Assembly (NCBI RefSeq): GCF_003335085.1
Contig: NZ_QPEJ01000016.1
Coordinates: forward strand, 248,001 to 312,000
DNA from: Polaribacter sp. WD7
GTDB taxonomy: Bacteria; Bacteroidota; Bacteroidia; Flavobacteriales; Flavobacteriaceae
Reading direction: 5' to 3'
Length of the DNA: 64,000 nucleotides
The notes under the pieces were generated by a model. It was not told the origin of the DNA. It made no database searches and worked only from the letters and a program-made list of their open reading frames with translations. The translations under genes and the position numbers were made by a program. Positions 1 to 64,000 of the stretch are shown piece after piece (within the stretch, counting starts at the first letter, position 1; the number at the start of each line of letters is the position of its first letter).

Positions 1-1
1 T

Positions 2-436
2 ACTGGTGGTTCTGCGGGTTCTACAAGTGGTGGTGTTAAAGTTGTAAGACATATTGTAATGCTAAAAAATAGTTTTTTAGAATTTAAAAAAGCTTTGCAT
101 CCAAATGCTATTATACCTGTTAGATATGATAAAAAAGCTGTACATCAAAACATTGTATTTAATATCATTTCTTTTTTTATTATCTACATGTTAATATTCA
201 TCATATCTTCTGTAATATTAACGTTGTTTGGCTTAGATTTTTTATCTGCTCTTGGAGCTGCATCTTCTTCTTTAGGAAATATTGGTCCTGCAATTGGTTC
301 TGTTAGTCCTGTAGATAATTTTAATCATTTAACTACTGCTGCTAAATGGTTTTGTTCTTTTTTAATGTTAATTGGTAGACTAGAATTATTTACAGTTTTG
401 ATCCTTTTTTCTCCATTTTTTTGGCGTAAAAACTAA
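2..436 (+). CDS. TrkH family potassium uptake protein, C-terminal part
   Basis: Only the last 144 codons are inside the window; the reading frame is open from base 2. It opens with TGGSAGSTSGG, the glycine-rich last pore loop typical of Trk/Ktr potassium channels, followed by KVVRHIVM. Then come an amphipathic linker (HPNAIIPVRYDKK) and two or three hydrophobic segments ending in a G-R-L-E-L stretch, as in TrkH C-termini. The protein would be an inner-membrane K+ translocation subunit working with a cytosolic TrkA/KtrA gating protein; no such gene is visible downstream, so any partner is upstream of the window. A second, complete TrkH of a different sequence type lies at 15617-16972. The upstream part of the gene is unseen. 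Confidence 0.9.
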   Translation, partial: TGGSAGSTSGGVKVVRHIVMLKNSFLEFKKALHPNAIIPVRYDKKAVHQNIVFNIISFFIIYMLIFIISSVILTLFGLDFLSALGAASSSLGNIGPAIGSVSPVDNFNHLTTAAKWFCSFLMLIGRLELFTVLILFSPFFWRKN

Positions 437-464
437 CATTGATGTAATTGTTATAACTTTATCT

Positions 465-511
465 TTATCAATTTAATTCTTGAAATCATTGAATATAAAT
501 TGATAATTTTT
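465..511 (+). terminator. Putative intrinsic terminator after trkH
   Basis: An 11-bp perfect stem (TTATCAATTTA at 465-475 pairing with TAAATTGATAA at 496-506) is extended inwards by ATTC/GAAT and followed by a short T-run. It lies about 30 bases after the trkH stop. The stem is AT-rich, so the call rests on position and the T-run. Confidence 0.5.
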
Positions 512-555
512 CTATATAGAAGAATGTTTTAGTGTTAGCTAAAAAATTTTAAATA

Positions 556-582
556 AAAACGCCTCACAATTGAGGCGCTTTT
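556..582 (-). terminator. Intrinsic terminator, probably bidirectional
   Basis: GC-rich hairpin CGCCTCA-CAAT-TGAGGCG at 560-577, immediately after the stop of the minus-strand gene at 584. Read on the minus strand it is followed by TTTTTATTT; on the plus strand it is also followed by T-rich sequence. It can therefore close both the plus-strand trkH transcript and the minus-strand unit. Confidence 0.85.
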
Positions 583-583
583 A

Positions 584-1318
584 TTATTTTTTGGTCATGT
601 TCATGGTTACTTTTGTTTTGAGCTCTTGCCCACTAGCCAACATGTCCATATCTATTGTAGATTCAACTGGAATTCCTGTAAGTTTATCTACGTTCATTTT
701 ACCTGAAATTTTACCCGTAGCTAAACCCGACACTGTACCAGAAATGTCTAGCATAACACTTTCTTTAGTAATAGAATTTACAGTATATATAAAATCCATT
801 TTCATTCCTTTATCTTCTTTCGTCATTTCCCAACTACTTCCTTTTTGTATAGCCTCTTTTGGGTATACAACACTAGATGACTGATTTGCGATGTCTTTTA
901 AACTTGGTAAATTAGGTTCTACTTTTATCTCTAAAACTTCTCCTAAATTATTTCCTTTTGCATAAATTAAAGCTTCTAATATTGATCCCATTTGTTGCTT
1001 CATCATTTTACTTTCATCATCTAAATCTTCATCACTTTTTGAAGAATCAAAACTCATGGTTTTTTCTCCTTGGATCATATCCATAGTGAATTTCGAAAAC
1101 TTCATTTCACTTTCGTACACATCTTCTTTTACATCTGTAATTTTAATACTCATATCTATACCCATATTCATAGCCATGATAGCCCCCATATTCTGACTCA
1201 TCTTCATAGAAACAGTATAATTTGCTCCTTTTTCATAATTTAATCGTAATGTAACTGTTTCTTGGGCTAATGCAATATTAGTTAAGGCTAAAAATAGAAT
1301 GGTTATAATTTTTTTCAT
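584..1318 (-). CDS. Secreted protein, DUF6263-like
   Basis: 244 residues with a clear signal peptide (MKKIITILFLALTNIALAQ). The mature part is rich in Met, Lys and Ser and consists of predicted beta-strand repeats such as TVSMKMSQNMGAIMAMN and GKMNVDKLTGIPVESTIDM. The overall look, including a late 'LTGIPVES' segment, resembles the small secreted DUF6263-type family of Bacteroidota. I assign the family from memory of this pattern, not from a search, and no function is known. It begins 24 bases after the stop of the giant protease gene on the same strand, so the two may share a transcript, and a strong terminator follows it. Confidence 0.65.
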   Translation of the reverse strand: MKKIITILFLALTNIALAQETVTLRLNYEKGANYTVSMKMSQNMGAIMAMNMGIDMSIKITDVKEDVYESEMKFSKFTMDMIQGEKTMSFDSSKSDEDLDDESKMMKQQMGSILEALIYAKGNNLGEVLEIKVEPNLPSLKDIANQSSSVVYPKEAIQKGSSWEMTKEDKGMKMDFIYTVNSITKESVMLDISGTVSGLATGKISGKMNVDKLTGIPVESTIDMDMLASGQELKTKVTMNMTKK

Positions 1319-1342
1319 TTTTTTTATTTATAATTTTTGTTT

Positions 1343-4300
1343 TTAACGATTGTTTTTTACGATTCTAAAGGTACTTACTTTTGTGTCTGAAATCACCTTT
1401 ACTAAATACGTACCTACAGCTAATGAAGACATATCTATTTTTACTTCTTCATCTATTTTTTTTGCAAATGCTTCATGATATACATTTTGTCCTATAGTAT
1501 TAAATATTTTAACCACCTCTATAGCATCATTAGATTTAATGGTTAATTCATTTTGAACTGGACTTGGGTAGTACACAAAATTTGACAAATTATTACTAGA
1601 TGTACTTAAAACACTCTTTTCATCAATTTTAATTTCATCTAATAGTATATCGTTATATGCGGGATTACCTGTACTGTTTTCTGTTACACTAAACTGTATA
1701 GAAACAGAGTTTGTATTATATTTTTTTAAATCAAACGTATAGGTTTTCCATTTTTCAGTAGATCCTTGAATCCTAAAAATTTCTATAATTTCTCTTTCTC
1801 CTTCAGGATGCAACATTACTTTTAATGTGTTGTACGTGAGGTCTAGATTATTAACACTAAATAATGAAAAACTTAATTCTGGTTCAGATAAATTAGAAAT
1901 ATCTATACTAGGAGTGTAAAGACTTGAGGTATGCGTTCCTCCGTTTGGATAAGACCCGTCTATCCATGCATAATTTGTATTTCCTGAGGGAGAATTATCT
2001 CCTGCTGTTCTTGCATCAAACCCTGCTGTAGTGCTGAATTTCCAAGATTCTGATCCATTTTCTTCCCAACAGATTGGTTTAAATGGTTCTGTAAAGTCTT
2101 CATAGAATGGTGCACTTTGGGGGTCGCATTTTTGTGTTGCAAAAACATAAGGTCCATCCCATAAGCTATCATCTGTACCAGACACTTCTCCACAAACTGC
2201 TCTAATGTAAAATTCATAAATTGTCATAATACTCAAGTTTCTGAGAGTATATGGATTTGTTGTAACATCTACCCTATTTCCATTACCGATAGAAAAACCA
2301 GAAAAACCGTATTCTATTTGCCACTTTTCTTCATCTGCACCTGCATCCCAATTTAGGGTTACTTCTTTACCTTTAACGTTAGAAATTTCTATGTTGGTAG
2401 GTATTGGACAGGAACTAGTTAAACAATTTACCTGAGCTTCCCATCCTTTTCCAGTCGCAGAACTATCTGATATAAATAAAAATGTTAATGCTCCTGAAGG
2501 ATGTGTTGATATAAATTTACCTGGTAGTGTTGTTCCTGAATAGTTTCCTAAAGATGGTGAGTCTACATCTGGACCATCAAAAACTAAAAGTCTATCACAA
2601 CAACTTTCCATGTCAAATTCTAAGAATTCAACTTCAACATAATCTCCTGATATAGGTGCTATTACTGTAACTTCGTTTTCATTATCACTATAGTTAGCAT
2701 CAGCACCTCCAGAGTCGTAAAATCGGTCTCCATCACAAAAGTTTGGTAATGTTTTTATTGATATTGGTTGCAGCCACTCACTGTCATCATCTCCAGATTT
2801 TTCACCACAAACTGCTTTTAGATAAAAATCATAATCAGTGTATTTTATTAAATCACTAATAGTATATGAGGTTGTATCTGCTAAAATTTTTGTTCCACTC
2901 CCTAAATCAAATCCTTTTTCTCCATACTCTATTTCCCATTTTTGCTCTTCATCACCAGCCTCCCAATTTAGAGATACTTCTGTTTGTTTTATTTCTGAAA
3001 CTTCAAAATTTATAGGTTTTGGACATGTTATGGTTACACAGTTTACCTTTGCTTCCCAACCTCTTCCTGTTGATGATACATCTGACCTAAATACAAATGT
3101 TAATGCTCCTGAAGGATGTGTAGACACAAATTTACCAGGTAAAGTTCTTCCTGAAAAACCACCTAAAAATGGAGAATTTACATCTGGACCGTCATAAATT
3201 GAAAGCCTATCACAACAACTTTCTAAATCAAAATCTATAAATTCTACCTCAACAAATGTACTTGAAATGGGGGCTATTACTGTTGTTTCGTTTTCATTAT
3301 CAACATAATTACCATTTGCTCCTCCTGAGTCATAAAAACGATCTCCGTTACAATAATTAGGTAATGTTTTTATTTGGGTAAGATCTATCCAATCACTATC
3401 GTCTTCATCAGGATTTTCACCACAAACGGCTCTTAAATAAAAATCATAATCAGTGTAAGTATTAAGGTTAGTAACATTAAAAGGGTTTGAATTGGCTAAA
3501 ACCCTTGTTCCTTCTCCTAAATTAAATCCACTTTCTCCATATTCTATTTCCCATTTTTGTTCATCACCAAATACATCCCAAGTTAACTCTACACTAGTAT
3601 CTAAAATATTTTGAGCTGCCAAGTGTAAAGGTGTAGGACATGTGGGCATTTCTATAATACTAACATCTTCTAATGCTATTTCACAATCATATGTACTACC
3701 CGATATTGCTCTGAATCTTATCTGTATAATACCTTTATAGTCTGATAAATTAATGGTATTTCTATGCCAATTATCTCTTGGAGTTGTTTGTTGTTGGCCT
3801 GTTATGACATATAGGTCATTCTCCCAAATATCATTAATTTTTACATCTACATGAAGTGCATCTACATTTTCTCCATACATGAAACTAAAAAACTCTAATG
3901 CGGGTACAGTTAGATTAGATGTATTGATTAAAGGACTGATTAAGGTTGCAACCTGTCCTGTAGTTTCATATCTATTTGGACTAGCCACAAAATAATTGTT
4001 TCCACTTTTTGCTTGATAAGGTCCTGTACTTCTCTCATAAAATGGACTACTTGCGGTATTCCAATAATAGTTAGATTCTGCTTGACCAGAAGTTATCCAA
4101 CAATCATCAATACTACGTGTAGGTTGATTTTCTACATCATAGGTATAAGGTGAATCAAAAATTCCGCATGGTGTTTCTATACTTATTGGACCTATGAAAT
4201 CGCTATCGTCTACTCCAGGATTGTCGCCACAAACTGCTTTTACATATATATCATAGGCTGTTTCAGAATCTAAACCTTGTAAAGTAAATGGATTTATGGT

Positions 4301-7300
4301 TGCTGAAACCTGTGTTCCGTTTCCTACAGAATACCCTTGTGTTCCATATTCTACTTGCCACTGGGTTTCTGTACCTGTAGAAATCCAACTTAAATCTACA
4401 GAATTATAAGTAATATTAGTTGCTGTTATATCTGTTAGGTTTAAACAGGTTGGGCTTTCATTAAATTTGATATCGTCTATATCTATTTCACAGTTATATG
4501 TTCCTCCAGAAATTGCTCTAAACCTTACCTGAACAATACCTGAATAATTACTTAAATCTACTAAGTTTTGCGCCCAAAAATCTGAAGGATCTGTTTGTTG
4601 TTGTCCTTCTAAAATTAGTACATCTTCTGTCCATGCTCCATTACTAAGTACATCTACATGCAAACTACCTACATTTTCTCCAAACATAAAACTATAGAAA
4701 TCTAATACTGGATTGTTAAGAGAAGATATGTCTATTGATGGTGTTATTAGTTCTGTCACTTCTCCTTCTGTTCTAAAAGATCTTGGTAGCGCAGCAAAAT
4801 ATCTAAATCCACTTTTAGCTCTTAAGGGACCTGTATCTCCTTCGTTACCATAACTTTTTATATCCCAAGAATAATTAGAAGATGCACTTATATTTACATC
4901 CCAACATTGGTCTACAAATCCACTTGTTTGCTCTTCTACATTATGAAAATATGGTGCTTCAAAAATACCGCATGGAGTTTCTATAGATACGGGACCAACC
5001 CAGTTGCTATTATCATCTTCAAGATTGGTTCCGCAAATTGCTCTTATGTAAATATCATAATACGTTTCAGAATCTAATCCTTCTAAAGTAAATGGATTTG
5101 TTGTTGCTGTAACTTTAGTTCCACTTCCTAAAAAGTATCCTCTCTTTACGTATTCAATTTGCCATTGTGATTCTTCATTTTTAGCACTCCAATTTAACTC
5201 CGCAGATTCAAAGGTTACATTGGTAACTTCAAAATCTGAAGGATTTAAACAAGTAGGCATTTCATGTACATTAATTTCATCTATATCTATCTCTATAAGA
5301 TTGTCTCCACCAGCAACTGCTCTGAACCGTATTTGAATAACATCACTAAATTCGCTCAAATCTACAATCTGTTGTTGCCATAAGTCTAATGAATCATCTT
5401 GTTGCTCTCCATCTATAACGAAAACATCATCTGTCCAAACACCTTGGTTAAAAATATCTATATGCAAGCTCCCTACATTTTCTCCATACATAAAACTATG
5501 AAAGTCTAAAACAGGATTAACTAGGTTGGTAATATCTATTAAAGGTGACAACAAAAGAGCTTTATCTCCTTCCTGTATTCTATATCCACTCGAAGTTGTA
5601 CCAAAATGATAACGTCCGTTTTTAGATATCCTAGGTCCTGTTCTAGGAGCGCTAAAACTCCTTGCACTTAATGTATTCCAGAAATACTTTCCAGACTCAT
5701 TATCTGGATTAGTAGACCAACAATCATATACATCTCCGCTGTAAGGTATGCTCTCTAAATCATATGCAAAAGGAGCTGTAAATGTGCCGCATAGCGTTTC
5801 TATAGATATTGGGCCAACCCATTTACTATCATCTTCTTCTGGATTCTCTCCACAGATTGCCTTTATATATATATCATAGTCAGAAACGGGTTGTAAGCCA
5901 TTTAATGTAAAAGAGTTTGATGTTACCAATTCTTTAGTTCCTTGTCCTGGTATGTAATTTTGTTCACCATATTCTACCTGCCATTTTGTTTCCTGTCCAT
6001 TTATTGTCCATGTTAAATCTACTGAATTACCGGTAACATTATCTGCCGAAAGATCTGTTGGACTAGGACAGGTTGGTTTTTCTATTACCCCTATATCATC
6101 AATATCAATTTCTATTAACCTACCATTACCTGCCTTTGTTCTAAATCTAACTTTTACTATTCCTTGATAATCATCTAAGTCTACAAAATGCTCATCCCAC
6201 AGATCAGTATGTGTAGTTTGTTGCTGCCCTGTTAGCACAAAAACATCTTCTGTCCAAATTCCGTTATTATAAATATCTACGTGCAAACTCCCAATATTAG
6301 CTCCATACATGTAACTGTAAAAATTTAATACAGGAGTGTTTAAAGGTTCTATATTTATATCTGGTGTAGTTAACATAGCTTCTCGATCTGTATCCGCAGA
6401 ATAATAATATTTAGAGGCAAAATAACTACTTCCGCTCTTAGCTTTAGCAGGCCCTGAACCTTCATCATAAAATTTAGAAGTTCTAGATGCCCAAAAATAT
6501 CCTGAACGATATTCTTCTGGGTTAAATACCCAACAATTTTCACGATTTACAAAATCTATGTTTTCTAAATCTTCAAAATATGGAGCATCGTAAACCCCAC
6601 ATGGAGTTTCTACAAAAACTGGAGTAGACCAAAAACTATCATCCTCTCCCGGATTTTCACCGCAAATTGCTCTTACATAAAAAACATAACTTGTTGATGG
6701 TTTTAAGTTTTCTAATGTCAAACTCTTTTCAATGGTTGTAACTTTAGTTCCTGTACCTAGTTGAAAACCATATTCGCCATATTCTATTTCCCAAGAAGAC
6801 TCGTCTCCATTTACACTCCAATCTAAATCTATAGATTTTGCTTGAATGTTTGTTGCGATAAGGTTGTTAGGAGCAGGACAACTTATGGTAATACAATTTA
6901 CTTCTGCTTCCCATCCACTGCTAACTCCTGAGGATCCTGATAAAAAATAAAAAGCCAAATTATTACCAAAACTAGATCTAAATACAGGCGGTAGTCTATT
7001 GCCTGTATAACTACCTAAAAATGGTGCGTCCGAATCATCACCATCAAAAACATACAACCAATCTCCACCAGATAAATCGAAACTTAAAAACGTAACTTCT
7101 ACTACATCTGCATTATTTGGAGAAACTACTGTTAGAGAAAACTCATCATTATCATAATCTCCATTTATACCTCCACTGTCATAAAAACGTTCTCCATCGC
7201 AAAAATTTGTGAGTGTTGAGAATGAAAAAGGTTCTAACCATTCACTTGAATTTGTATCATCACATAAAGACCTAACATATACATCATATTCTGTAGAAGA

Positions 7301-10006
7301 TGTTAAATTCTCTGTTGTATATTTTCTTTCAGAAACAATATCTCCAGAACCTGTAGGTGTAGTTCCTTTTTCAACTACTTCTACTTCCCAAGAATCAGCA
7401 TTTCCTTTCTCTATCCAACTTATGGTAGCTGAATTAACAGCTAGATTGCTAACACTAACTCCCTCAGGCACCTCACATTCTGTAGTAAAAGTATGAATAT
7501 CTGAAAAATTTGTTTCTCCGCAAGAATTGCTCGCTTTTACCCTCCAAAAATAATTTGTACTAAAAGTGATATTAAATGGAGAATATGTGTTTTTTTGAAC
7601 TGTTGCTGAATCTAAAATGTTAGAGAAATCATTTTCTAAAGATACTTCTACTGTATAATTTTCTACATTAACATCTGACTCCCATTGCAATAACACACTA
7701 GTTTCTACATTAGATGCATTATTTGATGGAAAACTAAGAACAGGCTCCGTTATGTTGTTTTCAAATCGATTTAAGTATAGTTTCGTCTTTTTTATGATAT
7801 TAGAAACAGATGAAACTCCACTGATTTCAAATTGATTTTCTCCTACAGAAAAATTACTTGTATTTTCTATTTCTAAATTTATTACTGTACCGTTTTCTGT
7901 TGCAGATTCTGGTGTAAATGTAGCGCTAATGCCATCTGGCACATTTGTTAAACTAAAAGTAGTTTCTTCGTTAAAACCTGAAATTGTATTGTACGTAAAT
8001 ATATAATTTACAGCAGTAGAACCACAAACTTCTTGAGTATCATTATTAAAACTTAAGAAATAGTTTGATGTTTGAATACTAATATTAGATTGGTTTACTG
8101 CAAAGAAAATATTGTTTGATGCTTTTACCATTATTCTAGCTGCAGTAGTAGCATTTTCTATTTCAGGAACTATAATCTCTTCTGAACCATCATTGATTAC
8201 ATTTTTTGCAATTACATAAGGGTAAGTAAACCCTCCATCTACAGAAAGTAGAATATCTACATTTTCAGCACTTATAGGAGCCTGATTGGTATTAGCTACA
8301 TCCCAATTTATTGTTTTTGTATCTCCAATATTCCAATTTTGTGCTGCTGATTGAGATGTCACTGTAAAAGGACCAAATCTAGCATCTACAGTAACTTTCA
8401 TTTCATCTGAAGCCGTTCTTGCTCCTACTAAAGCATTATCTCTAACTGTTAAAACAAAATTTAAAACTCTACTTACAGATGGAGTTACCTCCCAGGTTGG
8501 AGTTAAATTTCCAGACAAAACATCTGATAGTTGAGGCATATATCTTACCGGATTACTAACAGGTAATTTAGACCTATACAAAGGGCCCACTACCCAATCT
8601 GAACTCGGAAAAAAATTAGATCTTGGGTCTTCAGGATTGTTTTGTTCCCAACAATAACTTAAAATATCCTCATCATCTATATCATTTGCTTTTCCTTCTA
8701 AAACATATGCTGTAGAGATTGGAATGATATAATCTACACCGGCGTTAACTTGAGGGTTTGTATTTTCTGTACTGATAAGTTCTGCACAAGAACTATCATT
8801 TCTAGTCCATTGAATAATATCTCTAATATCTACATAATTGAAATAATCATCTGCGTTTTTCTGTACATTAGGGCTACATATACCTGCATATCCCATTATA
8901 GAACTTCCGCTACCTGGTTCTACCTCTTGAAGACCCGCTGAACTTCTGCAATTAGAGCTACTCTGCACATGATATCCACCAAATTGATGACCAAACTCAT
9001 GACTTGCAATCATATTAAAATCATCAGAACTAGGATTTCTATGCACTGTAAAACCACTACCTTTTGAACCAGATGTACAAACACATGCTATACAACCAGC
9101 ATTACCATATGTACGATTTTCGTAACCAAACATATGACCAACATCATAATTCTCATCGCCAATAACACTATCTAATGTATTTTGCAACTCTCTATTAAAA
9201 CTTACGGTAAAAGGATCTGTATTTGCATTTAAGTACAACAACTCATCGTTATTGGGTACTAGTTCTAAAGAAATTGAAAAATCTCTTTCAAAAATTCCAT
9301 TAATTCTCGTTAATGATGTATTTATTGCTGCTAATACTTTTTCTTTTTTCTCTGTATCATTTGACTCTGAACCGTCTAAAAAGAAATTAGAAAATTCTCC
9401 TGTAGTGGCTATAGCAACTCTATATTTTCTAAGATAAGAATCATTAGATTGTAAACTATTTGTTTTTAACTCTGTTTTTTTTTTAATTTGATTTATGGTT
9501 TCACAATCAAAATCAGAATTAAAGTTTGTATTATTTCTTAGATAAGAAATATAAGTTTCTGACCTTAAGTTTGTAGGTTTAATTAAAATTGTGGAATTTT
9601 TATGATTAGAAATAGCTCCTACAAAACCTTGTGATGGAGAATAGCTAAACCTAACGGTTGATGAACCTTTGACACTCTTACCCACATAAGATTTAATTTT
9701 TTGGTATTTAGTTGACAACTGCTTACCTAAAATAGATATTTCAAAAATACGAAATGCTTCTAGATCTCCATTTTCATTAGGTAATTTAATGACTACATTA
9801 GATTTTTTTTGTTGATTTCTTAACCTAACAGAAGAAACTGTCTCTACAAAAAGAGATGTATTTAGTTTAAAATGTTGTGATTTAGAGGGATTATCTGCTA
9901 TTTGAGATTTATAATTTATAGCATCAATTTTTGTAAAAATCTCTTGAGATTGTAATGATAAGGCACAGGCGAATACGGTAACAAATAAAAGGATTTTCTT
10001 TTTCAT
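1343..10006 (-). CDS. Giant T9SS-secreted multidomain metalloprotease/adhesin
   Basis: 2887 residues. Domains seen in order: signal peptide (1-21); propeptide-like region to about 180; reprolysin-like zinc protease domain (about 190-406) with HEFGHQFGGYH at 336-346 and the Met-turn SIMGYAG around M371; PKD/beta-sandwich region (about 410-840); then a mosaic of eight Fn3 domains, three CUB-like domains (about 935-1040, 2218-2325, 2423-2530) and four MAM-like domains at a regular spacing of about 270 residues (about 1136, 1405, 1678, 1945), plus a fifth, more divergent MAM-like domain near 2626-2795; and finally a Por-type C-terminal sorting domain (about 2806-2887, ending TYLVKVISDTKVSTFRIVK). 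The family is exported by signal peptidase and then the type IX system, and the product is attached to or released from the outer membrane. It is likely a cell-surface protease that binds glycans or proteins through CUB/MAM modules. Substrate unknown. Confidence 0.93.
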   Translation of the reverse strand: MKKKILLFVTVFACALSLQSQEIFTKIDAINYKSQIADNPSKSQHFKLNTSLFVETVSSVRLRNQQKKSNVVIKLPNENGDLEAFRIFEISILGKQLSTKYQKIKSYVGKSVKGSSTVRFSYSPSQGFVGAISNHKNSTILIKPTNLRSETYISYLRNNTNFNSDFDCETINQIKKKTELKTNSLQSNDSYLRKYRVAIATTGEFSNFFLDGSESNDTEKKEKVLAAINTSLTRINGIFERDFSISLELVPNNDELLYLNANTDPFTVSFNRELQNTLDSVIGDENYDVGHMFGYENRTYGNAGCIACVCTSGSKGSGFTVHRNPSSDDFNMIASHEFGHQFGGYHVQSSSNCRSSAGLQEVEPGSGSSIMGYAGICSPNVQKNADDYFNYVDIRDIIQWTRNDSSCAELISTENTNPQVNAGVDYIIPISTAYVLEGKANDIDDEDILSYCWEQNNPEDPRSNFFPSSDWVVGPLYRSKLPVSNPVRYMPQLSDVLSGNLTPTWEVTPSVSRVLNFVLTVRDNALVGARTASDEMKVTVDARFGPFTVTSQSAAQNWNIGDTKTINWDVANTNQAPISAENVDILLSVDGGFTYPYVIAKNVINDGSEEIIVPEIENATTAARIMVKASNNIFFAVNQSNISIQTSNYFLSFNNDTQEVCGSTAVNYIFTYNTISGFNEETTFSLTNVPDGISATFTPESATENGTVINLEIENTSNFSVGENQFEISGVSSVSNIIKKTKLYLNRFENNITEPVLSFPSNNASNVETSVLLQWESDVNVENYTVEVSLENDFSNILDSATVQKNTYSPFNITFSTNYFWRVKASNSCGETNFSDIHTFTTECEVPEGVSVSNLAVNSATISWIEKGNADSWEVEVVEKGTTPTGSGDIVSERKYTTENLTSSTEYDVYVRSLCDDTNSSEWLEPFSFSTLTNFCDGERFYDSGGINGDYDNDEFSLTVVSPNNADVVEVTFLSFDLSGGDWLYVFDGDDSDAPFLGSYTGNRLPPVFRSSFGNNLAFYFLSGSSGVSSGWEAEVNCITISCPAPNNLIATNIQAKSIDLDWSVNGDESSWEIEYGEYGFQLGTGTKVTTIEKSLTLENLKPSTSYVFYVRAICGENPGEDDSFWSTPVFVETPCGVYDAPYFEDLENIDFVNRENCWVFNPEEYRSGYFWASRTSKFYDEGSGPAKAKSGSSYFASKYYYSADTDREAMLTTPDINIEPLNTPVLNFYSYMYGANIGSLHVDIYNNGIWTEDVFVLTGQQQTTHTDLWDEHFVDLDDYQGIVKVRFRTKAGNGRLIEIDIDDIGVIEKPTCPSPTDLSADNVTGNSVDLTWTINGQETKWQVEYGEQNYIPGQGTKELVTSNSFTLNGLQPVSDYDIYIKAICGENPEEDDSKWVGPISIETLCGTFTAPFAYDLESIPYSGDVYDCWSTNPDNESGKYFWNTLSARSFSAPRTGPRISKNGRYHFGTTSSGYRIQEGDKALLLSPLIDITNLVNPVLDFHSFMYGENVGSLHIDIFNQGVWTDDVFVIDGEQQDDSLDLWQQQIVDLSEFSDVIQIRFRAVAGGDNLIEIDIDEINVHEMPTCLNPSDFEVTNVTFESAELNWSAKNEESQWQIEYVKRGYFLGSGTKVTATTNPFTLEGLDSETYYDIYIRAICGTNLEDDNSNWVGPVSIETPCGIFEAPYFHNVEEQTSGFVDQCWDVNISASSNYSWDIKSYGNEGDTGPLRAKSGFRYFAALPRSFRTEGEVTELITPSIDISSLNNPVLDFYSFMFGENVGSLHVDVLSNGAWTEDVLILEGQQQTDPSDFWAQNLVDLSNYSGIVQVRFRAISGGTYNCEIDIDDIKFNESPTCLNLTDITATNITYNSVDLSWISTGTETQWQVEYGTQGYSVGNGTQVSATINPFTLQGLDSETAYDIYVKAVCGDNPGVDDSDFIGPISIETPCGIFDSPYTYDVENQPTRSIDDCWITSGQAESNYYWNTASSPFYERSTGPYQAKSGNNYFVASPNRYETTGQVATLISPLINTSNLTVPALEFFSFMYGENVDALHVDVKINDIWENDLYVITGQQQTTPRDNWHRNTINLSDYKGIIQIRFRAISGSTYDCEIALEDVSIIEMPTCPTPLHLAAQNILDTSVELTWDVFGDEQKWEIEYGESGFNLGEGTRVLANSNPFNVTNLNTYTDYDFYLRAVCGENPDEDDSDWIDLTQIKTLPNYCNGDRFYDSGGANGNYVDNENETTVIAPISSTFVEVEFIDFDLESCCDRLSIYDGPDVNSPFLGGFSGRTLPGKFVSTHPSGALTFVFRSDVSSTGRGWEAKVNCVTITCPKPINFEVSEIKQTEVSLNWEAGDEEQKWEIEYGEKGFDLGSGTKILADTTSYTISDLIKYTDYDFYLKAVCGEKSGDDDSEWLQPISIKTLPNFCDGDRFYDSGGADANYSDNENEVTVIAPISGDYVEVEFLEFDMESCCDRLLVFDGPDVDSPSLGNYSGTTLPGKFISTHPSGALTFLFISDSSATGKGWEAQVNCLTSSCPIPTNIEISNVKGKEVTLNWDAGADEEKWQIEYGFSGFSIGNGNRVDVTTNPYTLRNLSIMTIYEFYIRAVCGEVSGTDDSLWDGPYVFATQKCDPQSAPFYEDFTEPFKPICWEENGSESWKFSTTAGFDARTAGDNSPSGNTNYAWIDGSYPNGGTHTSSLYTPSIDISNLSEPELSFSLFSVNNLDLTYNTLKVMLHPEGEREIIEIFRIQGSTEKWKTYTFDLKKYNTNSVSIQFSVTENSTGNPAYNDILLDEIKIDEKSVLSTSSNNLSNFVYYPSPVQNELTIKSNDAIEVVKIFNTIGQNVYHEAFAKKIDEEVKIDMSSLAVGTYLVKVISDTKVSTFRIVKNNR
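2401..3430 (-). repeat. Tandem CUB-Fn3 coding repeat inside the giant protease
   Basis: Two consecutive CUB-Fn3 units (CUB-3 near 2415-2744, CUB-2 near 3030-3360, with their Fn3 partners) are highly similar at DNA level: for example the same 'atgctcctgaaggatgtgt' block occurs near 2490 and 3103. The protein blocks ESCCDR, FDGPDV/YDGPDV, LPGKF and STHPSGALTF are shared. A third, more diverged CUB lies near 6885-7205. The arrangement indicates recent duplication of a CUB-Fn3 module. Confidence 0.75.
3645..6610 (-). repeat. Four MAM-Fn3 units with about 810-bp period
   Basis: The unit start C-G-x-[FY]-x-[AS]-P-[YF] recurs at about 6602, 5792, 4975 and 4172, that is every 804-817 bases. Each unit has a MAM-like beta-sandwich of about 170 residues (with FYSFMYGENVGSLH-type and IDIDDI-type blocks) and one Fn3 domain (W-x-[IV]-E-Y-G and CGENP-x-x-DDS blocks). 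DNA identity between units is visibly lower than in the CUB-Fn3 pair, pointing to an older expansion. Confidence 0.75.
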
Positions 10007-10076
10007 AGATTTTTCTAATTGTAGCCGTAAATCTATGTAATTTTTTTTGTTAAAAAAAACTTAAAAAAATAAAACA

Positions 10077-11411
10077 CTAAAAATCTTGATCAAGACTCCA
10101 AGCTTCTAATGTATCTTTTAAAGTTTTAATAAACATGCCACCTAACGCACCGTTAACAACTCTATGATCATAAGAATGAGATACAAACATTTTTTGTCGT
10201 ATTCCAATAAAATCACCTTCTGGAGTTTCTATAACCGCAGGAACTTTTCGTATAGCCCCTAATGCTAAGATAGCCACCTGAGGTTGGTTAATTATAGGTG
10301 TACCTAAAACCGAGCCAAAACTACCCACATTAGTAACCGTATATGTTCCGTTTTGAATTTCATCTGGTTTTAAAGCATTGTTTCTTGCTCTATTAGCCAA
10401 ATCATTTACAGATTTTGTCATACCAACTAAATTTAGTTGATCTGCATTTTTTATTACAGGAACAATTAAATTACCATCTGGTAGAGCAGCAGCCATACCT
10501 AAATTAATATTCTTCTTTTTAATGATGGTATCTCCATTAACAGCAATATTAATTAGAGGATACTTTTTTATTGTAGACGCAACTGCTTGCATAAAAATTG
10601 GAGTAAAAGTTAATTTTTCTCCTTCTCTCTTTAAAAATGTATCTTTAACTTTATTACGCCATTTTACAATATTGGTAACATCTATTTCTATAAAAGATTG
10701 AACATGGGCAGAAGTTTGCAAAGAATCTACCATATGCTTAGAAATCAACTTCCCCATTCTACTCATTTCTATAATTTCATCTTCACCACTTACAGGAATA
10801 GGTACAACAGACTTGGCAACTGTTTTTTCTGCAGTTTTCTCTGTTTTTACAACTTTAGATTTTTCTACTTCTTTAGATGTTGTATGTATTGATTTTCTAT
10901 CTTTGATATAATTAAGAATATCTTCTTTAGTTACTCTATCATCTTTACCAGAACCAGAAATAGACTCTAATTCTTCTATAGAGACACCTTCTGTTTGAGC
11001 TATGTTTCTGACTAATGGCGAATAAAATCTACCTGATTCTGAAGTTTTTGCAATAGGATTTAGAATTTCTTCAGCTTTTTGAATAGTCTTTTCAACTTCG
11101 TTTACATTTACTGAATTATCAGTAACCTCAACCTTATCATCTATAATAACTTCATTACTATTACTTTCTCCTTCAGTTTCAATAATAGCAATGGTTTGTC
11201 CAACTTCTACAACATCTTCTTTTTCAAATAAAATTTCTACAAGGGTTCCTTCTACTTCAGAGGGCACTTCAGAATCTACTTTATCTGTTGCAATTTCTAC
11301 TACAGCTTCATCTAATTCAATGGTATCTCCAACTTCTTTTAACCAAGAAGTAATTGTTGCTTCTGCAACACTTTCGCCCATTTTAGGTAATTTTAACTCA
11401 AACCTTGCCAT
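10077..11411 (-). CDS. Dihydrolipoamide acyltransferase (E2) of a 2-oxo acid dehydrogenase complex
   Basis: 444 residues. The N-terminal lipoyl domain (about 1-78) carries the lipoylated lysine motif EIATDKVDSEVPS; a charged linker follows; a peripheral-subunit-binding domain sits at about 128-165 (FYSPLVRNIAQTEGVSIEEL); and the catalytic acyltransferase domain fills about 210-440. The family transfers an acyl group from lipoamide to CoA inside pyruvate, 2-oxoglutarate or branched-chain dehydrogenase complexes; which one cannot be decided here because no E1 or E3 gene is adjacent. Oddity: the C-terminal signature reads H416-R-V-V-N420-G, with Asn where the classical HxxxDG motif has Asp. It may be a subfamily trait. 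Otherwise length and domain order are normal. Confidence 0.9.
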   Translation of the reverse strand: MARFELKLPKMGESVAEATITSWLKEVGDTIELDEAVVEIATDKVDSEVPSEVEGTLVEILFEKEDVVEVGQTIAIIETEGESNSNEVIIDDKVEVTDNSVNVNEVEKTIQKAEEILNPIAKTSESGRFYSPLVRNIAQTEGVSIEELESISGSGKDDRVTKEDILNYIKDRKSIHTTSKEVEKSKVVKTEKTAEKTVAKSVVPIPVSGEDEIIEMSRMGKLISKHMVDSLQTSAHVQSFIEIDVTNIVKWRNKVKDTFLKREGEKLTFTPIFMQAVASTIKKYPLINIAVNGDTIIKKKNINLGMAAALPDGNLIVPVIKNADQLNLVGMTKSVNDLANRARNNALKPDEIQNGTYTVTNVGSFGSVLGTPIINQPQVAILALGAIRKVPAVIETPEGDFIGIRQKMFVSHSYDHRVVNGALGGMFIKTLKDTLEAWSLDQDF

Positions 11412-11526
11412 AATATTCTATTTTTTCAGAATGCAAAAATACTAAAAATCCAACGTTTGTTTATGTTTTATAATGTGAAAATTATTGTAAATAAATTTTA
11501 CTATTTTGAATTATTCATAAAACATA

Positions 11527-11572
11527 AGACTTAAAAATAAATTTTTATGAATAAAGTTTTATTTTTAAGTCT
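11527..11572 (-). terminator. Long AT-rich hairpin in the 299-bp gap between the S41-like gene and E2
   Basis: A 15-bp inverted repeat (AGACTTAAAAATAAA at 11527-11541, its complement at 11558-11572) encloses a 16-base loop, about 140 bases downstream of the S41-like gene stop. It could end that transcript or process its 3' end; no strong T-run follows. Nothing else recognisable was seen in 11412-11710. Confidence 0.4.
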
Positions 11573-11710
11573 CATAACTGATTATAACATAATAACTAGT
11601 TTTACTTATTACCTTAAGTTTAGCCTCTAAAACTATAAAATATATAAATATTGTTTTCTTGTGAATATTCTATATATTAAAACTTATGACTTAATCTCTA
11701 AATAAATTTC

Positions 11711-13018
11711 TTATTTATCTAATTTAGAAACAATATTTTTATTTACATTAATATCTGTAATAAAACTATTTTGTTTATTGTTTTTAAGTAAATTAAATGC
11801 TGTATTTAAAACCTCATCTTTTAATACACTTCTTTGAACCACTTTAAATTTTGGCACAAAATCTTCTCTTCTAGAGCCATTAATCTGAAATGATGCATAA
11901 GAAGTAAGGTTGTAACCATAATTATGATTTATAAAAGAATAGTTTTTGGCGGAACCTGATAGTTTTCTCATTTCTGTTCCTACCGTTTTAGCTCTATTCA
12001 TTCCTTCTAAGCTAACCGCCATAGCCTCTGCTACATTAGCTGTCCATCTTCCTACTAAGACAATTACTGGTTTATCATATTGAATTCCTCTTGGATTCAC
12101 ATACTCTGTCCAACTTCTTATAATTTCAACATTATTTTTTAATTTGTCTTTTGATCTATTTTTTTGATAAGGCATTTCTTCATTTATTAATCTACCTATT
12201 AAAGCTTTAGCTATATGTGGATTTCCTTCACTTATAGTGTTTCTTAGGTCTAAAATCAATCCTCTAGCATCTAAATTTTTATTTAATTCTCTGTCAAATT
12301 GTTTTATTAGATTAATATTGTCAAAAGAATTATTTATTCTCATTACAGCTATTCCGTTTTTATTTGATACAGATAAAAGCTTTTTTTCTTTTTTTACTTT
12401 AATATGATCTATGTTTAGACTAATCTTTCTATTATCAGCTAATTTTAACGTTAGTATTCTTGACTCATGATATCTACCTGATACAATCTTGTTAGCTATC
12501 CACTCTCGTACTTCTGGAAGATTTTTATTAACACATTGTGCAGGAAATTTACCTATCACCTTATTAAACTCTTTACTGTTAAAATTTAAGACTTCTGCAC
12601 CAATAATATTTTTACCAAAATCTTCAATTTGTGAGTACCAAATATTTTGAATGTAGAATTTGTTATTTTTTAATTTGAGATAGAAAGGAGAATTTAATCT
12701 ATAAGATGTTTTTGTTTTTGTATGTAAAATTAAATTACTATCGTAAAATTCATTCAGCATATATTCAAAAAGAAGAATTTTTTCTTGATTGGTTGTTACA
12801 TTAGGAAGTAAATAAGAATATGTTTCTTTTACACAATCAAAATCTGTCTTTTTATCTTCTAAATGAACATATTTGTCTGATAAATCTTGAATAATTTTAC
12901 CAAAGTCTTGGTTAAGTTTGTAATTATCTATTCGATTATTTGATTGCGAGAAACCAAGGTTACATGAAAAAATTAAAATTAAGAATAATAACCGTTTTAC
13001 TTGTATGTACTGTATCAT
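11711..13018 (-). CDS. S41-family peptidase homologue, probably catalytically inactive
   Basis: 435 residues with an N-terminal hydrophobic export segment (LLFLILIFSCNLGFSQ). The core from about residue 205 resembles the tail-specific protease/tricorn (S41) fold: GLILDLRNTISEGN, then PVIVLVGRWTANVAEAMAVSLEGMNRAKTVGTEM. In this family the nucleophile sits in a WT-x-S-x-x-E context; here that position is Asn328 (codon AAT at 12035-12037), so the serine is missing while the surrounding sequence is intact. The start chosen gives a 7-residue N-terminal extension before KRLLFLILIF. It is likely periplasmic or surface exposed. It may bind peptides without cutting them, or use another residue. It stands alone, with 299 bp and 423 bp gaps around it. 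Confidence 0.7.
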   Translation of the reverse strand: MIQYIQVKRLLFLILIFSCNLGFSQSNNRIDNYKLNQDFGKIIQDLSDKYVHLEDKKTDFDCVKETYSYLLPNVTTNQEKILLFEYMLNEFYDSNLILHTKTKTSYRLNSPFYLKLKNNKFYIQNIWYSQIEDFGKNIIGAEVLNFNSKEFNKVIGKFPAQCVNKNLPEVREWIANKIVSGRYHESRILTLKLADNRKISLNIDHIKVKKEKKLLSVSNKNGIAVMRINNSFDNINLIKQFDRELNKNLDARGLILDLRNTISEGNPHIAKALIGRLINEEMPYQKNRSKDKLKNNVEIIRSWTEYVNPRGIQYDKPVIVLVGRWTANVAEAMAVSLEGMNRAKTVGTEMRKLSGSAKNYSFINHNYGYNLTSYASFQINGSRREDFVPKFKVVQRSVLKDEVLNTAFNLLKNNKQNSFITDINVNKNIVSKLDK

Positions 13019-13076
13019 AATTTTTAGTTGATAGATGTGTATACAAATTAGGAAATTTTAAGATATCAAAACTATT

Positions 13077-13120
13077 TACACTTTTCACTTATTAACAATT
13101 GTTAATAAGTGAAAAGTGTA
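13077..13120. repeat. Perfect 44-bp palindrome
   Basis: Two 22-base arms with no loop, centred between 13098 and 13099 (core TTAACAATTGTTAA, outer AGTGAAAAGTGTA on the right arm). It lies 59 bases upstream of the S41-like gene and about 320 bases after hemF, within a 423-bp gap (13019-13441). The palindrome is not followed by a T-run on either strand, so it is not an ordinary terminator. The rest of the gap is AT-rich with no supported gene. Confidence 0.85.
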
Positions 13121-13441
13121 TTTGTTTACAAACAATTAAGTTCATAGAGTTAGTACTTCCTATTTAGATAGACCTAAAAATTTTAAATTACTTAACTGCA
13201 ATAAAGAAACAAACTATTGCCTTAAAGGCTAATTAAATAAAGTAAAACTTGATATTATATAAAAAATTTTATCAACCAAAAAACAATAATCTCACATTGT
13301 CATAAATCAGTATCATTATAGCATAATCTACCTTTAACAAATATGTTTTCTTATAGTTATTAACAATTTCAATTACAAAATAAAAAAAATAGAGTTTACA
13401 TTTTTATCCTATTTTTAAATTGTGTAATAACATTTTCAAAA

Positions 13442-14344
13442 TCAAATCCAGTTTTTAGGTTGCGCCAATACCTCTAATAATTTTGCTTCTTCAGAATTTT
13501 CTTCTGGTTGATGATTGTATTTCCACTGCACTATTGGGGGTAAACTCATTAATATACTTTCTATTCTTCCGTTAGTCTTTAGACCAAAAAGCGTGCCCCT
13601 ATCATGCACTAAATTAAATTCTACATAACGTCCACGTCTTATTTCTTGCCAATCTTTATGTGGTTTTTTATATGGTGTTTCTTTTCTTTTCTGCACAATT
13701 GGCACGTAACTTTCTAAAAAACTATTACCTACTTCCGCTACAAAGTTATACCTATCTTCTATAGAAAAATCTTTTACTTCTTTTAAATAATCAAAAAACA
13801 AACCACCTATTCCACGAGCCTCATTTCTATGTGCATTCCAAAAATAGGTATCGCACGTTTCTTTAAATTTAGGGTAAAAATCTAAATTGTGTTTGTCGCA
13901 AGCTTTCTTACAAACAGTATGAAAATGGATGGCATCTTCATTAAACAAATAATAAGGAGTCAAGTCTTGTCCACCTCCAAACCATTGTGTTACAATATTT
14001 CCATATTCGTCATACATTTCAAAATAACGCCAATTAGCATGAACCGTTGGTACAAAAGGATTTATTGGGTGCAGAACTAAGCTTAATCCACATGCAAAAA
14101 AATTACCTTCTTTGACACCAAATTGCTTTTGCAAGGGTTCAGGCAATTCTCCAAAGACCTTAGAAATATTAACCCCTCCTTTTTCAAAAATATTTCCATT
14201 TTCTATGACACGCGTTCTCCCTCCCCCACCTTCTGGTCTTTGCCAAACATCTTCTTGAAACTTAGAAATTCCATCTACTTTTTCTAATGTGGATGTAATT
14301 TTATCTTGCAGACTTTCTATATATTTATAAAATTTATCTTTCAT
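13442..14344 (-). CDS. hemF: Oxygen-dependent coproporphyrinogen III oxidase
   Basis: 300 residues, the normal length for HemF. Family blocks are present: WQRPEGGGGRTRVIENG, NPFVPTVHANWRYFE, WFGGGQDLTPYYL, FNEDAIHFH, RNEARGIGGLFFDYL and the RRGRYVEFNLVHDRGTLFGL C-terminal signature. It oxidatively decarboxylates coproporphyrinogen III to protoporphyrinogen IX using O2, pointing to an aerobic lifestyle. Its start overlaps the preceding GNAT gene by 11 bases, so they are translationally linked. It is the last gene of the minus-strand tetrapyrrole cluster. Confidence 0.97.
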   Translation of the reverse strand: MKDKFYKYIESLQDKITSTLEKVDGISKFQEDVWQRPEGGGGRTRVIENGNIFEKGGVNISKVFGELPEPLQKQFGVKEGNFFACGLSLVLHPINPFVPTVHANWRYFEMYDEYGNIVTQWFGGGQDLTPYYLFNEDAIHFHTVCKKACDKHNLDFYPKFKETCDTYFWNAHRNEARGIGGLFFDYLKEVKDFSIEDRYNFVAEVGNSFLESYVPIVQKRKETPYKKPHKDWQEIRRGRYVEFNLVHDRGTLFGLKTNGRIESILMSLPPIVQWKYNHQPEENSEEAKLLEVLAQPKNWI

Positions 14345-14873
14345 AATGTAATTCGTATAACTCCATATCTTGTGATTTTGAATTTGGTGGAGTAAATGAT
14401 TTTTCTAATGTTTTTATCCAGCTAAAGTTACAGTTTTGAGCCACTCTAATACTAGCTATATTTGTTTTATGTGAAATAATTTGTAGTTTTTTTAGCTTTA
14501 ATTTTAAGAAAGCAAAGTTTGACAATTTCCTTACAACCTTAGTAGCAAAACCTTTATTTTTAATCTGATAACCTATACCGTAGGCAAATTCTGCCTGTTT
14601 TTTAACATTATCTATTTCTTTTAGATAAAAAATTCCATCTATAGTTTTGTCAATTGTATTTTTTAAAACAAAAACATACTCTTTACTTTCATCAATCAAC
14701 TGAATTTTACTTTTTATAAATTGTTTGGATAATTCTGGAGTTAAATTTTGAGCTAATGTTGACGGTAAATACGTTTTAAACCTGTTTTCATTAGAAACCA
14801 TAAAATCGCAAATTTTCCAATAGTCTTTTTCTTGAAGTAATTCTAATCTATGAGTTTCTATATCTACAATCAT
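14334..14873 (-). CDS. GNAT N-acetyltransferase, RimJ/RimL-like
   Basis: 179 residues. Begins with the 'ETHRLELLQEKD' type strand common in RimL-like acetyltransferases; the acetyl-CoA binding region is around AYGIGYQIKNKGFATKVVRKLSNFAF, and ASIRVAQNCNFSWIKTLEKSF is the usual late block. The substrate (ribosomal protein N-terminus or small amine) cannot be told. It overlaps EI24 by one base upstream and hemF by 11 bases downstream, so it is an operon member. Confidence 0.8.
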   Translation of the reverse strand: MIVDIETHRLELLQEKDYWKICDFMVSNENRFKTYLPSTLAQNLTPELSKQFIKSKIQLIDESKEYVFVLKNTIDKTIDGIFYLKEIDNVKKQAEFAYGIGYQIKNKGFATKVVRKLSNFAFLKLKLKKLQIISHKTNIASIRVAQNCNFSWIKTLEKSFTPPNSKSQDMELYELHYER

Positions 14874-15616
14874 TATCCATTTTCTTTATTTAACAACTCA
14901 ATTGTTTTTACAGATGCAGCAGTTACAGACAATGGTAAAACAAAAATTACCCCTACTACAGGAATCAACAAAAACAACACAAATACCAATCCGTTCCCTA
15001 TGGCTAAACCTTTATTTTTTTTAACAAATTCAATACTTTCTTTATAGCTAAAATACCGTTCTAGAGTATAATCTATATTTCCAAAACCTGCATAATATCC
15101 TTGAACCAAAAATAAAGGAATTGTTGATAAAATATTTACAACAGGAATAAATTTTAACAACAATATTGGCAAGGTAATTAATAGTTCTTTTCCGAGATTT
15201 CTACCACTAATTCTAACACCTCTCCATAACTGCTCTTGAAAAGTTTTTTTTGTTATATTTTGTTGCAAACTACCATTTATATGAATTTCAATCTTTTCTG
15301 AGACCGGACTCATAAAGGGCGATGACAACGCAAGAATAATATGTTTGTATACAATCACACCTATTATCAAGACAACTACCAATGCAATGAAAGATGCAAT
15401 TCTATTCATGGTTTCTTTACCCCAATTCCACATCCAAAATTTAGCTATAAATTCACCAATATCATCAGAGAGCCCATAAGCAAAAAGTCCAATTGAAACT
15501 GCAGTGATTAGACTTATTAAAACTGGTATTGCAAAAAATTTCCATAATTTTAATTTAGCAATTAACGCAAAAGCACCAACATATCCCTGAATTCCTAAAA
15601 CTATACCGTTAAGCAT
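14873..15616 (-). CDS. EI24 domain membrane protein
   Basis: 247 residues with about four hydrophobic segments (near 27-50, 74-92, 145-175 and 205-235) and the EI24/CysZ-like pattern: GYVGAFALI at the start, LSSPFMSPVSEKIE after the second segment, FLVQGYYAGFGNIDYTLERY and GNGLVFVLFLLIPVVG near the end. CysZ members import sulfate; for the flavobacterial version the role is unknown. It abuts trkH with no gap and overlaps the GNAT gene by one base. Stable association with heme genes is what I recall for this family in Flavobacteriia. Confidence 0.8.
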   Translation of the reverse strand: MLNGIVLGIQGYVGAFALIAKLKLWKFFAIPVLISLITAVSIGLFAYGLSDDIGEFIAKFWMWNWGKETMNRIASFIALVVVLIIGVIVYKHIILALSSPFMSPVSEKIEIHINGSLQQNITKKTFQEQLWRGVRISGRNLGKELLITLPILLLKFIPVVNILSTIPLFLVQGYYAGFGNIDYTLERYFSYKESIEFVKKNKGLAIGNGLVFVLFLLIPVVGVIFVLPLSVTAASVKTIELLNKENG

Positions 15617-16972
15617 TTAGACTGCAATATCTTCTTTTAAAACATCACGCTCTTTTTCTGTAATATTTTTAGACCAAATAGCTAATCCAAAAGTAAGCAC
15701 TCCTAGTCTTCCTATAAACATTATTACAATAATTACAATTTTTGCAAATGATGATAAATCTCCTGTAATACCCCTACTTATACCAACCGTACCAAGCGCT
15801 GATGCAACTTCAAACAAAATATCTTTAAAGGCAAAAGTTTCTGAAAAAGTAATCAAAAAGGTTCCTATTACAATAATTATAGTATAAAAAATAAATGCCG
15901 ATGTTGCAATATACAGGCGTTCGTAAGGTATTGTTCTTCCTAAAAAAGTAATTTGTCTATCACCTCTTATCCTACTTTTTAAAATGGAAAAAACTGCAGT
16001 TAATGTGGTTATTTTAATTCCTCCGGCGGTTCCTGAAGGAGAAGCACCAACGTACATTAAAATAACACAAATTAATACCATAGCTTGCGAAAAACCTGCA
16101 AAATCTACCGTATTAAAACCCACTGTAGTCATGGCAGTCATACATTGAAAAAAGGCAGTCAAAAATCTTGATTCAGATCCTAAAGCTGTAATTGATGGTT
16201 CAAAAAAATAGAAGAAAAAGGTTCCAAAACTTAGTAAAATTATAAAACCATACATCACAATCTTAGAGGTAAAACTTAAGGTATGTGTTTTATCTTTAAT
16301 CATTAGGCCAAAATCTGTAATCACAATAAACCCTAAAGAGCCACAGATAGCCAACATAGAAATGATAAAGTTTATAAAATTATGATCTGCATAATCCATA
16401 AAACTGTTATTAAACAGACTAAAACCAGCAGTACAAAACGTACTTACACTATGAAATATAGAGGACCAAAGAGCTTCTATAGTTTCCATACCTTCTTGCT
16501 TAAAGGCTATAAAAAACAAAATAGCCCCAAGAACTTCCATAATTAAAGTGAATAGAATTACAGATTTTAAAAAGTCCTTTATTTTGATAGTTACTGGTAG
16601 TGTAAACTCTGTAGATAGTATTTTTTTATGCCAATTGGTTAATCTTCTTGTGGTAGACAACAACATAAATGTTGTAAAGGTCAAATAACCTATACCTCCT
16701 AATTGTATTAACACAAGAATCACAAATTGCCCAAAAAAGTTATAGGTATCAAAAATAGATATTGTAACTAAACCTGTTGTAGAAACTGCTGAAGTAGCTA
16801 TAAAAAAATGATCTAAAATAGAAGCAGAAGTTTTTTGAAAAAAAGGCAGACTTAGTAAAATTGCACCTAGAATAATATATGTAATAAACCCATAAAAAAG
16901 ATTTTGTTGTGGAGACCATCCTCTTTTTAGTAATAAATATTTGGTTATTACGTTTTTTAAAGGCTTTAACAT
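15617..16972 (-). CDS. TrkH/KtrB family potassium transporter
   Basis: 451 residues with about eight to ten hydrophobic segments and four pore-loop signatures: SAVSTTGLVT, HSVSTFCTAGFSLF, TAMTTVGFNTVDF and SALGTVGISRGIT. The GASPSGTAGGIKITT block matches the Ktr/Trk region that precedes the last membrane pair. It moves K+ across the inner membrane, normally under control of a TrkA/KtrA RCK protein; no such gene is next to it. The placement inside a heme cluster (between the DUF6973 gene and EI24) is unusual on functional grounds. It differs from the TrkH at 2-436. Confidence 0.92.
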   Translation of the reverse strand: MLKPLKNVITKYLLLKRGWSPQQNLFYGFITYIILGAILLSLPFFQKTSASILDHFFIATSAVSTTGLVTISIFDTYNFFGQFVILVLIQLGGIGYLTFTTFMLLSTTRRLTNWHKKILSTEFTLPVTIKIKDFLKSVILFTLIMEVLGAILFFIAFKQEGMETIEALWSSIFHSVSTFCTAGFSLFNNSFMDYADHNFINFIISMLAICGSLGFIVITDFGLMIKDKTHTLSFTSKIVMYGFIILLSFGTFFFYFFEPSITALGSESRFLTAFFQCMTAMTTVGFNTVDFAGFSQAMVLICVILMYVGASPSGTAGGIKITTLTAVFSILKSRIRGDRQITFLGRTIPYERLYIATSAFIFYTIIIVIGTFLITFSETFAFKDILFEVASALGTVGISRGITGDLSSFAKIVIIVIMFIGRLGVLTFGLAIWSKNITEKERDVLKEDIAV

Positions 16973-17028
16973 GTTGTATATTTTAAGTTGAATATTTACA
17001 CTATAAACTCTAATCTATTAAAATTAAG

Positions 17029-17517
17029 CTATTTTTCTAAATAAATAAGTTTATGAACTAACTTTTTAATTTCACTTTTTTTTGTGACTAAAATTGCATT
17101 TGAAAGCTCTTTTATTAAAAGTTCTACAATTGAGTTTACAGTTTCTTCTTTCCACGGTAAAAACTTGTTTCTTCCAAAAACATTGTTATGCAAATCCATC
17201 AAACGAGCCATTTCTTCATTTACAGAAAAATCTTCGTGCCAATCTGTAATTTTTTTGGTCCAATTTAATACAACTCTGTAATCTGTACTAAATTTTGCAC
17301 ACTGTTTTGCAATTAAAACATTCCATAAAGCATGACGAAAAGCGTTGGCTTTGTTATTTTTATCATGAATATCTGGAAATTTTTTTTGAGTTATTTTTAA
17401 TGTGTAAAAAGTTGCTTTTATTGTTGCTAACATAAATATTGGATGCTTTACAAACCACACTATAACATGACTGAGAAGTTTATAGTTTAGGTTTTTAAGC
17501 ATCCTGTAGAAAGACAT
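17029..17517 (-). CDS. DUF6973-like protein
   Basis: 162 residues, no signal peptide; a weakly hydrophobic N-terminal helix (VIVWFVKHPIFMLATIKATFYTL). The central region has a histidine-rich pattern: NKANAFRHALWNVLIA, W-x5-DWHEDF and MDLHNNVFGR, which fits the family with conserved A-F-R-H and D-x-H-N. Conserved His, Asp and Glu suggest a metal or nucleotide phosphate site, but no activity is established. Three bases separate it from hemE, so it is co-transcribed. Confidence 0.65.
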   Translation of the reverse strand: MSFYRMLKNLNYKLLSHVIVWFVKHPIFMLATIKATFYTLKITQKKFPDIHDKNNKANAFRHALWNVLIAKQCAKFSTDYRVVLNWTKKITDWHEDFSVNEEMARLMDLHNNVFGRNKFLPWKEETVNSIVELLIKELSNAILVTKKSEIKKLVHKLIYLEK

Positions 17518-17520
17518 CTT

Positions 17521-18546
17521 TTACGCTTTATACTCCTTTACGGCATCTACAAAAGCTTTTGCATTTTCTAGTGGGATGTTTGGTAAAATTCCATGACCTA
17601 AGTTTACAATGTATCTATCTTTTCCAAATTCATTAATCATTTGATGTACCATTCTTTTAATTTCGCTTGGTGGAGATAATAATCTTGATGGATCAAAATT
17701 ACCTTGTAATGTAATGCTACCGCCAGACAAATAGCGGGCATTTCTTGCTGAACAGGTCCAATCTACACCTAATGCAGAAGCACCAGATTTTGACATTTCA
17801 TTTAAAGCAAACCAACAACCTTTACCAAAAGCTATAACTGGGGCATCATCTTTTAAAGCGTTTATGATTTGTTGAATATATTGCCACGAAAACTCTTGAT
17901 AATCTGTTGGTGATAACATTCCGCCCCAAGAATCAAAAATTTGAACAGCATTAACACCAGCTACTACTTTTGCTTTTAAATAAGCAATAGTAGTATCTGT
18001 AATTTTTTGCAATAAACTGTGCGCAACAATAGGATTTGTAAAACACAACTCCTTAGCTTTATCAAAGTTTTTTGAGCCTTGACCTTGTACACAGTAGCAC
18101 AAAATTGTCCAAGGTGAGCCAGCAAAACCAATTAACGGAATTTCATCATTTAGTTTTTCTTTCGTTGCTTTTATAGCATCCATAACATAGCCCAAAGAAT
18201 CTTGAATATCTGGAACAATTACCGAATCTAAATCTTTTTGATTGCGAATTGGGTTTGGCAAATAAGGTCCAAAATTAGGTTTCATTTCTACCTCTATATT
18301 CATCGCTTGAGGAATGACTAAAATATCTGAAAACAAAATAGCAGCATCCATACCGTATCTTCGAATAGGCTGAACCGTAATTTCTGAGGCCAACTCTGGA
18401 GTTTGACAACGTGTAAAGAAATCGTATTTCTTTTTGATTTCCATAAATTCTGGCAAATAACGTCCTGCTTGACGCATCATCCAAACCGGAGGTCTATCTA
18501 CAGTTTCTCCTTTAAGTGCTCTTAAAAATAAATCGTTTTTTATCAT
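17521..18546 (-). CDS. hemE: Uroporphyrinogen III decarboxylase
   Basis: 341 residues, usual length. The N-terminal signature [16 protein letters not shown] supplies the arginine pocket, followed by [26 protein letters not shown] and the C-terminal [11 protein letters not shown]. It decarboxylates the four acetate groups of uroporphyrinogen III to give coproporphyrinogen III, the HemF substrate. Its start lies just downstream of an AGCTTTTAGC-type repeat block and the broken four-helix-bundle gene, so its transcription may depend on read-through from hemL or on a promoter in that region. Confidence 0.97.
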
Positions 18547-18549
18547 CTT

Positions 18550-18597
18550 ATAGCTTTTGGCTATTAGCTTCTAGCTTTTAGCTATAGGCTTTTAGCT
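18550..18597. repeat. AGCTTTTAGC-type repeat block 1
   Basis: Four or five degenerate tandem copies of a unit close to TAGCTTTTAGC (tagcttttggc, tattagcttc, tagcttttagc, taggcttttagc). It sits between the hemE start and the broken four-helix-bundle gene and supplies that gene's stop codon. Block 2 (18958-18992) on the other side carries the unit mainly in the opposite orientation. Confidence 0.75.
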
Positions 18598-18948
18598 ATT
18601 TTTTATCGTTTTGATTAATCCGTTTATCATTTTACCTTCTTTAGCAATTAATTCAAAAATACTATTTAATTCTTCAGGATTTATTAATCCTAATTCTTGA
18701 ATAATTATTAATTGAGTTTCAACTTCAAAAAGAGAACCCATGGCAATTTCTAAAAATCTTTTAAATTCAATTTCGCTATTTCTACTACAACCTTCTGCTA
18801 TATTTGATTGAATAGAAACTGCTGCTCTATTAATTTGGCTAATTAATCCAAATTTTTAGTTTGAAGGAAGTTTTTGAGATAACCCATAAATTTCTTTAAC
18901 AATGCTTATTCCTTGTAACCAAATATTTAGATCTTTAAAATTTCTCAT
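18592..18948 (-). pseudogene. Four-helix-bundle protein (S23/IVS family), interrupted by an in-frame stop
   Basis: Reading 18948 down to 18592 gives 119 codons. The frame starts MRNFKDLNIWLQGISIVKEI, then has TAA at codon 31 (18856-18858), then continues in the same frame as KFGLISQINRAAVSIQSNIAEG-like sequence to a normal end. The family block is usually 'LP-x-x-E-KFGL-x-SQ-x-RRAAVSIPSNIAEG', so the stop sits where a Glu codon (GAA to TAA) would be expected. The family is known from ORFs in 23S rRNA intervening sequences and relates to the Avd protein of retroelements; free-standing copies are of unknown role. A short product restarting internally cannot be excluded, nor a sequencing error. 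Confidence 0.8.
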
Positions 18949-18957
18949 AACTTACCA

Positions 18958-18992
18958 AGAGCTAAAAGCAAAAGGCTAAAAGCTATTTGCCA
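18958..18992. repeat. AGCTTTTAGC-type repeat block 2
   Basis: Reads as GCTAAAAGC, then AGGCTAAAAGCTATTTGCC on the plus strand, the inverted orientation of block 1. It covers the last codons of hemL: the final Asn-Ser-Phe-stop (AAT AGC TTT TAG) is made of the repeat unit. Together with block 1 it frames the broken four-helix-bundle gene as inverted ends. Confidence 0.7.
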
Positions 18993-20268
18993 CTTTTCCT
19001 ATTGCTTTATCAACAGCATTAGAGAAAACCTGAATATCTTTTTCTGTAATTTCCGAATTTAAAAACCATGCTTCAAACTGAGATGGAGGTAAAAACACCC
19101 CATTTTTTATCATCTCCCAAAAGAAAACAGCAAACTTCTCTGTATCAGAACTTTGTGCTTCTTCAAAATTTGTAACCTTTATGTTTGTAAAAAATGGATT
19201 TATCATAGACCCAAACCTATTAACCGATAAATCAACATTATATTTTTTCGCAGTTTCAAGTAATATCACTTCTATAATTGCTCCTATTTCTTCAAACTTA
19301 TCATAAGGATTTTGTTTTTTCAACTCGGTTAAAGTTGCAATTCCTCCGGCCATAGCAATCGGATTTCCAGATAAGGTGCCTGCTTGATACATTCCTCCCA
19401 ATGGTGCAACATTTTCCATAATTTCATTTCTTGCTCCGTAAGCCCCCACAGGGAAACCTCCTCCAATAACTTTACCTAAACAAGTAATGTCCGCAACAAC
19501 ACCTAGTTTTTCTTGCGCTCCACCAAAGGTAGATCTAAAACCGGTCATTACTTCATCTGCTATTAAAAGAGCATTATTGTTTTGCACTAATTCTTGTAAC
19601 TCTTTTAAAAAGTTGTTTTGAGGTACAACTACCCCCATGTTGCCTCCTATTGGTTCTATAATTACACCTGCAATATCGTCGTACTTTTCAAAATGCGCTT
19701 TTACACTTTCTAAGTTATTGTATTCTGCAATTAATGTGTTTTTTACAGCGCCTTCTGGCACCCCTTTAGAACCAGGTAAACTTAACGTTGCCAAACCAGA
19801 ACCTGCTGCAACTAATAATGCATCTTGATGCCCATGATAACAGCCTGAAAACTTGATAATTTTGTCTTTTCCTGTATATGCTCTTGCAAGACGAATTCCG
19901 CTTAAAACAGCCTCTGTACCAGAATTTACAAAACGCACTTTATCCATTTCTGGAAACGCATCACAAACTATTTTTGCTAATTTTATTTCGGCTGCTGTAG
20001 ATGCTCCAAAAGAATAGCCTTTTTTTAATGCTTTCTTTGCAGCTTTTTCTACTTTTTTATGTCTGTGCCCTAAAATCATTGGCCCGTATGAAACTACTAG
20101 ATCTAAATATTCATTTCCATCAACATCATAGATTTTACTTCCTTTAGCTTTTTCTATGAATAGCGGATTTCCACCAACAGAGGCAAAAGCTCTTACTGGA
20201 GAATTTACAGCGCCAACAAGATTTTTTAATCCTTTTTTATATAATTTTTCTGATTTTTTGAACTTCAT
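18976..20268 (-). CDS. hemL: Glutamate-1-semialdehyde 2,1-aminomutase
   Basis: 430 residues, normal size. Class-III aminotransferase fold with SPVRAFASVGGNPLF at the N-terminus, FVNSGTEAVLSGIRLAR, YHGHQDALLVAAGSG, LIADEVMTGFR and the PLP lysine K266 in TCLGKVIGGGFPVGAYG. It converts glutamate-1-semialdehyde to 5-aminolevulinate, the second step of the C5 route started by HemA. Its last residues and TAG stop fall within a repeat block. 63 bases, filled by repeat block 3, separate it from hemB upstream. Confidence 0.97.
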   Translation of the reverse strand: MKFKKSEKLYKKGLKNLVGAVNSPVRAFASVGGNPLFIEKAKGSKIYDVDGNEYLDLVVSYGPMILGHRHKKVEKAAKKALKKGYSFGASTAAEIKLAKIVCDAFPEMDKVRFVNSGTEAVLSGIRLARAYTGKDKIIKFSGCYHGHQDALLVAAGSGLATLSLPGSKGVPEGAVKNTLIAEYNNLESVKAHFEKYDDIAGVIIEPIGGNMGVVVPQNNFLKELQELVQNNNALLIADEVMTGFRSTFGGAQEKLGVVADITCLGKVIGGGFPVGAYGARNEIMENVAPLGGMYQAGTLSGNPIAMAGGIATLTELKKQNPYDKFEEIGAIIEVILLETAKKYNVDLSVNRFGSMINPFFTNIKVTNFEEAQSSDTEKFAVFFWEMIKNGVFLPPSQFEAWFLNSEITEKDIQVFSNAVDKAIGKVANSF

Positions 20269-20271
20269 TTT

Positions 20272-20337
20272 ATAGCTTTTTGCAATTAGCTTTTAGCCAT
20301 TAGCAGATTGCTAACAGCAAACTGCTAAATGCTATTT
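20272..20337. repeat. AGCTTTTAGC-type repeat block 3
   Basis: Between hemL and hemB. Contains the unit in both orientations: TAGCTTTTTGC, TAGCTTTTAGCCATTAGC, then TTGCTAACAGC, ACTGCTAAATGCTA. A 6-bp stem with a 3-base loop (TTAGCA/TGCTAA) is visible at about 20299-20313. The hemB stop (TAG in AACAAATAGC) is part of this block. Confidence 0.7.
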
Positions 20338-21294
20338 GTTTAAAATTTTCGCTGCTTCTTTGGCAAAATAGGTAATGATAATATCTGCACCTGCTCTTTT
20401 CATAGATAGTAAACTCTCCATCATCACTTTTTCTCCATCAATCCAACCTTTTTGGGCAGCAGCCTTTACCATTGCATACTCACCACTTACATTATAACAT
20501 GCAATAGGTCTGTCAAAATTATTTTTTAAATCTCTTATAATATCTAAATAAGACAATGCTGGCTTTACCATTAAAATGTCTGCGCCTTCTTGATCATCAA
20601 AAGTAGCTTCTCGCATACCTTCATCTCTATTTGAGGGATCCATTTGATAGGTTCTTCTATCTCCAAAAGTAGGTGCAGAGTCTGCGGCATCTCTAAACGG
20701 ACCGTAAAAAGCCGATGCGTATTTTACAGAATAGGCCATTATAGGCAAATTTGTATATCCTGTATTATCTAAAGATTGGCGAATCATATCTATAGTACCG
20801 TCCATCATTCCTGACGGCGCCACCATATCTACCCCTGCTTTAGCGTGAGAAATTACTTGTTTTGCAATATTTACAAGAGTAGCATCATTATTTACATCAT
20901 TGTTATGTATAATTCCGCAATGTCCATGAGATGTGTATTCACAAAAGCAAACATCAGTAATTACATATAAACTAGGATAATTTTTCTTGATAAAACGAAT
21001 TGCTTGTTGCATTATTCCATTATCATTCCAAGTTTCTGTTCCTTCATCATCTTTCTTGGAAGGAATTCCAAAAAGTAAAACTGCGGGTATATTAAGTTGG
21101 GTAACCTCATCTAATTCTTCAGAAATTCTATCCAAGGAAAAACGATGAATACCAGGCATAGAAACAATTTCTGTTTTAATATTTTCTCCTTCTTCTATAA
21201 ATAAAGGATAAATAAAATCATCTACAGATAACTTTGTTTCTTTAACTAATCTTCTTATTCCTTCTGATGTTCTGAGTCTTCTTGTTCTAAACAT
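20332..21294 (-). CDS. hemB: Porphobilinogen synthase (5-aminolevulinate dehydratase)
   Basis: 320 residues, normal size. Blocks: [42 protein letters not shown] (metal-binding type with Cys and His), [10 protein letters not shown], active-site lysine regions in [20 protein letters not shown] and [13 protein letters not shown]. It condenses two 5-aminolevulinate molecules into porphobilinogen. Four bases separate it from hemCD upstream, so it is in the same operon. Confidence 0.97.
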
Positions 21295-21298
21295 TTTT

Positions 21299-22885
21299 TT
21301 ATGAACTAAAATGATTCTTAACCAATTCTAAAACACTTTCTACATTTGGCATTGTGGCAACTTCTACATTTTTAAAGTGTTTTTTTGCCTCTTTAGCTGT
21401 GGTCTCTCCAATGCAAAACGCAGTCTTATTTGCAATATTTTCTTTTAAATAACTTTCTATTCCTGATGGACTATAAAATAAAACACCAGAAACAGCCTCC
21501 TCTATTTTTACAGGACTTAACATTGTTTTATAGGCTTCTACCTCGTTTACAACAATATCAAAATCATTTAAATATGCAGGCAAAATATCTAACCTAATTC
21601 CGCTACAGAAGTAAGTAACTTCCTTTACCTTAGCTTCTTTATGTAAAAATTCTGCTAATTTTTTAGCATTTCTGGCTACATGAGCAACTTTACCTATTCT
21701 ATTTTCAATTAATTTTTTTGTTCTTCTACCAACACAATAGATGTTTTTAAACTTAATTTCATCCTTAGCAAAAGAATGTAAGATGGCTTCTACACCGTTT
21801 TGACTTGTAATAACAACATTTTCAATTTCATTTTTCATCACTTTTGGTGAAATTCTATTGAATCTTATTTTAATAAAGTCGCTATCTTGAATACCTATAG
21901 TATGAGGCAAACTTTTTTTCTGAGCTTCAGATAATTTTTTGGTAGAATATATTGTGTGTTGTATTAAAGAAACATATTCATCTTCTAACATCAATTCTTT
22001 TCCTCCTCTATTGATTACATAATCTGCACAATCTTTGGCTAAAAAACGATGACGCCCCATTTTAGCGGTTTTGGTAACTGTAATTTTTTTAGAACCATCT
22101 CTTTTTAGCAATACCCCTTTAAAATTAATTTCTTCAGTTTTTTCATCTACATAAGCCAACGCTCCAATTGGTGCAGTACAACCTCCTTCTAATTTATTTA
22201 AAAAATCGCGTTCTATACCAACACAAACCTGAGTTTCGTAATGGTTTAGTTGTTCGCAAGCATCTTTTACAAAGTCATCTTTTTCTAAACAAGCAATCAT
22301 AATAACACCTTGTGCAGGAGCAGGAATCATCCAACTTAAAGAAATGGCTCCTTTTGGTCTTATTCCTATCCTTTCTAAACCTGCAGCAGCAAATACAGCT
22401 CCGTTCCAATCGTTATCTTCTAGTTTTTGAAGTCGTGTATTTACATTACCTCTTAAATCTACAACTTTATGAGTTGGGTAACGGTTTAACCACATTGCCT
22501 TTCTACGTAAACTACCTGTTGCAATAACTCCGTTTGGTTGTCCAAAAAACTCTTCTGTATCTTTTAAAACAAGAATATCATTATAGTTAGCACGCTTTAA
22601 AACAGCTGCTTGAATTATACCTTCTGGCAAAACAGTTGGTACGTCTTTCAAAGAATGTACAGCTATGTCTATATCTCCATTTAACATAGCAATATCTAAA
22701 TTTTTTGTGAAAATTCCAGTAATCCCTAATTCGTACAATGGTTTATCTAGTACGATATCTCCTGTAGATTTTATAGGAACTATTACAGAATCATACCCCA
22801 ATTCTGTCAATTCTTTACGTACTTTGTTTGCTTGCCAAAGCGCTAATTGGCTATCGCGAGTTCCTATTCTAATAGTTTTTTGCAT
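21299..22885 (-). CDS. hemC: HemC-HemD fusion: hydroxymethylbilane synthase and uroporphyrinogen-III synthase
   Basis: 528 residues, versus about 310 for HemC alone. Residues 1 to about 300 are porphobilinogen deaminase: [43 protein letters not shown] and the dipyrromethane cofactor cysteine C236 in [10 protein letters not shown]. Residues from about 305 form a HemD-type domain with weak conservation: [42 protein letters not shown] and FCIGETTA. Fusion couples linear tetrapyrrole formation to ring closure. No separate hemD is seen in the cluster, which supports the call. Six bases follow the hemA stop. Confidence 0.93.
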
Positions 22886-22891
22886 CTTTTA

Positions 22892-24127
22892 TTAAGATTG
22901 AAATACCTTATTAATTACTTGAAGGCTTTGTGAAACAGATGTTTCTTCATCTTTAAGATGCTTCACAAATTGTGTAGTTATTTTTTGAATAAAACGAGAC
23001 GCTAACAACTCTGCTTGATGTTCATCAAAATTTGCTATTTTTTTCTTTTGAAAATTAATCTCGTCGTTTTTTATAGTTTCTAAAGATTTTTTTAACGCTG
23101 TAATTGTAGGTGTAAATCTTCTTTGGTTTAGCCAATTGTTAAATTCTGACTTGTGGGTTTCTATGATTGATTCTGCCACAGGAACTTCTTGCTGACGAAT
23201 GGCTAATGTTTCGTCTGTTATTTTTGACAGTTCATCTACATTAATTAAGGTAACACCTTTATAATTTGAAACATCTTTTGCTACATTTTCTGGCATAGAC
23301 AAGTCTAAAACCAACAGCTCTCTATTTTCTGCAACATGCGTTTTGGTAATCGTTGGTTTTTCTGCACCCGTAGAAACAATAAGAACATCTGCTTTTGCTA
23401 CTTCCTCAGACAAGTTTTCAAATAATGCTTTTCGTATAGAAGCATGTTCTTTAACAAACTCAGTTGCTTTTTCTTCAGTTCTATTAATTAGGCAAATTTG
23501 TTTGTTTTGTGTATATTCTGCTAAATTTTTACACGTATGTTTCCCCATTTTACCCAAGCCAAAAACCAAAATATTTTTTGAGTTATAATCTGGCAAATTC
23601 TTTATAATGTATTGCACCGCAGCGTATGAAACTGAAGTTGTGCCTGAACTTAACTTAGTTTCATTTTTAACACGCTTACTAGCTTGTAAAACAGAATTAA
23701 TCAACCTTTCTAAATACCCGTTGGTGGTAGCCAAGGTTTTTGCCATTTTAAAAGATTGCCTTAGCTGACCTACAATTTCATAATCTCCTAGAATTTGACT
23801 TTCTAAACCAGTACCAATTCTAAACAATTGCTGTATAGCTTCTTGATTTGTATATATATTAGAGACTTTTGCAAACTCCTCTATTGTTCCTTCAGAAAAT
23901 TCGCAAAGCAATTCGATTAACTGACAAGGTCTTTGTGCAAAACCTGAAATCTCAGTTCTGTTACAGGTAGATAAAACTAAAACTCCTTGAAACCCTTTTT
24001 CTTTTGCAGAAACTAACAATGCTTTTTGATTTTCTTTAGATAAAGAAAACTTACCGCGTGTTTTAGCGTCAGCTTTTTTATAACTAACTCCTATATTGTA
24101 AAAGTGCTCTTGCTTTGCCTCTTGCAT
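22892..24127 (-). CDS. hemA: Glutamyl-tRNA reductase
   Basis: 411 residues from the ATG at 24125-24127, which gives the family-like start MQEAKQEHFYNIGVSYKKADA. An upstream in-frame TTG at 24229 would add 34 residues with no family match and lies in sequence resembling a -7 box, so I reject it. Catalytic Cys55 is in VLSTCNRTE; GTGLESQILGDYEIVGQLRQ, FGLGKMGKHTCKNL (NADPH binding) and the C-terminal helix domain follow. It reduces glutamyl-tRNA to glutamate-1-semialdehyde, the first committed step, and heads the hemA-hemCD-hemB-hemL series. It is divergent from the AraC-type gene at 24333. Confidence 0.95.
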   Translation of the reverse strand: MQEAKQEHFYNIGVSYKKADAKTRGKFSLSKENQKALLVSAKEKGFQGVLVLSTCNRTEISGFAQRPCQLIELLCEFSEGTIEEFAKVSNIYTNQEAIQQLFRIGTGLESQILGDYEIVGQLRQSFKMAKTLATTNGYLERLINSVLQASKRVKNETKLSSGTTSVSYAAVQYIIKNLPDYNSKNILVFGLGKMGKHTCKNLAEYTQNKQICLINRTEEKATEFVKEHASIRKALFENLSEEVAKADVLIVSTGAEKPTITKTHVAENRELLVLDLSMPENVAKDVSNYKGVTLINVDELSKITDETLAIRQQEVPVAESIIETHKSEFNNWLNQRRFTPTITALKKSLETIKNDEINFQKKKIANFDEHQAELLASRFIQKITTQFVKHLKDEETSVSQSLQVINKVFQS

Positions 24128-24332
24128 GTTTTTGTAAAAGTTGGTCAAAAGTAAAAAGTTCAATTTAAAAAAAATGTCGCTTAAAGTACTTTTTATAACG
24201 TTATATGTTTTTTGAATGATTTTTAACAAAAATAATTACAAAAAAGCTTATTTTTGTAATGATTTCAAGGTTTTACAAGTTATTTATATAGAATCATTCT
24301 AAATAAAAATAATCTATTTAAGCTCATATTTT

Positions 24333-25217
24333 ATGTTTAAAAATGTCGGAGAAAGTACTTTAGATGAAATTGTATTAGAAGATGGTTTTTATGTGCTTCA
24401 TTTTCAGAATGAAAGCAAAGATGTTCAAATTTTTGAAAGACCCATAAATAGTACTTTTATTCAAATTCATTTTTGTTTACGAGGAAACTCTAAATTTCTT
24501 TTTAACGATAGCACATATGCTTTTGATGTATTAGATAACAGATCTATCTTACTGTACAACCCACAAAGAACACTACCTATTCACCTAGAAATTCAACCAA
24601 AAACAACGCTTGTTTCGTTGTTAATTTCTATTGAAAAATTTCACTCACTTTTCTCAAAAGAATCAGGTTATATCCCTTTTTTAAGTGATGAAAATAGCAA
24701 TCGAAAATATTATGACGACACAGAAATAAAACCAACTGTTTCTATTGTGTTACAACAAATAATTGGTTCTAACGTTAATAGTTCTATCAGAAAACTATAT
24801 GTAAAAGGTAAGGTATACGAATTATTAAGTTTACACTTTCAAAAGGGTGAAAATGTTGAAGGAGAATATTGTCCCTTTTTAGTTGATGAACAAAATGTTA
24901 TTAAAATACGTAAAGCTAAAGAGATCATTATAGACAGAATGTCTGAACCCCCAAGTTTACAAGATTTAGCTAATGAAATTGGATTGAATATCAAAAAACT
25001 TAAAGAAGGTTTTAAACAAATTTATGGAGACACAGTTTATAGCTTTTTGTTTGACTATAAAATGGAACACGCTAGAAGACTTTTAGAAAGCAACCAATAT
25101 AATGTTAATGAAGTTGGAATAAAAGTAGGCTACAGTACTTCTAGTCACTTTATTGCTGCTTTTAAAAAGAAGTTTGGTACTACACCAAAGAAATACATCA
25201 TGAGTTTTAATAATTAA
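24333..25217 (+). CDS. AraC-family transcriptional regulator
   Basis: 294 residues. The N-terminal part (about 1-180) is a cupin-like sensing domain; the C-terminal 100 residues carry two helix-turn-helix motifs (PPSLQDLANEIGLNIKKLKEGFK and YNVNEVGIKVGYSTSSHFIAAFKKKFGTTPKKY), the XylS/AraC signature. It is transcribed away from hemA with about 200 bases between the starts, so control of the heme operon is a reasonable inference but not shown. The next gene begins 4 bases after its stop. Confidence 0.92.
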   Translation: MFKNVGESTLDEIVLEDGFYVLHFQNESKDVQIFERPINSTFIQIHFCLRGNSKFLFNDSTYAFDVLDNRSILLYNPQRTLPIHLEIQPKTTLVSLLISIEKFHSLFSKESGYIPFLSDENSNRKYYDDTEIKPTVSIVLQQIIGSNVNSSIRKLYVKGKVYELLSLHFQKGENVEGEYCPFLVDEQNVIKIRKAKEIIIDRMSEPPSLQDLANEIGLNIKKLKEGFKQIYGDTVYSFLFDYKMEHARRLLESNQYNVNEVGIKVGYSTSSHFIAAFKKKFGTTPKKYIMSFNN

Positions 25218-25221
25218 TAGT

Positions 25222-26145
25222 GTGAATACAGTAAAGATTATTTTTTACAAACTAGAAATTTCATTTTTGCTTCTAGCTTTACTATTCTCTATCAACACAA
25301 ATGCTCAGAGTTCTTCTTTTTTTAAAAAATCAGATACACTTAATACTAATAGAAGAAACGCAGTAGTAATAAGCAAAAGTGTGATAACTGGAGGCACTCT
25401 ACTTGCCTTAAATGAACTTTGGTATAAAGGTTATCCTAGATCTAACTTTCACTTTATAAACGATAATAATGATTGGAAACAAATGGATAAAATAGGCCAT
25501 TTTATGACATCTTATTATTTAGGAAAAATAGGAATGGACGCTTTAGACTGGGCTGGAGTTTCTAAAAAAAATCAATTAATTTACGGAGCAACTTATGGTT
25601 TCGCTTTTTTAACTGCTGTAGAAGTTTTAGATGGTTTTTCTAAACAATGGGGAGCGTCACCTGGAGATATTCTAGCGAATGCAGCCGGAAGTGCTTTGCT
25701 TATTGGCCAAGAACTACTATGGAATGAGCAACGTATTATAGTGAAGTATTCTTTTCATCAAACTAGATTTGCTAGACAAAGACCCGAAACCTTAGGTGAA
25801 AATTATATACAACAAGCCCTAAAAGATTATAATGGACAAACATATTGGCTTTCTACTAACGTTTGGTCTTTTAACAAAGAAGGTAACTTTCCTAAATGGC
25901 TAAATATTGCTCTTGGCTATGGAGCAGAAGGAATGCTATTTGGAAACAATAATGCGCAGAATTCTACCCTCCAAAATCCATACAGACAGTTTTATTTAAG
26001 CTTCGATATCGATTTAGTTAAAATTCCAACAAAATCAAAACTACTTAAATCCGTCTTTTCTGTTATTAATTTTATAAAGATTCCAGCTCCAACGCTAGAA
26101 ATTAACACTAAAAACGGCATAAAATTTCATTATTTGTATTTTTAG
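25222..26145 (+). CDS. DUF2279 family exported protein
   Basis: 307 residues starting at GTG 4 bases after the AraC gene; no early ATG is available. Signal peptide about 1-29 (ISFLLLALLFSINTNAQ). The DUF2279 core is at about 85-165: DKIGHFMTSYYLGKIG, YGATYGFAFLTAVEVLDGFSKQWGASPGDILANAAGSAL. The His/Asp/Glu set in that block recalls YfiM-type periplasmic or outer-membrane proteins of unknown role. The C-terminal part looks like amphipathic beta-strands. Likely outer membrane or periplasm; co-transcribed with the regulator. Confidence 0.75.
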   Translation: MNTVKIIFYKLEISFLLLALLFSINTNAQSSSFFKKSDTLNTNRRNAVVISKSVITGGTLLALNELWYKGYPRSNFHFINDNNDWKQMDKIGHFMTSYYLGKIGMDALDWAGVSKKNQLIYGATYGFAFLTAVEVLDGFSKQWGASPGDILANAAGSALLIGQELLWNEQRIIVKYSFHQTRFARQRPETLGENYIQQALKDYNGQTYWLSTNVWSFNKEGNFPKWLNIALGYGAEGMLFGNNNAQNSTLQNPYRQFYLSFDIDLVKIPTKSKLLKSVFSVINFIKIPAPTLEINTKNGIKFHYLYF

Positions 26146-26189
26146 TAAAATTTAACATACTGATAATCAGTAGAAACTATTTTTGACAC

Positions 26190-26197
26190 TACATTTG
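26190..26197 (+). promoter_or_regulatory. Bacteroidota -7 box candidate
   Basis: TACATTTG fits the TAnnTTTG -7 consensus of Bacteroidota and sits in the flavobacterial-looking context ACATTTGCACCCGC. A TTG -33 box is not present at the expected 17-23 base spacing, so confidence is limited. If used, transcription would begin near 26202. Confidence 0.4.
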
Positions 26198-26215
26198 CAC
26201 CCGCAAAACAGAAAG

Positions 26216-26803
26216 ATTATATATATCAAAAAATATTTCGTTTTATGCATTTTGTTTTTAGGGTTTATCAATGCTACTTCTATTGATAATAAAACAAGTG
26301 TATTAGATAAAGTTTATCTTCCAAAGAACATTGATTACAACATTCCTTATTTACAAAAAGATTTTGTAGGCTTTAAAGAAGCTTTAGCTTTTAAAGAGTC
26401 GCAAGGAAAATATACAGTAGTAAACACCTTAGGTTATTTAGGAAAATACCAGTTTGGCAAAACCACATTACATAGATTTGGCATTAACAATTCTCAAGCA
26501 TTTTTACAAAACCCAGAATTACAAGAGCGTGCTTTTTTAGCTTTATGCAAAGTAAATAAATGGATATTAAGAAAGGATATTAGACGCTCTGTTGGAAAAA
26601 CCATTAATGGTATTAAAATTACCGAATCTGGTATTTTAGCTGCGGCTCATTTAAGTGGAGCTGGAAACGTAAAAAAATTCTTACGAAGCAATGGAGATAT
26701 TCGTTTTTCTGATGCTTATGGAGCTTCAATTCAATTGTATTTGAAGAAATTTGGAGGCTACAATGTGTCTAATATAATAGCTAATAGAAAAGCTAATGTC
26801 TAA
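26216..26803 (+). CDS. Lysozyme-like/transglycosylase-like secreted protein
   Basis: The in-frame open region runs from 26183; coding is certain from about 26240. The protein has a hydrophobic export segment (KKYFVLCILFLGFINAT) and a compact lysozyme-like region with KEALAFKESQGKYTVVNTLGYLGKYQFGKTTL (a Glu early, then G-Y-x-G-x-Y-Q-F) and ITESGILAAAHLSGAGNVKKFL, which resembles small muramidase-like domains. It probably acts on peptidoglycan. The start is uncertain: the TTG at 26183 lies upstream of a -7-like box, the ATG at 26245 is out of frame, and in-frame candidates near the KKYF segment are ATT, ATA, ATC or TTG. I place it at about 26216. Confidence 0.6.
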   Translation: MIYIKKYFVLCILFLGFINATSIDNKTSVLDKVYLPKNIDYNIPYLQKDFVGFKEALAFKESQGKYTVVNTLGYLGKYQFGKTTLHRFGINNSQAFLQNPELQERAFLALCKVNKWILRKDIRRSVGKTINGIKITESGILAAAHLSGAGNVKKFLRSNGDIRFSDAYGASIQLYLKKFGGYNVSNIIANRKANV

Positions 26804-26808
26804 ATTAT

Positions 26809-27513
26809 TTATTTCTGAATAATAAAAATTGCTGGTTTTTTATGTAAATCTGGCTGTTGATACTTCCAGTCCTTTATCATCATTGTTTTAATAAATTCTG
26901 TAGGTAATGTAATGTCTGCTGCAATACATAAATTGGTTGTTGGCAGTAAGGTAGACTTTAAATCGTTAAACATTTTCTCATTCCTGTAAGGAGTTTCTAT
27001 AAAAATTTGTGATTGATTTTTATCTTTAGAAAGCCTCTCTAAATCTTTAATAGCTCTTTTTCTATCTCCTTTATCAATGGGCAAATATCCGTTAAAAGCA
27101 AAATTTTGCCCATTCATACCAGAACTCATCATTGCCATCAAAATAGAACTTGGACCAACTAAAGGAACCACTTGAATATTGTTTTGATGTGCTAATTTTA
27201 CAATAGAAGCTCCAGGATCTGCAACTGCAGGGACACCTGCTTCAGAAAGTAAACCTATATTCACCCCTTCTCTACAAGCATCTAAATATTTTCTAGTCTC
27301 TAACTCTTCTGCATATTTATCTAACAACATAAGCCGTAGTGAAGGTTGCGATTTTTTTGGCGAAATTTTTTTTATAAAGCGTCTTGCAGATTTTTCATTT
27401 TCAACAATGTAATAGTCAATTTCTTCTACTACTTTTTTTACAGACAAAGGCATAACCTCTAAAGGTTCTGTTTCTCCTAAAGTTGTGGGAATTAAATAAA
27501 GTTTACCTAACAT
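26809..27513 (-). CDS. Tetrapyrrole-methylase-fold SAM methyltransferase, RsmI-like
   Basis: 234 residues. RsmI-type blocks: LYLIPTTLGETEPLEV, VENEKSARRFIKK, GLLSEAGVPAVADPG (usual form GL-x-SDAG-x-P-x-x-SDPG), VVPLVGPSSILMAMMSSGMNGQNFAFNGYLP and IFIETPYRN. RsmI 2'-O-methylates C1402 of 16S rRNA. This short version lacks the C-terminal extension of classical RsmI, and Flavobacteriia often have two paralogues, so the exact target is uncertain. It may form a unit with the phosphatase gene, 20 bases upstream. Confidence 0.85.
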   Translation of the reverse strand: MLGKLYLIPTTLGETEPLEVMPLSVKKVVEEIDYYIVENEKSARRFIKKISPKKSQPSLRLMLLDKYAEELETRKYLDACREGVNIGLLSEAGVPAVADPGASIVKLAHQNNIQVVPLVGPSSILMAMMSSGMNGQNFAFNGYLPIDKGDRKRAIKDLERLSKDKNQSQIFIETPYRNEKMFNDLKSTLLPTTNLCIAADITLPTEFIKTMMIKDWKYQQPDLHKKPAIFIIQK

Positions 27514-27533
27514 TTTATTTGATTTAAGAGAAT

Positions 27534-27983
27534 TTATAATTTACTTGCTATAATTTCACAAGCTTTGTCTAACATTTGGTATACATTTTGAAAACCTTCA
27601 TTACCTCCATAATAGGGGTCAGGAACATTATCATTCATCTCAGGATGAGTTTCATTTAAAATAAGTTTAACCTTTATCTCATCTTCTTTTGACCTGGCTA
27701 ATGATTTGATATTTTTATAATTACTCTGATCCATTGCATAAATTACATCAAAATTATCAAAATCTTGCTCTGTAAATTTTCTAGCCCTTTGATTCCTAAT
27801 ATTTATACCATGTTTGGCTGCAATTTGAATAGAACGTTTATCAGGTAAATTGCCAACATGATAAGCTGCTGTACCCGCAGAATCTACATAAACCAAATCA
27901 GAATCAACTTTTGATGTCAAAATTCCTTCCGCTAATGGAGAACGACAAATATTACCTAAACACACCATTAAGATTTTTTGCAT
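27534..27983 (-). CDS. Low molecular weight protein-tyrosine phosphatase
   Basis: 149 residues, normal length. The P-loop CLGNICRS (Cys8, Arg14) is at the N-terminus and the general-acid Asp is in VPDPYYGG near residue 120. It dephosphorylates tyrosine (or arginine) phosphate on cytosolic proteins; the substrate is not indicated. Followed by the RsmI-like gene on the same strand. Confidence 0.93.
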   Translation of the reverse strand: MQKILMVCLGNICRSPLAEGILTSKVDSDLVYVDSAGTAAYHVGNLPDKRSIQIAAKHGINIRNQRARKFTEQDFDNFDVIYAMDQSNYKNIKSLARSKEDEIKVKLILNETHPEMNDNVPDPYYGGNEGFQNVYQMLDKACEIIASKL

Positions 27984-28089
27984 GTTATTTTTTGTTAAAA
28001 ATAAGAAACTATTTTTATAGAGAGCGGAGTCTGCATAAATATATTATGAAGACTTTTTTGATGAGGAAAAACGAATACTAAACTCTTAT

Positions 28090-29517
28090 CTAAAAAGTTA
28101 ACTTTTTAGTCAAGTCATCTACATATTTTCTAAATTGCTTATCAGTTTCAGTAAGATTATCTACAGTTTTACATGCATGTAATACGGTTGCATGATCTCT
28201 CTGACCTATTTGATTTCCAATACTGGCCAATGAGGTTTTAGTTAATCTTTTTGCGAAATACATTGCCAACTGTCTTGCTTGTACAATATGCCTTTTACGA
28301 GTCTTTGATTGTAAAGTAGCTACATCCATATCAAAATACTTAGAAACTTCTTTTTGAATGTAATCTATAGAAACCTCCTTTTTTGTGTTTTTTACAAATT
28401 TATCTACAATTTGTTTTGCCAATTCAATAGAAAATTCTTTTCTATTGAATGAGGCCTGAGCAATCATAGAAATGATAACACCTTCTAATTCTCTAACGTT
28501 AGATTTTATGTTTTTAGCAATATATTCTACAATCTCTTTAGGCATTTCTACTCCATCTCTGAACAATTTATTCTCTAAAATAGAAATTCGCGTCTCGTAA
28601 TCTGGCGCTTGTAATTCTGCAGACAATCCCCATTTAAAACGAGACAACAAACGTTGCTCTATATCTTGCATATCAACAGGTGCCTTGTCTGAAGTTAAAA
28701 TTACCTGTTTCCCATTTTGATGCAAATGATTAAAAATATGAAAAAAGACATCTTGCGTACCTGCCTTACCTGATAAAAATTGCACATCATCTATAATAAG
28801 TACATCTATCATTTGATAGAAATGAATAAAGTCGTTTCTAGTGTTAGACTTGACAGAATCTATAAACTGCTGCGTAAATTTTTCTGAAGAAATATATAAC
28901 ACTGTTTTATCTGGATATTTGTCTTTGATATCTACACCTATCGCATGCCCCAAATGTGTTTTACCTAAACCTACTCCACCATAAATTAATAAAGGATTGA
29001 ATGATGTTCCTCCAGGTTTATTAGCTACTGCCATACCTGCTGAACGTGCCAACCTATTAGAATCTCCTTCTATAAAGTTTGCAAAACTATAATTAGGGTT
29101 TAATTGAGATTCTATTTTTACTTTTTGTAACCCAGGGATTATAAAAGGATTTCTTAACTCTCTTTTGTTAGATTCTAAAGAAACGGTAACTTTTTGAGGT
29201 TTTAAAGGATCTCTATTTGAACTAGGAATTTTTACAATTTGCGGTCTAGTACTGCTATAATTGTTTTCCATTTTTACATCGTAAATCAATTTAGCATCAT
29301 TACCCAATTGTCTTACTAATGCAACTCTTAATAATTTAATATAATGTTCTTCTAACCATTCGTAAAAAAATTTACTTGGCACCTGTATTGTTAATGCTTC
29401 TCCTGACAGTTTTACCGGTTTAATTGGTACAAACCATGTTTTATATGCTTGAGGCTTTATGTTATCTTTTATAAAAGATAGGCATTCCATCCAAACTGAG
29501 TCAGCAGTTATAGTCAT
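28090..29517 (-). CDS. dnaA: Chromosomal replication initiator DnaA
   Basis: 475 residues. N-terminal domain I (MTITADSVWMECLSFIKDN), variable linker, AAA+ domain with Walker A GGVGLGKTHLGHAIG and Walker B VLIIDDVQFLSGK, and C-terminal DNA-binding domain with KTRKRHIVQARQLAMYFAK and the signature GQRDHATVLHACKTVDNL. It opens the chromosomal origin. Neighbours are not dnaN or gyrB, as is usual in Bacteroidota, and no DnaA-box cluster is seen here, so the origin is probably elsewhere. Confidence 0.98.
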   Translation of the reverse strand: MTITADSVWMECLSFIKDNIKPQAYKTWFVPIKPVKLSGEALTIQVPSKFFYEWLEEHYIKLLRVALVRQLGNDAKLIYDVKMENNYSSTRPQIVKIPSSNRDPLKPQKVTVSLESNKRELRNPFIIPGLQKVKIESQLNPNYSFANFIEGDSNRLARSAGMAVANKPGGTSFNPLLIYGGVGLGKTHLGHAIGVDIKDKYPDKTVLYISSEKFTQQFIDSVKSNTRNDFIHFYQMIDVLIIDDVQFLSGKAGTQDVFFHIFNHLHQNGKQVILTSDKAPVDMQDIEQRLLSRFKWGLSAELQAPDYETRISILENKLFRDGVEMPKEIVEYIAKNIKSNVRELEGVIISMIAQASFNRKEFSIELAKQIVDKFVKNTKKEVSIDYIQKEVSKYFDMDVATLQSKTRKRHIVQARQLAMYFAKRLTKTSLASIGNQIGQRDHATVLHACKTVDNLTETDKQFRKYVDDLTKKLTF

Positions 29518-29596
29518 TTAGGTAATGTAGATTATTTTTTTGGTTAATATATTGGTTACAAAGGGATTTTGTATCTTTTCTTAAGCCCTACAAAAA

Positions 29597-29605
29597 TGTG
29601 AATAA
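29597..29605 (-). promoter_or_regulatory. Single DnaA-box-like site upstream of dnaA
   Basis: TTATTCACA on the minus strand differs by one base from the TTATCCACA DnaA box and lies 80 bases upstream of the dnaA start. One site suggests autoregulation at most, not an origin. Confidence 0.3.
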
Positions 29606-29689
29606 AATTCAGTAAAAAAAAATGAATTTGCTATTGATTATTAACTTTTTTTTACGTAAAATAAACAGCTTAAATTTCAAATAAAAATA

Positions 29690-30088
29690 TTGAAAACTTT
29701 TTTTACAAAAACCAGAATACGCTATTCTGAAACTGATCAAATGGGCGTTGTTTATCATGGTAACTACGCTCAATTTTTTGAATTAGGACGAACTGAATGG
29801 TTACGATTCTTAGGAGTTACATACAAAGATATGGAAATCAACGGAATAATGCTACCTGTTATTTCTTTAAAATGTAATTTTATAAAATCTGCTCTGTACG
29901 ATGATATATTGACCATAAAAACAGTACTTAAGAAAAAACCAATGGTAAAAATTGAATTTGATTATGAAATTTTTAATCAGAATAGTGATTTGCTTTGTAC
30001 TGGAAACACTGTTTTGGCATTTATGGACAGTAAAACAATGAAGCCCAGAAGATGTCCTGATTATTTACTAAATAGCTTAGAATTTTAG
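29690..30088 (+). CDS. Acyl-CoA thioesterase, 4HBT/YbgC-like
   Basis: 132 residues from a TTG start. Hotdog fold with the YbgC-type catalytic motif RIRYSETDQMGVVYHGNYAQFFELGRTEWLR (the Asp after SET and the YHGNY segment). It hydrolyses short or medium acyl-CoA thioesters; in proteobacteria the homologue accompanies the Tol-Pal system, but here it lies between dnaA and yigZ. The TTG start is favoured because MKTFFTKTRIRYSETD is a family-like N-terminus and no ATG fits. Confidence 0.88.
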   Translation: MKTFFTKTRIRYSETDQMGVVYHGNYAQFFELGRTEWLRFLGVTYKDMEINGIMLPVISLKCNFIKSALYDDILTIKTVLKKKPMVKIEFDYEIFNQNSDLLCTGNTVLAFMDSKTMKPRRCPDYLLNSLEF

Positions 30089-30094
30089 ATGCTT

Positions 30095-30703
30095 CTATTC
30101 AATAATTTTTATTACAACTTTATATAGATCATCAAAAACAGTAAAAATTGTAGATGCCTCTTTTTTTCTAACAGAAATAAAGTATTCACAATCCATTTCT
30201 AAATTTTGACGAATAATTTTGATGTTTTTTTCTTTTATGATTCTTTGCACAGTATTCATCAAATCATACTCAAATTTTAACTTGAATTGTACATCAATTG
30301 TTTTTATTATGATTTCTGAAGTTCCTAAAGTTATTTGTGCAGATGTTTTATAGGCAGTAATTAAACCACCAACCCCTAATTTGATTCCACCAAAATAACG
30401 GACCGAAACCACTAATACATTAGTTACTTCAAAAGACTGAATTTGCCCATAAATAGGTAAACCTGCAGAATTATTAGGCTCCCCATCATCATTTGCCCTA
30501 AATTTTAGTTGTTCTATTCCTATTTGATACGCGTAACAAAAATGACGTGCAGCATGGTGTTGTTTTCTTAAATTTTCTAAGCAATCTTTTACGTCTTGCT
30601 CAGTATATACAGGAAACGCGTATCCGAAAAATTTACTACCTTTTTCTTTAAAGAGTGTTTCTTCGGATGGTTTAGCTATGGTTTTATAAACATCTTTAAT
30701 CAT
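30095..30703 (-). CDS. YigZ/IMPACT family protein
   Basis: 202 residues. The IMPACT N-terminal domain is clear: KGSKFFGYAFPV, HHAARHFCYAYQIG, NDDGEPNNSAGLPIYGQI, VLVVSVRYFGGIKLGVGGLITAY. The C-terminal ferredoxin-like DUF1949 region follows. The cellular role is poorly defined, possibly linked to translation control. Convergent with the thioesterase gene, with 6 bases between stops. Confidence 0.9.
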   Translation of the reverse strand: MIKDVYKTIAKPSEETLFKEKGSKFFGYAFPVYTEQDVKDCLENLRKQHHAARHFCYAYQIGIEQLKFRANDDGEPNNSAGLPIYGQIQSFEVTNVLVVSVRYFGGIKLGVGGLITAYKTSAQITLGTSEIIIKTIDVQFKLKFEYDLMNTVQRIIKEKNIKIIRQNLEMDCEYFISVRKKEASTIFTVFDDLYKVVIKIIE

Positions 30704-30705
30704 AA

Positions 30706-31569
30706 TTAAGCTATAGTAACTAACACGATTCCTATAATTGCCAAAAAGACACCAATTTTATTTTTTAAACTAAATTGTTCTTTAAATAAAATCAACCCTA
30801 CTAGCGTAGATAAAATTACGATACCCACATTATTCACCGTAAACAAAACAGAGCTTTCAAAGTTTTTATTCTGTAAAGCTTTAATTAAAAAAACGATAGA
30901 ATAATAGTTAGGAATTCCTAACACCACACCTGCAACAATATTTTTTGCTCCAAAAGGAGTAGTTTTTTTGATTGATTTTACGCCAAGAATTATCAATCCA
31001 AAAACAGCGGCAATAGCAAACACACTTCCAGAAAATAAGGCTACTTCATTTTCTGGTACATAATTTACTTCTACATATTTTAAAGTTGTGTCTATAGCAC
31101 CTGAACCAAAAAAAAGCAACACAGGAAATAATAACCCTGCTTTTTGGGCATTACTTTTACCTTCTTTAAGAGAGGCTAAATAAACAGCTAGTAGCGCAAT
31201 AGTAATACCTACAATTTTTAAAAAAGTAACAGATTCACCATACAAAAAAACTCCAAAAAACACAGGAATAACAACAGACATTTTACCCGCTATAGAAGCT
31301 ACAGAAACTCCGTTTTTTTGAGCAGTCATTGCCATAACAAAAAAGATAGCAACGAAGAGCGCTCCTAAAAAAAACGCTCCATAAATCCAAGGTTGATGTA
31401 GTATTTCTGTAATAGAAATTGCATTTTCATAGGATAAAAAACCAAAAGAAAATGCTATTATATAATTGACCACTATGGCTTTTAAAACATCTATCTTATA
31501 AATACCAAAATATTTAAAAATAACAAATAAACCAGTTGAAATACTAATACTTAATAAAAGATATATCAA
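30706..31569 (-). CDS. EamA/DMT family transporter
   Basis: 287 residues with ten hydrophobic segments in two homologous halves, a drug/metabolite transporter layout. The first half carries MAMTAQKNGVSVASIAGKMSVVIPVFFG, the second LIKALQNKNFESSVLFTVNNVGIVILSTLVGLILFKEQF. The substrate is unknown. It overlaps the HAD phosphatase gene by 4 bases and is followed by yigZ after 2 bases, so it is mid-operon. Confidence 0.85.
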   Translation of the reverse strand: MIYLLLSISISTGLFVIFKYFGIYKIDVLKAIVVNYIIAFSFGFLSYENAISITEILHQPWIYGAFFLGALFVAIFFVMAMTAQKNGVSVASIAGKMSVVIPVFFGVFLYGESVTFLKIVGITIALLAVYLASLKEGKSNAQKAGLLFPVLLFFGSGAIDTTLKYVEVNYVPENEVALFSGSVFAIAAVFGLIILGVKSIKKTTPFGAKNIVAGVVLGIPNYYSIVFLIKALQNKNFESSVLFTVNNVGIVILSTLVGLILFKEQFSLKNKIGVFLAIIGIVLVTIA

Positions 31570-32177
31570 AATAAATCTGCTTTTTTAGTGTACAACTCTG
31601 TAACATCTTCTGTACCTGGTTTTAGATTCCAAACGTGAATTCCTAAAGTACTAGCTGCATCTGTATTTACTTTTGTATCATCTATAAATAACGTTTCTGA
31701 GGCAAGTAAGTTATTTTGTTGGAGTACAAATTGGTAAATATCTAAGTTGGGTTTTCTAAAGTGAATTTCATGAGATAGATAAAACTTTTCGTAACAATCT
31801 TTAAATTCTTGATACAACTTTTGCCCCCAGTTTTTTTGAATCCAAGAGATATGCAAGTCGTTGGTGTTACTCAAAAGAAAAAGTCTGTATTTTTTACTTT
31901 TAAACAATTCTTTTAAAAACGCTAACCTTTGCAAAGGGAAATCTAACAGAATAGAATTCCAAGCTTTCATAAATTTTTCTGGGGAAATATTGTTTTTTAC
32001 TACAAAGAATTTGGCTATTTCTTCTGTAGAAATTAGACCCATTTCGTATTGATCTAAAACGAATTTTACTTCTTTATTTTCTTCAGAAATACCCAATAGT
32101 CGCATTTCTAAAGCAAATCTTTTTTTATCTAAATTGATAAAAATATCTCCAAAATCGAAAATGATATTTTTAATCAT
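31566..32177 (-). CDS. HAD-superfamily phosphatase, YihX-like
   Basis: 203 residues. HAD motif I is IIFDFGDIFINLD (the second Asp of the classical DxD is replaced by Gly-Asp as in YihX-type proteins: D-F-G-D), motif II LFLLSNTND, motif III lysine in FRKPNLDIYQFV, motif IV LFIDDTKVNTDAA. Likely a sugar-phosphate or nucleotide phosphatase. Overlaps ribD by 8 bases and the EamA gene by 4. Confidence 0.85.
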   Translation of the reverse strand: MIKNIIFDFGDIFINLDKKRFALEMRLLGISEENKEVKFVLDQYEMGLISTEEIAKFFVVKNNISPEKFMKAWNSILLDFPLQRLAFLKELFKSKKYRLFLLSNTNDLHISWIQKNWGQKLYQEFKDCYEKFYLSHEIHFRKPNLDIYQFVLQQNNLLASETLFIDDTKVNTDAASTLGIHVWNLKPGTEDVTELYTKKADLF

Positions 32178-33246
32178 TCATATATATTTTTAAAACATCA
32201 TTTTTGATGTAAATTTGTTTTTTTAGATTTTTCTTTAAAACAGGAGCATTAATTCCTTTTTCAAAAGAAATATCACCTATAAAAACCCTGGCTTCATCCC
32301 AAAGATTTTCATCAATAAATGTTTGTAAGGTTTGGGTACCACCTTCTATGATTACAGATTGAATTTTGTGGCCATGTAACTTACGACAAATTTGAGATGC
32401 TATTGCGTTTGAAAAATCGATAGCTTCAAAAACAAGGCTAGTATTATCTGTTTCATTTTTACTTATAGCTAAGTTTTCTTGTAGTTTCTTTTGTTTTTCG
32501 ATAGCATAAAACACAATAGTTTTTACAGCACCATCAAAAACATTAGCTTCTTTTGGTAGTCTAAGATTTTTATCTAACACAATTCTAATAGGGTTCTGCC
32601 CAGACCAAGTTCTTACCGTTAGGTTTGGGTTGTCTGCCAACACAGTATTTGTTCCTACTAAAATAGCATGCTCTTCCGCTCTCCATTTATGTACCAATTG
32701 CTTAGAGTATGTGTTAGAAATCCAAACTGGCTGTTGTTTATTTTTGGTTAACGGAGCTACAAACCTATCTTTGGTTTCTGCCCATTTTAAAATGATGTAA
32801 GGACGTTTTTGCTCTTGATTTGTAAAAAAACGTTTATGATGTCTTCTACATTCGTCTTCTAAAACACCTACAACTACTTGAACTCCTGCTTTTTCTAGTC
32901 TTTCTATTCCCTTTCCAGAAACCAAACTATTGGTGTCTACACAACCTATAACTACCTTTTTAAGTTGGTGTTTTACAATTAAGTCTGCACAAGGTGGTGT
33001 TTTTCCAAAATGAGCACATGGCTCTAAAGTAACGTAAATAGTTGCTTCCTTTAAAAGTGATTTATCTTGTACAGAGGCTATTGCATTTACCTCTGCATGA
33101 CTTTGCCCGTAAACAGAAGTAAAACCCGCTCCAATAATCACATCATTATATACAATTACAGCACCTACAGAAGGATTAGGGCGTGCTGTACCCATACCTT
33201 TTTTAGCTATTTGCAAACATCTTTTTATATAGGTTTCGTGTTTCAA
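32170..33246 (-). CDS. ribD: Bifunctional riboflavin deaminase-reductase RibD
   Basis: 358 residues. The N-terminal cytidine-deaminase-like domain has zinc ligands in HAEVNAI and PCAHFGKTPPC; the C-terminal reductase domain starts at about 148 (RPYIILKWAETKDRFVA) and includes EEHAILVGTNTVLADNPNLTVR and VIIEGGTQTLQTFI. It carries out the second and third steps of riboflavin synthesis. Its start is one base before the stop of the LEA-type lipoprotein gene; it leads into HAD, EamA and yigZ genes. Confidence 0.96.
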   Translation of the reverse strand: MKHETYIKRCLQIAKKGMGTARPNPSVGAVIVYNDVIIGAGFTSVYGQSHAEVNAIASVQDKSLLKEATIYVTLEPCAHFGKTPPCADLIVKHQLKKVVIGCVDTNSLVSGKGIERLEKAGVQVVVGVLEDECRRHHKRFFTNQEQKRPYIILKWAETKDRFVAPLTKNKQQPVWISNTYSKQLVHKWRAEEHAILVGTNTVLADNPNLTVRTWSGQNPIRIVLDKNLRLPKEANVFDGAVKTIVFYAIEKQKKLQENLAISKNETDNTSLVFEAIDFSNAIASQICRKLHGHKIQSVIIEGGTQTLQTFIDENLWDEARVFIGDISFEKGINAPVLKKNLKKQIYIKNDVLKIYMND

Positions 33247-33705
33247 TTATAATTTTATTTCTTGTATATGATTCACTACAAAATCTCTTTTAAATACCAA
33301 ATATCGGTATTCTAAATTTCCTTTAAATTGTACTTTAACAGATTTATTTAAAACAGCATTTAACAATCCTCCTAAAATTCCGTTTTTATTGTTTTCAAAA
33401 ATACGTTTAGTAGGAATTATAACATATAAAGGCATTATAAATTCTTTTCTGGCAGGGACATTAAATTTGCTCGAAGATACTTGAGCCACTTCTGCATCAT
33501 TGACAATTACCTTAATATCATCTGTAGTTATATTGCCACCAACATCATTAGGATTTTTAAAAAATGCTTCTGCTTTTAAACGAATTGTGTCAGATACTGC
33601 TGATATTACTTTTATATTATCAACCTTTAAAAAAATAGGTTGTTTATTTACTGAACAGCCAGAAATCAGTATAACTAAAAGGACAAAATATACGTGTTTT
33701 TTCAT
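33247..33705 (-). CDS. LEA type 2-like lipoprotein
   Basis: 152 residues. Signal peptide with lipobox LISGC (Cys16), then one beta-sandwich resembling the LEA-2/WHy domain: FFKNPNDVGGNITTDDIKVIVNDAEVA, a N-P-N block typical of that fold. Probably anchored in the inner or outer membrane facing the periplasm. Function unknown. First gene of the ribD operon. Confidence 0.7.
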   Translation of the reverse strand: MKKHVYFVLLVILISGCSVNKQPIFLKVDNIKVISAVSDTIRLKAEAFFKNPNDVGGNITTDDIKVIVNDAEVAQVSSSKFNVPARKEFIMPLYVIIPTKRIFENNKNGILGGLLNAVLNKSVKVQFKGNLEYRYLVFKRDFVVNHIQEIKL

Positions 33706-33756
33706 CTAAAATGTTTAAAAATTGGGTAAATTGCTCTTGCAAAAATAAGGGAATAA

Positions 33757-34251
33757 ATGACAACAAAAGATTTTATAATCAGAGAAATTGAACCTAAAGA
33801 TAATGCTCAAATTGCTACAGTTATTAGAAACGTTATTGTAGAAATGGGTGCCCCAAAAGTAGGAACAGCTTATGAAGATAAAGCTACTGATATGATGTTT
33901 GAAACCTACCAAAAACCCAAAGCCACTTATTTTGTTGTAGAACACGCTAATACCATTGTTGGTGGTGCAGGAATTGCACATTTAGACCAATATGACGGAA
34001 ACGTTTGCGAATTACAAAAAATGTATTTTTTACCCATTGCCAGAGGAAAAGGCTTGGGTGCTCAATTGATTACTATCTGCTTAAAAAAAGCAAAAACCTT
34101 CGGTTTTGAAAGTTGTTACTTAGAAACGTTACCTTACATGGAAGCTGCTGTTAAACTCTATCAAAAAAATGGTTTTATCAATTTAAACAAACCCATGGGC
34201 AATACAGCACATTACAACTGTAATGTTTGGATGATTAAACAAATAAACTAA
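33757..34251 (+). CDS. GNAT N-acetyltransferase
   Basis: 164 residues. Acetyl-CoA motif A region: CELQKMYFLPIARGKGLGAQLITICLKKA (R-x-x-G-x-G/A pattern), then CYLETLPYMEAAVKLYQKNGF. The substrate cannot be inferred. Its start is 51 bases from the divergent lipoprotein gene; cls begins 5 bases after its stop. Confidence 0.88.
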   Translation: MTTKDFIIREIEPKDNAQIATVIRNVIVEMGAPKVGTAYEDKATDMMFETYQKPKATYFVVEHANTIVGGAGIAHLDQYDGNVCELQKMYFLPIARGKGLGAQLITICLKKAKTFGFESCYLETLPYMEAAVKLYQKNGFINLNKPMGNTAHYNCNVWMIKQIN

Positions 34252-34256
34252 AGGCA

Positions 34257-35684
34257 TTGATTTACTATATTTTAGCTTTTTTACATCTTATTCTATTTAG
34301 TTGGGCTTTTTACAATATTTTATATTTCGGCGTAAAACCCTCTAAATCTTTAAGTTGGATCTTAATTGCTTTTCTTTTTCCTTTTGTAGGTGTTTTTGTT
34401 TTTATTTTATTCGGAATTAACCGCAGAAAGATTAAGTTTTTTGAACTCAAAGAAACCAAAAAGAGAAAAAACTATATTAAAGAGACTTTTAAAGACAGTA
34501 AGGATAATAAAATAGCTGAAGAATTAGAATCTGAAAAAGCAAAAAAAATTGCTCATTTAATTTATAAAAACACCAGTATTTCCCTTACTAAAAAAAATAA
34601 AGTTACTGTTTTAAAAAACGGAAAAGAAACGTTTGAATCTATTTTTGAAGCCATTGAAAACGCAACCGATTTTATTCACTTACAATATTATATTATTGAA
34701 GAAGGTGAAATTTTCTCAAAATTTATCCATTTATTAAAACAAAAAAGAAAAGAAAATGTTGAAGTTAGAATTTTATATGATGCGCTAGGTAGCTTTTCTC
34801 TTAGTAAAAAAACAAAACAAGAATTAAAAAATGCTGGCATAGAAATATATCCAGAAACACCTCTAAGATATGGTTATTTTTTGTTTACCTTAAATTATAG
34901 AAATCACCGAAAAATATGTGTTATAGACAATAAAATTGGTTTTACAGGAGGCGTTAATATTACTGATGAATACATTACAGACGATGATTTTTTAGGCATT
35001 TGGCAAGATGCACATGTAAAAATAGAAGGTGAAGCAGTATTTAATTTACACAAATCATTTATTAAAGATTTTTACTACGCCACAGAAATAGATTTAGGTA
35101 AAGATAGAAAGTATACCACTTGCCATACAGCAAGTAATGACACTAAAATACAAATAGTTTCTAGCGGACCAGATTATGAGCAATCTGTAGTAATGCAACA
35201 ATACCTTAGTTTTATAAATTTAGCAGAAACCTCAATCTGTGTATTGAATCCGTATTTTATTCCTACATTTTCAATATTAGAAGCCTTTAAAATAGCAGCT
35301 TTAAGTGGAATAAAAGTGACGCTTTTACTCCCCAAAAAGGGTGATTCTAAAATTGCCAACTACAGTATGTACTCTTATTTTGAAATTCTATTAAAAGCTG
35401 GTGTAGACATTTATTTGAGAGATGATTTTGCACATAGTAAAGTTATTTTTATAGATGATGAAATTGCCTCTATCGGTTCTACAAATTTTGATTGTAGAAG
35501 CTTTGAACATAACTATGAACTCAATGCTATTCTGTACAATAAAGAAATAACAGCAGAAATAAGACAAGAATTTGATGATAAAAAAAACAAGGCTCAAAAG
35601 GTTCATTTAGACGAATTTTTAAAAAGATCTAAAACTCAAAAAACGTTAGAAAGATTGTCGCGTTTTTTTAGCCCATTATTATAA
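34257..35684 (+). CDS. cls: Cardiolipin synthase
   Basis: 475 residues from a TTG start (no ATG available before the first membrane segment). Two N-terminal transmembrane segments (about 1-24 and 32-56), then two phospholipase-D-type HKD motifs: NHRKICVIDNKIGFTGGVNI (about residue 220) and AHSKVIFIDDEIASIGSTNFDCRSF (about 395). It joins two phosphatidylglycerol molecules, or a variant of that reaction, to make cardiolipin in the inner membrane. prmC follows after 4 bases. Confidence 0.93.
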   Translation: MIYYILAFLHLILFSWAFYNILYFGVKPSKSLSWILIAFLFPFVGVFVFILFGINRRKIKFFELKETKKRKNYIKETFKDSKDNKIAEELESEKAKKIAHLIYKNTSISLTKKNKVTVLKNGKETFESIFEAIENATDFIHLQYYIIEEGEIFSKFIHLLKQKRKENVEVRILYDALGSFSLSKKTKQELKNAGIEIYPETPLRYGYFLFTLNYRNHRKICVIDNKIGFTGGVNITDEYITDDDFLGIWQDAHVKIEGEAVFNLHKSFIKDFYYATEIDLGKDRKYTTCHTASNDTKIQIVSSGPDYEQSVVMQQYLSFINLAETSICVLNPYFIPTFSILEAFKIAALSGIKVTLLLPKKGDSKIANYSMYSYFEILLKAGVDIYLRDDFAHSKVIFIDDEIASIGSTNFDCRSFEHNYELNAILYNKEITAEIRQEFDDKKNKAQKVHLDEFLKRSKTQKTLERLSRFFSPLL

Positions 35685-35688
35685 AACT

Positions 35689-36543
35689 ATGCTTTTAAAA
35701 GAATTCAAAACTTTTTTTTTCAATATACTCGTAGATAGTTATCCTAAAACAGAAATTGATACTTTTTTCTTTTTGTTGATAGAAAACAAACTCAATTTAC
35801 AACGTATTGACAGTGTTTTACAACCTAATTTTAAAATTGAGGCAGAAAAAGTCTCTGAACTCAAAACCATCACAAAACAACTTTTAAAAGAAAAACCCAT
35901 ACAATATATTTTAGGAGAAACAGAGTTTTTTGGCTTTCCTTTTTTAGTTAATAAACATACCCTTATTCCAAGACCAGAAACGGAAGAACTTGTAGAATGG
36001 ATTATTCTAGAAATTAATGCAATGAGAAATCATAATCAAAAAATTTCTATTTTAGATATTGGCACAGGCACAGGTTGTATACCCATCGCTTTGGCAAAAA
36101 AAATAAAAAATGTAGAAATTACGGCAATTGATGTTTCTAAAGATGCATTAACAATAGCTGCAAAAAATGCTGTACTAAATAATGTTGAGATTAAGTTTAT
36201 AGAAATGGATATTTTAAATACCAACACCTTACCTCAACAATTTGACATTATTGTTTCTAACCCACCATATGTTAGAGCATTAGAAAAAGTAGAAATCAAA
36301 AATAATGTTTTACAGAATGAACCTCATTTGGCATTATTTGTAGATGATAAAAATCCCTTAGTCTTTTACAAAAAAATTGCTAATTTAGCAAAAAATCATC
36401 TTACCAAAAACGGACTACTTTTTTTTGAAATCAATCAATATTTAGGCAAAGAAACTACAGCTATGTTGTTTCAAAAAGGTTTTAAAAACACAATACTGAA
36501 AAAAGACCTGTTTGGAAATGATAGAATGATTAAAACAAATTAA
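35689..36543 (+). CDS. prmC: Release factor glutamine N5-methyltransferase
   Basis: 284 residues. N-terminal helical domain with PIQYILGETEFFGFPFLV, then a SAM-binding domain: TLIPRPETEELVEWI, ILDIGTGTGCIPIALAK and the catalytic NPPY motif in IIVSNPPYVR. It methylates the GGQ glutamine of peptide release factors. Same-strand neighbour of cls. Confidence 0.95.
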   Translation: MLLKEFKTFFFNILVDSYPKTEIDTFFFLLIENKLNLQRIDSVLQPNFKIEAEKVSELKTITKQLLKEKPIQYILGETEFFGFPFLVNKHTLIPRPETEELVEWIILEINAMRNHNQKISILDIGTGTGCIPIALAKKIKNVEITAIDVSKDALTIAAKNAVLNNVEIKFIEMDILNTNTLPQQFDIIVSNPPYVRALEKVEIKNNVLQNEPHLALFVDDKNPLVFYKKIANLAKNHLTKNGLLFFEINQYLGKETTAMLFQKGFKNTILKKDLFGNDRMIKTN

Positions 36544-36707
36544 GTTGGGGTTACTTTCTCATCTTTAAAACAAGGCCTTATTTACTATTTTTTACTGCCT
36601 TTATGTGTATTTATTACAGCTATTGGATTTTTAATATTGTAAAAATAATCCGATATTTTTCAATCAAAATCAAATTACAGAGGTTTATTTCCAACAGTTA
36701 ATTTCAT

Positions 36708-36715
36708 TACTTTTG
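36708..36715 (+). promoter_or_regulatory. Bacteroidota -7 box candidate close to the start codon
   Basis: TACTTTTG matches TAnnTTTG and ends 5 bases before the ATG at 36720. If functional, the transcript would start at or next to the ATG. No TTG -33 box at the usual distance. Confidence 0.35.
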
Positions 36716-36719
36716 CCTA

Positions 36720-38282
36720 ATGATTAAAGAAATTCAACTTCGTGTAAATTTAATTGAAGAACGAAAAGAAAATATTTTACGCTTTAAAGCTTCTAAAGAA
36801 TTAAAGATAGCTATTGCAGAAATTTCAGGAGTAAAAGTGTTGCGTAAATCTATAGATGCTCGTAAAAAAGATATTATCTTTAATTATAAGGTAGCTGTTT
36901 ACATTAATGAAGCAATTCCTGAAAAATCGGATTATGATTTTGATTATAAAGATGTGTCAAACGCTAAAGAAATTCACATCATTGGTTTTGGTCCTGCTGG
37001 CATGTATGCTGCTTTACGATGTATAGAATTAGGTTACAAACCCATCGTTTTAGAGCGCGGAAAAAATGTACGAGACAGACGTAGAGATTTACGAGCAATC
37101 AATCAACACCATCAGGTAAACGAAGATTCTAATTATTGTTTTGGAGAAGGTGGAGCTGGTACATATTCTGACGGTAAATTATATACAAGAAGCTTAAAGC
37201 GAGGAGATGTAAGACGCATTTTTGAAAACTTGGTTTATCATGGTGCTACAGAGCAAATTTTAATTGATGCACATCCTCACATTGGTACTAATAAGTTGCC
37301 AAAAATCATTCAAAATATAAGAGAAACCATATTAAAATTTGGTGGTGAAATTCATTTTGAAACCAGGGTTGTAAATTTTGTAATTAAAGACAATAATCTT
37401 CAAGCCATTCACTTACAGAATGGTAAAGAAATGACAGTAAATTCGGTTATTTTAGCTACAGGACATTCTGCTAGAGATGTTTACGAGCTACTCCATCAAA
37501 AAAAAGTTGCGCTTAAAGCAAAATCTTTTGCTATGGGGGTTCGTGTAGAGCATCCTCAAGAAATTATAGATCAAATTCAATACCATTGCAAAGGCGATAG
37601 AGATTCATTATTGCCCGCGGCTGCATACAGTTTGGTACAACAGGTAAACCATAGAGGTGTTTATTCTTTTTGTATGTGCCCTGGTGGTTTTATTGTGCCT
37701 GCCGCTACTGCTAATGGTGAAGTTGTGGTTAACGGAATGTCTCCAAGTAAAAGAAATAACAAATTTGCAAATTCTGGAATTGTTGTCGAATTAGACATTG
37801 ATAAAGATTTTAAAAAATACGAACATTTAGGAGCCTTAAAAGGCCTTCAATTTCAAAAAGACTTGGAGAAACTAGCCTATACGGCTGGAGGAAAAAACCA
37901 GACTGCACCCGCACAAAGGTTAACTGATTTTGTTGAAGGAAAACTCTCTAATTCACTTAACGATTGCTCTTATCAACCAGGATTAAAATCTTCACCTATG
38001 CATTCTTTACTCCCTAAAATTATTGGAGGCAGATTGCGTAAAGGCTTTGCTGCCTTTGGCCAAAAAATGCATGGATATTACACCAAAGAAGCTAATATAA
38101 TTGGTGTAGAATCTAGAACGTCTTCTCCAGTAAACATCCCTAGAAATGATAATTTAGAACACCCCGTAATTAAAGGTCTTTTTCCGTGTGGAGAAGGTGG
38201 TGGTTATGCTGGAGGAATCGTTTCTGCTGCTATGGACGGAGAGCGTTGTGCAGAAGCAGCAATAAAAATTGGAAATTATTAG
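36720..38282 (+). CDS. FAD-dependent oxidoreductase, COG2509 type
   Basis: 520 residues. N-terminal alpha/beta region of about 80 residues (MIKEIQLRVNLIEERKEN), then a dinucleotide-binding motif IIGFGPAGMYAALRCIELG, the ERG-x-x-VRDR-x-x-D block, GEGGAGTYSDGKLYTR, LATGHSARDVYELL and a C-terminal FAD block LFPCGEGGGYAGGIVSAAMDGERCAEA. It belongs to uncharacterised FAD-dependent dehydrogenases. Substrate unknown. Stands alone after a 176-bp gap that carries a -7-like box. Confidence 0.9.
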   Translation: MIKEIQLRVNLIEERKENILRFKASKELKIAIAEISGVKVLRKSIDARKKDIIFNYKVAVYINEAIPEKSDYDFDYKDVSNAKEIHIIGFGPAGMYAALRCIELGYKPIVLERGKNVRDRRRDLRAINQHHQVNEDSNYCFGEGGAGTYSDGKLYTRSLKRGDVRRIFENLVYHGATEQILIDAHPHIGTNKLPKIIQNIRETILKFGGEIHFETRVVNFVIKDNNLQAIHLQNGKEMTVNSVILATGHSARDVYELLHQKKVALKAKSFAMGVRVEHPQEIIDQIQYHCKGDRDSLLPAAAYSLVQQVNHRGVYSFCMCPGGFIVPAATANGEVVVNGMSPSKRNNKFANSGIVVELDIDKDFKKYEHLGALKGLQFQKDLEKLAYTAGGKNQTAPAQRLTDFVEGKLSNSLNDCSYQPGLKSSPMHSLLPKIIGGRLRKGFAAFGQKMHGYYTKEANIIGVESRTSSPVNIPRNDNLEHPVIKGLFPCGEGGGYAGGIVSAAMDGERCAEAAIKIGNY

Positions 38283-38302
38283 TAAAGATTATAATAGTAT
38301 TT

Positions 38303-38327
38303 AAAAAATAGTAAGTCTATTTTTTTA
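38303..38327 (+). terminator. Weak terminator-like hairpin
   Basis: AAAAATAG-TAAGT-CTATTTTT followed by a T-run, about 25 bases after the flavoprotein stop. All AT-rich; only suggestive. Confidence 0.3.
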
Positions 38328-38418
38328 CTGTCTTTTGTTTTAATTGTATAGATATTGAACAATGTTTTGTATCAAAAACCAATATATCATATCTTAGTTT
38401 CAAATAAATAATAAAACA

Positions 38419-39047
38419 ATGAAATTCATTCATTCTAAAAATAGATTAGAAAGCGTTAGCGACGCTGTTTTTGCATTTGCTGCTACTTTATTAGTTGTAA
38501 ATATAGGTGCAAACACTACACTTACTTCTTTTAAAGAGGAACTACCAAATTTTATAAGTTTTGCAGTTAGTTTTTTTGTGATGATGGCTATTTGGAAAAT
38601 ACATTACAACTTTTTTAGACGTACAAATTATATAGATAATTGGATTATAACGCTAAACATGATTTTACTTTTTACGGTACTTTTCTACATTTTTCCTATA
38701 AGATCTCTCTTTTAAATACTGGCGTTGGAGGTGAGAGAATTACCATAAACGAATTTTCCAATATTTTTCAATTGTACAGTGCTGGTTTTTCTTTAATATT
38801 TTTCTGTTTGTACTTGATGTATTTACGTGCTTTTAAAAAAGACAGAGCTAATAGTAAGAACATTTATTTGAAGTTCTATTATCGTCATTTCTTTATTTTT
38901 GTTTGTGTTGGGGTGTTTTCCTTCTTTCTAGCTAAACTACAAATAGGCTTAAAGTTTGGTGTTCCTGGTTTTATATACGCCTTATTAGGTCCTGTTTGCT
39001 ATGTGCATTCAATGAGGTTTCACAAAAAATATGACACTAACAGCTAA
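38419..39047 (+). pseudogene. TMEM175-like (DUF1211) potassium channel gene with a frameshift
   Basis: The first frame encodes 98 residues beginning MKFIHSKNRLESVSDAVFAFAATLLVVNI, close to the TMEM175 signature R-x-x-x-FSDAVFAI-x-x-TLLVL, and stops at 38713-38715. The coding continues in the -1 frame from about 38700 as LLNTGVGGERITINEF and four more hydrophobic segments to 39047. Adding one T to the TTTT run at 38710-38713 restores a single reading frame of about 209 residues, normal for this K+ channel family. The site is not a canonical slippery heptamer, so a one-base deletion or a sequencing error is more likely than programmed frameshifting. Confidence 0.85.
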
Positions 39048-39457
39048 TTGAATCGTTTATTAAAATGGTTTTTAAGAAAAATTATCTGAGTCATTAGCAT
39101 CAATCCGAATAACGATACCGCTATCAAAAAAGTGTTAGATATTGTCAAAAAATCAGAAAAATTATAAAAAGGAATATTTTTTAAAAAAGAAAAATCAATT
39201 TCAATAAAACCAAACCATTTTTTATCTGAAGATTGAAAAGGTACAAACACCAAACTTAAAAATAATACTGATATACAAAACCATCCTTTTTTAGAAATTA
39301 AAGCTTTTGTTTTATTTAGATTTTTACTAGTTTTTTCTATAGCTATAGTCTTCATAACTATGCTAGTAAAATCTACAGAAGGTGCATTTTCATCAATCTC
39401 TTTTACGTACTTTTTTACAAAAGTGTCTAATTCTTTTAGATGTTTATTTTCTCCCAT
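39044..39457 (-). CDS. Putative membrane anti-sigma factor
   Basis: 137 residues: about 70 cytosolic residues (HLKELDTFVKKYVKEIDENAPSVDFTSIVMKTI), then two transmembrane segments (about 77-92 and 110-128). It matches no family I know well. The call rests on position: it overlaps the ECF sigma gene by 14 bases on the same strand and has the small cytosolic domain plus membrane anchor expected of an anti-sigma factor. Its end overlaps the broken TMEM175-like gene by 4 bases. Confidence 0.55.
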   Translation of the reverse strand: MGENKHLKELDTFVKKYVKEIDENAPSVDFTSIVMKTIAIEKTSKNLNKTKALISKKGWFCISVLFLSLVFVPFQSSDKKWFGFIEIDFSFLKNIPFYNFSDFLTISNTFLIAVSLFGLMLMTQIIFLKNHFNKRFN

Positions 39458-40028
39458 AATTTTCTATTATTTCTGGTTCTACAGTTTTTTCAACAATTAC
39501 CAACAATCGTTTTCTTGCTCTATGCAACTTCACTTTAATGTTCGCTTCAGACAATCCACTAATCTCTATAATTTCCTTTAAACTTAACTCTTCATAATAA
39601 AACATCCAAATAATAGAGCGTTCTTCTTCTGGAAGCTTAAGTAAACATTCATTCAAAATTTTTGCCCTTTCTTTTCTTTCTATTCCTTCTAGAATATCTT
39701 CAACAGATTTAATTTGATTGTAGGTAATTTCATTTATTTCAAAAGTACTTGCGTTTCTTTTATTTTTCTTTACAGCATCTAAAGTTGCATGATACGCAAT
39801 TTTATACAACCATGTAGAAAATTTAGAGTCACCTTTAAAATTACTTAAGTTTTTGTAAGCTTTTATAAACGTGTCTTGACTTATTTCTTCTGCCTCTTCT
39901 TTATTTTTGGTCATTTTATAAGCCAAACTATAGATCATATTTTTATAATTATCTACCAAATACGAAAATGCGTTAGTATCTCCATCAATTACTTTGTCTA
40001 TATATAGTTTGTCTTTGGTGTTAGTCAT
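39444..40028 (-). CDS. ECF-type RNA polymerase sigma factor
   Basis: 194 residues. Region 2 (about 10-85): AFSYLVDNYKNMIYSLAYKMTKNKEEAEEISQDTFIKAYKNLSNF and STWLYKIAYHATLDAVKK; region 4 (about 125-180): LLKLPEEERSIIWMFYYEELSLKEIIEISGLSEANIKVKLHRARKRL. No region 3, so ECF class. The promoter region carries TGTAACC-N16-TGTC on its own strand, consistent with autoregulation, and an equivalent site drives the divergent DUF6249 gene. The distance from that -10 element to the ATG is short, so the mRNA may be nearly leaderless. Confidence 0.93.
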   Translation of the reverse strand: MTNTKDKLYIDKVIDGDTNAFSYLVDNYKNMIYSLAYKMTKNKEEAEEISQDTFIKAYKNLSNFKGDSKFSTWLYKIAYHATLDAVKKNKRNASTFEINEITYNQIKSVEDILEGIERKERAKILNECLLKLPEEERSIIWMFYYEELSLKEIIEISGLSEANIKVKLHRARKRLLVIVEKTVEPEIIENYGRK

Positions 40029-40037
40029 TGTATATAT

Positions 40038-40064
40038 GACATCGTAATTAAAAAAAAGGTTACA
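40038..40064 (-). promoter_or_regulatory. ECF-type promoter of the sigma factor gene
   Basis: Minus strand: TGTAACC (40064-40058), 16 bases, TGTC (40041-40038). The AAC core in -35 and GTC in -10 are hallmark ECF promoter elements. The predicted transcription start falls about 3 bases from the ATG at 40028. Confidence 0.65.
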
Positions 40065-40093
40065 GTTTTTTTAAAAAAGTATTTTTAATTTTT

Positions 40094-40120
40094 TGTAACC
40101 TTTTTTATTCAGCTATCGTC
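40094..40120 (+). promoter_or_regulatory. ECF-type promoter of the DUF6249 gene
   Basis: Plus strand: TGTAACC (40094-40100), 16 bases, CGTC (40117-40120). It is the mirror image of the sigma gene's own site; together they form an inverted repeat with 13-bp arms (40052-40064 and 40094-40106). The predicted leader to the ATG at 40172 is about 45 bases. Confidence 0.72.
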
Positions 40121-40171
40121 AAAGCTACAAACACAATAAAATTAATCATTTAAACTTTAAAATTATATATT

Positions 40172-40552
40172 ATGGAAATCGCAGTTTTGGCAATAATTTT
40201 TGGAAGCATATTTGGAGTGTTCTATTTGTATTTCTCTACAAGAAATAAAGAAAGAATGGCTTTGATAGAGAAAGGTGTAGACGCTAGCATTTTTATGAAA
40301 GGACATGCAAAAAATGCTGCTCCTTTTTGGAAAGTATTTGTATTAAATCTAGGACTATTAGCTATGGGTATAGGCGTTGGTATTCTTTTAGGAAGTCTAC
40401 TAGATTATTATTTTGGTTACAATGGCCCATACAATGAAAGACCATACAATCATGTAAAATCTGAAATTTTCTATTTGGCTTCTATATTTTTATCTTCGGG
40501 TGGCGCATTGTTAATTGGTTTTAACCAAACAAAAAAATTAGATAAAGAATAA
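40172..40552 (+). CDS. DUF6249 membrane protein, probable ECF sigma target
   Basis: 126 residues: a transmembrane segment at the N-terminus (IAVLAIIFGSIFGVFYLYF), a conserved charged block RNKERMALIEKGVDASIF, two more hydrophobic segments (about 53-75 and 102-118). The ERMALIEKG block is typical of the small DUF6249 membrane proteins. Function unknown. It is driven from a TGTAACC-N16-CGTC site shared back-to-back with the ECF sigma gene, so it is a candidate effector or modulator of that system, and ends in a clear terminator. Confidence 0.8.
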   Translation: MEIAVLAIIFGSIFGVFYLYFSTRNKERMALIEKGVDASIFMKGHAKNAAPFWKVFVLNLGLLAMGIGVGILLGSLLDYYFGYNGPYNERPYNHVKSEIFYLASIFLSSGGALLIGFNQTKKLDKE

Positions 40553-40571
40553 AAAAATATTAAATTATGTT

Positions 40572-40610
40572 AAAACCTTTTCATAACTATGAAGAGGTTT
40601 TTTTGTTTTT
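40572..40610 (+). terminator. Intrinsic terminator after the DUF6249 gene
   Basis: Stem AAACCTTTTCAT/ATGAAGAGGTTT (one T-G wobble) with a 4-base loop at 40573-40600, followed by TTTTGTTTTT, about 20 bases after the stop. Confidence 0.85.
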
Positions 40611-40765
40611 AAAAAGGGTAGTATATTTATCAATACTAATTATTTTTTATTAAAATAAAGTCATTTAGAATTGAACATTCTAAAATATAAAAATAAACTT
40701 CAAAAATTGAAAACACCTTATTTACTGATAACAACAATTTCTCCTAAAAATTTACACTAAAAAAC

Positions 40766-42088
40766 ATGAAAAAACTAATCTTACTTTTTCTAATTTCAGG
40801 AACTACCTTAGCACAAACAGATTCTAAAATTTATGATATTATCAATGCTGTTTCTGAAAATAGCATTAGAGCCAACGTGAAGACGTTAACAGAATTTGGA
40901 ACTAGAAATACTTTTTCTGACACTATTTCTAATACTAGAGGAATTGGGGCGGCTAGAAGATGGGTTAAAAGTGAATTTAATGCAATTTCTAAAGATTGTA
41001 ACAATTGCTTAAATGTATTTTATCAAAAGGATTTGGTTACTACAAAAATGGGGTCTAGAGTGCCTCATGACGCTTATGTGGTAAATGTTGTTGCCATTCA
41101 AAAAGGTACCAAATACCCCAACAGATTTATAATTATGAGTGGAGATATAGACTCTAGAGCTAGTGATACTATGGATTTTACAACAGATGCTCCAGGAGCC
41201 AACGATAACGCTTCTGGTATGGCAGGAACCATTGAGGCTGCGAAAGTTTTAAGTAAATACAAATTTGAAAGTAGTATTATTTATGTTGGGCTTTCTGGTG
41301 AAGAACAAGGGCTTTTTGGTGGGGCTGGTTTAGCAAAGTATGCTAAAGACAAAGGATGGGATATTATTGGTATTTTAAACAATGACATGATTGGAAACAT
41401 TAAAGGTGTAGACGGAATTATAGACAACAGAGCCTTTAGAATTTTTTCTGAACCTGTACCTGCTAATGAAACAGAAAGACAACGAAAATTGAGACGTTTT
41501 TATGGTGGTGAAGTAGACGGAATTTCTCGTCAATTGGCTAGATATGTGCATAAAACTACAAAAAAATACATGCCCGAAATGAACCCTATGATGATATATA
41601 GATTAGACAGATTTGGTCGTGGGGGACATCATAGGCCTTTTAATGATTTAGGTTTTGCTGGTATTAGAATTATGGAAGCTCACGAAAACTATACACAACA
41701 ACACCAAGATATTAGAACCGAAGACGGAATTAAATATGGAGATACCTTCGAACACGTCAACTTTCCGTATGCTAAAAAATTAACTGCGGTAAATGCCATT
41801 AATTTAGCAAGTTTAGCTTGGGCTCCTCCTGCACCGAAAGAAGTTGCTATAGGGGGTATTGTACAGGCATCAGCAAAACTAAAGTGGTCTAAGGTTGATG
41901 GGGCTGTAGGGTATAAAATTTATTGGAGAGATACCACTTCTCCTACTTGGGATAATAGTCGTTTTGTAACAGAAACTAATTTTACTTTAGAAGGTATTGT
42001 TATAGATAACTTTTTCTTTGGTATATCTGCCGTTGGTAAAAATGGTCATGAGAGTGTTGTAGTATTTCCGAATAAGGTAATGAGGTAA
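40766..42088 (+). CDS. Secreted M28-family metallopeptidase with C-terminal Fn3-like domain
   Basis: 440 residues. Signal peptide MKKLILLFLISGTTLAQ. The M28 core has MSGDIDSRASD (first metal-ligand region), GANDNASGMAGTIEAAKVL (bridging Asp147), VGLSGEEQGLFGGAGLA (catalytic Glu pair), LNNDMIGN and a late His in IMEAHENYTQQHQD. The position usually His in the first M28 motif (H-x-D) is Asp127 here (G-D-I-D). An Fn3-like domain occupies about 350-440 (KLKWSKVDGAVGYKIYWRDT). Likely a periplasmic or secreted aminopeptidase or carboxypeptidase. No T9SS tail. Confidence 0.88.
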   Translation: MKKLILLFLISGTTLAQTDSKIYDIINAVSENSIRANVKTLTEFGTRNTFSDTISNTRGIGAARRWVKSEFNAISKDCNNCLNVFYQKDLVTTKMGSRVPHDAYVVNVVAIQKGTKYPNRFIIMSGDIDSRASDTMDFTTDAPGANDNASGMAGTIEAAKVLSKYKFESSIIYVGLSGEEQGLFGGAGLAKYAKDKGWDIIGILNNDMIGNIKGVDGIIDNRAFRIFSEPVPANETERQRKLRRFYGGEVDGISRQLARYVHKTTKKYMPEMNPMMIYRLDRFGRGGHHRPFNDLGFAGIRIMEAHENYTQQHQDIRTEDGIKYGDTFEHVNFPYAKKLTAVNAINLASLAWAPPAPKEVAIGGIVQASAKLKWSKVDGAVGYKIYWRDTTSPTWDNSRFVTETNFTLEGIVIDNFFFGISAVGKNGHESVVVFPNKVMR

Positions 42089-42764
42089 GTAAATATATTA
42101 TCTACGTTTTATTTTTTTCCTAGCTTTTATATCATGTATACTAAGCCAGCATAAGCCTTGTTTTATTTCTTATAAAATAATTAATGATAATGTTCATATT
42201 TTTATTAGTAATACGCTGGATTGTCCTACCCACGTTATCATTAAAAATATGAATACCAATAAAACACAAAGAATTGAATGCGGCTTATCTAACATCAACA
42301 GAAAGAAACCATAAAATCATTGATCTGACAGAAAATAATGTTGATATCAATAAAACCCAATCTATCATTATTCAAAACTAAAGTAGTTTTAGCGATGAAA
42401 TTATAAACAAAGTATCAGAAAAGAAATACAGAACAATACACTTATCCGTAGAAGATATATAAAATAATAAAATTAAAAATGTGTTTCACAATTTTGCGAA
42501 AAAATTGAACATGATAAATTAAATACAAAATTAATAACCCTTGAAGATATCGATATTGAAATTGGTCAAAACATATTTAAATATGTAAATAAAATATATA
42601 AATCTGAAATAGATAATACCTTAAAAACAGTTTAAATTTACTGGTTGCAAATTGGTAAATTTGTCGTAATATTTTTTAATTTTTGTTAGGTTGATTAATG
42701 TGTCTAATTTATGTAAGGCACCAATTTTTAATATATATACACTCTAAAAAATAATTATAACGAT
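42089..42764. other. Degraded intergenic region with unrecognised coding remnants
   Basis: No intact gene. Between about 42270 and 42465 one plus frame reads coding-like (AAYLTSTERNHKIIDLTENN... VSEKKYRTIHLSVEDI) with an in-frame TAA, and 42493-42635 continues in another frame (KLNTKLITLEDIDIEIGQNIF) to a stop. The composition is like that of the decayed gene that follows. Interleaved inverted repeats sit at 42181-42253, and an 8-bp stem (AAATTTAC/GTAAATTT) at 42634-42662. The protein family was not recognised. Confidence 0.45.
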
Positions 42765-43248
42765 TTGGTGAAACCTCAAAAAATATCGATTTTACACCTA
42801 AATGAGTATCATTTATATATTCCTAAAAATATTGGAAATCCGTTTTACAATACAAAAAATAAACGTATTAAAGTAATCGCTAGCTTTAAAAAAACTTCTA
42901 TTGACTATTATGCAGCCCTCAAAAAAGATAAAAAAACAGGGGATTTTAAAATGATGTTTAGCAAAGCAAAACAAAAAGAATTGAATTTAACTCTAGGGAC
43001 GAATTTGAAATGCAATTATTTGAAGATACTAGTAAATATGGTGTAGATATGCCAGAAGAACATGAAGCTGTTTTAATGAGTGATTATGATGCGTATTGCA
43101 TTTTCGAATCTTTTACAGCTGGAAAAAAAGAAGTATCATTTACGGCGTTATTCGTTTCAAGGGTAGCCAAAACAAAATAGACAAACCTCTTTTACTCTGT
43201 GAGAATTTGCCTAGAGGAAATACCCAAAATAGAGAATTGTTTCAATAA
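42765..43248 (+). pseudogene. Decayed YdeI/OmdA-like (bacteriocin-protection type) gene
   Basis: Three successive frames make one protein-like reading: KPQKISILHLNEYHLYIPKNIGN ... KKDKKTGDFKMMFSKAKQKELNLTLG to about 42996; then (one base missing in a G-run) DEFEMQLFEDTSKYGVDMPEEHEAVL ... FESFTAGKK to about 43125; then (one A missing in an A-run) RSIIYGVIRFKGSQNKIDKPLLLCENL to TAA at 43246-43248. A beta-barrel start followed by F-E-S-F-T-x-G-K-K-R-S recalls DUF1905 plus OmdA proteins. At least two single-base deletions in homopolymers and a GTG start make it a pseudogene unless the sequence is wrong. Confidence 0.65.
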
Positions 43249-43371
43249 ATATATGGGTTTAAAACCAATTATATAGTGTTTCAGTTTGCACATTTTTGAT
43301 TAAAAAAATTACATCATCAAAATTATTGCTACAAGAATGAAGGGTTTAAAAACGTACACATGGGTTTTCAA

Positions 43372-44265
43372 TTAATACTTCAATTTGGAATTAACAAAAC
43401 TTTCTATTTGATTAGATAAAATTTTAGGATTTGCACCACTATTTGCAGCAACCATCGCCCCTACTGCACAAGCAAAATCTATAGCTTTTTGAGGATTTTT
43501 ATGTTGTAGCAAAAAACTTAATAATGTAGCTAAAAAAGAATCTCCTGCACCAACTGTATCTTTTACCTTAATTTTATACCCACTATTGTAATACAATTTT
43601 TCATTGAACAACAAAACACCTCCGTGTTCCCCTTTAGTCACACAGATATGTTTGGTACTTGTTTTGTGAGATATAAAAAGTATGTTTTGTTCTAAATTGT
43701 GATAAGGAGAATCTAAAAAACCCGCTATTTCGTACAATTCTTCATCATTAAATTTTATAAACTTTGCCTTATTCATTAAATGAATTAGAATATCTTTAGT
43801 ATAAAACGGAGCTCTTAAGTTGACATCAAAAACTGGATAAGAAGCATACTCTAAGAGTTTATATAGGGTTTCTTTTGATACATCATCTCTTGTAGAAAGG
43901 CTTCCAAACACAAAAGCATTTGCCTGTGCTACCTTAATTTTTGAAGTTGAAGTAATGGGTATTTTGTCCCAAGCGGAAGGATGGGGAATAGTGTAACTCG
44001 CATTCCCCTTTGTATTTAAGCTTACTTCAACCTCGCCCGTTTTTTGATTCTCTAAAATTGATATCTCCTCTGTTTGCACACCTTCCTTTTTCAAATAGCT
44101 GAGAATATCTTGTCCATTTTTGTCATCGCCAACTGCACTTATCAAGGCAACCTCATTTTCCAATTGTTGTAAACGACAAGCAACATTTAAAGGTGCGCCT
44201 CCTATTTTCTTTTCGTCAGGAAAAACATCAAATAAAACTTCGCCAAAACAAACAAATTTATGCAT
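43372..44265 (-). CDS. PfkB-family carbohydrate kinase, fructokinase-like
   Basis: 297 residues. PfkB signatures at both ends: GGAPLNVACRLQQLENEVALISAVGDDKNG and KDTVGAGDSFLATLLSFLL (ATP and anion hole, catalytic Asp). Fructokinase is the best guess because the two upstream genes are sucrose-phosphate synthase-like and a sucrose-phosphatase-like fusion; hydrolysis of their product would release fructose. One base separates it from the glycosyltransferase gene. It is the last gene of the operon. Confidence 0.85.
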   Translation of the reverse strand: MHKFVCFGEVLFDVFPDEKKIGGAPLNVACRLQQLENEVALISAVGDDKNGQDILSYLKKEGVQTEEISILENQKTGEVEVSLNTKGNASYTIPHPSAWDKIPITSTSKIKVAQANAFVFGSLSTRDDVSKETLYKLLEYASYPVFDVNLRAPFYTKDILIHLMNKAKFIKFNDEELYEIAGFLDSPYHNLEQNILFISHKTSTKHICVTKGEHGGVLLFNEKLYYNSGYKIKVKDTVGAGDSFLATLLSFLLQHKNPQKAIDFACAVGAMVAANSGANPKILSNQIESFVNSKLKY

Positions 44266-44266
44266 T

Positions 44267-45541
44267 CTAGTAAATATTAGATTCTGAAATTCTTTGATTG
44301 ATAGAGCTTCTAAAAACGGTTAACATGCGTTTGGCAATTCCTGTCCAACCAAAATTACGTCTTGCAAAACGGGCACCCTCTACAGACATTTCGTTTCTTA
44401 ATTGAGGGTATAATAAAGGCATTGCCATCATAGCACCAAATTCTTTTGGTCTATGAGGATCTGCAAATAATGCTTGGTTACCAAAATCTATTAGATCACA
44501 CAACCCTCCATGAACGGTTACAACACTAGGTGTACCACAGGCCATAGCCTCTATGGCTACCATACCAAAAGGTTCGTATCTAGATGGCATAGCAAAAATA
44601 CTTGCAGACCTATATACATTTGCTAAATCTTCATCTGCAATGTAATTTTTCCATTTTATCTTATCCATAACTCCTATTTCCGAAGCTACTTTTTTTAATT
44701 TTTCAATTCCTTCTCTATCCTGTTCTGAGTCTCCACCAATAGCTGCCACTAATTTTGCTTCAGGACACAGTTCAAAAACAGTTGGCAAAGAGTTAATTAA
44801 TAAATCGTATCCTTTGTTATGAGCCATCCTTCCTAACGCTAAAATATCTGTTGGGTCTATATCGTATTTTAAGCGGATTTTATCATTCTCTTTAGAAGGT
44901 ACAGGAAAAAATCTGTTTTCATCGATTCCTGGAGGAATCATACTGCAGTTTTTTGGTAAAACATCATACTGCTGAGTAAGCAAATCTACCTGTGGTAAAG
45001 TAGTTGCAATGACAAAATTACACATCTGATACACAAAATATTCTTTTCGAATTCTTTCTTTAAATCGATATGTTTTTTCCATTTCTTTTTCCTCCATATC
45101 GCTACCCATAGTGTGTTGCTTCCACCACCCTAAAGAGTGCGGTGTATGGACGTGGCAAATTCCAAGCTCTTCAGCAATTTTTTGTCCTGCCCAACCTGCA
45201 TCCCAATAATGAGAGTACACAACATCATATTTTTTACTTTCTTTTTTGATAGCCGCTAAAGTGTTGGTAACAAATTTTTTAAGATGATCATGCATATCTT
45301 CTTTTCTGATGAATTCTTTTCCGCCAAAGGGAATTCTCCAAACATCATAATTTTCGTTTACATGGTCGTACTCTGGTTGGTCTTCAAATTGACGTGTAAG
45401 TAAATCTACTTTCATTCCTAATCTGCTAAATCGTTCTGCTAATTCAAGTACATACACTACTTGTCCTCCTGTGTCTGGCTTTCCTAATTCTGGGTTTGCT
45501 GCTACATAACCATGCAAGGAAATCATCAATATTGATTTCAT
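44267..45541 (-). CDS. GT4 glycosyltransferase, sucrose-phosphate synthase-like
   Basis: 424 residues. N-terminal block SLHGYVAANPELGKPDTGGQVVYVLELAERF is the SPS/sucrose-synthase acceptor-site pattern (D-T-G-G-Q); HTPHSLGWWK matches the 'T-x-HSLG-x-x-K' block; PPGIDENRFFP and the C-terminal GT4 E-x7-E region MPSRYEPFGMVAIEAMACGTP follow. Members transfer glucose (or mannose) from a nucleotide sugar to fructose-6-phosphate, giving sucrose-6-phosphate or mannosylfructose phosphate. Which donor is used cannot be read from the sequence. Operon with the phosphatase-hydrolase fusion upstream (22 bases) and PfkB kinase downstream. Confidence 0.85.
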   Translation of the reverse strand: MKSILMISLHGYVAANPELGKPDTGGQVVYVLELAERFSRLGMKVDLLTRQFEDQPEYDHVNENYDVWRIPFGGKEFIRKEDMHDHLKKFVTNTLAAIKKESKKYDVVYSHYWDAGWAGQKIAEELGICHVHTPHSLGWWKQHTMGSDMEEKEMEKTYRFKERIRKEYFVYQMCNFVIATTLPQVDLLTQQYDVLPKNCSMIPPGIDENRFFPVPSKENDKIRLKYDIDPTDILALGRMAHNKGYDLLINSLPTVFELCPEAKLVAAIGGDSEQDREGIEKLKKVASEIGVMDKIKWKNYIADEDLANVYRSASIFAMPSRYEPFGMVAIEAMACGTPSVVTVHGGLCDLIDFGNQALFADPHRPKEFGAMMAMPLLYPQLRNEMSVEGARFARRNFGWTGIAKRMLTVFRSSINQRISESNIY

Positions 45542-45563
45542 ATTTTTATAGTTTAAAATTTAG

Positions 45564-47645
45564 TTAATTAATTATTTTCAAATCGTGGCATGCAGCAATA
45601 TACTGTGCTGCAGACCATGCTTGATATGCTTTACCCATTGGTTTTCCTGTTGTACCATGAGCCCATTCTGTAAATTCCCATTCTTCATTGATTCCTTCTT
45701 TATTGATTAATGCCAATTTATGAAGTTCTGAAATTGCCATGTCTTTGAAGCCTAATTTGTTGACAAACTTTACCCAAAATCCTCCAACAAAAGGCCAAAT
45801 ACCTCCGTTATGATAATGGTTAGGAAGGTTTAATAAATTAACGGTATAATAAGGTCTCCAATCTGGATCTCCAGGACTAACAACAGGGTATACGTTTGCT
45901 ACTGGAAAAGGATCATTTACACCAACACCCAACATAAACTTAAAGGTTTGATGCGCTTTTTCTGAATCTAATGTACCATATAAAAATGCTAAAATATTGC
46001 CTAAAGTATCACAGCGCCAACTAAAATCAAATGGTGTTGTTTGTGCAATTAAATATGAGGTATCACCTAAAGTAAATTGTTTTTCTGCAAATGAAACGGA
46101 TTGAAATAATTGCTGTTTTGTAGAAGGCCAAAAGTTTTGAACTATTTCTTTTTTAATAACTTGAGACCACCTGATGTATTCGCCTGCCTCTTCATTATTA
46201 CCCAACATTTCTAACATTCTACCAAAACAAACATTAGCTCTGTACCATAAAATTTCATCATATAAAATGTTGTAACTTCTACCAAAAAGGTCTGTCCAAT
46301 CTCCTGCCTCTGGTATTTCTAGAAGTGCATCATTATTACTATCATGTGCTGCCAACCAACGCATTGTTTCTTTTACATCAGGAAAATATTTTCGTAAAAA
46401 CTCTATATCTTTAGTAACATTTACATATTCGTAGAAAGCAATAATTACCCAAATTCCACTATCTATAGAGCAAATACCTCCTACTCCAGAATAATCTGGG
46501 GTGTTGTCTTTTATTCTAACATTAGATGGTATTTGTCCGTTTTTAGAAATATGTTCTAATAAAGTAAGTAATGTTTGTCTTTGACAATTATGAATTTCTT
46601 CATCGCTTATAAGCGGTAATGAGCCTATAACTGTTATTGCACCATCTCTGGCCCAAACACTGTAATAATTTTCATCTGTACCATGTGCTACGTTATCTTT
46701 GATAGAACATGCCGAAAAGCCTAATGGTGTAATGTTCTTCTTTAGAGCTTCTACCGCCTTTTCATAACCTTCTTTAATAAGTGCTATTTTTTCATCTCCA
46801 TTTTCTAAAGAGATATTGTTTAATTCTTGCTTGATAAAAAAGTCTTCTGAGTGGTCTCTATTTTTATCTATAATAGCATCTTCTGGAAGCACTTTATAAT
46901 ATACCAACCCTTCTATAATACCATCTCCTTTTTCTCTTTCTGAATGATACACTTTTTTATGTTTGGTATAGGCATATAACTCTTCATGGGCATTGGCAAC
47001 TACGATTCCTGATACATCTTTCAAATCGAACATTGCAGAATCATTTCCACTATCCCCAGCTACTAAAACTTCATTTGTTTTTATATTCAATCTTTTTAAT
47101 AACCATTGTAAAGCATTTCCTTTATTTGCAAATTTGGGTAGTATATCTAAAAATTTATCTCCAGAATAAACAACATTCACTTCCATACCAGCATTTGTAA
47201 AGTTTTCTTCTATGTCTGCAATCAAATCGTTAGTTGCATCATGAAAAAAATAACTTCTTTTATAGGAGTGTTGAAATCTACTGGGTTGTTCGCTCACAGG
47301 ATGATCTACACTTGTGATAATTTTTTCTACAGATTCTAAATCCCATCCTTCATCTAAGACATCATTAAATTCTTTAACTAACTTTTTATTTTTATAATCA
47401 TAAATATGTGTTCCAACGCCTGAAATAATATAATCGGGTTCTGGTAAAATTCGTTTTTCTATTAGACTTAATACGTCGTCTTTTAAACGCCCAGTATTAA
47501 AGGTTAATAAGGCTCCAGTTTGAGACTTGTATTTGTCCCAAACTTTGCCAAAATTACTATTGAATGTGTGAAAATCTATTAAGGTATTATCAATATCAAA
47601 CGAAAGCAGTTTTATATTTCCATTGTTACCAATATTTTTATCCAT
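45564..47645 (-). CDS. Fusion of sucrose-phosphatase-like HAD domain and glycoside hydrolase-like domain
   Basis: 693 residues. Residues about 10-250 form a HAD IIB (Cof/S6PP-type) phosphatase: LLSFDIDNTLID, FNTGRLKDD, KFLDILPKFANKGNALQWLL and VLVAGDSGNDSAMF. Residues about 280-690 are an (alpha/alpha)6-barrel similar to amylo-glucosidase or GH100-type neutral invertase: HGTDENYYSVWARDGAITVIGSLP, CSIDSGIWVIIAFYEYV, EAGDWTDLFGRSYNILYDEILWYRANVCF, PNHYHNGGIWPFVGGFWVKF, EWAHGTTGKPMGKAYQAWSAAQYI. The two activities would dephosphorylate and then hydrolyse the disaccharide made by the next gene. The first gene of its operon; it has a 234-bp upstream gap. Confidence 0.8.
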   Translation of the reverse strand: MDKNIGNNGNIKLLSFDIDNTLIDFHTFNSNFGKVWDKYKSQTGALLTFNTGRLKDDVLSLIEKRILPEPDYIISGVGTHIYDYKNKKLVKEFNDVLDEGWDLESVEKIITSVDHPVSEQPSRFQHSYKRSYFFHDATNDLIADIEENFTNAGMEVNVVYSGDKFLDILPKFANKGNALQWLLKRLNIKTNEVLVAGDSGNDSAMFDLKDVSGIVVANAHEELYAYTKHKKVYHSEREKGDGIIEGLVYYKVLPEDAIIDKNRDHSEDFFIKQELNNISLENGDEKIALIKEGYEKAVEALKKNITPLGFSACSIKDNVAHGTDENYYSVWARDGAITVIGSLPLISDEEIHNCQRQTLLTLLEHISKNGQIPSNVRIKDNTPDYSGVGGICSIDSGIWVIIAFYEYVNVTKDIEFLRKYFPDVKETMRWLAAHDSNNDALLEIPEAGDWTDLFGRSYNILYDEILWYRANVCFGRMLEMLGNNEEAGEYIRWSQVIKKEIVQNFWPSTKQQLFQSVSFAEKQFTLGDTSYLIAQTTPFDFSWRCDTLGNILAFLYGTLDSEKAHQTFKFMLGVGVNDPFPVANVYPVVSPGDPDWRPYYTVNLLNLPNHYHNGGIWPFVGGFWVKFVNKLGFKDMAISELHKLALINKEGINEEWEFTEWAHGTTGKPMGKAYQAWSAAQYIAACHDLKIIN

Positions 47646-47843
47646 ATGTAATTTGTTTTATTGTGTTTTATATCTGTATTCTGCCTAATTTACTAATAAT
47701 ACCAAGGCTTTCCTAAGCTATACCTCTTTATTTGAAACTCAAAAATCATTTTTATGGGTGTCGTAAAAATTATAAACCTCATCTAGATATTAATAATTAA
47801 GCAACTCTTCTTTTGTAAAATCCTTAATCTAAATTATTAAAAA

Positions 47844-47874
47844 AAACCTCCTAAATTTCACATTTAGGAGGTTT
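47844..47874 (-). terminator. Intrinsic terminator after the MoxR gene
   Basis: 13-bp perfect stem (AAACCTCCTAAAT/ATTTAGGAGGTTT) with a 5-base loop, 6 bases after the MoxR-type stop on the minus strand and followed there by an eight-base T-run. It separates the MoxR/VWA unit from the disaccharide operon. Confidence 0.92.
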
Positions 47875-47879
47875 CATTT

Positions 47880-49340
47880 TTACAATCCACTTATAAAATT
47901 ACCATAAGGATCTTTAAATTGAGTACCTTCAGCAAACCTATATTTGCTAAGTTTTTTAAACTCTACTAACCCCCACAAGAGAAACTCTTTCACAAAATAC
48001 TTATCATCTGTATTCATATTAGGTTGGTACTCTTTTAAAAAATTATCTATGGGGTCTATTTTATCCAATTCGTTCTTATACTGTTTATCTGTATAATCTT
48101 CTAGTAATTCAAAATCACCTTCTGTATTAAAGAACCAAGAAACAATCTCATCATAAGGAGATTCATCTGTTTGTTTTTCTAGTTTTTTGATTTCAGGAAA
48201 GTATGTTGGAAATAAAGTTTTGATCGCTTTTTTTATCAAACTATCTGCTACAACATGTGCTCCTTCTTGTTCTCCTTCATAAACCAGTTCTACTTTACCT
48301 GTTATTGCAGGAATAATTCCATCAAAATCACTCAAACGAATCATGGTTTCATTATCTCTAGCCAATAATGCTCTTCTTTCTGCTGTACTTATCAAATTTT
48401 CGAAAGCAGAAATACTTAAACGCGCACTTACTCCACTTTTAGCATCTATATACTCACTTTCTCTTGCCTCAAAAACAATTTGTTCTAACAAGTCTTTTGC
48501 TAATTCTGGTACTTTTATAAAGTTTTTCTGAACATTTTTGGCTTCTTGCTGCGTTATTATTTTTGCCGTTTCTATATCTTCTGGATAATGCGTTAAAATT
48601 TGCGAACCAATTCTATCTTTTAACGGAGTTACAATACTTCCTCTATTTGTATAATCTTCTGGATTTGCTGTAAACACAAATTGCATATCTAAAGGCAATC
48701 GTAATTTAAAGCCACGTATTTGAATATCTCCTTCTTGTAAAATATTAAATAGTGCTACTTGAATACGAGCTTGTAAATCTGGCAATTCATTAATTACAAA
48801 AATACATCTGTTAGCTCTCGGGATCATTCCATAATGAATAACTCTATCATCTGCGTAGCTCAATTTTAAATTTGCGGCTTTAATAGGGTCTACATCACCT
48901 ATAATATCTGCAACTGTAACATCTGGTGTTGCTAGTTTTTCTGCAAAACGTTCTTCTCTATGCAACCAAAAAATTGGAGTTTTATCTCCTTTTTCCAGAA
49001 TCGTTTCAATAGCAAATCTGGAAATTGGATTGAGAGGATCATCGTTAATTTCTGAACCCGTTACTACAGGAATGTATTCATCTAATAAAGTTACCATTAA
49101 CCTAGCCAAACGAGTTTTTGCTTGCCCACGTAACCCTAATAAATTGATATTATGTTTGCTTAAAATTGCTCTTTCTAATTCTGGTATAACTGTATGTTCA
49201 TAACCATGAACTCCTTTAAAAACGGTTTCTTTACTCATCATTTTGCTAATGAGATTTTCTCGCAACTCGTCTTTAATAGATTTTGATTGGTATCCATACT
49301 TTTTTAATTCTCCTAATGTTTTTATCTGCTCTAAATTCAT
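47880..49340 (-). CDS. MoxR/magnesium chelatase-type AAA+ ATPase
   Basis: 486 residues. AAA+ core: Walker A as GLRGQAKTRLARL (G-x4-G-K-T variant), VTVADIIGDVDPIKAAN, Walker B CIFVINELPDL, sensor 1 FVFTANPEDYTNRG, PLKDRIGSQILTHYP. Similar to BchI/MoxR chaperone ATPases that work with a VWA-domain partner to remodel proteins or insert metals; the neighbour 34 bases upstream is such a VWA protein. Here a chlorophyll role is excluded by context (no pigment genes); it is adjacent to neither a lipoprotein nor an oxidase. Ends in a strong terminator. Confidence 0.88.
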   Translation of the reverse strand: MNLEQIKTLGELKKYGYQSKSIKDELRENLISKMMSKETVFKGVHGYEHTVIPELERAILSKHNINLLGLRGQAKTRLARLMVTLLDEYIPVVTGSEINDDPLNPISRFAIETILEKGDKTPIFWLHREERFAEKLATPDVTVADIIGDVDPIKAANLKLSYADDRVIHYGMIPRANRCIFVINELPDLQARIQVALFNILQEGDIQIRGFKLRLPLDMQFVFTANPEDYTNRGSIVTPLKDRIGSQILTHYPEDIETAKIITQQEAKNVQKNFIKVPELAKDLLEQIVFEARESEYIDAKSGVSARLSISAFENLISTAERRALLARDNETMIRLSDFDGIIPAITGKVELVYEGEQEGAHVVADSLIKKAIKTLFPTYFPEIKKLEKQTDESPYDEIVSWFFNTEGDFELLEDYTDKQYKNELDKIDPIDNFLKEYQPNMNTDDKYFVKEFLLWGLVEFKKLSKYRFAEGTQFKDPYGNFISGL

Positions 49341-49374
49341 CTCTTTTCTATTCTCTCTTCTCTATTCGTCTTAA

Positions 49375-50505
49375 CTATCCTCTAATTCTTTTTTTTCTGT
49401 TACTTTCGTAATCTTCAAAAATCATCTCTCCTAAACCTTTTAAACCTGTATAAAATGCTTTTCCTTGGTTGGCTTGCGTAAAAGCTCTTACAAATTGCAT
49501 TAAATAAGAATCTTGTGCAATCATAAATGTAGTAATTGGTATATGTAACTTTCTGGCTTGTTGAGCCATTGCATAACACTTGTTTACAATATACTTGTCT
49601 AACCCATTACTGTTTTTATAATACTGTCCGTCTGGTAAACGCAAACAACTAGGTTTGCCGTCTGTAATCATAAAAATTTGCTTGTTGGTATTTTTTTTTC
49701 TGCGTAGTAAATCCATTGCTAAATTTAAACCTGCAACCGTATTAGTATGATAAGGTCCCACTTGTAAATAGGGTAAATCTTTTATTTTTATAGTCCAAGC
49801 ATCGTTTCCAAAAACCAAAATATCTAACGTATCTTTAGGGTAGCGTGTAGTTATCAATTCTGCCAAAGCCATTGCAACTTTCTTTGCAGGTGTAATTCTA
49901 TCTTCTCCATATAAAATCATAGAATGACTAATGTCTATCATTAAAACGGTACTCATCTGACTTTTGTGTAGTGTTTCTTCTACCACCAAATCATTTTCAG
50001 ACAAAGTAAAGTTGCCTATCCCATTATTAATTTGTGCATTTTTAATACTTTCTGTAACCGATACTTTATCTAGATTATCTCCAAATTGATACGCTCTAAA
50101 ATCTCCTGTATGCTCATCTCCTGTCCCAGGAGATTTACTTTTATGATTTCCAGAACCGCTTCTTTTAATTTTTCCAAATATTTGATTTAACGCTTGCTGG
50201 CGAATAGCTCTTTCGGTTTTGGGAGTTATTTTAGTACCTCCTGTTCCATCTCCATCAATCTCTTCTTTAATATATCCTTTCTTTTTTAAATCTTCAATAA
50301 AATCATCTATAGTATACGCTGCTGTAGTTAATTTATATTCTTTATCTAAAGAACGTAACCAGTCTATAGCTTCATCAAAATCTCCAGAAGTATGCGTAAT
50401 TAACTCTTTAAAAATTTCAAAAAGTTTTTCAAAAGGAGACTGATTTTTAGGTTCAAAACTTTTAAAAACAAAACCTTTTCGTTTCATATTTTCTTTCATC
50501 ACCAT
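49375..50505 (-). CDS. VWA domain protein, partner of the MoxR ATPase
   Basis: 376 residues. The VWA domain lies at about 180-360 with a MIDAS D-x-S-x-S in VLMIDISHSMILYG, the Thr in MITDGKPS, and LDILVFGNDAW. The N-terminal part is charged and helical (KLFEIFKELITHTSGDFDEAIDWLRSLDKEY, GGTKITPKTERAIRQQAL). No signal peptide, so cytosolic. It is upstream of the MoxR gene on the same strand, the usual order for BchD/BchI-like pairs. The start is uncertain (ATG at 50505, 50499 or 50487). Confidence 0.87.
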   Translation of the reverse strand: MVMKENMKRKGFVFKSFEPKNQSPFEKLFEIFKELITHTSGDFDEAIDWLRSLDKEYKLTTAAYTIDDFIEDLKKKGYIKEEIDGDGTGGTKITPKTERAIRQQALNQIFGKIKRSGSGNHKSKSPGTGDEHTGDFRAYQFGDNLDKVSVTESIKNAQINNGIGNFTLSENDLVVEETLHKSQMSTVLMIDISHSMILYGEDRITPAKKVAMALAELITTRYPKDTLDILVFGNDAWTIKIKDLPYLQVGPYHTNTVAGLNLAMDLLRRKKNTNKQIFMITDGKPSCLRLPDGQYYKNSNGLDKYIVNKCYAMAQQARKLHIPITTFMIAQDSYLMQFVRAFTQANQGKAFYTGLKGLGEMIFEDYESNRKKRIRG

Positions 50506-50734
50506 AAAAATAAGGCTTTATTAGATGCTTTTAAAATTATTAACATTGCTTTAATACATATAATTAAAAAGCAGAACCATTCAATATAGAAAAAGTAGTA
50601 CAAAACAATTATCTATCAATATTTTATAAAAAATGATAGAAAATAGCTGTTTTTTAATTTTATCATAAAATTAACATATGTATTGGGTCTCTAAAAGTAA
50701 CTTGTCTGAGTATTAAACCAACTCATACTTTTTT

Positions 50735-53350
50735 ATGAAAACACTCAATTTAAGCAAGTTAAAGATTATATCTTCTTTAGCTTTAGCCATTATGACTTTA
50801 GGTATCCAAGATGCAAATGCACAGTTCTGGAAAAAGAAACCCAAAAAAACTGCTGTTGTAAAAAAACCAATACCTAAAAAGAAAGGAAAATCTATTAAAG
50901 ATTTAACAAAAAGTAGTAAAAAAATAGAAGGACTCTTTACCATTTATCAAGATACCGTAACAGGTTCTGTAAAACTATTGGTTAAAAAAGAACAACTAGA
51001 TAAAGACTTTATTTATTTTTCTCAAATAGCAGATGGCGTTACAGACGCTGGTCAATTTAGAGGGGCTTACCAAGGCTCAAGCGTTTTTCATGTAAAAAAA
51101 TACTTTAATAAACTAGATTTTTATGCGCCTAACACTTCTTTTTATTTTGATAAAAATAGCGCTCTTTCTAAATCTTCTGAGGCAAATATTAGTGATGCAG
51201 TAGTTGCTAGTGGAAAAATTTTAGCATCTGATGATGATAAGGGCGAGTATTTAATTGATGCTGATGGTTTATTTTTATCAGAAACTTTTACGAGAATTAA
51301 AAGACCTAGAAGACCAGGAACTTCTCCATTTGCTTTTGGTTTAGGAAGGTTTGATAAAAATAAATCTAAAATACATGCCATAAAAAACTATCCTGAAAAT
51401 ACTAACGTAAAAACAGAATACGTATACAGCAACCCATCTGTTTTAAACGGAGGTTCTACTGCTGTTACTGATGGTAGAAATGTGTCTATTAAGGTTTTTC
51501 ATACATTTATGAACATGCCAGAAGATGATTATGAAGTTAGAATGGATGACCCTAGAGTTGGTTATTTTCTAACACAGACAAACAATATGACCTCTACCAA
51601 AACTATCAATTATAGAGATATGATACATAGATGGAAATTGGTAAAAAAAGACCCAACTGCTGCCATTTCTGAACCTGTAACTCCAATTACTTGGTGGATA
51701 GAAAACACGACACCTACAGAATGGAGAGAAACAATAAAAGAAGGGGTTTTAGCATGGAATGTTGCTTTTGAAAAAGCAGGATTTAAAAACGCTATGGTTG
51801 TAAAGGTACAACCTGATGATGCAGATTGGGACGCAGGTGATGTTCGCTATAATGTATTACGTTGGACATCTTCTCCTAATCCACCTTTTGGTGGATACGG
51901 CCCTAGTTTTGTGAACCCAAGAACAGGAGAAATTTTAGGCGCAGACATTATGTTAGAGTTTGTTCATTTTACAAATAGAGTTTTTGCTGATAAACTTTAT
52001 AATGATGCCGCAGCTAATATGAAATTAGAAACTCTAGAAGAATTAGAAGCTAAAAAATATTTAGAAAAAAACAATCTTTTATATTGTTCTGCAGGACACG
52101 TGATGCATGAAAATTTACAGTTAGGAACAGCTGTTTTACAAGCTACTGGTGCTTCTGACTTAGATATGGAAGCGATAAAAAAAGAAGGAATGAAATCTTT
52201 GATTATGCATGAAGTTGGCCATACGTTAGGGTTAAACCACAACATGAAGGCGAGTCAACTTTTTTCTCCTGAGCAACTAGCAGATGCGTCATTTATTAAA
52301 GGGAAAGCCTTAACGGGGTCTGTAATGGATTATGCAGGAATTAACATAACAAATGATAGAAGTAAACAAGGGCAATATTATGATATGGCAGTTGGCCCTT
52401 ACGATGTTTGGGCTATTCAATTTGGTTATACACCATTTTCTTCAGAGAACCAGAGAAAAGTATTGTTAGAGAGATCTACAGAACCTGAATTAATTTTTGG
52501 TAATGATGCAGATGATATGCGATCTTCTAGTAACGGAATAGACCCTAGAGTTATGATTGGAGATTTATCTAACGATCAAATTACATACTCTATAAATAGG
52601 TTTAAACTGGTTAACGATATGATGAAAAATCTAAAAACTCAGTTTTTAAAAGATGGCCAAACCTATGAAGATTTTAGAAGGGCTTTTTACACACTTCACA
52701 ATCAAACAGCTATTGCTGGAGGTGTAGTTTCTAGATTTATTGGCGGGGTATATGTAGATAGAGCTACTTTTGGCCAAAAAGGAGGCAAACAACCGTATAC
52801 TCCTGTAAGTTTAAAAGATCAAAAAAGAGCTATGTCTGCTCTAAAAAATTATATTTTTGCTCCAGATGCTTTTGAGACACCTAAAGAGGTTTACAATTAT
52901 TTAGGAAGACAAAGAAGAGGCTACAACTTTTTTGGAAATACAGAAGATCCTAAAATTAATGAACAAATTCTAGGGTATCAAACTTATGTTTTATCGCATT
53001 TAATGCATCCAAATACACTTCAAAGAATTTCTAATTCTGAGTTGTATGGAAACGGTTACAAATTGTCTAGCTTTATGACTGATTTAAACAATATGTTATT
53101 TAAACCAGACATTTACGGTAGTGTAAATACTTTTAGACAAAACCTACAAACTGTTTATACACAAAGATTAATAAGTATGGCTACTGGCAAAACTAGCAAC
53201 AGGTTTCCTATTGCTGCTAGATCTATGGCTGTTTATAATCTTAAAAATATTAAATCTTGGACAAATAGTGGTAAAGGAGATTTAGCTACAAAAGCCCATA
53301 AAAACCACTTAAAAACATTGATAACCAACGCTATGAAAGAAATAAAATAA
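50735..53350 (+). CDS. Secreted zinc-dependent metalloprotease, DUF5117/DUF4953 type
   Basis: 871 residues. Signal peptide (LKIISSLALAIMTLGIQDANAQ) followed by a very basic stretch (KKKPKKTAVVKKPIPKKK). The N-terminal beta-rich part (about 55-330, FIYFSQIADGVTDAGQFRGAYQ) matches the DUF5117/DUF5118 region; the protease core has MHEVGHTLGLNHN (zinc motif HEVGHTLGLNH at residues 492-502) and the Met-turn-like SVMDYAG at about 528. Family members are outer-membrane or periplasmic proteases common in Bacteroidota, with unknown substrates. A strong terminator follows. Confidence 0.9.
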   Translation: MKTLNLSKLKIISSLALAIMTLGIQDANAQFWKKKPKKTAVVKKPIPKKKGKSIKDLTKSSKKIEGLFTIYQDTVTGSVKLLVKKEQLDKDFIYFSQIADGVTDAGQFRGAYQGSSVFHVKKYFNKLDFYAPNTSFYFDKNSALSKSSEANISDAVVASGKILASDDDKGEYLIDADGLFLSETFTRIKRPRRPGTSPFAFGLGRFDKNKSKIHAIKNYPENTNVKTEYVYSNPSVLNGGSTAVTDGRNVSIKVFHTFMNMPEDDYEVRMDDPRVGYFLTQTNNMTSTKTINYRDMIHRWKLVKKDPTAAISEPVTPITWWIENTTPTEWRETIKEGVLAWNVAFEKAGFKNAMVVKVQPDDADWDAGDVRYNVLRWTSSPNPPFGGYGPSFVNPRTGEILGADIMLEFVHFTNRVFADKLYNDAAANMKLETLEELEAKKYLEKNNLLYCSAGHVMHENLQLGTAVLQATGASDLDMEAIKKEGMKSLIMHEVGHTLGLNHNMKASQLFSPEQLADASFIKGKALTGSVMDYAGINITNDRSKQGQYYDMAVGPYDVWAIQFGYTPFSSENQRKVLLERSTEPELIFGNDADDMRSSSNGIDPRVMIGDLSNDQITYSINRFKLVNDMMKNLKTQFLKDGQTYEDFRRAFYTLHNQTAIAGGVVSRFIGGVYVDRATFGQKGGKQPYTPVSLKDQKRAMSALKNYIFAPDAFETPKEVYNYLGRQRRGYNFFGNTEDPKINEQILGYQTYVLSHLMHPNTLQRISNSELYGNGYKLSSFMTDLNNMLFKPDIYGSVNTFRQNLQTVYTQRLISMATGKTSNRFPIAARSMAVYNLKNIKSWTNSGKGDLATKAHKNHLKTLITNAMKEIK

Positions 53351-53372
53351 TTTTAAGAAAGTTTTAGAATAC

Positions 53373-53410
53373 AAACCACAATCTAAACAGATTGTGGTTT
53401 TTATCTTTAC
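53373..53410 (+). terminator. Intrinsic terminator after the metalloprotease gene
   Basis: 12-bp perfect stem (AAACCACAATCT/AGATTGTGGTTT, 53373-53400) with a 4-base AAAC loop, followed by TTTATCTTT. Confidence 0.92.
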
Positions 53411-53413
53411 ACT

Positions 53414-54298
53414 ATGGCTAGAATTTTAATTACAGGAGGAACAGGATTAGTTGGTACAAGACTTTCAAAAATGTTATCGGATAGAAAACATGAAGTTTTA
53501 ATCTTAACTAGAAATCCTAAAAAAGAGAACGAATTTAAATGGGATTTAAATTCTAATTATATTGATGACAAAGCATTACTGCATACAGATTATATAATTC
53601 ATCTAGCAGGAGCAGGTATTGCTGATAAACGCTGGACTGAAAAAAGAAAGAAGGTAATTATAGATAGTAGGGTTGATACTGCTAGTTTACTTTACAGGAA
53701 AGTCAATCAATTAAAAATCACTTTAAAAGGTTTTATTTCAGCCTCTGGTATTGGTTATTACGGCGCAAAAACTAGTGATATCATTTATGAAGAAAATCAT
53801 AACTCTGGTACTGATTATATTGCCAATGTTTGTGTTTTATGGGAAGCTGCCGCAAAACAATTTGAGCGATTAAAAATACCTGTTACTATTTTAAGAACTG
53901 GTATTGTTTTATCTAACAAGGGTGGTGCTTTAGATAAAATGAAAACCCCAATCATATCACCTTTAGGTACTGGAGATCAATATTTACCATGGATTCATCT
54001 TGATGATTTATGTCAACTGTACATTAATGCTGTTGAGAATAACTTAACAGGAATTTTTAATGCTGTAGCACCTGAACATCATACAAGCAAAACATTTTCT
54101 AAAACATTGGCAAAAAGCCTAAAAAGACCATATTTAGGTATTGGAGTTCCTAGCTTTTTATTAAAATTAGTGTTTGGTGAAATGGCTATTATACTTTTAA
54201 AAGGAAGTAGAATTTCAGCAAAAAAAATCGAAAAGAATGGGGGGGATTATTCTTTTCGATTTTTAAAATTAGAGAAGGCTCTTAATGAACTATCTTAA
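53414..54298 (+). CDS. TIGR01777 family epimerase/oxidoreductase (YfcH-like)
   Basis: 294 residues. NAD(P)-binding Rossmann start RILITGGTGLVGTRLSKML, then HLAGAGIADKRWTEKRKKVIIDSRV, SASGIGYYGAK, VTILRTGIVLS and LPWIHLDDLCQLYINAVEN. C-terminal DUF1731 block at about 245-292 (AIILLKGSRISAKKIEKNGGDYSFRF). The biochemical role is unsettled. Starts 63 bases after the previous stop, right behind its terminator. Confidence 0.92.
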   Translation: MARILITGGTGLVGTRLSKMLSDRKHEVLILTRNPKKENEFKWDLNSNYIDDKALLHTDYIIHLAGAGIADKRWTEKRKKVIIDSRVDTASLLYRKVNQLKITLKGFISASGIGYYGAKTSDIIYEENHNSGTDYIANVCVLWEAAAKQFERLKIPVTILRTGIVLSNKGGALDKMKTPIISPLGTGDQYLPWIHLDDLCQLYINAVENNLTGIFNAVAPEHHTSKTFSKTLAKSLKRPYLGIGVPSFLLKLVFGEMAIILLKGSRISAKKIEKNGGDYSFRFLKLEKALNELS

Positions 54299-54303
54299 AT
54301 TTG

Positions 54304-54750
54304 TTAAAATTCATTCTCTTTCATTTTACCTAACCAAGTTCTTCCTCCGAGAGTAGATTTATACTCTACATAACCATTCTTGACTTTTGTAAATTCTATT
54401 TTCATTTTTGTCCCTCTTTCAAAAGGAAAATTAGGAATATTATAGTCTTCTATTGTTACATATACTAGATCTTTTTCTACCCAGAAAAGTTTAGACTTTA
54501 TGAAATTTTGTCTGTTGTTATGATATTCTATATGTTCTTTACCCTTAAAGACAACAAAAACTTCTCCTCCATTATAATTATAAGTATAAGTTTTATCTTT
54601 AATTAGGGGTTCTCCCGCATATTCTTTAGCATCTTTATCAATAAAATTTAAAGAAGTTGGGTTTAATGTCATTAAATAATCTTGTGCGTTTACATAAATT
54701 GCAAAACATAACACTACTGTTAAAAATAATTTGTTTTTTAAGTTTTTCAT
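54304..54750 (-). CDS. Small exported protein, unknown family
   Basis: 148 residues. Signal peptide KNKLFLTVVLCFAIYVNAQ. The rest is predicted beta-rich (TYTYNYNGGEVFVVFKGKEHIEYHN, KSKLFWVEKDLVYVTIEDYN, GTKMKIEFTKVKNGYVEYKSTLGG). The family is not recognised. Its leader carries two TTAACCCC-type motifs (54761-54772 and 54780-54791), also found before the neighbouring gene. Convergent with the epimerase gene, 5 bases apart. Confidence 0.75.
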   Translation of the reverse strand: MKNLKNKLFLTVVLCFAIYVNAQDYLMTLNPTSLNFIDKDAKEYAGEPLIKDKTYTYNYNGGEVFVVFKGKEHIEYHNNRQNFIKSKLFWVEKDLVYVTIEDYNIPNFPFERGTKMKIEFTKVKNGYVEYKSTLGGRTWLGKMKENEF

Positions 54751-54760
54751 TTTAATAAGA

Positions 54761-54791
54761 TTTAGGGGTTAATAAAATATTAGGGGGTTAA
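54761..54791 (-). promoter_or_regulatory. TTAACCCC leader motifs (two copies)
   Basis: On the minus strand TTAACCCCTAAA (54772-54761) and TTAACCCCC-TAA (54791-54780) lie 10-40 bases before the ATG of the gene at 54304-54750. C-runs are rare in this AT-rich DNA. They may be leader or translation-start elements. Confidence 0.4.
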
Positions 54792-54821
54792 TTTATTCTC
54801 TTTTTAAATTCTTCATATAAC

Positions 54822-55538
54822 TTATGGACTTACTCTACCTTCTAGAAAAATACATTTAGAGAATGAATTTGATCTACTTGTTTCTCCAGAACCATGTATA
54901 ATACTACTGTAATAGTCTCCATTATTACCAGGGTTTGTGTCATCATAAGAACCTTGATCCGAGCCACTTTTAATATGACTCGGAACGGTTCTATACCCCA
55001 CGCCTCTGCTACATCCTGCATGCCCTAAGGCTGCATATTCTGCTCCTCCAGTAGCTTGCATTAAACCACCAAGGATTTGAGAACCTCTAATTAAGTCCTC
55101 AAAAGTTAAGTTTTTATTATTTTCTATAAGATTCTTTATCGTTACTCTGGCAAACTCAATAACACTGGTTGTTGTATTATTTAAATTACCTTCAAATTCA
55201 AAAGTTTGGTTATTATCAACAAATATTATAGCATACGAATCTGTACCATTCCAGTCATCTCTGTAATCGTCATAAACTTTAACTGTATAGCTACCTTTTG
55301 GCGAGCTTATTCTTGTAGAATTTTGATTTAAAAATTTGATATTTTGTCTACTAACGTAATTATCTTCTATAGAAAGTACAACAGAATTAGAAGGGTTTAT
55401 AATCTCCAATCTGTTTTCTGAAGACCAATTACCCCAATTTATATAAACGTCAGATTGAGATAAGACAAAAAAAGATTGGCTTATGAATAGTATAAGAACA
55501 TAAAGTCTTAAATTTTTAGGGGAAAAAATTTTAGTCAT
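54822..55538 (-). CDS. Exported protein of unknown function
   Basis: 238 residues from the ATG at 55536-55538; an upstream TTG (55553) is less likely. Hydrophobic signal segment LRLYVLILFISQSFFVLSQ. The first half has a beta-sandwich look (YTVKVYDDYRDDWNGTDSYAIIFVD, a D-x-x-x-D-D-W-N-G pattern like putative Ca-binding secreted domains); the second half, LGGLMQATGGAEYAALGHAGCSRGVGYRTVPSHIKSGSD, is glycine-rich with two cysteines. No family recognised. No T9SS tail. The leader has a TTAACCCC motif at 55588-55599. Confidence 0.7.
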   Translation of the reverse strand: MTKIFSPKNLRLYVLILFISQSFFVLSQSDVYINWGNWSSENRLEIINPSNSVVLSIEDNYVSRQNIKFLNQNSTRISSPKGSYTVKVYDDYRDDWNGTDSYAIIFVDNNQTFEFEGNLNNTTTSVIEFARVTIKNLIENNKNLTFEDLIRGSQILGGLMQATGGAEYAALGHAGCSRGVGYRTVPSHIKSGSDQGSYDDTNPGNNGDYYSSIIHGSGETSRSNSFSKCIFLEGRVSP

Positions 55539-55587
55539 TAATTTAAGGGGCAACGAAAAGTACTCAATTAATACTTAATCATTAGAT

Positions 55588-55599
55588 TTTAGGGGTTAA
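55588..55599 (-). promoter_or_regulatory. TTAACCCC leader motif
   Basis: TTAACCCCTAAA on the minus strand, 50 bases upstream of the ATG at 55538; the same 12-mer occurs before the neighbouring secreted gene (54761-54772). Confidence 0.4.
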
Positions 55600-55663
55600 C
55601 TAATTATTAATTATGTCAAATAAATAACAAAAAAATGAAATATGCAAAAAAAAGTTAAAAAAA

Positions 55664-56299
55664 TTAAAACTCTGATGTAATGTTTAATGCTACCTCACTC
55701 CATGTTTTAGAAATTCCATCAGCACCTGTGTGCAAATCTTTACAAACCGTATTTAGAGAATTTAAAGCCTCCAAAGCATTCCAATTGGCAACATCCATAG
55801 TAGCTTGCATTGAAAACTTTTTAGCTTCTATTGTATATAAAAAAGGAACTTTTTGAATAACATTATTCATTTTTAGATTTGCATAACCTGTTGAGTCATT
55901 TTCTAAAACCAACTTTCCAGAAAGTAATTTTGTTTTCTCCATTACTCCGAAAAAAAACTTTTTTATCTTATAGTCTCTACTTGCTTCTTTTGTAAAAATA
56001 CTACTAACAGGAATAGAAAATTCCGTATTATGTACAGCTTCTTTTATAGTATTACCTTCTCCTCCAGAAATGATGTCCACTTTTTTAAATTGTCCTCCTA
56101 CAGGTACTTTATCTGAAGTTTTATAAGCCGTGAATTTAATTGAATTATCGGCTTTTTCGAAAGCAAACGGTGCAGTACTTTTTTTCTTAACCTCTTCTAC
56201 TTTTTTTTCTTCAACATATTCTGGTCTTTTTTCTGACTTACATGCTATAAAATTAAGAGCTAATACTACAAAACCAAATACTGTTATAATTTTTTTCAT
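55664..56299 (-). CDS. YceI-like lipoprotein
   Basis: 211 residues. Lipoprotein-like signal ending in LNFIAC (Cys20) with a charged linker (EEKKVEEVKKK). The lipocalin-like YceI domain (about 45-210): KFTAYKTSDKVPVGGQFKKVDI, HNTEFSIPVSSIFTKEASRDYKIKKFFFGVM, ATMDVANWNALEAL. YceI proteins bind isoprenoid-type lipids. It is the last gene of the lipid/FtsH operon, 4 bases after the ACBP gene. Confidence 0.85.
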   Translation of the reverse strand: MKKIITVFGFVVLALNFIACKSEKRPEYVEEKKVEEVKKKSTAPFAFEKADNSIKFTAYKTSDKVPVGGQFKKVDIISGGEGNTIKEAVHNTEFSIPVSSIFTKEASRDYKIKKFFFGVMEKTKLLSGKLVLENDSTGYANLKMNNVIQKVPFLYTIEAKKFSMQATMDVANWNALEALNSLNTVCKDLHTGADGISKTWSEVALNITSEF

Positions 56300-56303
56300 T
56301 TTT

Positions 56304-56570
56304 TTATTTGTTATTTTTTAAAACTTCTTTTGCTAAATTAATATATTCTTGCTTTGCTTGTTCTGACGACATACCGTTTAATTGCATCCAAGCGTTAAAT
56401 TTAAAACCGCTTCTTACGTCTAATTTATTATTAAAAGAAAAGTTGTTTCCAAAATTAGCTTGCTTATAATAAGCATAGAACTTTAACATTAAATCGGGTG
56501 CTATAATCCTTTTTAGAGTAGATATTTTTTTGAAAGCTAGCTTAAACTCTTTGTCTAAATCAGTTTCCAT
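56304..56570 (-). CDS. Acyl-CoA-binding protein
   Basis: 88 residues from the ATG at 56568-56570; an upstream in-frame TTG (56588) would overlap psd and is less likely. ACBP blocks: DKEFKLAFKKISTL, LMLKFYAYYKQANFGNN and SGFKFNAWMQLNGMSSEQAKQEYI (K-F-x-A-W). It binds long-chain acyl-CoA esters in the cytosol. Position next to psd and cdsA fits a role in supplying acyl chains for phospholipids. Confidence 0.88.
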   Translation of the reverse strand: METDLDKEFKLAFKKISTLKRIIAPDLMLKFYAYYKQANFGNNFSFNNKLDVRSGFKFNAWMQLNGMSSEQAKQEYINLAKEVLKNNK

Positions 56571-56574
56571 CAAT

Positions 56575-57231
56575 TTATTTTTCTGCAATAACTTGAATTC
56601 CTCCTTTTACTTTATCTCCTAAACCGACGTTTAGTTTTGTTTCTAAAGGTAAAAACAAATCTACTCTAGATCCAAATTTTATAAATCCTGCATCTGAACC
56701 TTGTACAACATGCGTCCCTTCTTCTGCATAATTAACAATTCTTTTAGCCAAAGCTCCTGCAATTTGTCTGTATAAAACATCTCCAAAAGATTTATTGTTT
56801 ATCACAACTGTTGTTCTTTCGTTATCAGTAGATGCTTTTGGATGCCACGCCACTAAATATTTACCTGGATGATATTTACTGTATTTTACAACACCGCTCA
56901 TAGCATACCTTGTTACGTGTACATTTATAGGTGACATAAAAATTGAAACTTGCAATCGTTTATCTTTGAAATATTCTGGCTCTTCTACTTCTTCTATAAC
57001 AACTACTTTACCATCTACTGGAGCAATAATTGTATCTTCATTTATTAAAGTATTTCTTTTAGGGTTTCTGAAAAACTGTAATATTATTATTAAAAAAACA
57101 AGAATTAAAACTTGTGTTGCTTTCATCAGCCAAAAAACAGGAATAAATTTCTCTGCAAGAAAAATTGCTGCTACAGAAAATACAAGTGCAATGGTTATGA
57201 TTTTATATCCTTCTTTATGAAAACGAATCAT
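56575..57231 (-). CDS. psd: Phosphatidylserine decarboxylase, short type
   Basis: 218 residues. Two hydrophobic segments at the N-terminus (ALVFSVAAIFLAEKF, VLILVFLIIILQFF), then IIAPVDGKVVVIEEVEE, SIFMSPINVHVTRYAMSGVV, YHPGKYLVAWHPKASTDNERTTVVI, VRQIAGALA-like and the self-processing site F-G-S188-R (pyruvoyl formation). It converts phosphatidylserine to phosphatidylethanolamine. 2 bases after cdsA, same operon. Confidence 0.92.
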   Translation of the reverse strand: MIRFHKEGYKIITIALVFSVAAIFLAEKFIPVFWLMKATQVLILVFLIIILQFFRNPKRNTLINEDTIIAPVDGKVVVIEEVEEPEYFKDKRLQVSIFMSPINVHVTRYAMSGVVKYSKYHPGKYLVAWHPKASTDNERTTVVINNKSFGDVLYRQIAGALAKRIVNYAEEGTHVVQGSDAGFIKFGSRVDLFLPLETKLNVGLGDKVKGGIQVIAEK

Positions 57232-57233
57232 AC

Positions 57234-58028
57234 TTAAATTATAAAATTAATATACAAATATACAAATGGTGCCACAAACAACAAACTATCCAAACGATCT
57301 AAAATACCTCCGTGACCAGGCATAATGTTTCCACTATCTTTCATATTTGCTTGTCTCTTAAATTTTGATTCTACCAAATCTCCTATTGTTCCCATTACAC
57401 TAACAATTACTGCTATTATTAACCAGTGTAAAACTGAAAATTCAGTATTCAGTTTACTAATTATATATGCTGCTAATAAGGCAAAAATGAAACCCCCGAC
57501 AAAGCCTTCTATGGTTTTTTTGGGTGATACAGAGACAAAAAGTTTGGTCTTTCCTATATTTTTACCAACTAAAAAAGCAAAACTATCGTTTACCCAAATT
57601 ATAATAAGCATAGATATCATTATATTAGGACGATAAATTCCTTTATAAATAGGTAATAATATTAAAAAAATCATAGAAAATATAATGTACCTTATTACCA
57701 TTCCTAGTTTAGATCTATCATTAAAAAAAGCGATCTCTTTTTTAGAGAAAAGTTGATAAACCAAATATAATGACGACAGTAAAGTGATTATTAAAACACC
57801 TACTACAGCAAAACTTTCAGGTCTTTTTAATATTAAGAACAAAAGAAATATGAAAAAAAAATAGCCAATAAAACTCTTAAAATCTATCAATCTAGAAAAT
57901 TCCCAAATAGATAATAAACTGAATAAAGATATCAGTACAATGTAAGATTCTTTAGAAAAAAGAATAGCAGACAAAAATATTAATACGTAAATGATTCCTG
58001 AAAAACTCCTTCTAAAAAGGTTGCGCAT
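57234..58028 (-). CDS. cdsA: Phosphatidate cytidylyltransferase
   Basis: 264 residues with about eight transmembrane segments. CDP-diglyceride synthetase signature: SVSPKKTIEGFVGGFIFALL, GDLVESKFKRQANMKDSGNIMPGHGGILDRLDSLLF. It makes CDP-diacylglycerol, precursor of all phospholipids here. One base separates it from the LUD gene. Confidence 0.95.
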   Translation of the reverse strand: MRNLFRRSFSGIIYVLIFLSAILFSKESYIVLISLFSLLSIWEFSRLIDFKSFIGYFFFIFLLFLILKRPESFAVVGVLIITLLSSLYLVYQLFSKKEIAFFNDRSKLGMVIRYIIFSMIFLILLPIYKGIYRPNIMISMLIIIWVNDSFAFLVGKNIGKTKLFVSVSPKKTIEGFVGGFIFALLAAYIISKLNTEFSVLHWLIIAVIVSVMGTIGDLVESKFKRQANMKDSGNIMPGHGGILDRLDSLLFVAPFVYLYINFII

Positions 58029-58029
58029 A

Positions 58030-58614
58030 CTATAAATCTTCTAATAGCAGCAAATATAAGTTTTTTGAATTACTGTTACCATAGTTTAGAAAATTATCCT
58101 CGTTTTTATCTGCCCCATAATTTTTTATGGCAGAGATATTTGTTGGTAAATTTCCTTTGTAATGTATTTTAATACCAGTTAATCCTTGCCCCATGTTTTT
58201 TACCAACTGACTCGTTTTAGCAAATACTATAAAGTTTGATGGCATATTGCAAAGTTTAATACTTTTTAATTGATTTGAAGAGAACAGGATATTACCGTTA
58301 TCTGCAATTAAATGTTCGCAATTTAAAAAAACAGGAACATCAGCAACAAAGTCTGTACTTACTTTTACCTGTTTTTCATCAAAATACGATGATAAATCTT
58401 TACTCAAAAGAGTTATTTGATTCCAACTATTTTCTTGAAGAATATTATTTAGATTATTTAAAATCTCTGATTCTTCTATACAATATAAGAACTTTCCTCC
58501 TTTTTCTACAAAATTATGTACAAATAAGTCGTCCAAAGAAAGATCTACTTCTTGCTTCTGAATTTCTTTATCCTCTTTAATAGGGATATTGAAAAGCTTC
58601 TTAAAAAAATTCAT
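58030..58614 (-). CDS. LUD domain protein (LutC-like)
   Basis: 194 residues. LUD (LutC/YkgG) domain from about 30: FLYCIEESEILNNLNNIL, FLNCEHLIADNGNILFSS, NFIVFAKTSQLVKNMGQGLTGI. The usual LUD protein takes part in lactate oxidation with LutA/B; no such genes are here. It sits between ftsH and cdsA, a context I recall as conserved in Bacteroidota, with unknown role. Confidence 0.82.
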   Translation of the reverse strand: MNFFKKLFNIPIKEDKEIQKQEVDLSLDDLFVHNFVEKGGKFLYCIEESEILNNLNNILQENSWNQITLLSKDLSSYFDEKQVKVSTDFVADVPVFLNCEHLIADNGNILFSSNQLKSIKLCNMPSNFIVFAKTSQLVKNMGQGLTGIKIHYKGNLPTNISAIKNYGADKNEDNFLNYGNSNSKNLYLLLLEDL

Positions 58615-58627
58615 TTAATAGAGACAT

Positions 58628-60607
58628 TTATTTTTCAGTAGTTTTAGTTACTGGTGGAATATCTTCTCTTTCTTCAATTATTCTATCAATTTTTTCTTCT
58701 ATTTCTTCAAAAGGTCGTTTACCAAATATTTTCTCTAAATCATCTTTAAAGATAACCTCTTTTTCTAGCAATAACTCTGCTAAAATGGTTAATTTTTCTT
58801 TATTATCTTCTAAAAGATTAATTGCCCTTTGGTATTGATTTTCAATAATTTTAGAAATTTCCTTATCTATTTTTTGACCTGTTTCTTCGCTATAAGGTTT
58901 AACAAATGCATCATTTCCAGAAGAATCATAATAAGTAATGTTACCCACTTCTTCATTTAAACCATATACAGTAACCATAGCCCTAGCTTGTTTGGTTACT
59001 TTTTCTAAATCGCTTAACGCTCCAGTAGAAATTTTATTAAAAATAATTTTTTCAGCAGCTCTACCACCTAATGTTGCACACATTTCATCCAACATTTGTT
59101 CTGTTTGTACAATCATTCTTTCTGCTGGCAAATACCATGCTGCCCCCAAAGACTGTCCTCTAGGAACAATAGTTACCTTTACTAATGGTGCTGCATGTTC
59201 TAACATCCAACTCACAGTTGCATGACCTGCTTCATGAAATGCAATTACTTTTTTCTCTTTAGGAGTAATTACTTTATTTTTCTTTTCTAAACCACCTACA
59301 ATTCTATCTACAGCATCTAAAAAATCTTGGTGTTCTATTATTTTTTTACTTTTTCTTGCTGCAATTAAAGCTGCTTCATTACACATATTAGCTATATCTG
59401 CACCAGAAAAACCAGGAGTTTGTTGAGCTAAAAATTCAACATTTACATCATCGCCTAATTTTAATGGTTTAATATGTACATCAAAAATTTCTTGGCGCTC
59501 CTTTATATCTGGTAAATCTACATATATTTGACGATCAAATCGTCCCGCACGCATTAAAGCTTTATCTAAAACATCAGCCCTATTTGTTGCTGCTAAAACA
59601 ATAACATTGGTATCTGTACCAAAACCGTCCATTTCGGTTAAGAGTTGATTAAGTGTATTTTCGCGTTCATCATTTCCTCCTGTCATACTATTTTTACCTC
59701 GAGCTCTTCCAATAGCATCTATCTCGTCAATAAAAATAATAGAAGGTGATTTTTGTTGTGCTTGTTTAAACAAATCACGAACTCTAGACGCTCCAACACC
59801 AACAAACATTTCTACAAAATCTGAACCTGACAGAGAGAAAAAGGGAACACCTGCTTCTCCAGCAACAGCTTTAGCTAATAATGTTTTACCTGTTCCTGGA
59901 GGGCCAACTAATAATGCGCCTTTTGGAATTTTACCTCCTAAAGAGGTATATTTTTCTGGACTCTTTAAAAAGTCTACAATTTCTTGTACTTCTTCTTTTG
60001 CGCCTTCTAAACCAGCTACATTTTCAAATGTAGTTTTTACTTTAGTATCTTTATCAAACAACTTTGCCTTCGATTTTCCAATACTAAATATTTGACCTCC
60101 TCCACCAGCACCTCCACCAGCACCAGACATTCTTCTCATAAAGAATAACCAAATAGCAATTAAAATAATAAAAGGTAGAAAGCCCAAAATTGTTTCAAAC
60201 ATACTTGTTCTTTCTACATTCTCTTTATCAAAATCTAAATCTCTTTCAGCTTTAACTTTTTCTATATCATTCTCAAAGTTTTGTAGGTCTCCAAAGTTAT
60301 ATTCATACAAAGCAGCGCCTCTAGAATAAAATGTAGAAGTTACCATTGTTTTATAACGGTCTTTCTCTAAAGCTTTTTCTTTGATAAAAATCTGTGCAAT
60401 ACTATTATTTACTACAACTATTTTCTTTATATCATCTTCTTTTAAAATTTCATAAAATTCGTTTTTCGAAATATTTTTTGAAGATAAATCTCCACTTCCG
60501 AAAAACTGAACAGCTATTATTACTAAAAATATAGCCCCGTATATCCAATATGCATTAAATTTAAATTTAGGCATGTTAGAATTATTATCTTTTTTTGAAT
60601 CACTCAT
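58628..60607 (-). CDS. ftsH: ATP-dependent zinc metalloprotease FtsH
   Basis: 659 residues. N-terminal membrane segment ([15 protein letters not shown]), periplasmic domain, second segment ([19 protein letters not shown]), glycine-rich linker, AAA+ domain with Walker [20 protein letters not shown], Walker [13 protein letters not shown], then the zinc protease motif HEAGH (residues 458-462). It degrades membrane proteins and unstable cytosolic proteins. Between rsfS (18 bases upstream) and the LUD gene. Confidence 0.98.
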
Positions 60608-60625
60608 TTATTTAAAATCAAAAAA

Positions 60626-60994
60626 TTAAACTGGATTTATCTCTGTTATTTTGGCATCACCCCAAAGACTTTCTATGTCATAAAAATCTCTAACGTGTTT
60701 CTGAAAAATGTGAACAACTACATTTACATAATCCATTAAAACCCATTCTGCATTGGTTTCTCCTTCAACATGCCAAGGTTTATCTTTAAGTTCTTTACTA
60801 ACTACTTTTTGGATAGAACCAGAAATTGCGTTTACTTGTGTGTTTGAGTTACCTGAACAGATTACAAAATAATCACAAACGGTATTTTCTATTTCTCGTA
60901 AGTCTAATAGTTGTATATCTTCACCCTTAACGTCATCAATCCCTTTTAAAATTACAGCTATTAAATTATCTGTACTTACTTGTTTTTTTGTCAT
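60626..60994 (-). CDS. rsfS: Ribosome silencing factor RsfS
   Basis: 122 residues. Family signature LDLREIENTVCDYFVICSGNSNTQVNAISGSI, KPWHVEGETNAEWVLMDYVNVVVHIF and DFYDIESLWGDA. It binds L14 of the large ribosomal subunit and blocks joining. First gene of the rsfS-ftsH-LUD-cdsA-psd-ACBP-YceI operon, divergent from birA (87 bases between). Confidence 0.97.
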   Translation of the reverse strand: MTKKQVSTDNLIAVILKGIDDVKGEDIQLLDLREIENTVCDYFVICSGNSNTQVNAISGSIQKVVSKELKDKPWHVEGETNAEWVLMDYVNVVVHIFQKHVRDFYDIESLWGDAKITEINPV

Positions 60995-61081
60995 TAATTA
61001 ATTTACTAATTTTTCGCAAAGTTATTATTTTTTTGCGAGTATTTTATGTATTATTACCGGAGTTTACACTTTATTTAACAC

Positions 61082-61813
61082 TTGAAAATAATCAAACTTA
61101 ATGCCATTGATTCTACTAATTCTTTTTTAAAAGATTTAGTACTTCATTCTGATTTAGAAAACTATTATACTGTAGTTACTCATAACCAAACTAACGGAAG
61201 AGGGCAACAGCATTCTAAATGGGTTTCAAAACCTTTTAAAAACCTTACGTTTAGTACTTTTATTGAGTTAAAAAATTTTAATGTTAAGAATAAAAAGTAT
61301 TTTAATTTTGCAGTTGCTTTAGCTGTTTTTGATACTTTAACACAGAATGACGTACACAAAATTTCTATAAAATGGCCTAACGACATTATGTCAGCAAATC
61401 GTAAAATTTGCGGTATTCTCATTGAAAATACCTTTATTGGCAGTCACATAAAAAATTCTGTAGTAGGAATTGGTCTTAATGTTAACCAAGAAACTTTTCC
61501 TAACTTTTTACCAAACGCATCTTCTATGAAATTAGAAACCGGCATACATTTTAACTTAGATTATGTACTTGACCAAATCTTAAATAATCTTAAAAAAAGG
61601 ATTAACACTTTAGAGTCCCTAAAATTTCAAGCACTAGAAAAAGATTATTTGAATGTATTGTACAAAAAAAACATTCCAACTATGTTTAAAAATAATCAGG
61701 ATATAAATTTTATGGGTAAAATTATAGGTATTTCTTCTTTAGGCAATCTGGTTATAGAACTAGAGGATGAAACCATCAAAGAATTTGGTGTAAAAGAAAT
61801 TACTTTTCTTTAA
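61082..61813 (+). CDS. birA: Biotin-[acetyl-CoA carboxylase] ligase
   Basis: 243 residues from a TTG start (MKIIKLNAIDSTNSFLKDL is the family N-terminus). Biotinyl-5'-AMP loop in QTNGRGQQHSKWVS (G-R-G-x-x-x-x-x-W), KWPNDIM, and ICGILIENTF, IGLNVNQ. It lacks the DNA-binding N-terminal domain of E. coli BirA, so it is a ligase only. Overlaps the SRPBCC gene by 4 bases convergently. Confidence 0.95.
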   Translation: MKIIKLNAIDSTNSFLKDLVLHSDLENYYTVVTHNQTNGRGQQHSKWVSKPFKNLTFSTFIELKNFNVKNKKYFNFAVALAVFDTLTQNDVHKISIKWPNDIMSANRKICGILIENTFIGSHIKNSVVGIGLNVNQETFPNFLPNASSMKLETGIHFNLDYVLDQILNNLKKRINTLESLKFQALEKDYLNVLYKKNIPTMFKNNQDINFMGKIIGISSLGNLVIELEDETIKEFGVKEITFL

Positions 61814-62199
61814 AGTTTCCTCAAATTCTCAGTTAGTGCATCAACAAATTTTGTTATTGGTTTTTTTATCATCATAGCCATCATAGGGTTAAACTCTCCT
61901 TCGAAATTAAGTTGGATTTCGCATTTATCGTCTACTAATTCTTTAATATCTGAAGACAATGTAAATGGCATCTTACTACTTGCTGCACCTAAAGTAATAT
62001 TAGTAAAAGGCGTTTTTTCTTTTAAAACTAATCTAATTTCTGGCATTCCTGGTAAACCAAAAAGAAAAGAATCACCTTCAACTTCAAATTTTTGAATGTT
62101 GTCTGGCATTATAGTTTTAAAATTCTGCAAATCATCAAAATAAGTAAATACATCTTCTGCAGACTTATTTACAATTACTTTATTCCCTTCTATATTCAT
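61810..62199 (-). CDS. SRPBCC (START-like) family protein
   Basis: 129 residues. Starts MNIEGNKVIVNKSAEDVFTYFDDLQNF, the typical strand plus helix of SRPBCC folds, and ends with the long C-terminal helix KPITKFVDALTENLRKL. Ligand unknown. Downstream of pyrE by 9 bases, same strand, probably co-transcribed. Confidence 0.8.
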   Translation of the reverse strand: MNIEGNKVIVNKSAEDVFTYFDDLQNFKTIMPDNIQKFEVEGDSFLFGLPGMPEIRLVLKEKTPFTNITLGAASSKMPFTLSSDIKELVDDKCEIQLNFEGEFNPMMAMMIKKPITKFVDALTENLRKL

Positions 62200-62208
62200 A
62201 GTTCAAAT

Positions 62209-62850
62209 TTATTGATTCCACTCACTTGGATTTTTCCTCCAATCATTTAGTGTATTTAACTCTTTTTGAGTAATGTAATTGCTGTCTAGCGCTTGCTCTA
62301 ATAGATTTTCATAATTACTTAAGGTATGCAATCTAACTGCTTTATCTTCAAAGTTTTTAGCAGCTTCATCAAATCCATAAGAAAAAATAGCAACCATACC
62401 TTTAACTACACCTCCCGCTTCTTTTAATGCTGCCACAGCATTTAAACTACTTTTTCCTGTACTAATTAAATCCTCTATCACCACAACGTTTTGACCACTT
62501 TCTAAATGACCTTCTATTTGGTTTTTTCTACCGTGTTTTTTAGGTTCTGGTCTAACGTAAATAAACGGAACACCAAGTTCTTGAGCCACTAATATTCCGA
62601 TAGCGATTGCACCTGTAGCTACGCCAGCAATTACATCTGGTTTACCATATTCTAATTCTACAATTTTTGCAATTTCTGCTTTTAAAAAAACACGAACTGG
62701 AGGATATGATAACGTAATTCTGTTATCGCAATATATTGGCGATTTCCAGCCAGAAGCCCAATTAAAAGGTTCGTTTGGACTCAACTTTATTGCTTTAATT
62801 TGCAACAAAAGTTCAGCTGTTTTTTTTGCCGTATCTTTGTTTAAAATCAT
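62209..62850 (-). CDS. pyrE: Orotate phosphoribosyltransferase
   Basis: 213 residues from the ATG at 62848-62850 (start MILNKDTAKKTAELLLQ). A longer reading back to a GTG at 62898 has no family match. NWASGWKSPIYCDNR, PDVIAGVATGAIAIG and the PRPP loop VVVIEDLISTGKSSLNAV are present. It makes OMP in pyrimidine synthesis. The start is 7 bases from that of the divergent Nudix gene. Confidence 0.95.
   Translation of the reverse strand: MILNKDTAKKTAELLLQIKAIKLSPNEPFNWASGWKSPIYCDNRITLSYPPVRVFLKAEIAKIVELEYGKPDVIAGVATGAIAIGILVAQELGVPFIYVRPEPKKHGRKNQIEGHLESGQNVVVIEDLISTGKSSLNAVAALKEAGGVVKGMVAIFSYGFDEAAKNFEDKAVRLHTLSNYENLLEQALDSNYITQKELNTLNDWRKNPSEWNQ
62832..62839 (+). promoter_or_regulatory. -7 box candidate for the Nudix gene
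   Basis: TATCTTTG (TAnnTTTG) on the plus strand inside the first codons of pyrE; start of transcription would fall near 62844. No TTG -33 at standard spacing. Confidence 0.4.
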
Positions 62851-62854
62851 ATCG

Positions 62855-62862
62855 CAAATGTA
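62855..62862 (-). promoter_or_regulatory. -7 box candidate for pyrE
   Basis: TACATTTG on the minus strand, overlapping the ATG of the Nudix gene (62858) and ending 4 bases before the pyrE ATG, which would make the pyrE mRNA almost leaderless. No TTG -33 at standard spacing. Confidence 0.35.
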
Positions 62863-63454
62863 TAAAGTTTTTGTAAATGATACTCCTATAATTATCACTT
62901 CTTCTTTAAAAAAAGAGAAAAATTTTACTTCTTACAATTTTAATAACATCAATTTTAAAGAAATTCTTCATCAAACTAAACAAAAAAAAGGAATTGGAAT
63001 TTGCTTACATTCTGGTAATTTAGAAAGTGATTGGATTTCTTTTACCTCTAATTTTGAGGTGGTCTCTGCTGCCGGCGGTTTGGTAGTGAACGCTAAAAAA
63101 GAATACCTTTTTATTTTTAGAAATAATGTATGGGATTTGCCAAAAGGGCACTTGGAAAAAGACGAAACTACAGAAACTGCTGCTATTAGGGAGGTTGAAG
63201 AAGAATGCGGAATTTCTGATCTTACACTGATAAAGCCATTAACTACTACCTATCACTCTTATTATAGAAATGGTCTTAAATTAAAACAAACCTATTGGTT
63301 TTTAATGCATTCTGATTACGAAGGTGAGTTAAAGCCTCAAATAGAAGAAGGGATTACTCAAGTAAACTTTAAAAAAGAATCTGAGATTAGAGAAATTTTA
63401 AAAAATTCTTACGCAAATATTAGATTGGTTTACGATACTTATAAACAAGGATAG
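62858..63454 (+). CDS. Nudix hydrolase
   Basis: 198 residues from the ATG at 62858 (MYKVFVNDTPIIITSS); an in-frame upstream start would reach into pyrE. The Nudix box is complete: GHLEKDETTETAAIREVEEECGI. An N-terminal region of about 70 residues precedes it. It hydrolyses a nucleoside diphosphate linked to another moiety; substrate unknown. The SulP gene follows by 48 bases and has its own -7 box candidate. Confidence 0.92.
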   Translation: MYKVFVNDTPIIITSSLKKEKNFTSYNFNNINFKEILHQTKQKKGIGICLHSGNLESDWISFTSNFEVVSAAGGLVVNAKKEYLFIFRNNVWDLPKGHLEKDETTETAAIREVEEECGISDLTLIKPLTTTYHSYYRNGLKLKQTYWFLMHSDYEGELKPQIEEGITQVNFKKESEIREILKNSYANIRLVYDTYKQG

Positions 63455-63472
63455 TTTTCTAAAAAAACACCC

Positions 63473-63480
63473 TATCTTTG
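63473..63480 (+). promoter_or_regulatory. -7 box candidate for the SulP gene
   Basis: TATCTTTG in the context CCTATCTTTGCCGAC, 22 bases before the ATG at 63503. It is the usual flavobacterial -7 look. A TTG -33 box is not seen. Confidence 0.45.
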
Positions 63481-63502
63481 CCGACTTGAAAACACACCGA
63501 AA

Positions 63503-64000
63503 ATGACTAAATATTTCAGAAAAATTACCCCAAATGCCAAAGATGATGTTTTAGCAGGAATTACAGTTTCTCTTGCAATGATTCCTGAAGTGGTAGCTTT
63601 TGCTTTTGTTGCCCAAATAGATCCTTTAATGGCACTTTCTGGAGCATTTATTATTGGGTTAATTACTGCTTTTTTTGGTGGTAGACCTGGGTTGATTTCT
63701 GGTGCTGCCGGGGCTGTAGCTGTTATTTTTGTTCATATGATTGCAGAAGGTCATACCAAAGGAATGCTATTAGATCAACCTATAGAAAATATGGGGTTTT
63801 TCTATTTAATGGCCTGTGTAATTTTAATGGGTATTATTCAAATTTTTGCAGGTGTTTTTAAACTAGGTAAATTTGTTCGTTTAATTCCGCATTCTGTAAT
63901 GATGGGCTTTGTAAACGGATTATCTATCGTTATTTTTATTGCTCAGGTAAAAATGTTTTCACACAAATCATTATCAGTTTCTGCTGAAGGCGTCAATGAG
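63503..64000 (+). CDS. SulP family anion transporter, 5' part
   Basis: The first 166 codons are in the window; the gene runs off the end. Starts MTKYFRKITPNAKDDVLAGITVSLAMIPEVVAFAFVA, the SulP/SLC26 first block (D-x-x-AG-x-x-V-x-x-x-x-x-P), then ISGAAGAVAVIFV and IPHSVMMGFVNGLSIVI, the family's conserved membrane segments. It would move sulfate, bicarbonate or another anion. The STAS end, if present, is outside the window. Confidence 0.93.
   Translation, partial: MTKYFRKITPNAKDDVLAGITVSLAMIPEVVAFAFVAQIDPLMALSGAFIIGLITAFFGGRPGLISGAAGAVAVIFVHMIAEGHTKGMLLDQPIENMGFFYLMACVILMGIIQIFAGVFKLGKFVRLIPHSVMMGFVNGLSIVIFIAQVKMFSHKSLSVSAEGVNE

Follow-up and report, generated by a model that had tools for sequence, protein, structure and literature searches.

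A probable self-regulated ECF sigma factor circuit in Polaribacter sp. WD7 with a nearly private promoter and DUF6249 as its other target

ECF promoters are characterised by an AAC-type -35 element and a GTC-type -10 element, the style of the SigW and SigM promoters of Bacillus, and transcription from them usually starts 7-9 nt after the GTC. SigAb of Acinetobacter is described as having a very small direct regulon, consisting of itself, relA and one small RNA (PMC12153292, excerpt), and the targets of SigP of Bacillus thuringiensis include beta-lactamases and penicillin-binding proteins (PMC8791391, excerpt). EcfO-Reo and CirY-CirZ of Phocaeicola vulgatus are ECF sigma/anti-sigma pairs of Bacteroidota with few prominent targets (PMC13114119, excerpt). 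Start site mapping in Flavobacterium psychrophilum yielded SM6, a CGT-box ECF motif at genes including those for type IX secretion, and leaderless transcripts made up 5.5% of the mapped messages under consideration (PMC9723704, excerpt). ECF systems with few targets, ECF sigma factors controlling beta-lactamases and Bacteroidota sigma/anti-sigma pairs are already known.

DUF6249 is, to our knowledge, a family of unknown function. In the full text of 5.39 million open papers its name occurred solely in a work titled on a plant kinase family, and TGTAACC was not found there together with a sigma factor in Bacteroidetes; TGTAAC and extracytoplasmic function occurred together in works on Brucella, Bradyrhizobium and Acinetobacter. 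An ECF-DUF6249 circuit was not found in print within this open literature, a scope outside which most subscription journals fall. Here we describe such a locus in Polaribacter sp. WD7. The window, i.e. the whole stretch of DNA analysed, comprises 64,000 nucleotides, and the nearest named relatives belong to Polaribacter and Tenacibaculum.

The ECF-DUF6249 locus and its promoter pair

The three open reading frames of the locus agree with those of the initial annotation, and its features are as follows.

39044..39457, minus strand: 137-aa protein with two hydrophobic helices, probable anti-sigma factor; 14-nt overlap with the sigma gene
39444..40028, minus strand: ECF sigma factor gene, 194 aa (Sigma70_r2 and Sigma70_r4_2)
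40038..40064, minus strand: putative promoter of the sigma-partner operon; TGTAACC at 40064-40058, 16 nt, TGTC at 40041-40038; 9 nt before the sigma ATG
40065..40093, no strand: A/T-tract spacer separating the two -35 elements; predicted to be UP-element-like for both promoters
40094..40120, plus strand: putative promoter of DUF6249; TGTAACC at 40094-40100, 16 nt, CGTC at 40117-40120
40121..40171, plus strand: conserved A-rich leader of DUF6249, from the comparison of loci
40172..40552, plus strand: DUF6249 membrane protein, 126 aa, three hydrophobic helices (PF19762)
40572..40601, plus strand: terminator-like hairpin and T run 3' of DUF6249, suggesting a single-gene transcript (weak alone)

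The sigma protein is short and has sigma regions 2 and 4 only, as expected of the ECF group. Both Sigma70_r2 (66.7 bits, 1.6e-18) and Sigma70_r4_2 (53.7 bits, 1.7e-14) scored above their cut-offs, and the sigma70-ECF model TIGR02937 gave 119.9 bits. The top NCBIfam model was SigW (NF007223) at 127.6 bits, below the cut-off of 209, and the protein is not classed as a SigW equivalog. The divergent gene product matched PF19762 with 52.9 bits (4e-14; cut-off 33 bits) and belongs to that family; its structural model (mean pLDDT 79.5) gave no PDB fold match better than E=1.2.

An anti-sigma-like membrane partner had been proposed by the initial annotation. The 137-aa protein has predicted helices at hydrophobic segments near residues 58-76 and 110-128, and its gene adjoins the sigma gene in 73 of the 76 divergent named loci described below, the location and membrane helices looked for in an anti-sigma factor. 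No Pfam or NCBIfam match was obtained for the protein, and 56 aligned members gave no consistent family in either collection. When the partner profile was compared with the sequences of solved structures (PDB), the anti-sigma factor RsiW was the top match, at a weak E=0.2; the partner model (mean pLDDT 69.8) had no Foldseek match at E<=10. The proposal stays plausible, and this protein is probably the anti-sigma factor, although its sequence supports this weakly.

The terminator scan found one hairpin, as against a shuffle mean of 0.8. Beyond it, the next gene after DUF6249 encodes an M28 family peptidase (40766-42088, plus strand), which is probably outside the sigma circuit. A TMEM175-like channel gene (38419-39047, plus strand) appears to be split: ORF 38419-38715 matches PF06736 (1.2e-18) and is overlapped by the frame 38640-39047, which seems to be its continuation, as after a frameshift.

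Exact matches to TGTAACC-N16-YGTC were confirmed on both strands, at 40038-40064 (minus) and 40094-40120 (plus). One further match, with one mismatch, lies at 50053 of the window; shuffled windows had a mean of 0.69 matches with at most one mismatch, and one shuffle in 100 reached three. A whole-genome scan for the motif, which the initial annotation had called for, recovered the pair at the locus and returned five exact matches in all versus four for the reversed control, so that the count alone is not above chance. The remaining three exact sites lie within long open frames (L004 and L005) or outside them (L001). It is the placement and conservation of the motif that are above chance, not its number in the genome. 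Dinucleotide shuffling of the 76 divergent regions gave 15,200 sequences, of which 31 had TGTAAC-N17-19-GTC on one strand and none had it on both.

Conservation and concerted change of the promoters

Conservation was assessed in a named set of 80 loci, in 76 of which the ECF gene is divergent from and adjacent to DUF6249. Of these 76, 74 have TGTAAC-N17-19-GTC before both genes; L232 has no DUF6249-side site and L221 no sigma-side site, so that each gene carries the motif in 75. Lack of conservation in homologous intergenic DNA, which would have spoken against the initial annotation, was thus looked for and did not occur. An ECF-type promoter before the factor's own gene is the mark by which ECF autoregulation is recognised, and the motif at 75 of 76 sigma genes is consistent with it. 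Both sites also accompany a frameshifted ECF gene (L205, 3285-3859), broken in this way in a Polaribacter MAG with its two promoter sites kept. The DUF6249 site is retained in L228, L248 and L252 as well; L228 and L252 have no ECF gene within the stretch examined, and in L248 the ECF gene is >3 kb from DUF6249, with only a one-off form of the motif upstream of it, as judged by eye.

Seventy-five sites were aligned per side. The invariance of TGTAAC and GTC in this alignment is by construction, since both were demanded by the search. The identical spacing (75/75 per side), the seventh base C (75/75 per side) and an A three bases past the GTC (75/75 and 74/75) were not required by it. Most spacer positions carry <0.5 bit of information; on the DUF6249 side an A-rich stretch reaches 1.1 bit. 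A and T tracts recur approximately 10-20 bp upstream of both -35 elements in the 75 aligned loci per side.

In the window the arms at 40052-40064 and 40094-40106 form the perfect 13-bp inverted repeat that had been annotated, with 29 bp between them, and such a repeat could be a single operator bound by a dimeric repressor or activator instead of two promoters. However, the distance from arm to arm ranges from 21 to 413 bp across 74 named loci, so the repeat is not a unit in itself, and a single palindromic operator was rejected on this variation. In addition, 75 of 76 regions on each side have a GTC at a fixed distance from the arm, and the arms occur upstream of DUF6249 even where the sigma gene is elsewhere (L145, L228, L252). 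We therefore regard the operator as extremely improbable; the comparison supports reading the site as two divergent ECF-type promoters.

On the sigma side, the first ATG follows the GTC at 9-11 nt in 55 of 75 loci, at 2-5 nt in 15 and at 14 nt in one, and four have no ATG within 58 nt of the GTC. Given a usual start 7-9 nt past the GTC, the sigma transcript would be mostly leaderless or nearly so, consistent with the near-leaderless transcript proposed from the window. In the Tenacibaculum loci L197, L198, L200 and L201 the near-leaderless sigma ATG is lost, with ACG in L197, L198 and L200, and the next codons look kept; a non-AUG start of these sigma genes is suggested.

In the DUF6249 leader of named loci a palindrome, TCATA-AGC-TATGA, covers the presumed DUF6249 start site in, e.g., L231, L210 and L221, has matched variants (TCCTA/TAGGA, TCTTA/TAAGA) and is missing from most Polaribacter. 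It was counted in 29 of 75 loci, the rows being related, against a mean of 18.3 and a maximum of 24 in 2,000 shuffles of the arms. Two tandem TGTAACC promoters precede DUF6249 in L151-L154, L157-L160, L163, L179, L299, L301 and L145, and where the two genes are neighbours in such lineages the sigma gene has a single site.

The genome search for divergent ECF-DUF6249 pairs that the initial annotation had advised was made in the genus and the phylum. Among 58 genomes of the window's genus, DUF6249 was found in 32 and the ECF ortholog (E<=1e-60) in 31; all 31 genomes with the ortholog have DUF6249, and G050, the sole extra, has a partial DUF6249 match only. In a phylum sample of 296 genomes, PF19762 matched in 89, with 84 above the cut-off. 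Neighbourhoods were examined for 88 of the 89 DUF6249 matches over the Pfam cut-off, the window's own being left out, using an ECF profile at E<=1e-6. An ECF gene was near DUF6249 in 86 of these 88 (raw count), the gap being within approximately 1 kb in 84 and measuring 1083 and 2008 nt in the remaining two. Of these pairs, 74 are divergent and 12 are co-directional in the order DUF6249-ECF. No ECF gene was seen in the stretch examined around DUF6249 in L145 and L310. The gene following DUF6249 was mostly convergent or unrelated where checked by eye, and a plasmid search gave one short Spirosoma match.

Some arrangements depart from the common one. In L326 (G372), DUF6249 (5e-16) lies ahead of a co-directional ECF gene and one TGTAACC promoter is found upstream of DUF6249. 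Second ECF-DUF6249 pairs within one genome occur in G500 (L390) and G431 (L389). In the former the spacer of both promoters is lengthened by one base, a difference that could insulate the two circuits from each other, and the latter has no strict TGTAAC site.

The phylum sample also contains loci in which the two genes have separated or the motif has drifted. In G089 (L145) the ECF gene closest to the window's sigma factor (36% identity, E=1e-34; next best 9e-19) is approximately 275 kb from DUF6249. This unlinked gene has its own TGTAACC-N17-GTC, 9 nt before the ATG, and DUF6249 has two tandem sites. Of the 74 divergent phylum loci, 52 have strict TGTAAC on the DUF6249 side and 50 have it on both. 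Fourteen of the 22 loci without a strict DUF6249-side TGTAAC have TGAAAC, GGAAAC or TGCAAC on both sides, and eight have no full pair under the looser pattern. Applied to 73 loci, one wide-gap locus being left out, the looser pattern gave a pair in 64 and no full pair in nine. The third base of the -35 element is equal on both sides in 63 of the 64 pairs, where shuffling gave a mean of 41.5 and reached 63 in 0 of 10,000 trials, a comparison that overstates the concordance because just two independent changes underlie it: on the ECF tree, T and another base were exchanged at this position only twice, on both sides each time. Spacer lengths are equal on both sides in 57 of the 64 pairs. The conservation, the unlinked sites of G089 and the concerted drift of the -35 elements together support the proposal that the sigma factor drives itself and DUF6249 from two ECF-type promoters.

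Promoter-like sites beyond the locus

The strict form TGTAACC-N17-GTCA was searched in the 58 genus genomes and the site list was sorted by eye. ECF-DUF6249 intergenic regions held 59 strict sites in 31 genomes (32 loci, G004 having two), with one site missing in each of G013, G026 and G055 and both in G048. Off the locus, the 31 genomes with the ECF ortholog (111.6 Mb) had 10 strict sites and the 27 lacking it (75.9 Mb) had six, which is about equal density, and the reversed control gave 39 and 16, respectively. In the window's genus the strict motif therefore occurs elsewhere at background rate only. Phylum-wide, the total for the bare motif likewise gave no excess over the reversed control, as judged by eye.

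The two motifs might be kept merely because they share an intergenic region, for a cause unrelated to this sigma factor; another ECF factor might read them, and these genomes have many ECF-like candidates (29 at first look in G000). Against this stand the background level of the strict motif in genus genomes without the ECF ortholog (6 sites, 27 genomes) and the occurrence of the motif with both genes of G089 despite their separation, and we consider this explanation very unlikely. The reading we prefer is that the promoters belong to the neighbouring sigma factor.

Extra sites were encountered in other Flavobacteriaceae. TGTAACC-N16-CGTC-N-TA matched in 65 of 149 genomes (148 genera). Twenty regions with apparently unpaired sites were picked by eye, nine of which held ECF or DUF6249 genes and 11 neither; in these 11, five sites precede serine hydrolases of the beta-lactamase superfamily (PF00144), one precedes a DUF4440/DUF3471 protein (L320) and two lie within long frames. 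No Pfam match was obtained at the apparently unpaired sites of L318, L321 and L322. A second search, in 397 genomes, required an ATGAA start, which favours genes beginning that way, and returned 37 rows (35 distinct sites) in 30 genomes versus 14 for the reversed control. It was followed up at 30 loci, one per genome, the second sites of G500 and G431 being left out: 15 sites lie before a non-DUF6249 frame of at least 100 aa, four before DUF6249, five within long frames and six before short frames.

Ten of the 15 extra-target genes belong to PF00144, and the others are one each of DUF4440/DUF3471, Rce1-like, DUF6702, DUF2268 and a gene with no match. The binomial probability of 10 in 15 is approximately 1e-22 if PF00144 makes up 0.3% of genes and 3e-14 at 2%, treating the 15 as independent; the 0.3% rate is taken from eight PF00144 places in the window's genome over an assumed number of roughly 2,700 genes. 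The 11 PF00144 proteins concerned (two in G457) scored 167-241 bits against a cut-off of 27 and are members of that family. An SxxK string falls within residues 51-140 in 11 of 11, a string match that marks a candidate catalytic motif only. They fall into three groups that share 22-35% identity with one another, suggesting repeated gain of the promoter at hydrolase genes. All 15 genomes with extra targets carry the ECF-DUF6249 pair; 14 of them have the strict promoter at both genes, and G715 has it at DUF6249 only. At the eight PF00144 places of the window's genome, the looser promoter scan gave one match (L370), >2 kb past the PF00144 start, and hence there is no sign of extra targets in this genome. 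Sites of this type before genes for secreted serine hydrolases in some relatives point to a role at the cell envelope.

These extra sites, before serine hydrolase, DUF4440/DUF3471, Rce1-like, DUF6702 and DUF2268 genes, would also suit a sizeable regulon with degenerate promoters, of which DUF6249 is only the best-conserved member. Counts with one mismatch were 7.05 per Mb in genus genomes with the ECF ortholog and 6.13 in those without, and the reversed controls gave 11.28 and 11.24. As the counts fall below the control in both kinds of genome alike, weaker targets are neither visible nor excludable at this level, and we hold such a regulon to be unlikely.

The proposed circuit and its relation to known systems

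We propose, as the probable reading of the locus, that the ECF sigma factor controls its own gene from a nearly private promoter and has DUF6249 as its other target. A sequence of the TGTAACC-N17-GTC type stands before the operon of sigma factor and partner and likewise before DUF6249 on the opposite strand, is kept at both in most sampled lineages and has changed on both sides together in others. In this circuit the two-helix partner would hold the sigma factor at the membrane until an envelope signal releases it, and the freed sigma factor would transcribe its own near-leaderless operon together with DUF6249. Transcription of the operon would bring amplification as well as new inhibitor, which would make the circuit self-limiting.

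We take DUF6249 to be, most likely, the core effector of an envelope response at the membrane, and prefer this over a co-regulator because the circuit would otherwise have no visible output in the window's genus. It might instead be a third regulatory component, namely a sensor or co-anti-sigma factor acting at the membrane by feedback on the partner or the sigma factor. The near-obligate pairing and the co-directional DUF6249-ECF order (12 of 88) are typical of signalling modules, and many of the invariant residues of DUF6249 fall in the TRNKER-ALIEKG stretch after helix 1, which seems to resemble a docking segment rather than an active site. However, if DUF6249 were purely regulatory the circuit would lack an output, no other strict-consensus target being visible in the genus. 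Furthermore, a control search with PF19762 also matched Haloferax volcanii (one of three control matches, unspecified which, is below the cut-off), an organism in which bacterial sigma factors are not expected. A regulatory DUF6249 is possible, and we are inclined to doubt it.

With DUF6249 taken as effector, a wider interpretation can be offered tentatively, at less than even confidence. The locus may represent an insulated, phylum-wide envelope-stress module of Bacteroidota with DUF6249 as its conserved membrane output or sensor-output, in which a private promoter co-evolves with the sigma factor and serine hydrolases of the penicillin-recognising fold have been recruited repeatedly, so that it would sense or repair damage to peptidoglycan or related envelope esters or amides.

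What is new is the tie of DUF6249 to an ECF sigma factor across the sampled phylum, together with a candidate promoter that would control it and the prediction that hydrolases of the beta-lactamase fold are additional targets in some relatives; these open the function of DUF6249 to direct testing. A sigma factor whose promoter is nearly private could find use in Bacteroidota as an insulated part for expression, and the joint drift of both -35 elements provides a natural series from which sigma-promoter specificity might be read.

The locus resembles systems of the Bacillus SigW/SigM kind in its ECF domains, the overlapping membrane-partner gene, the AAC-type -35 and GTC-type -10 elements and the apparent self-regulation, and differs from them in belonging to Bacteroidota, in scoring below the SigW cut-off (127.6 vs 209 bits) and in having one DUF6249 gene as its conserved output. 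EcfO-Reo and CirY-CirZ differ in their named targets, which are NigD proteins and a Spy-like chaperone, and the main text describing them does not mention DUF6249 (PMC13114119). Likewise, SM6 of F. psychrophilum has type IX secretion among its targets, and TGTAAC is absent from the main text of that study (PMC9723704). In contrast to the targets of SigP (PMC8791391, excerpt), the putative beta-lactamase-fold targets here were seen in some relatives only and not in the window's genome. SigAb (PMC12153292, excerpt) is alike in the small number of its ECF targets and unlike in phylum, targets and inhibitors, the small regulon proposed here being one read from sequence.
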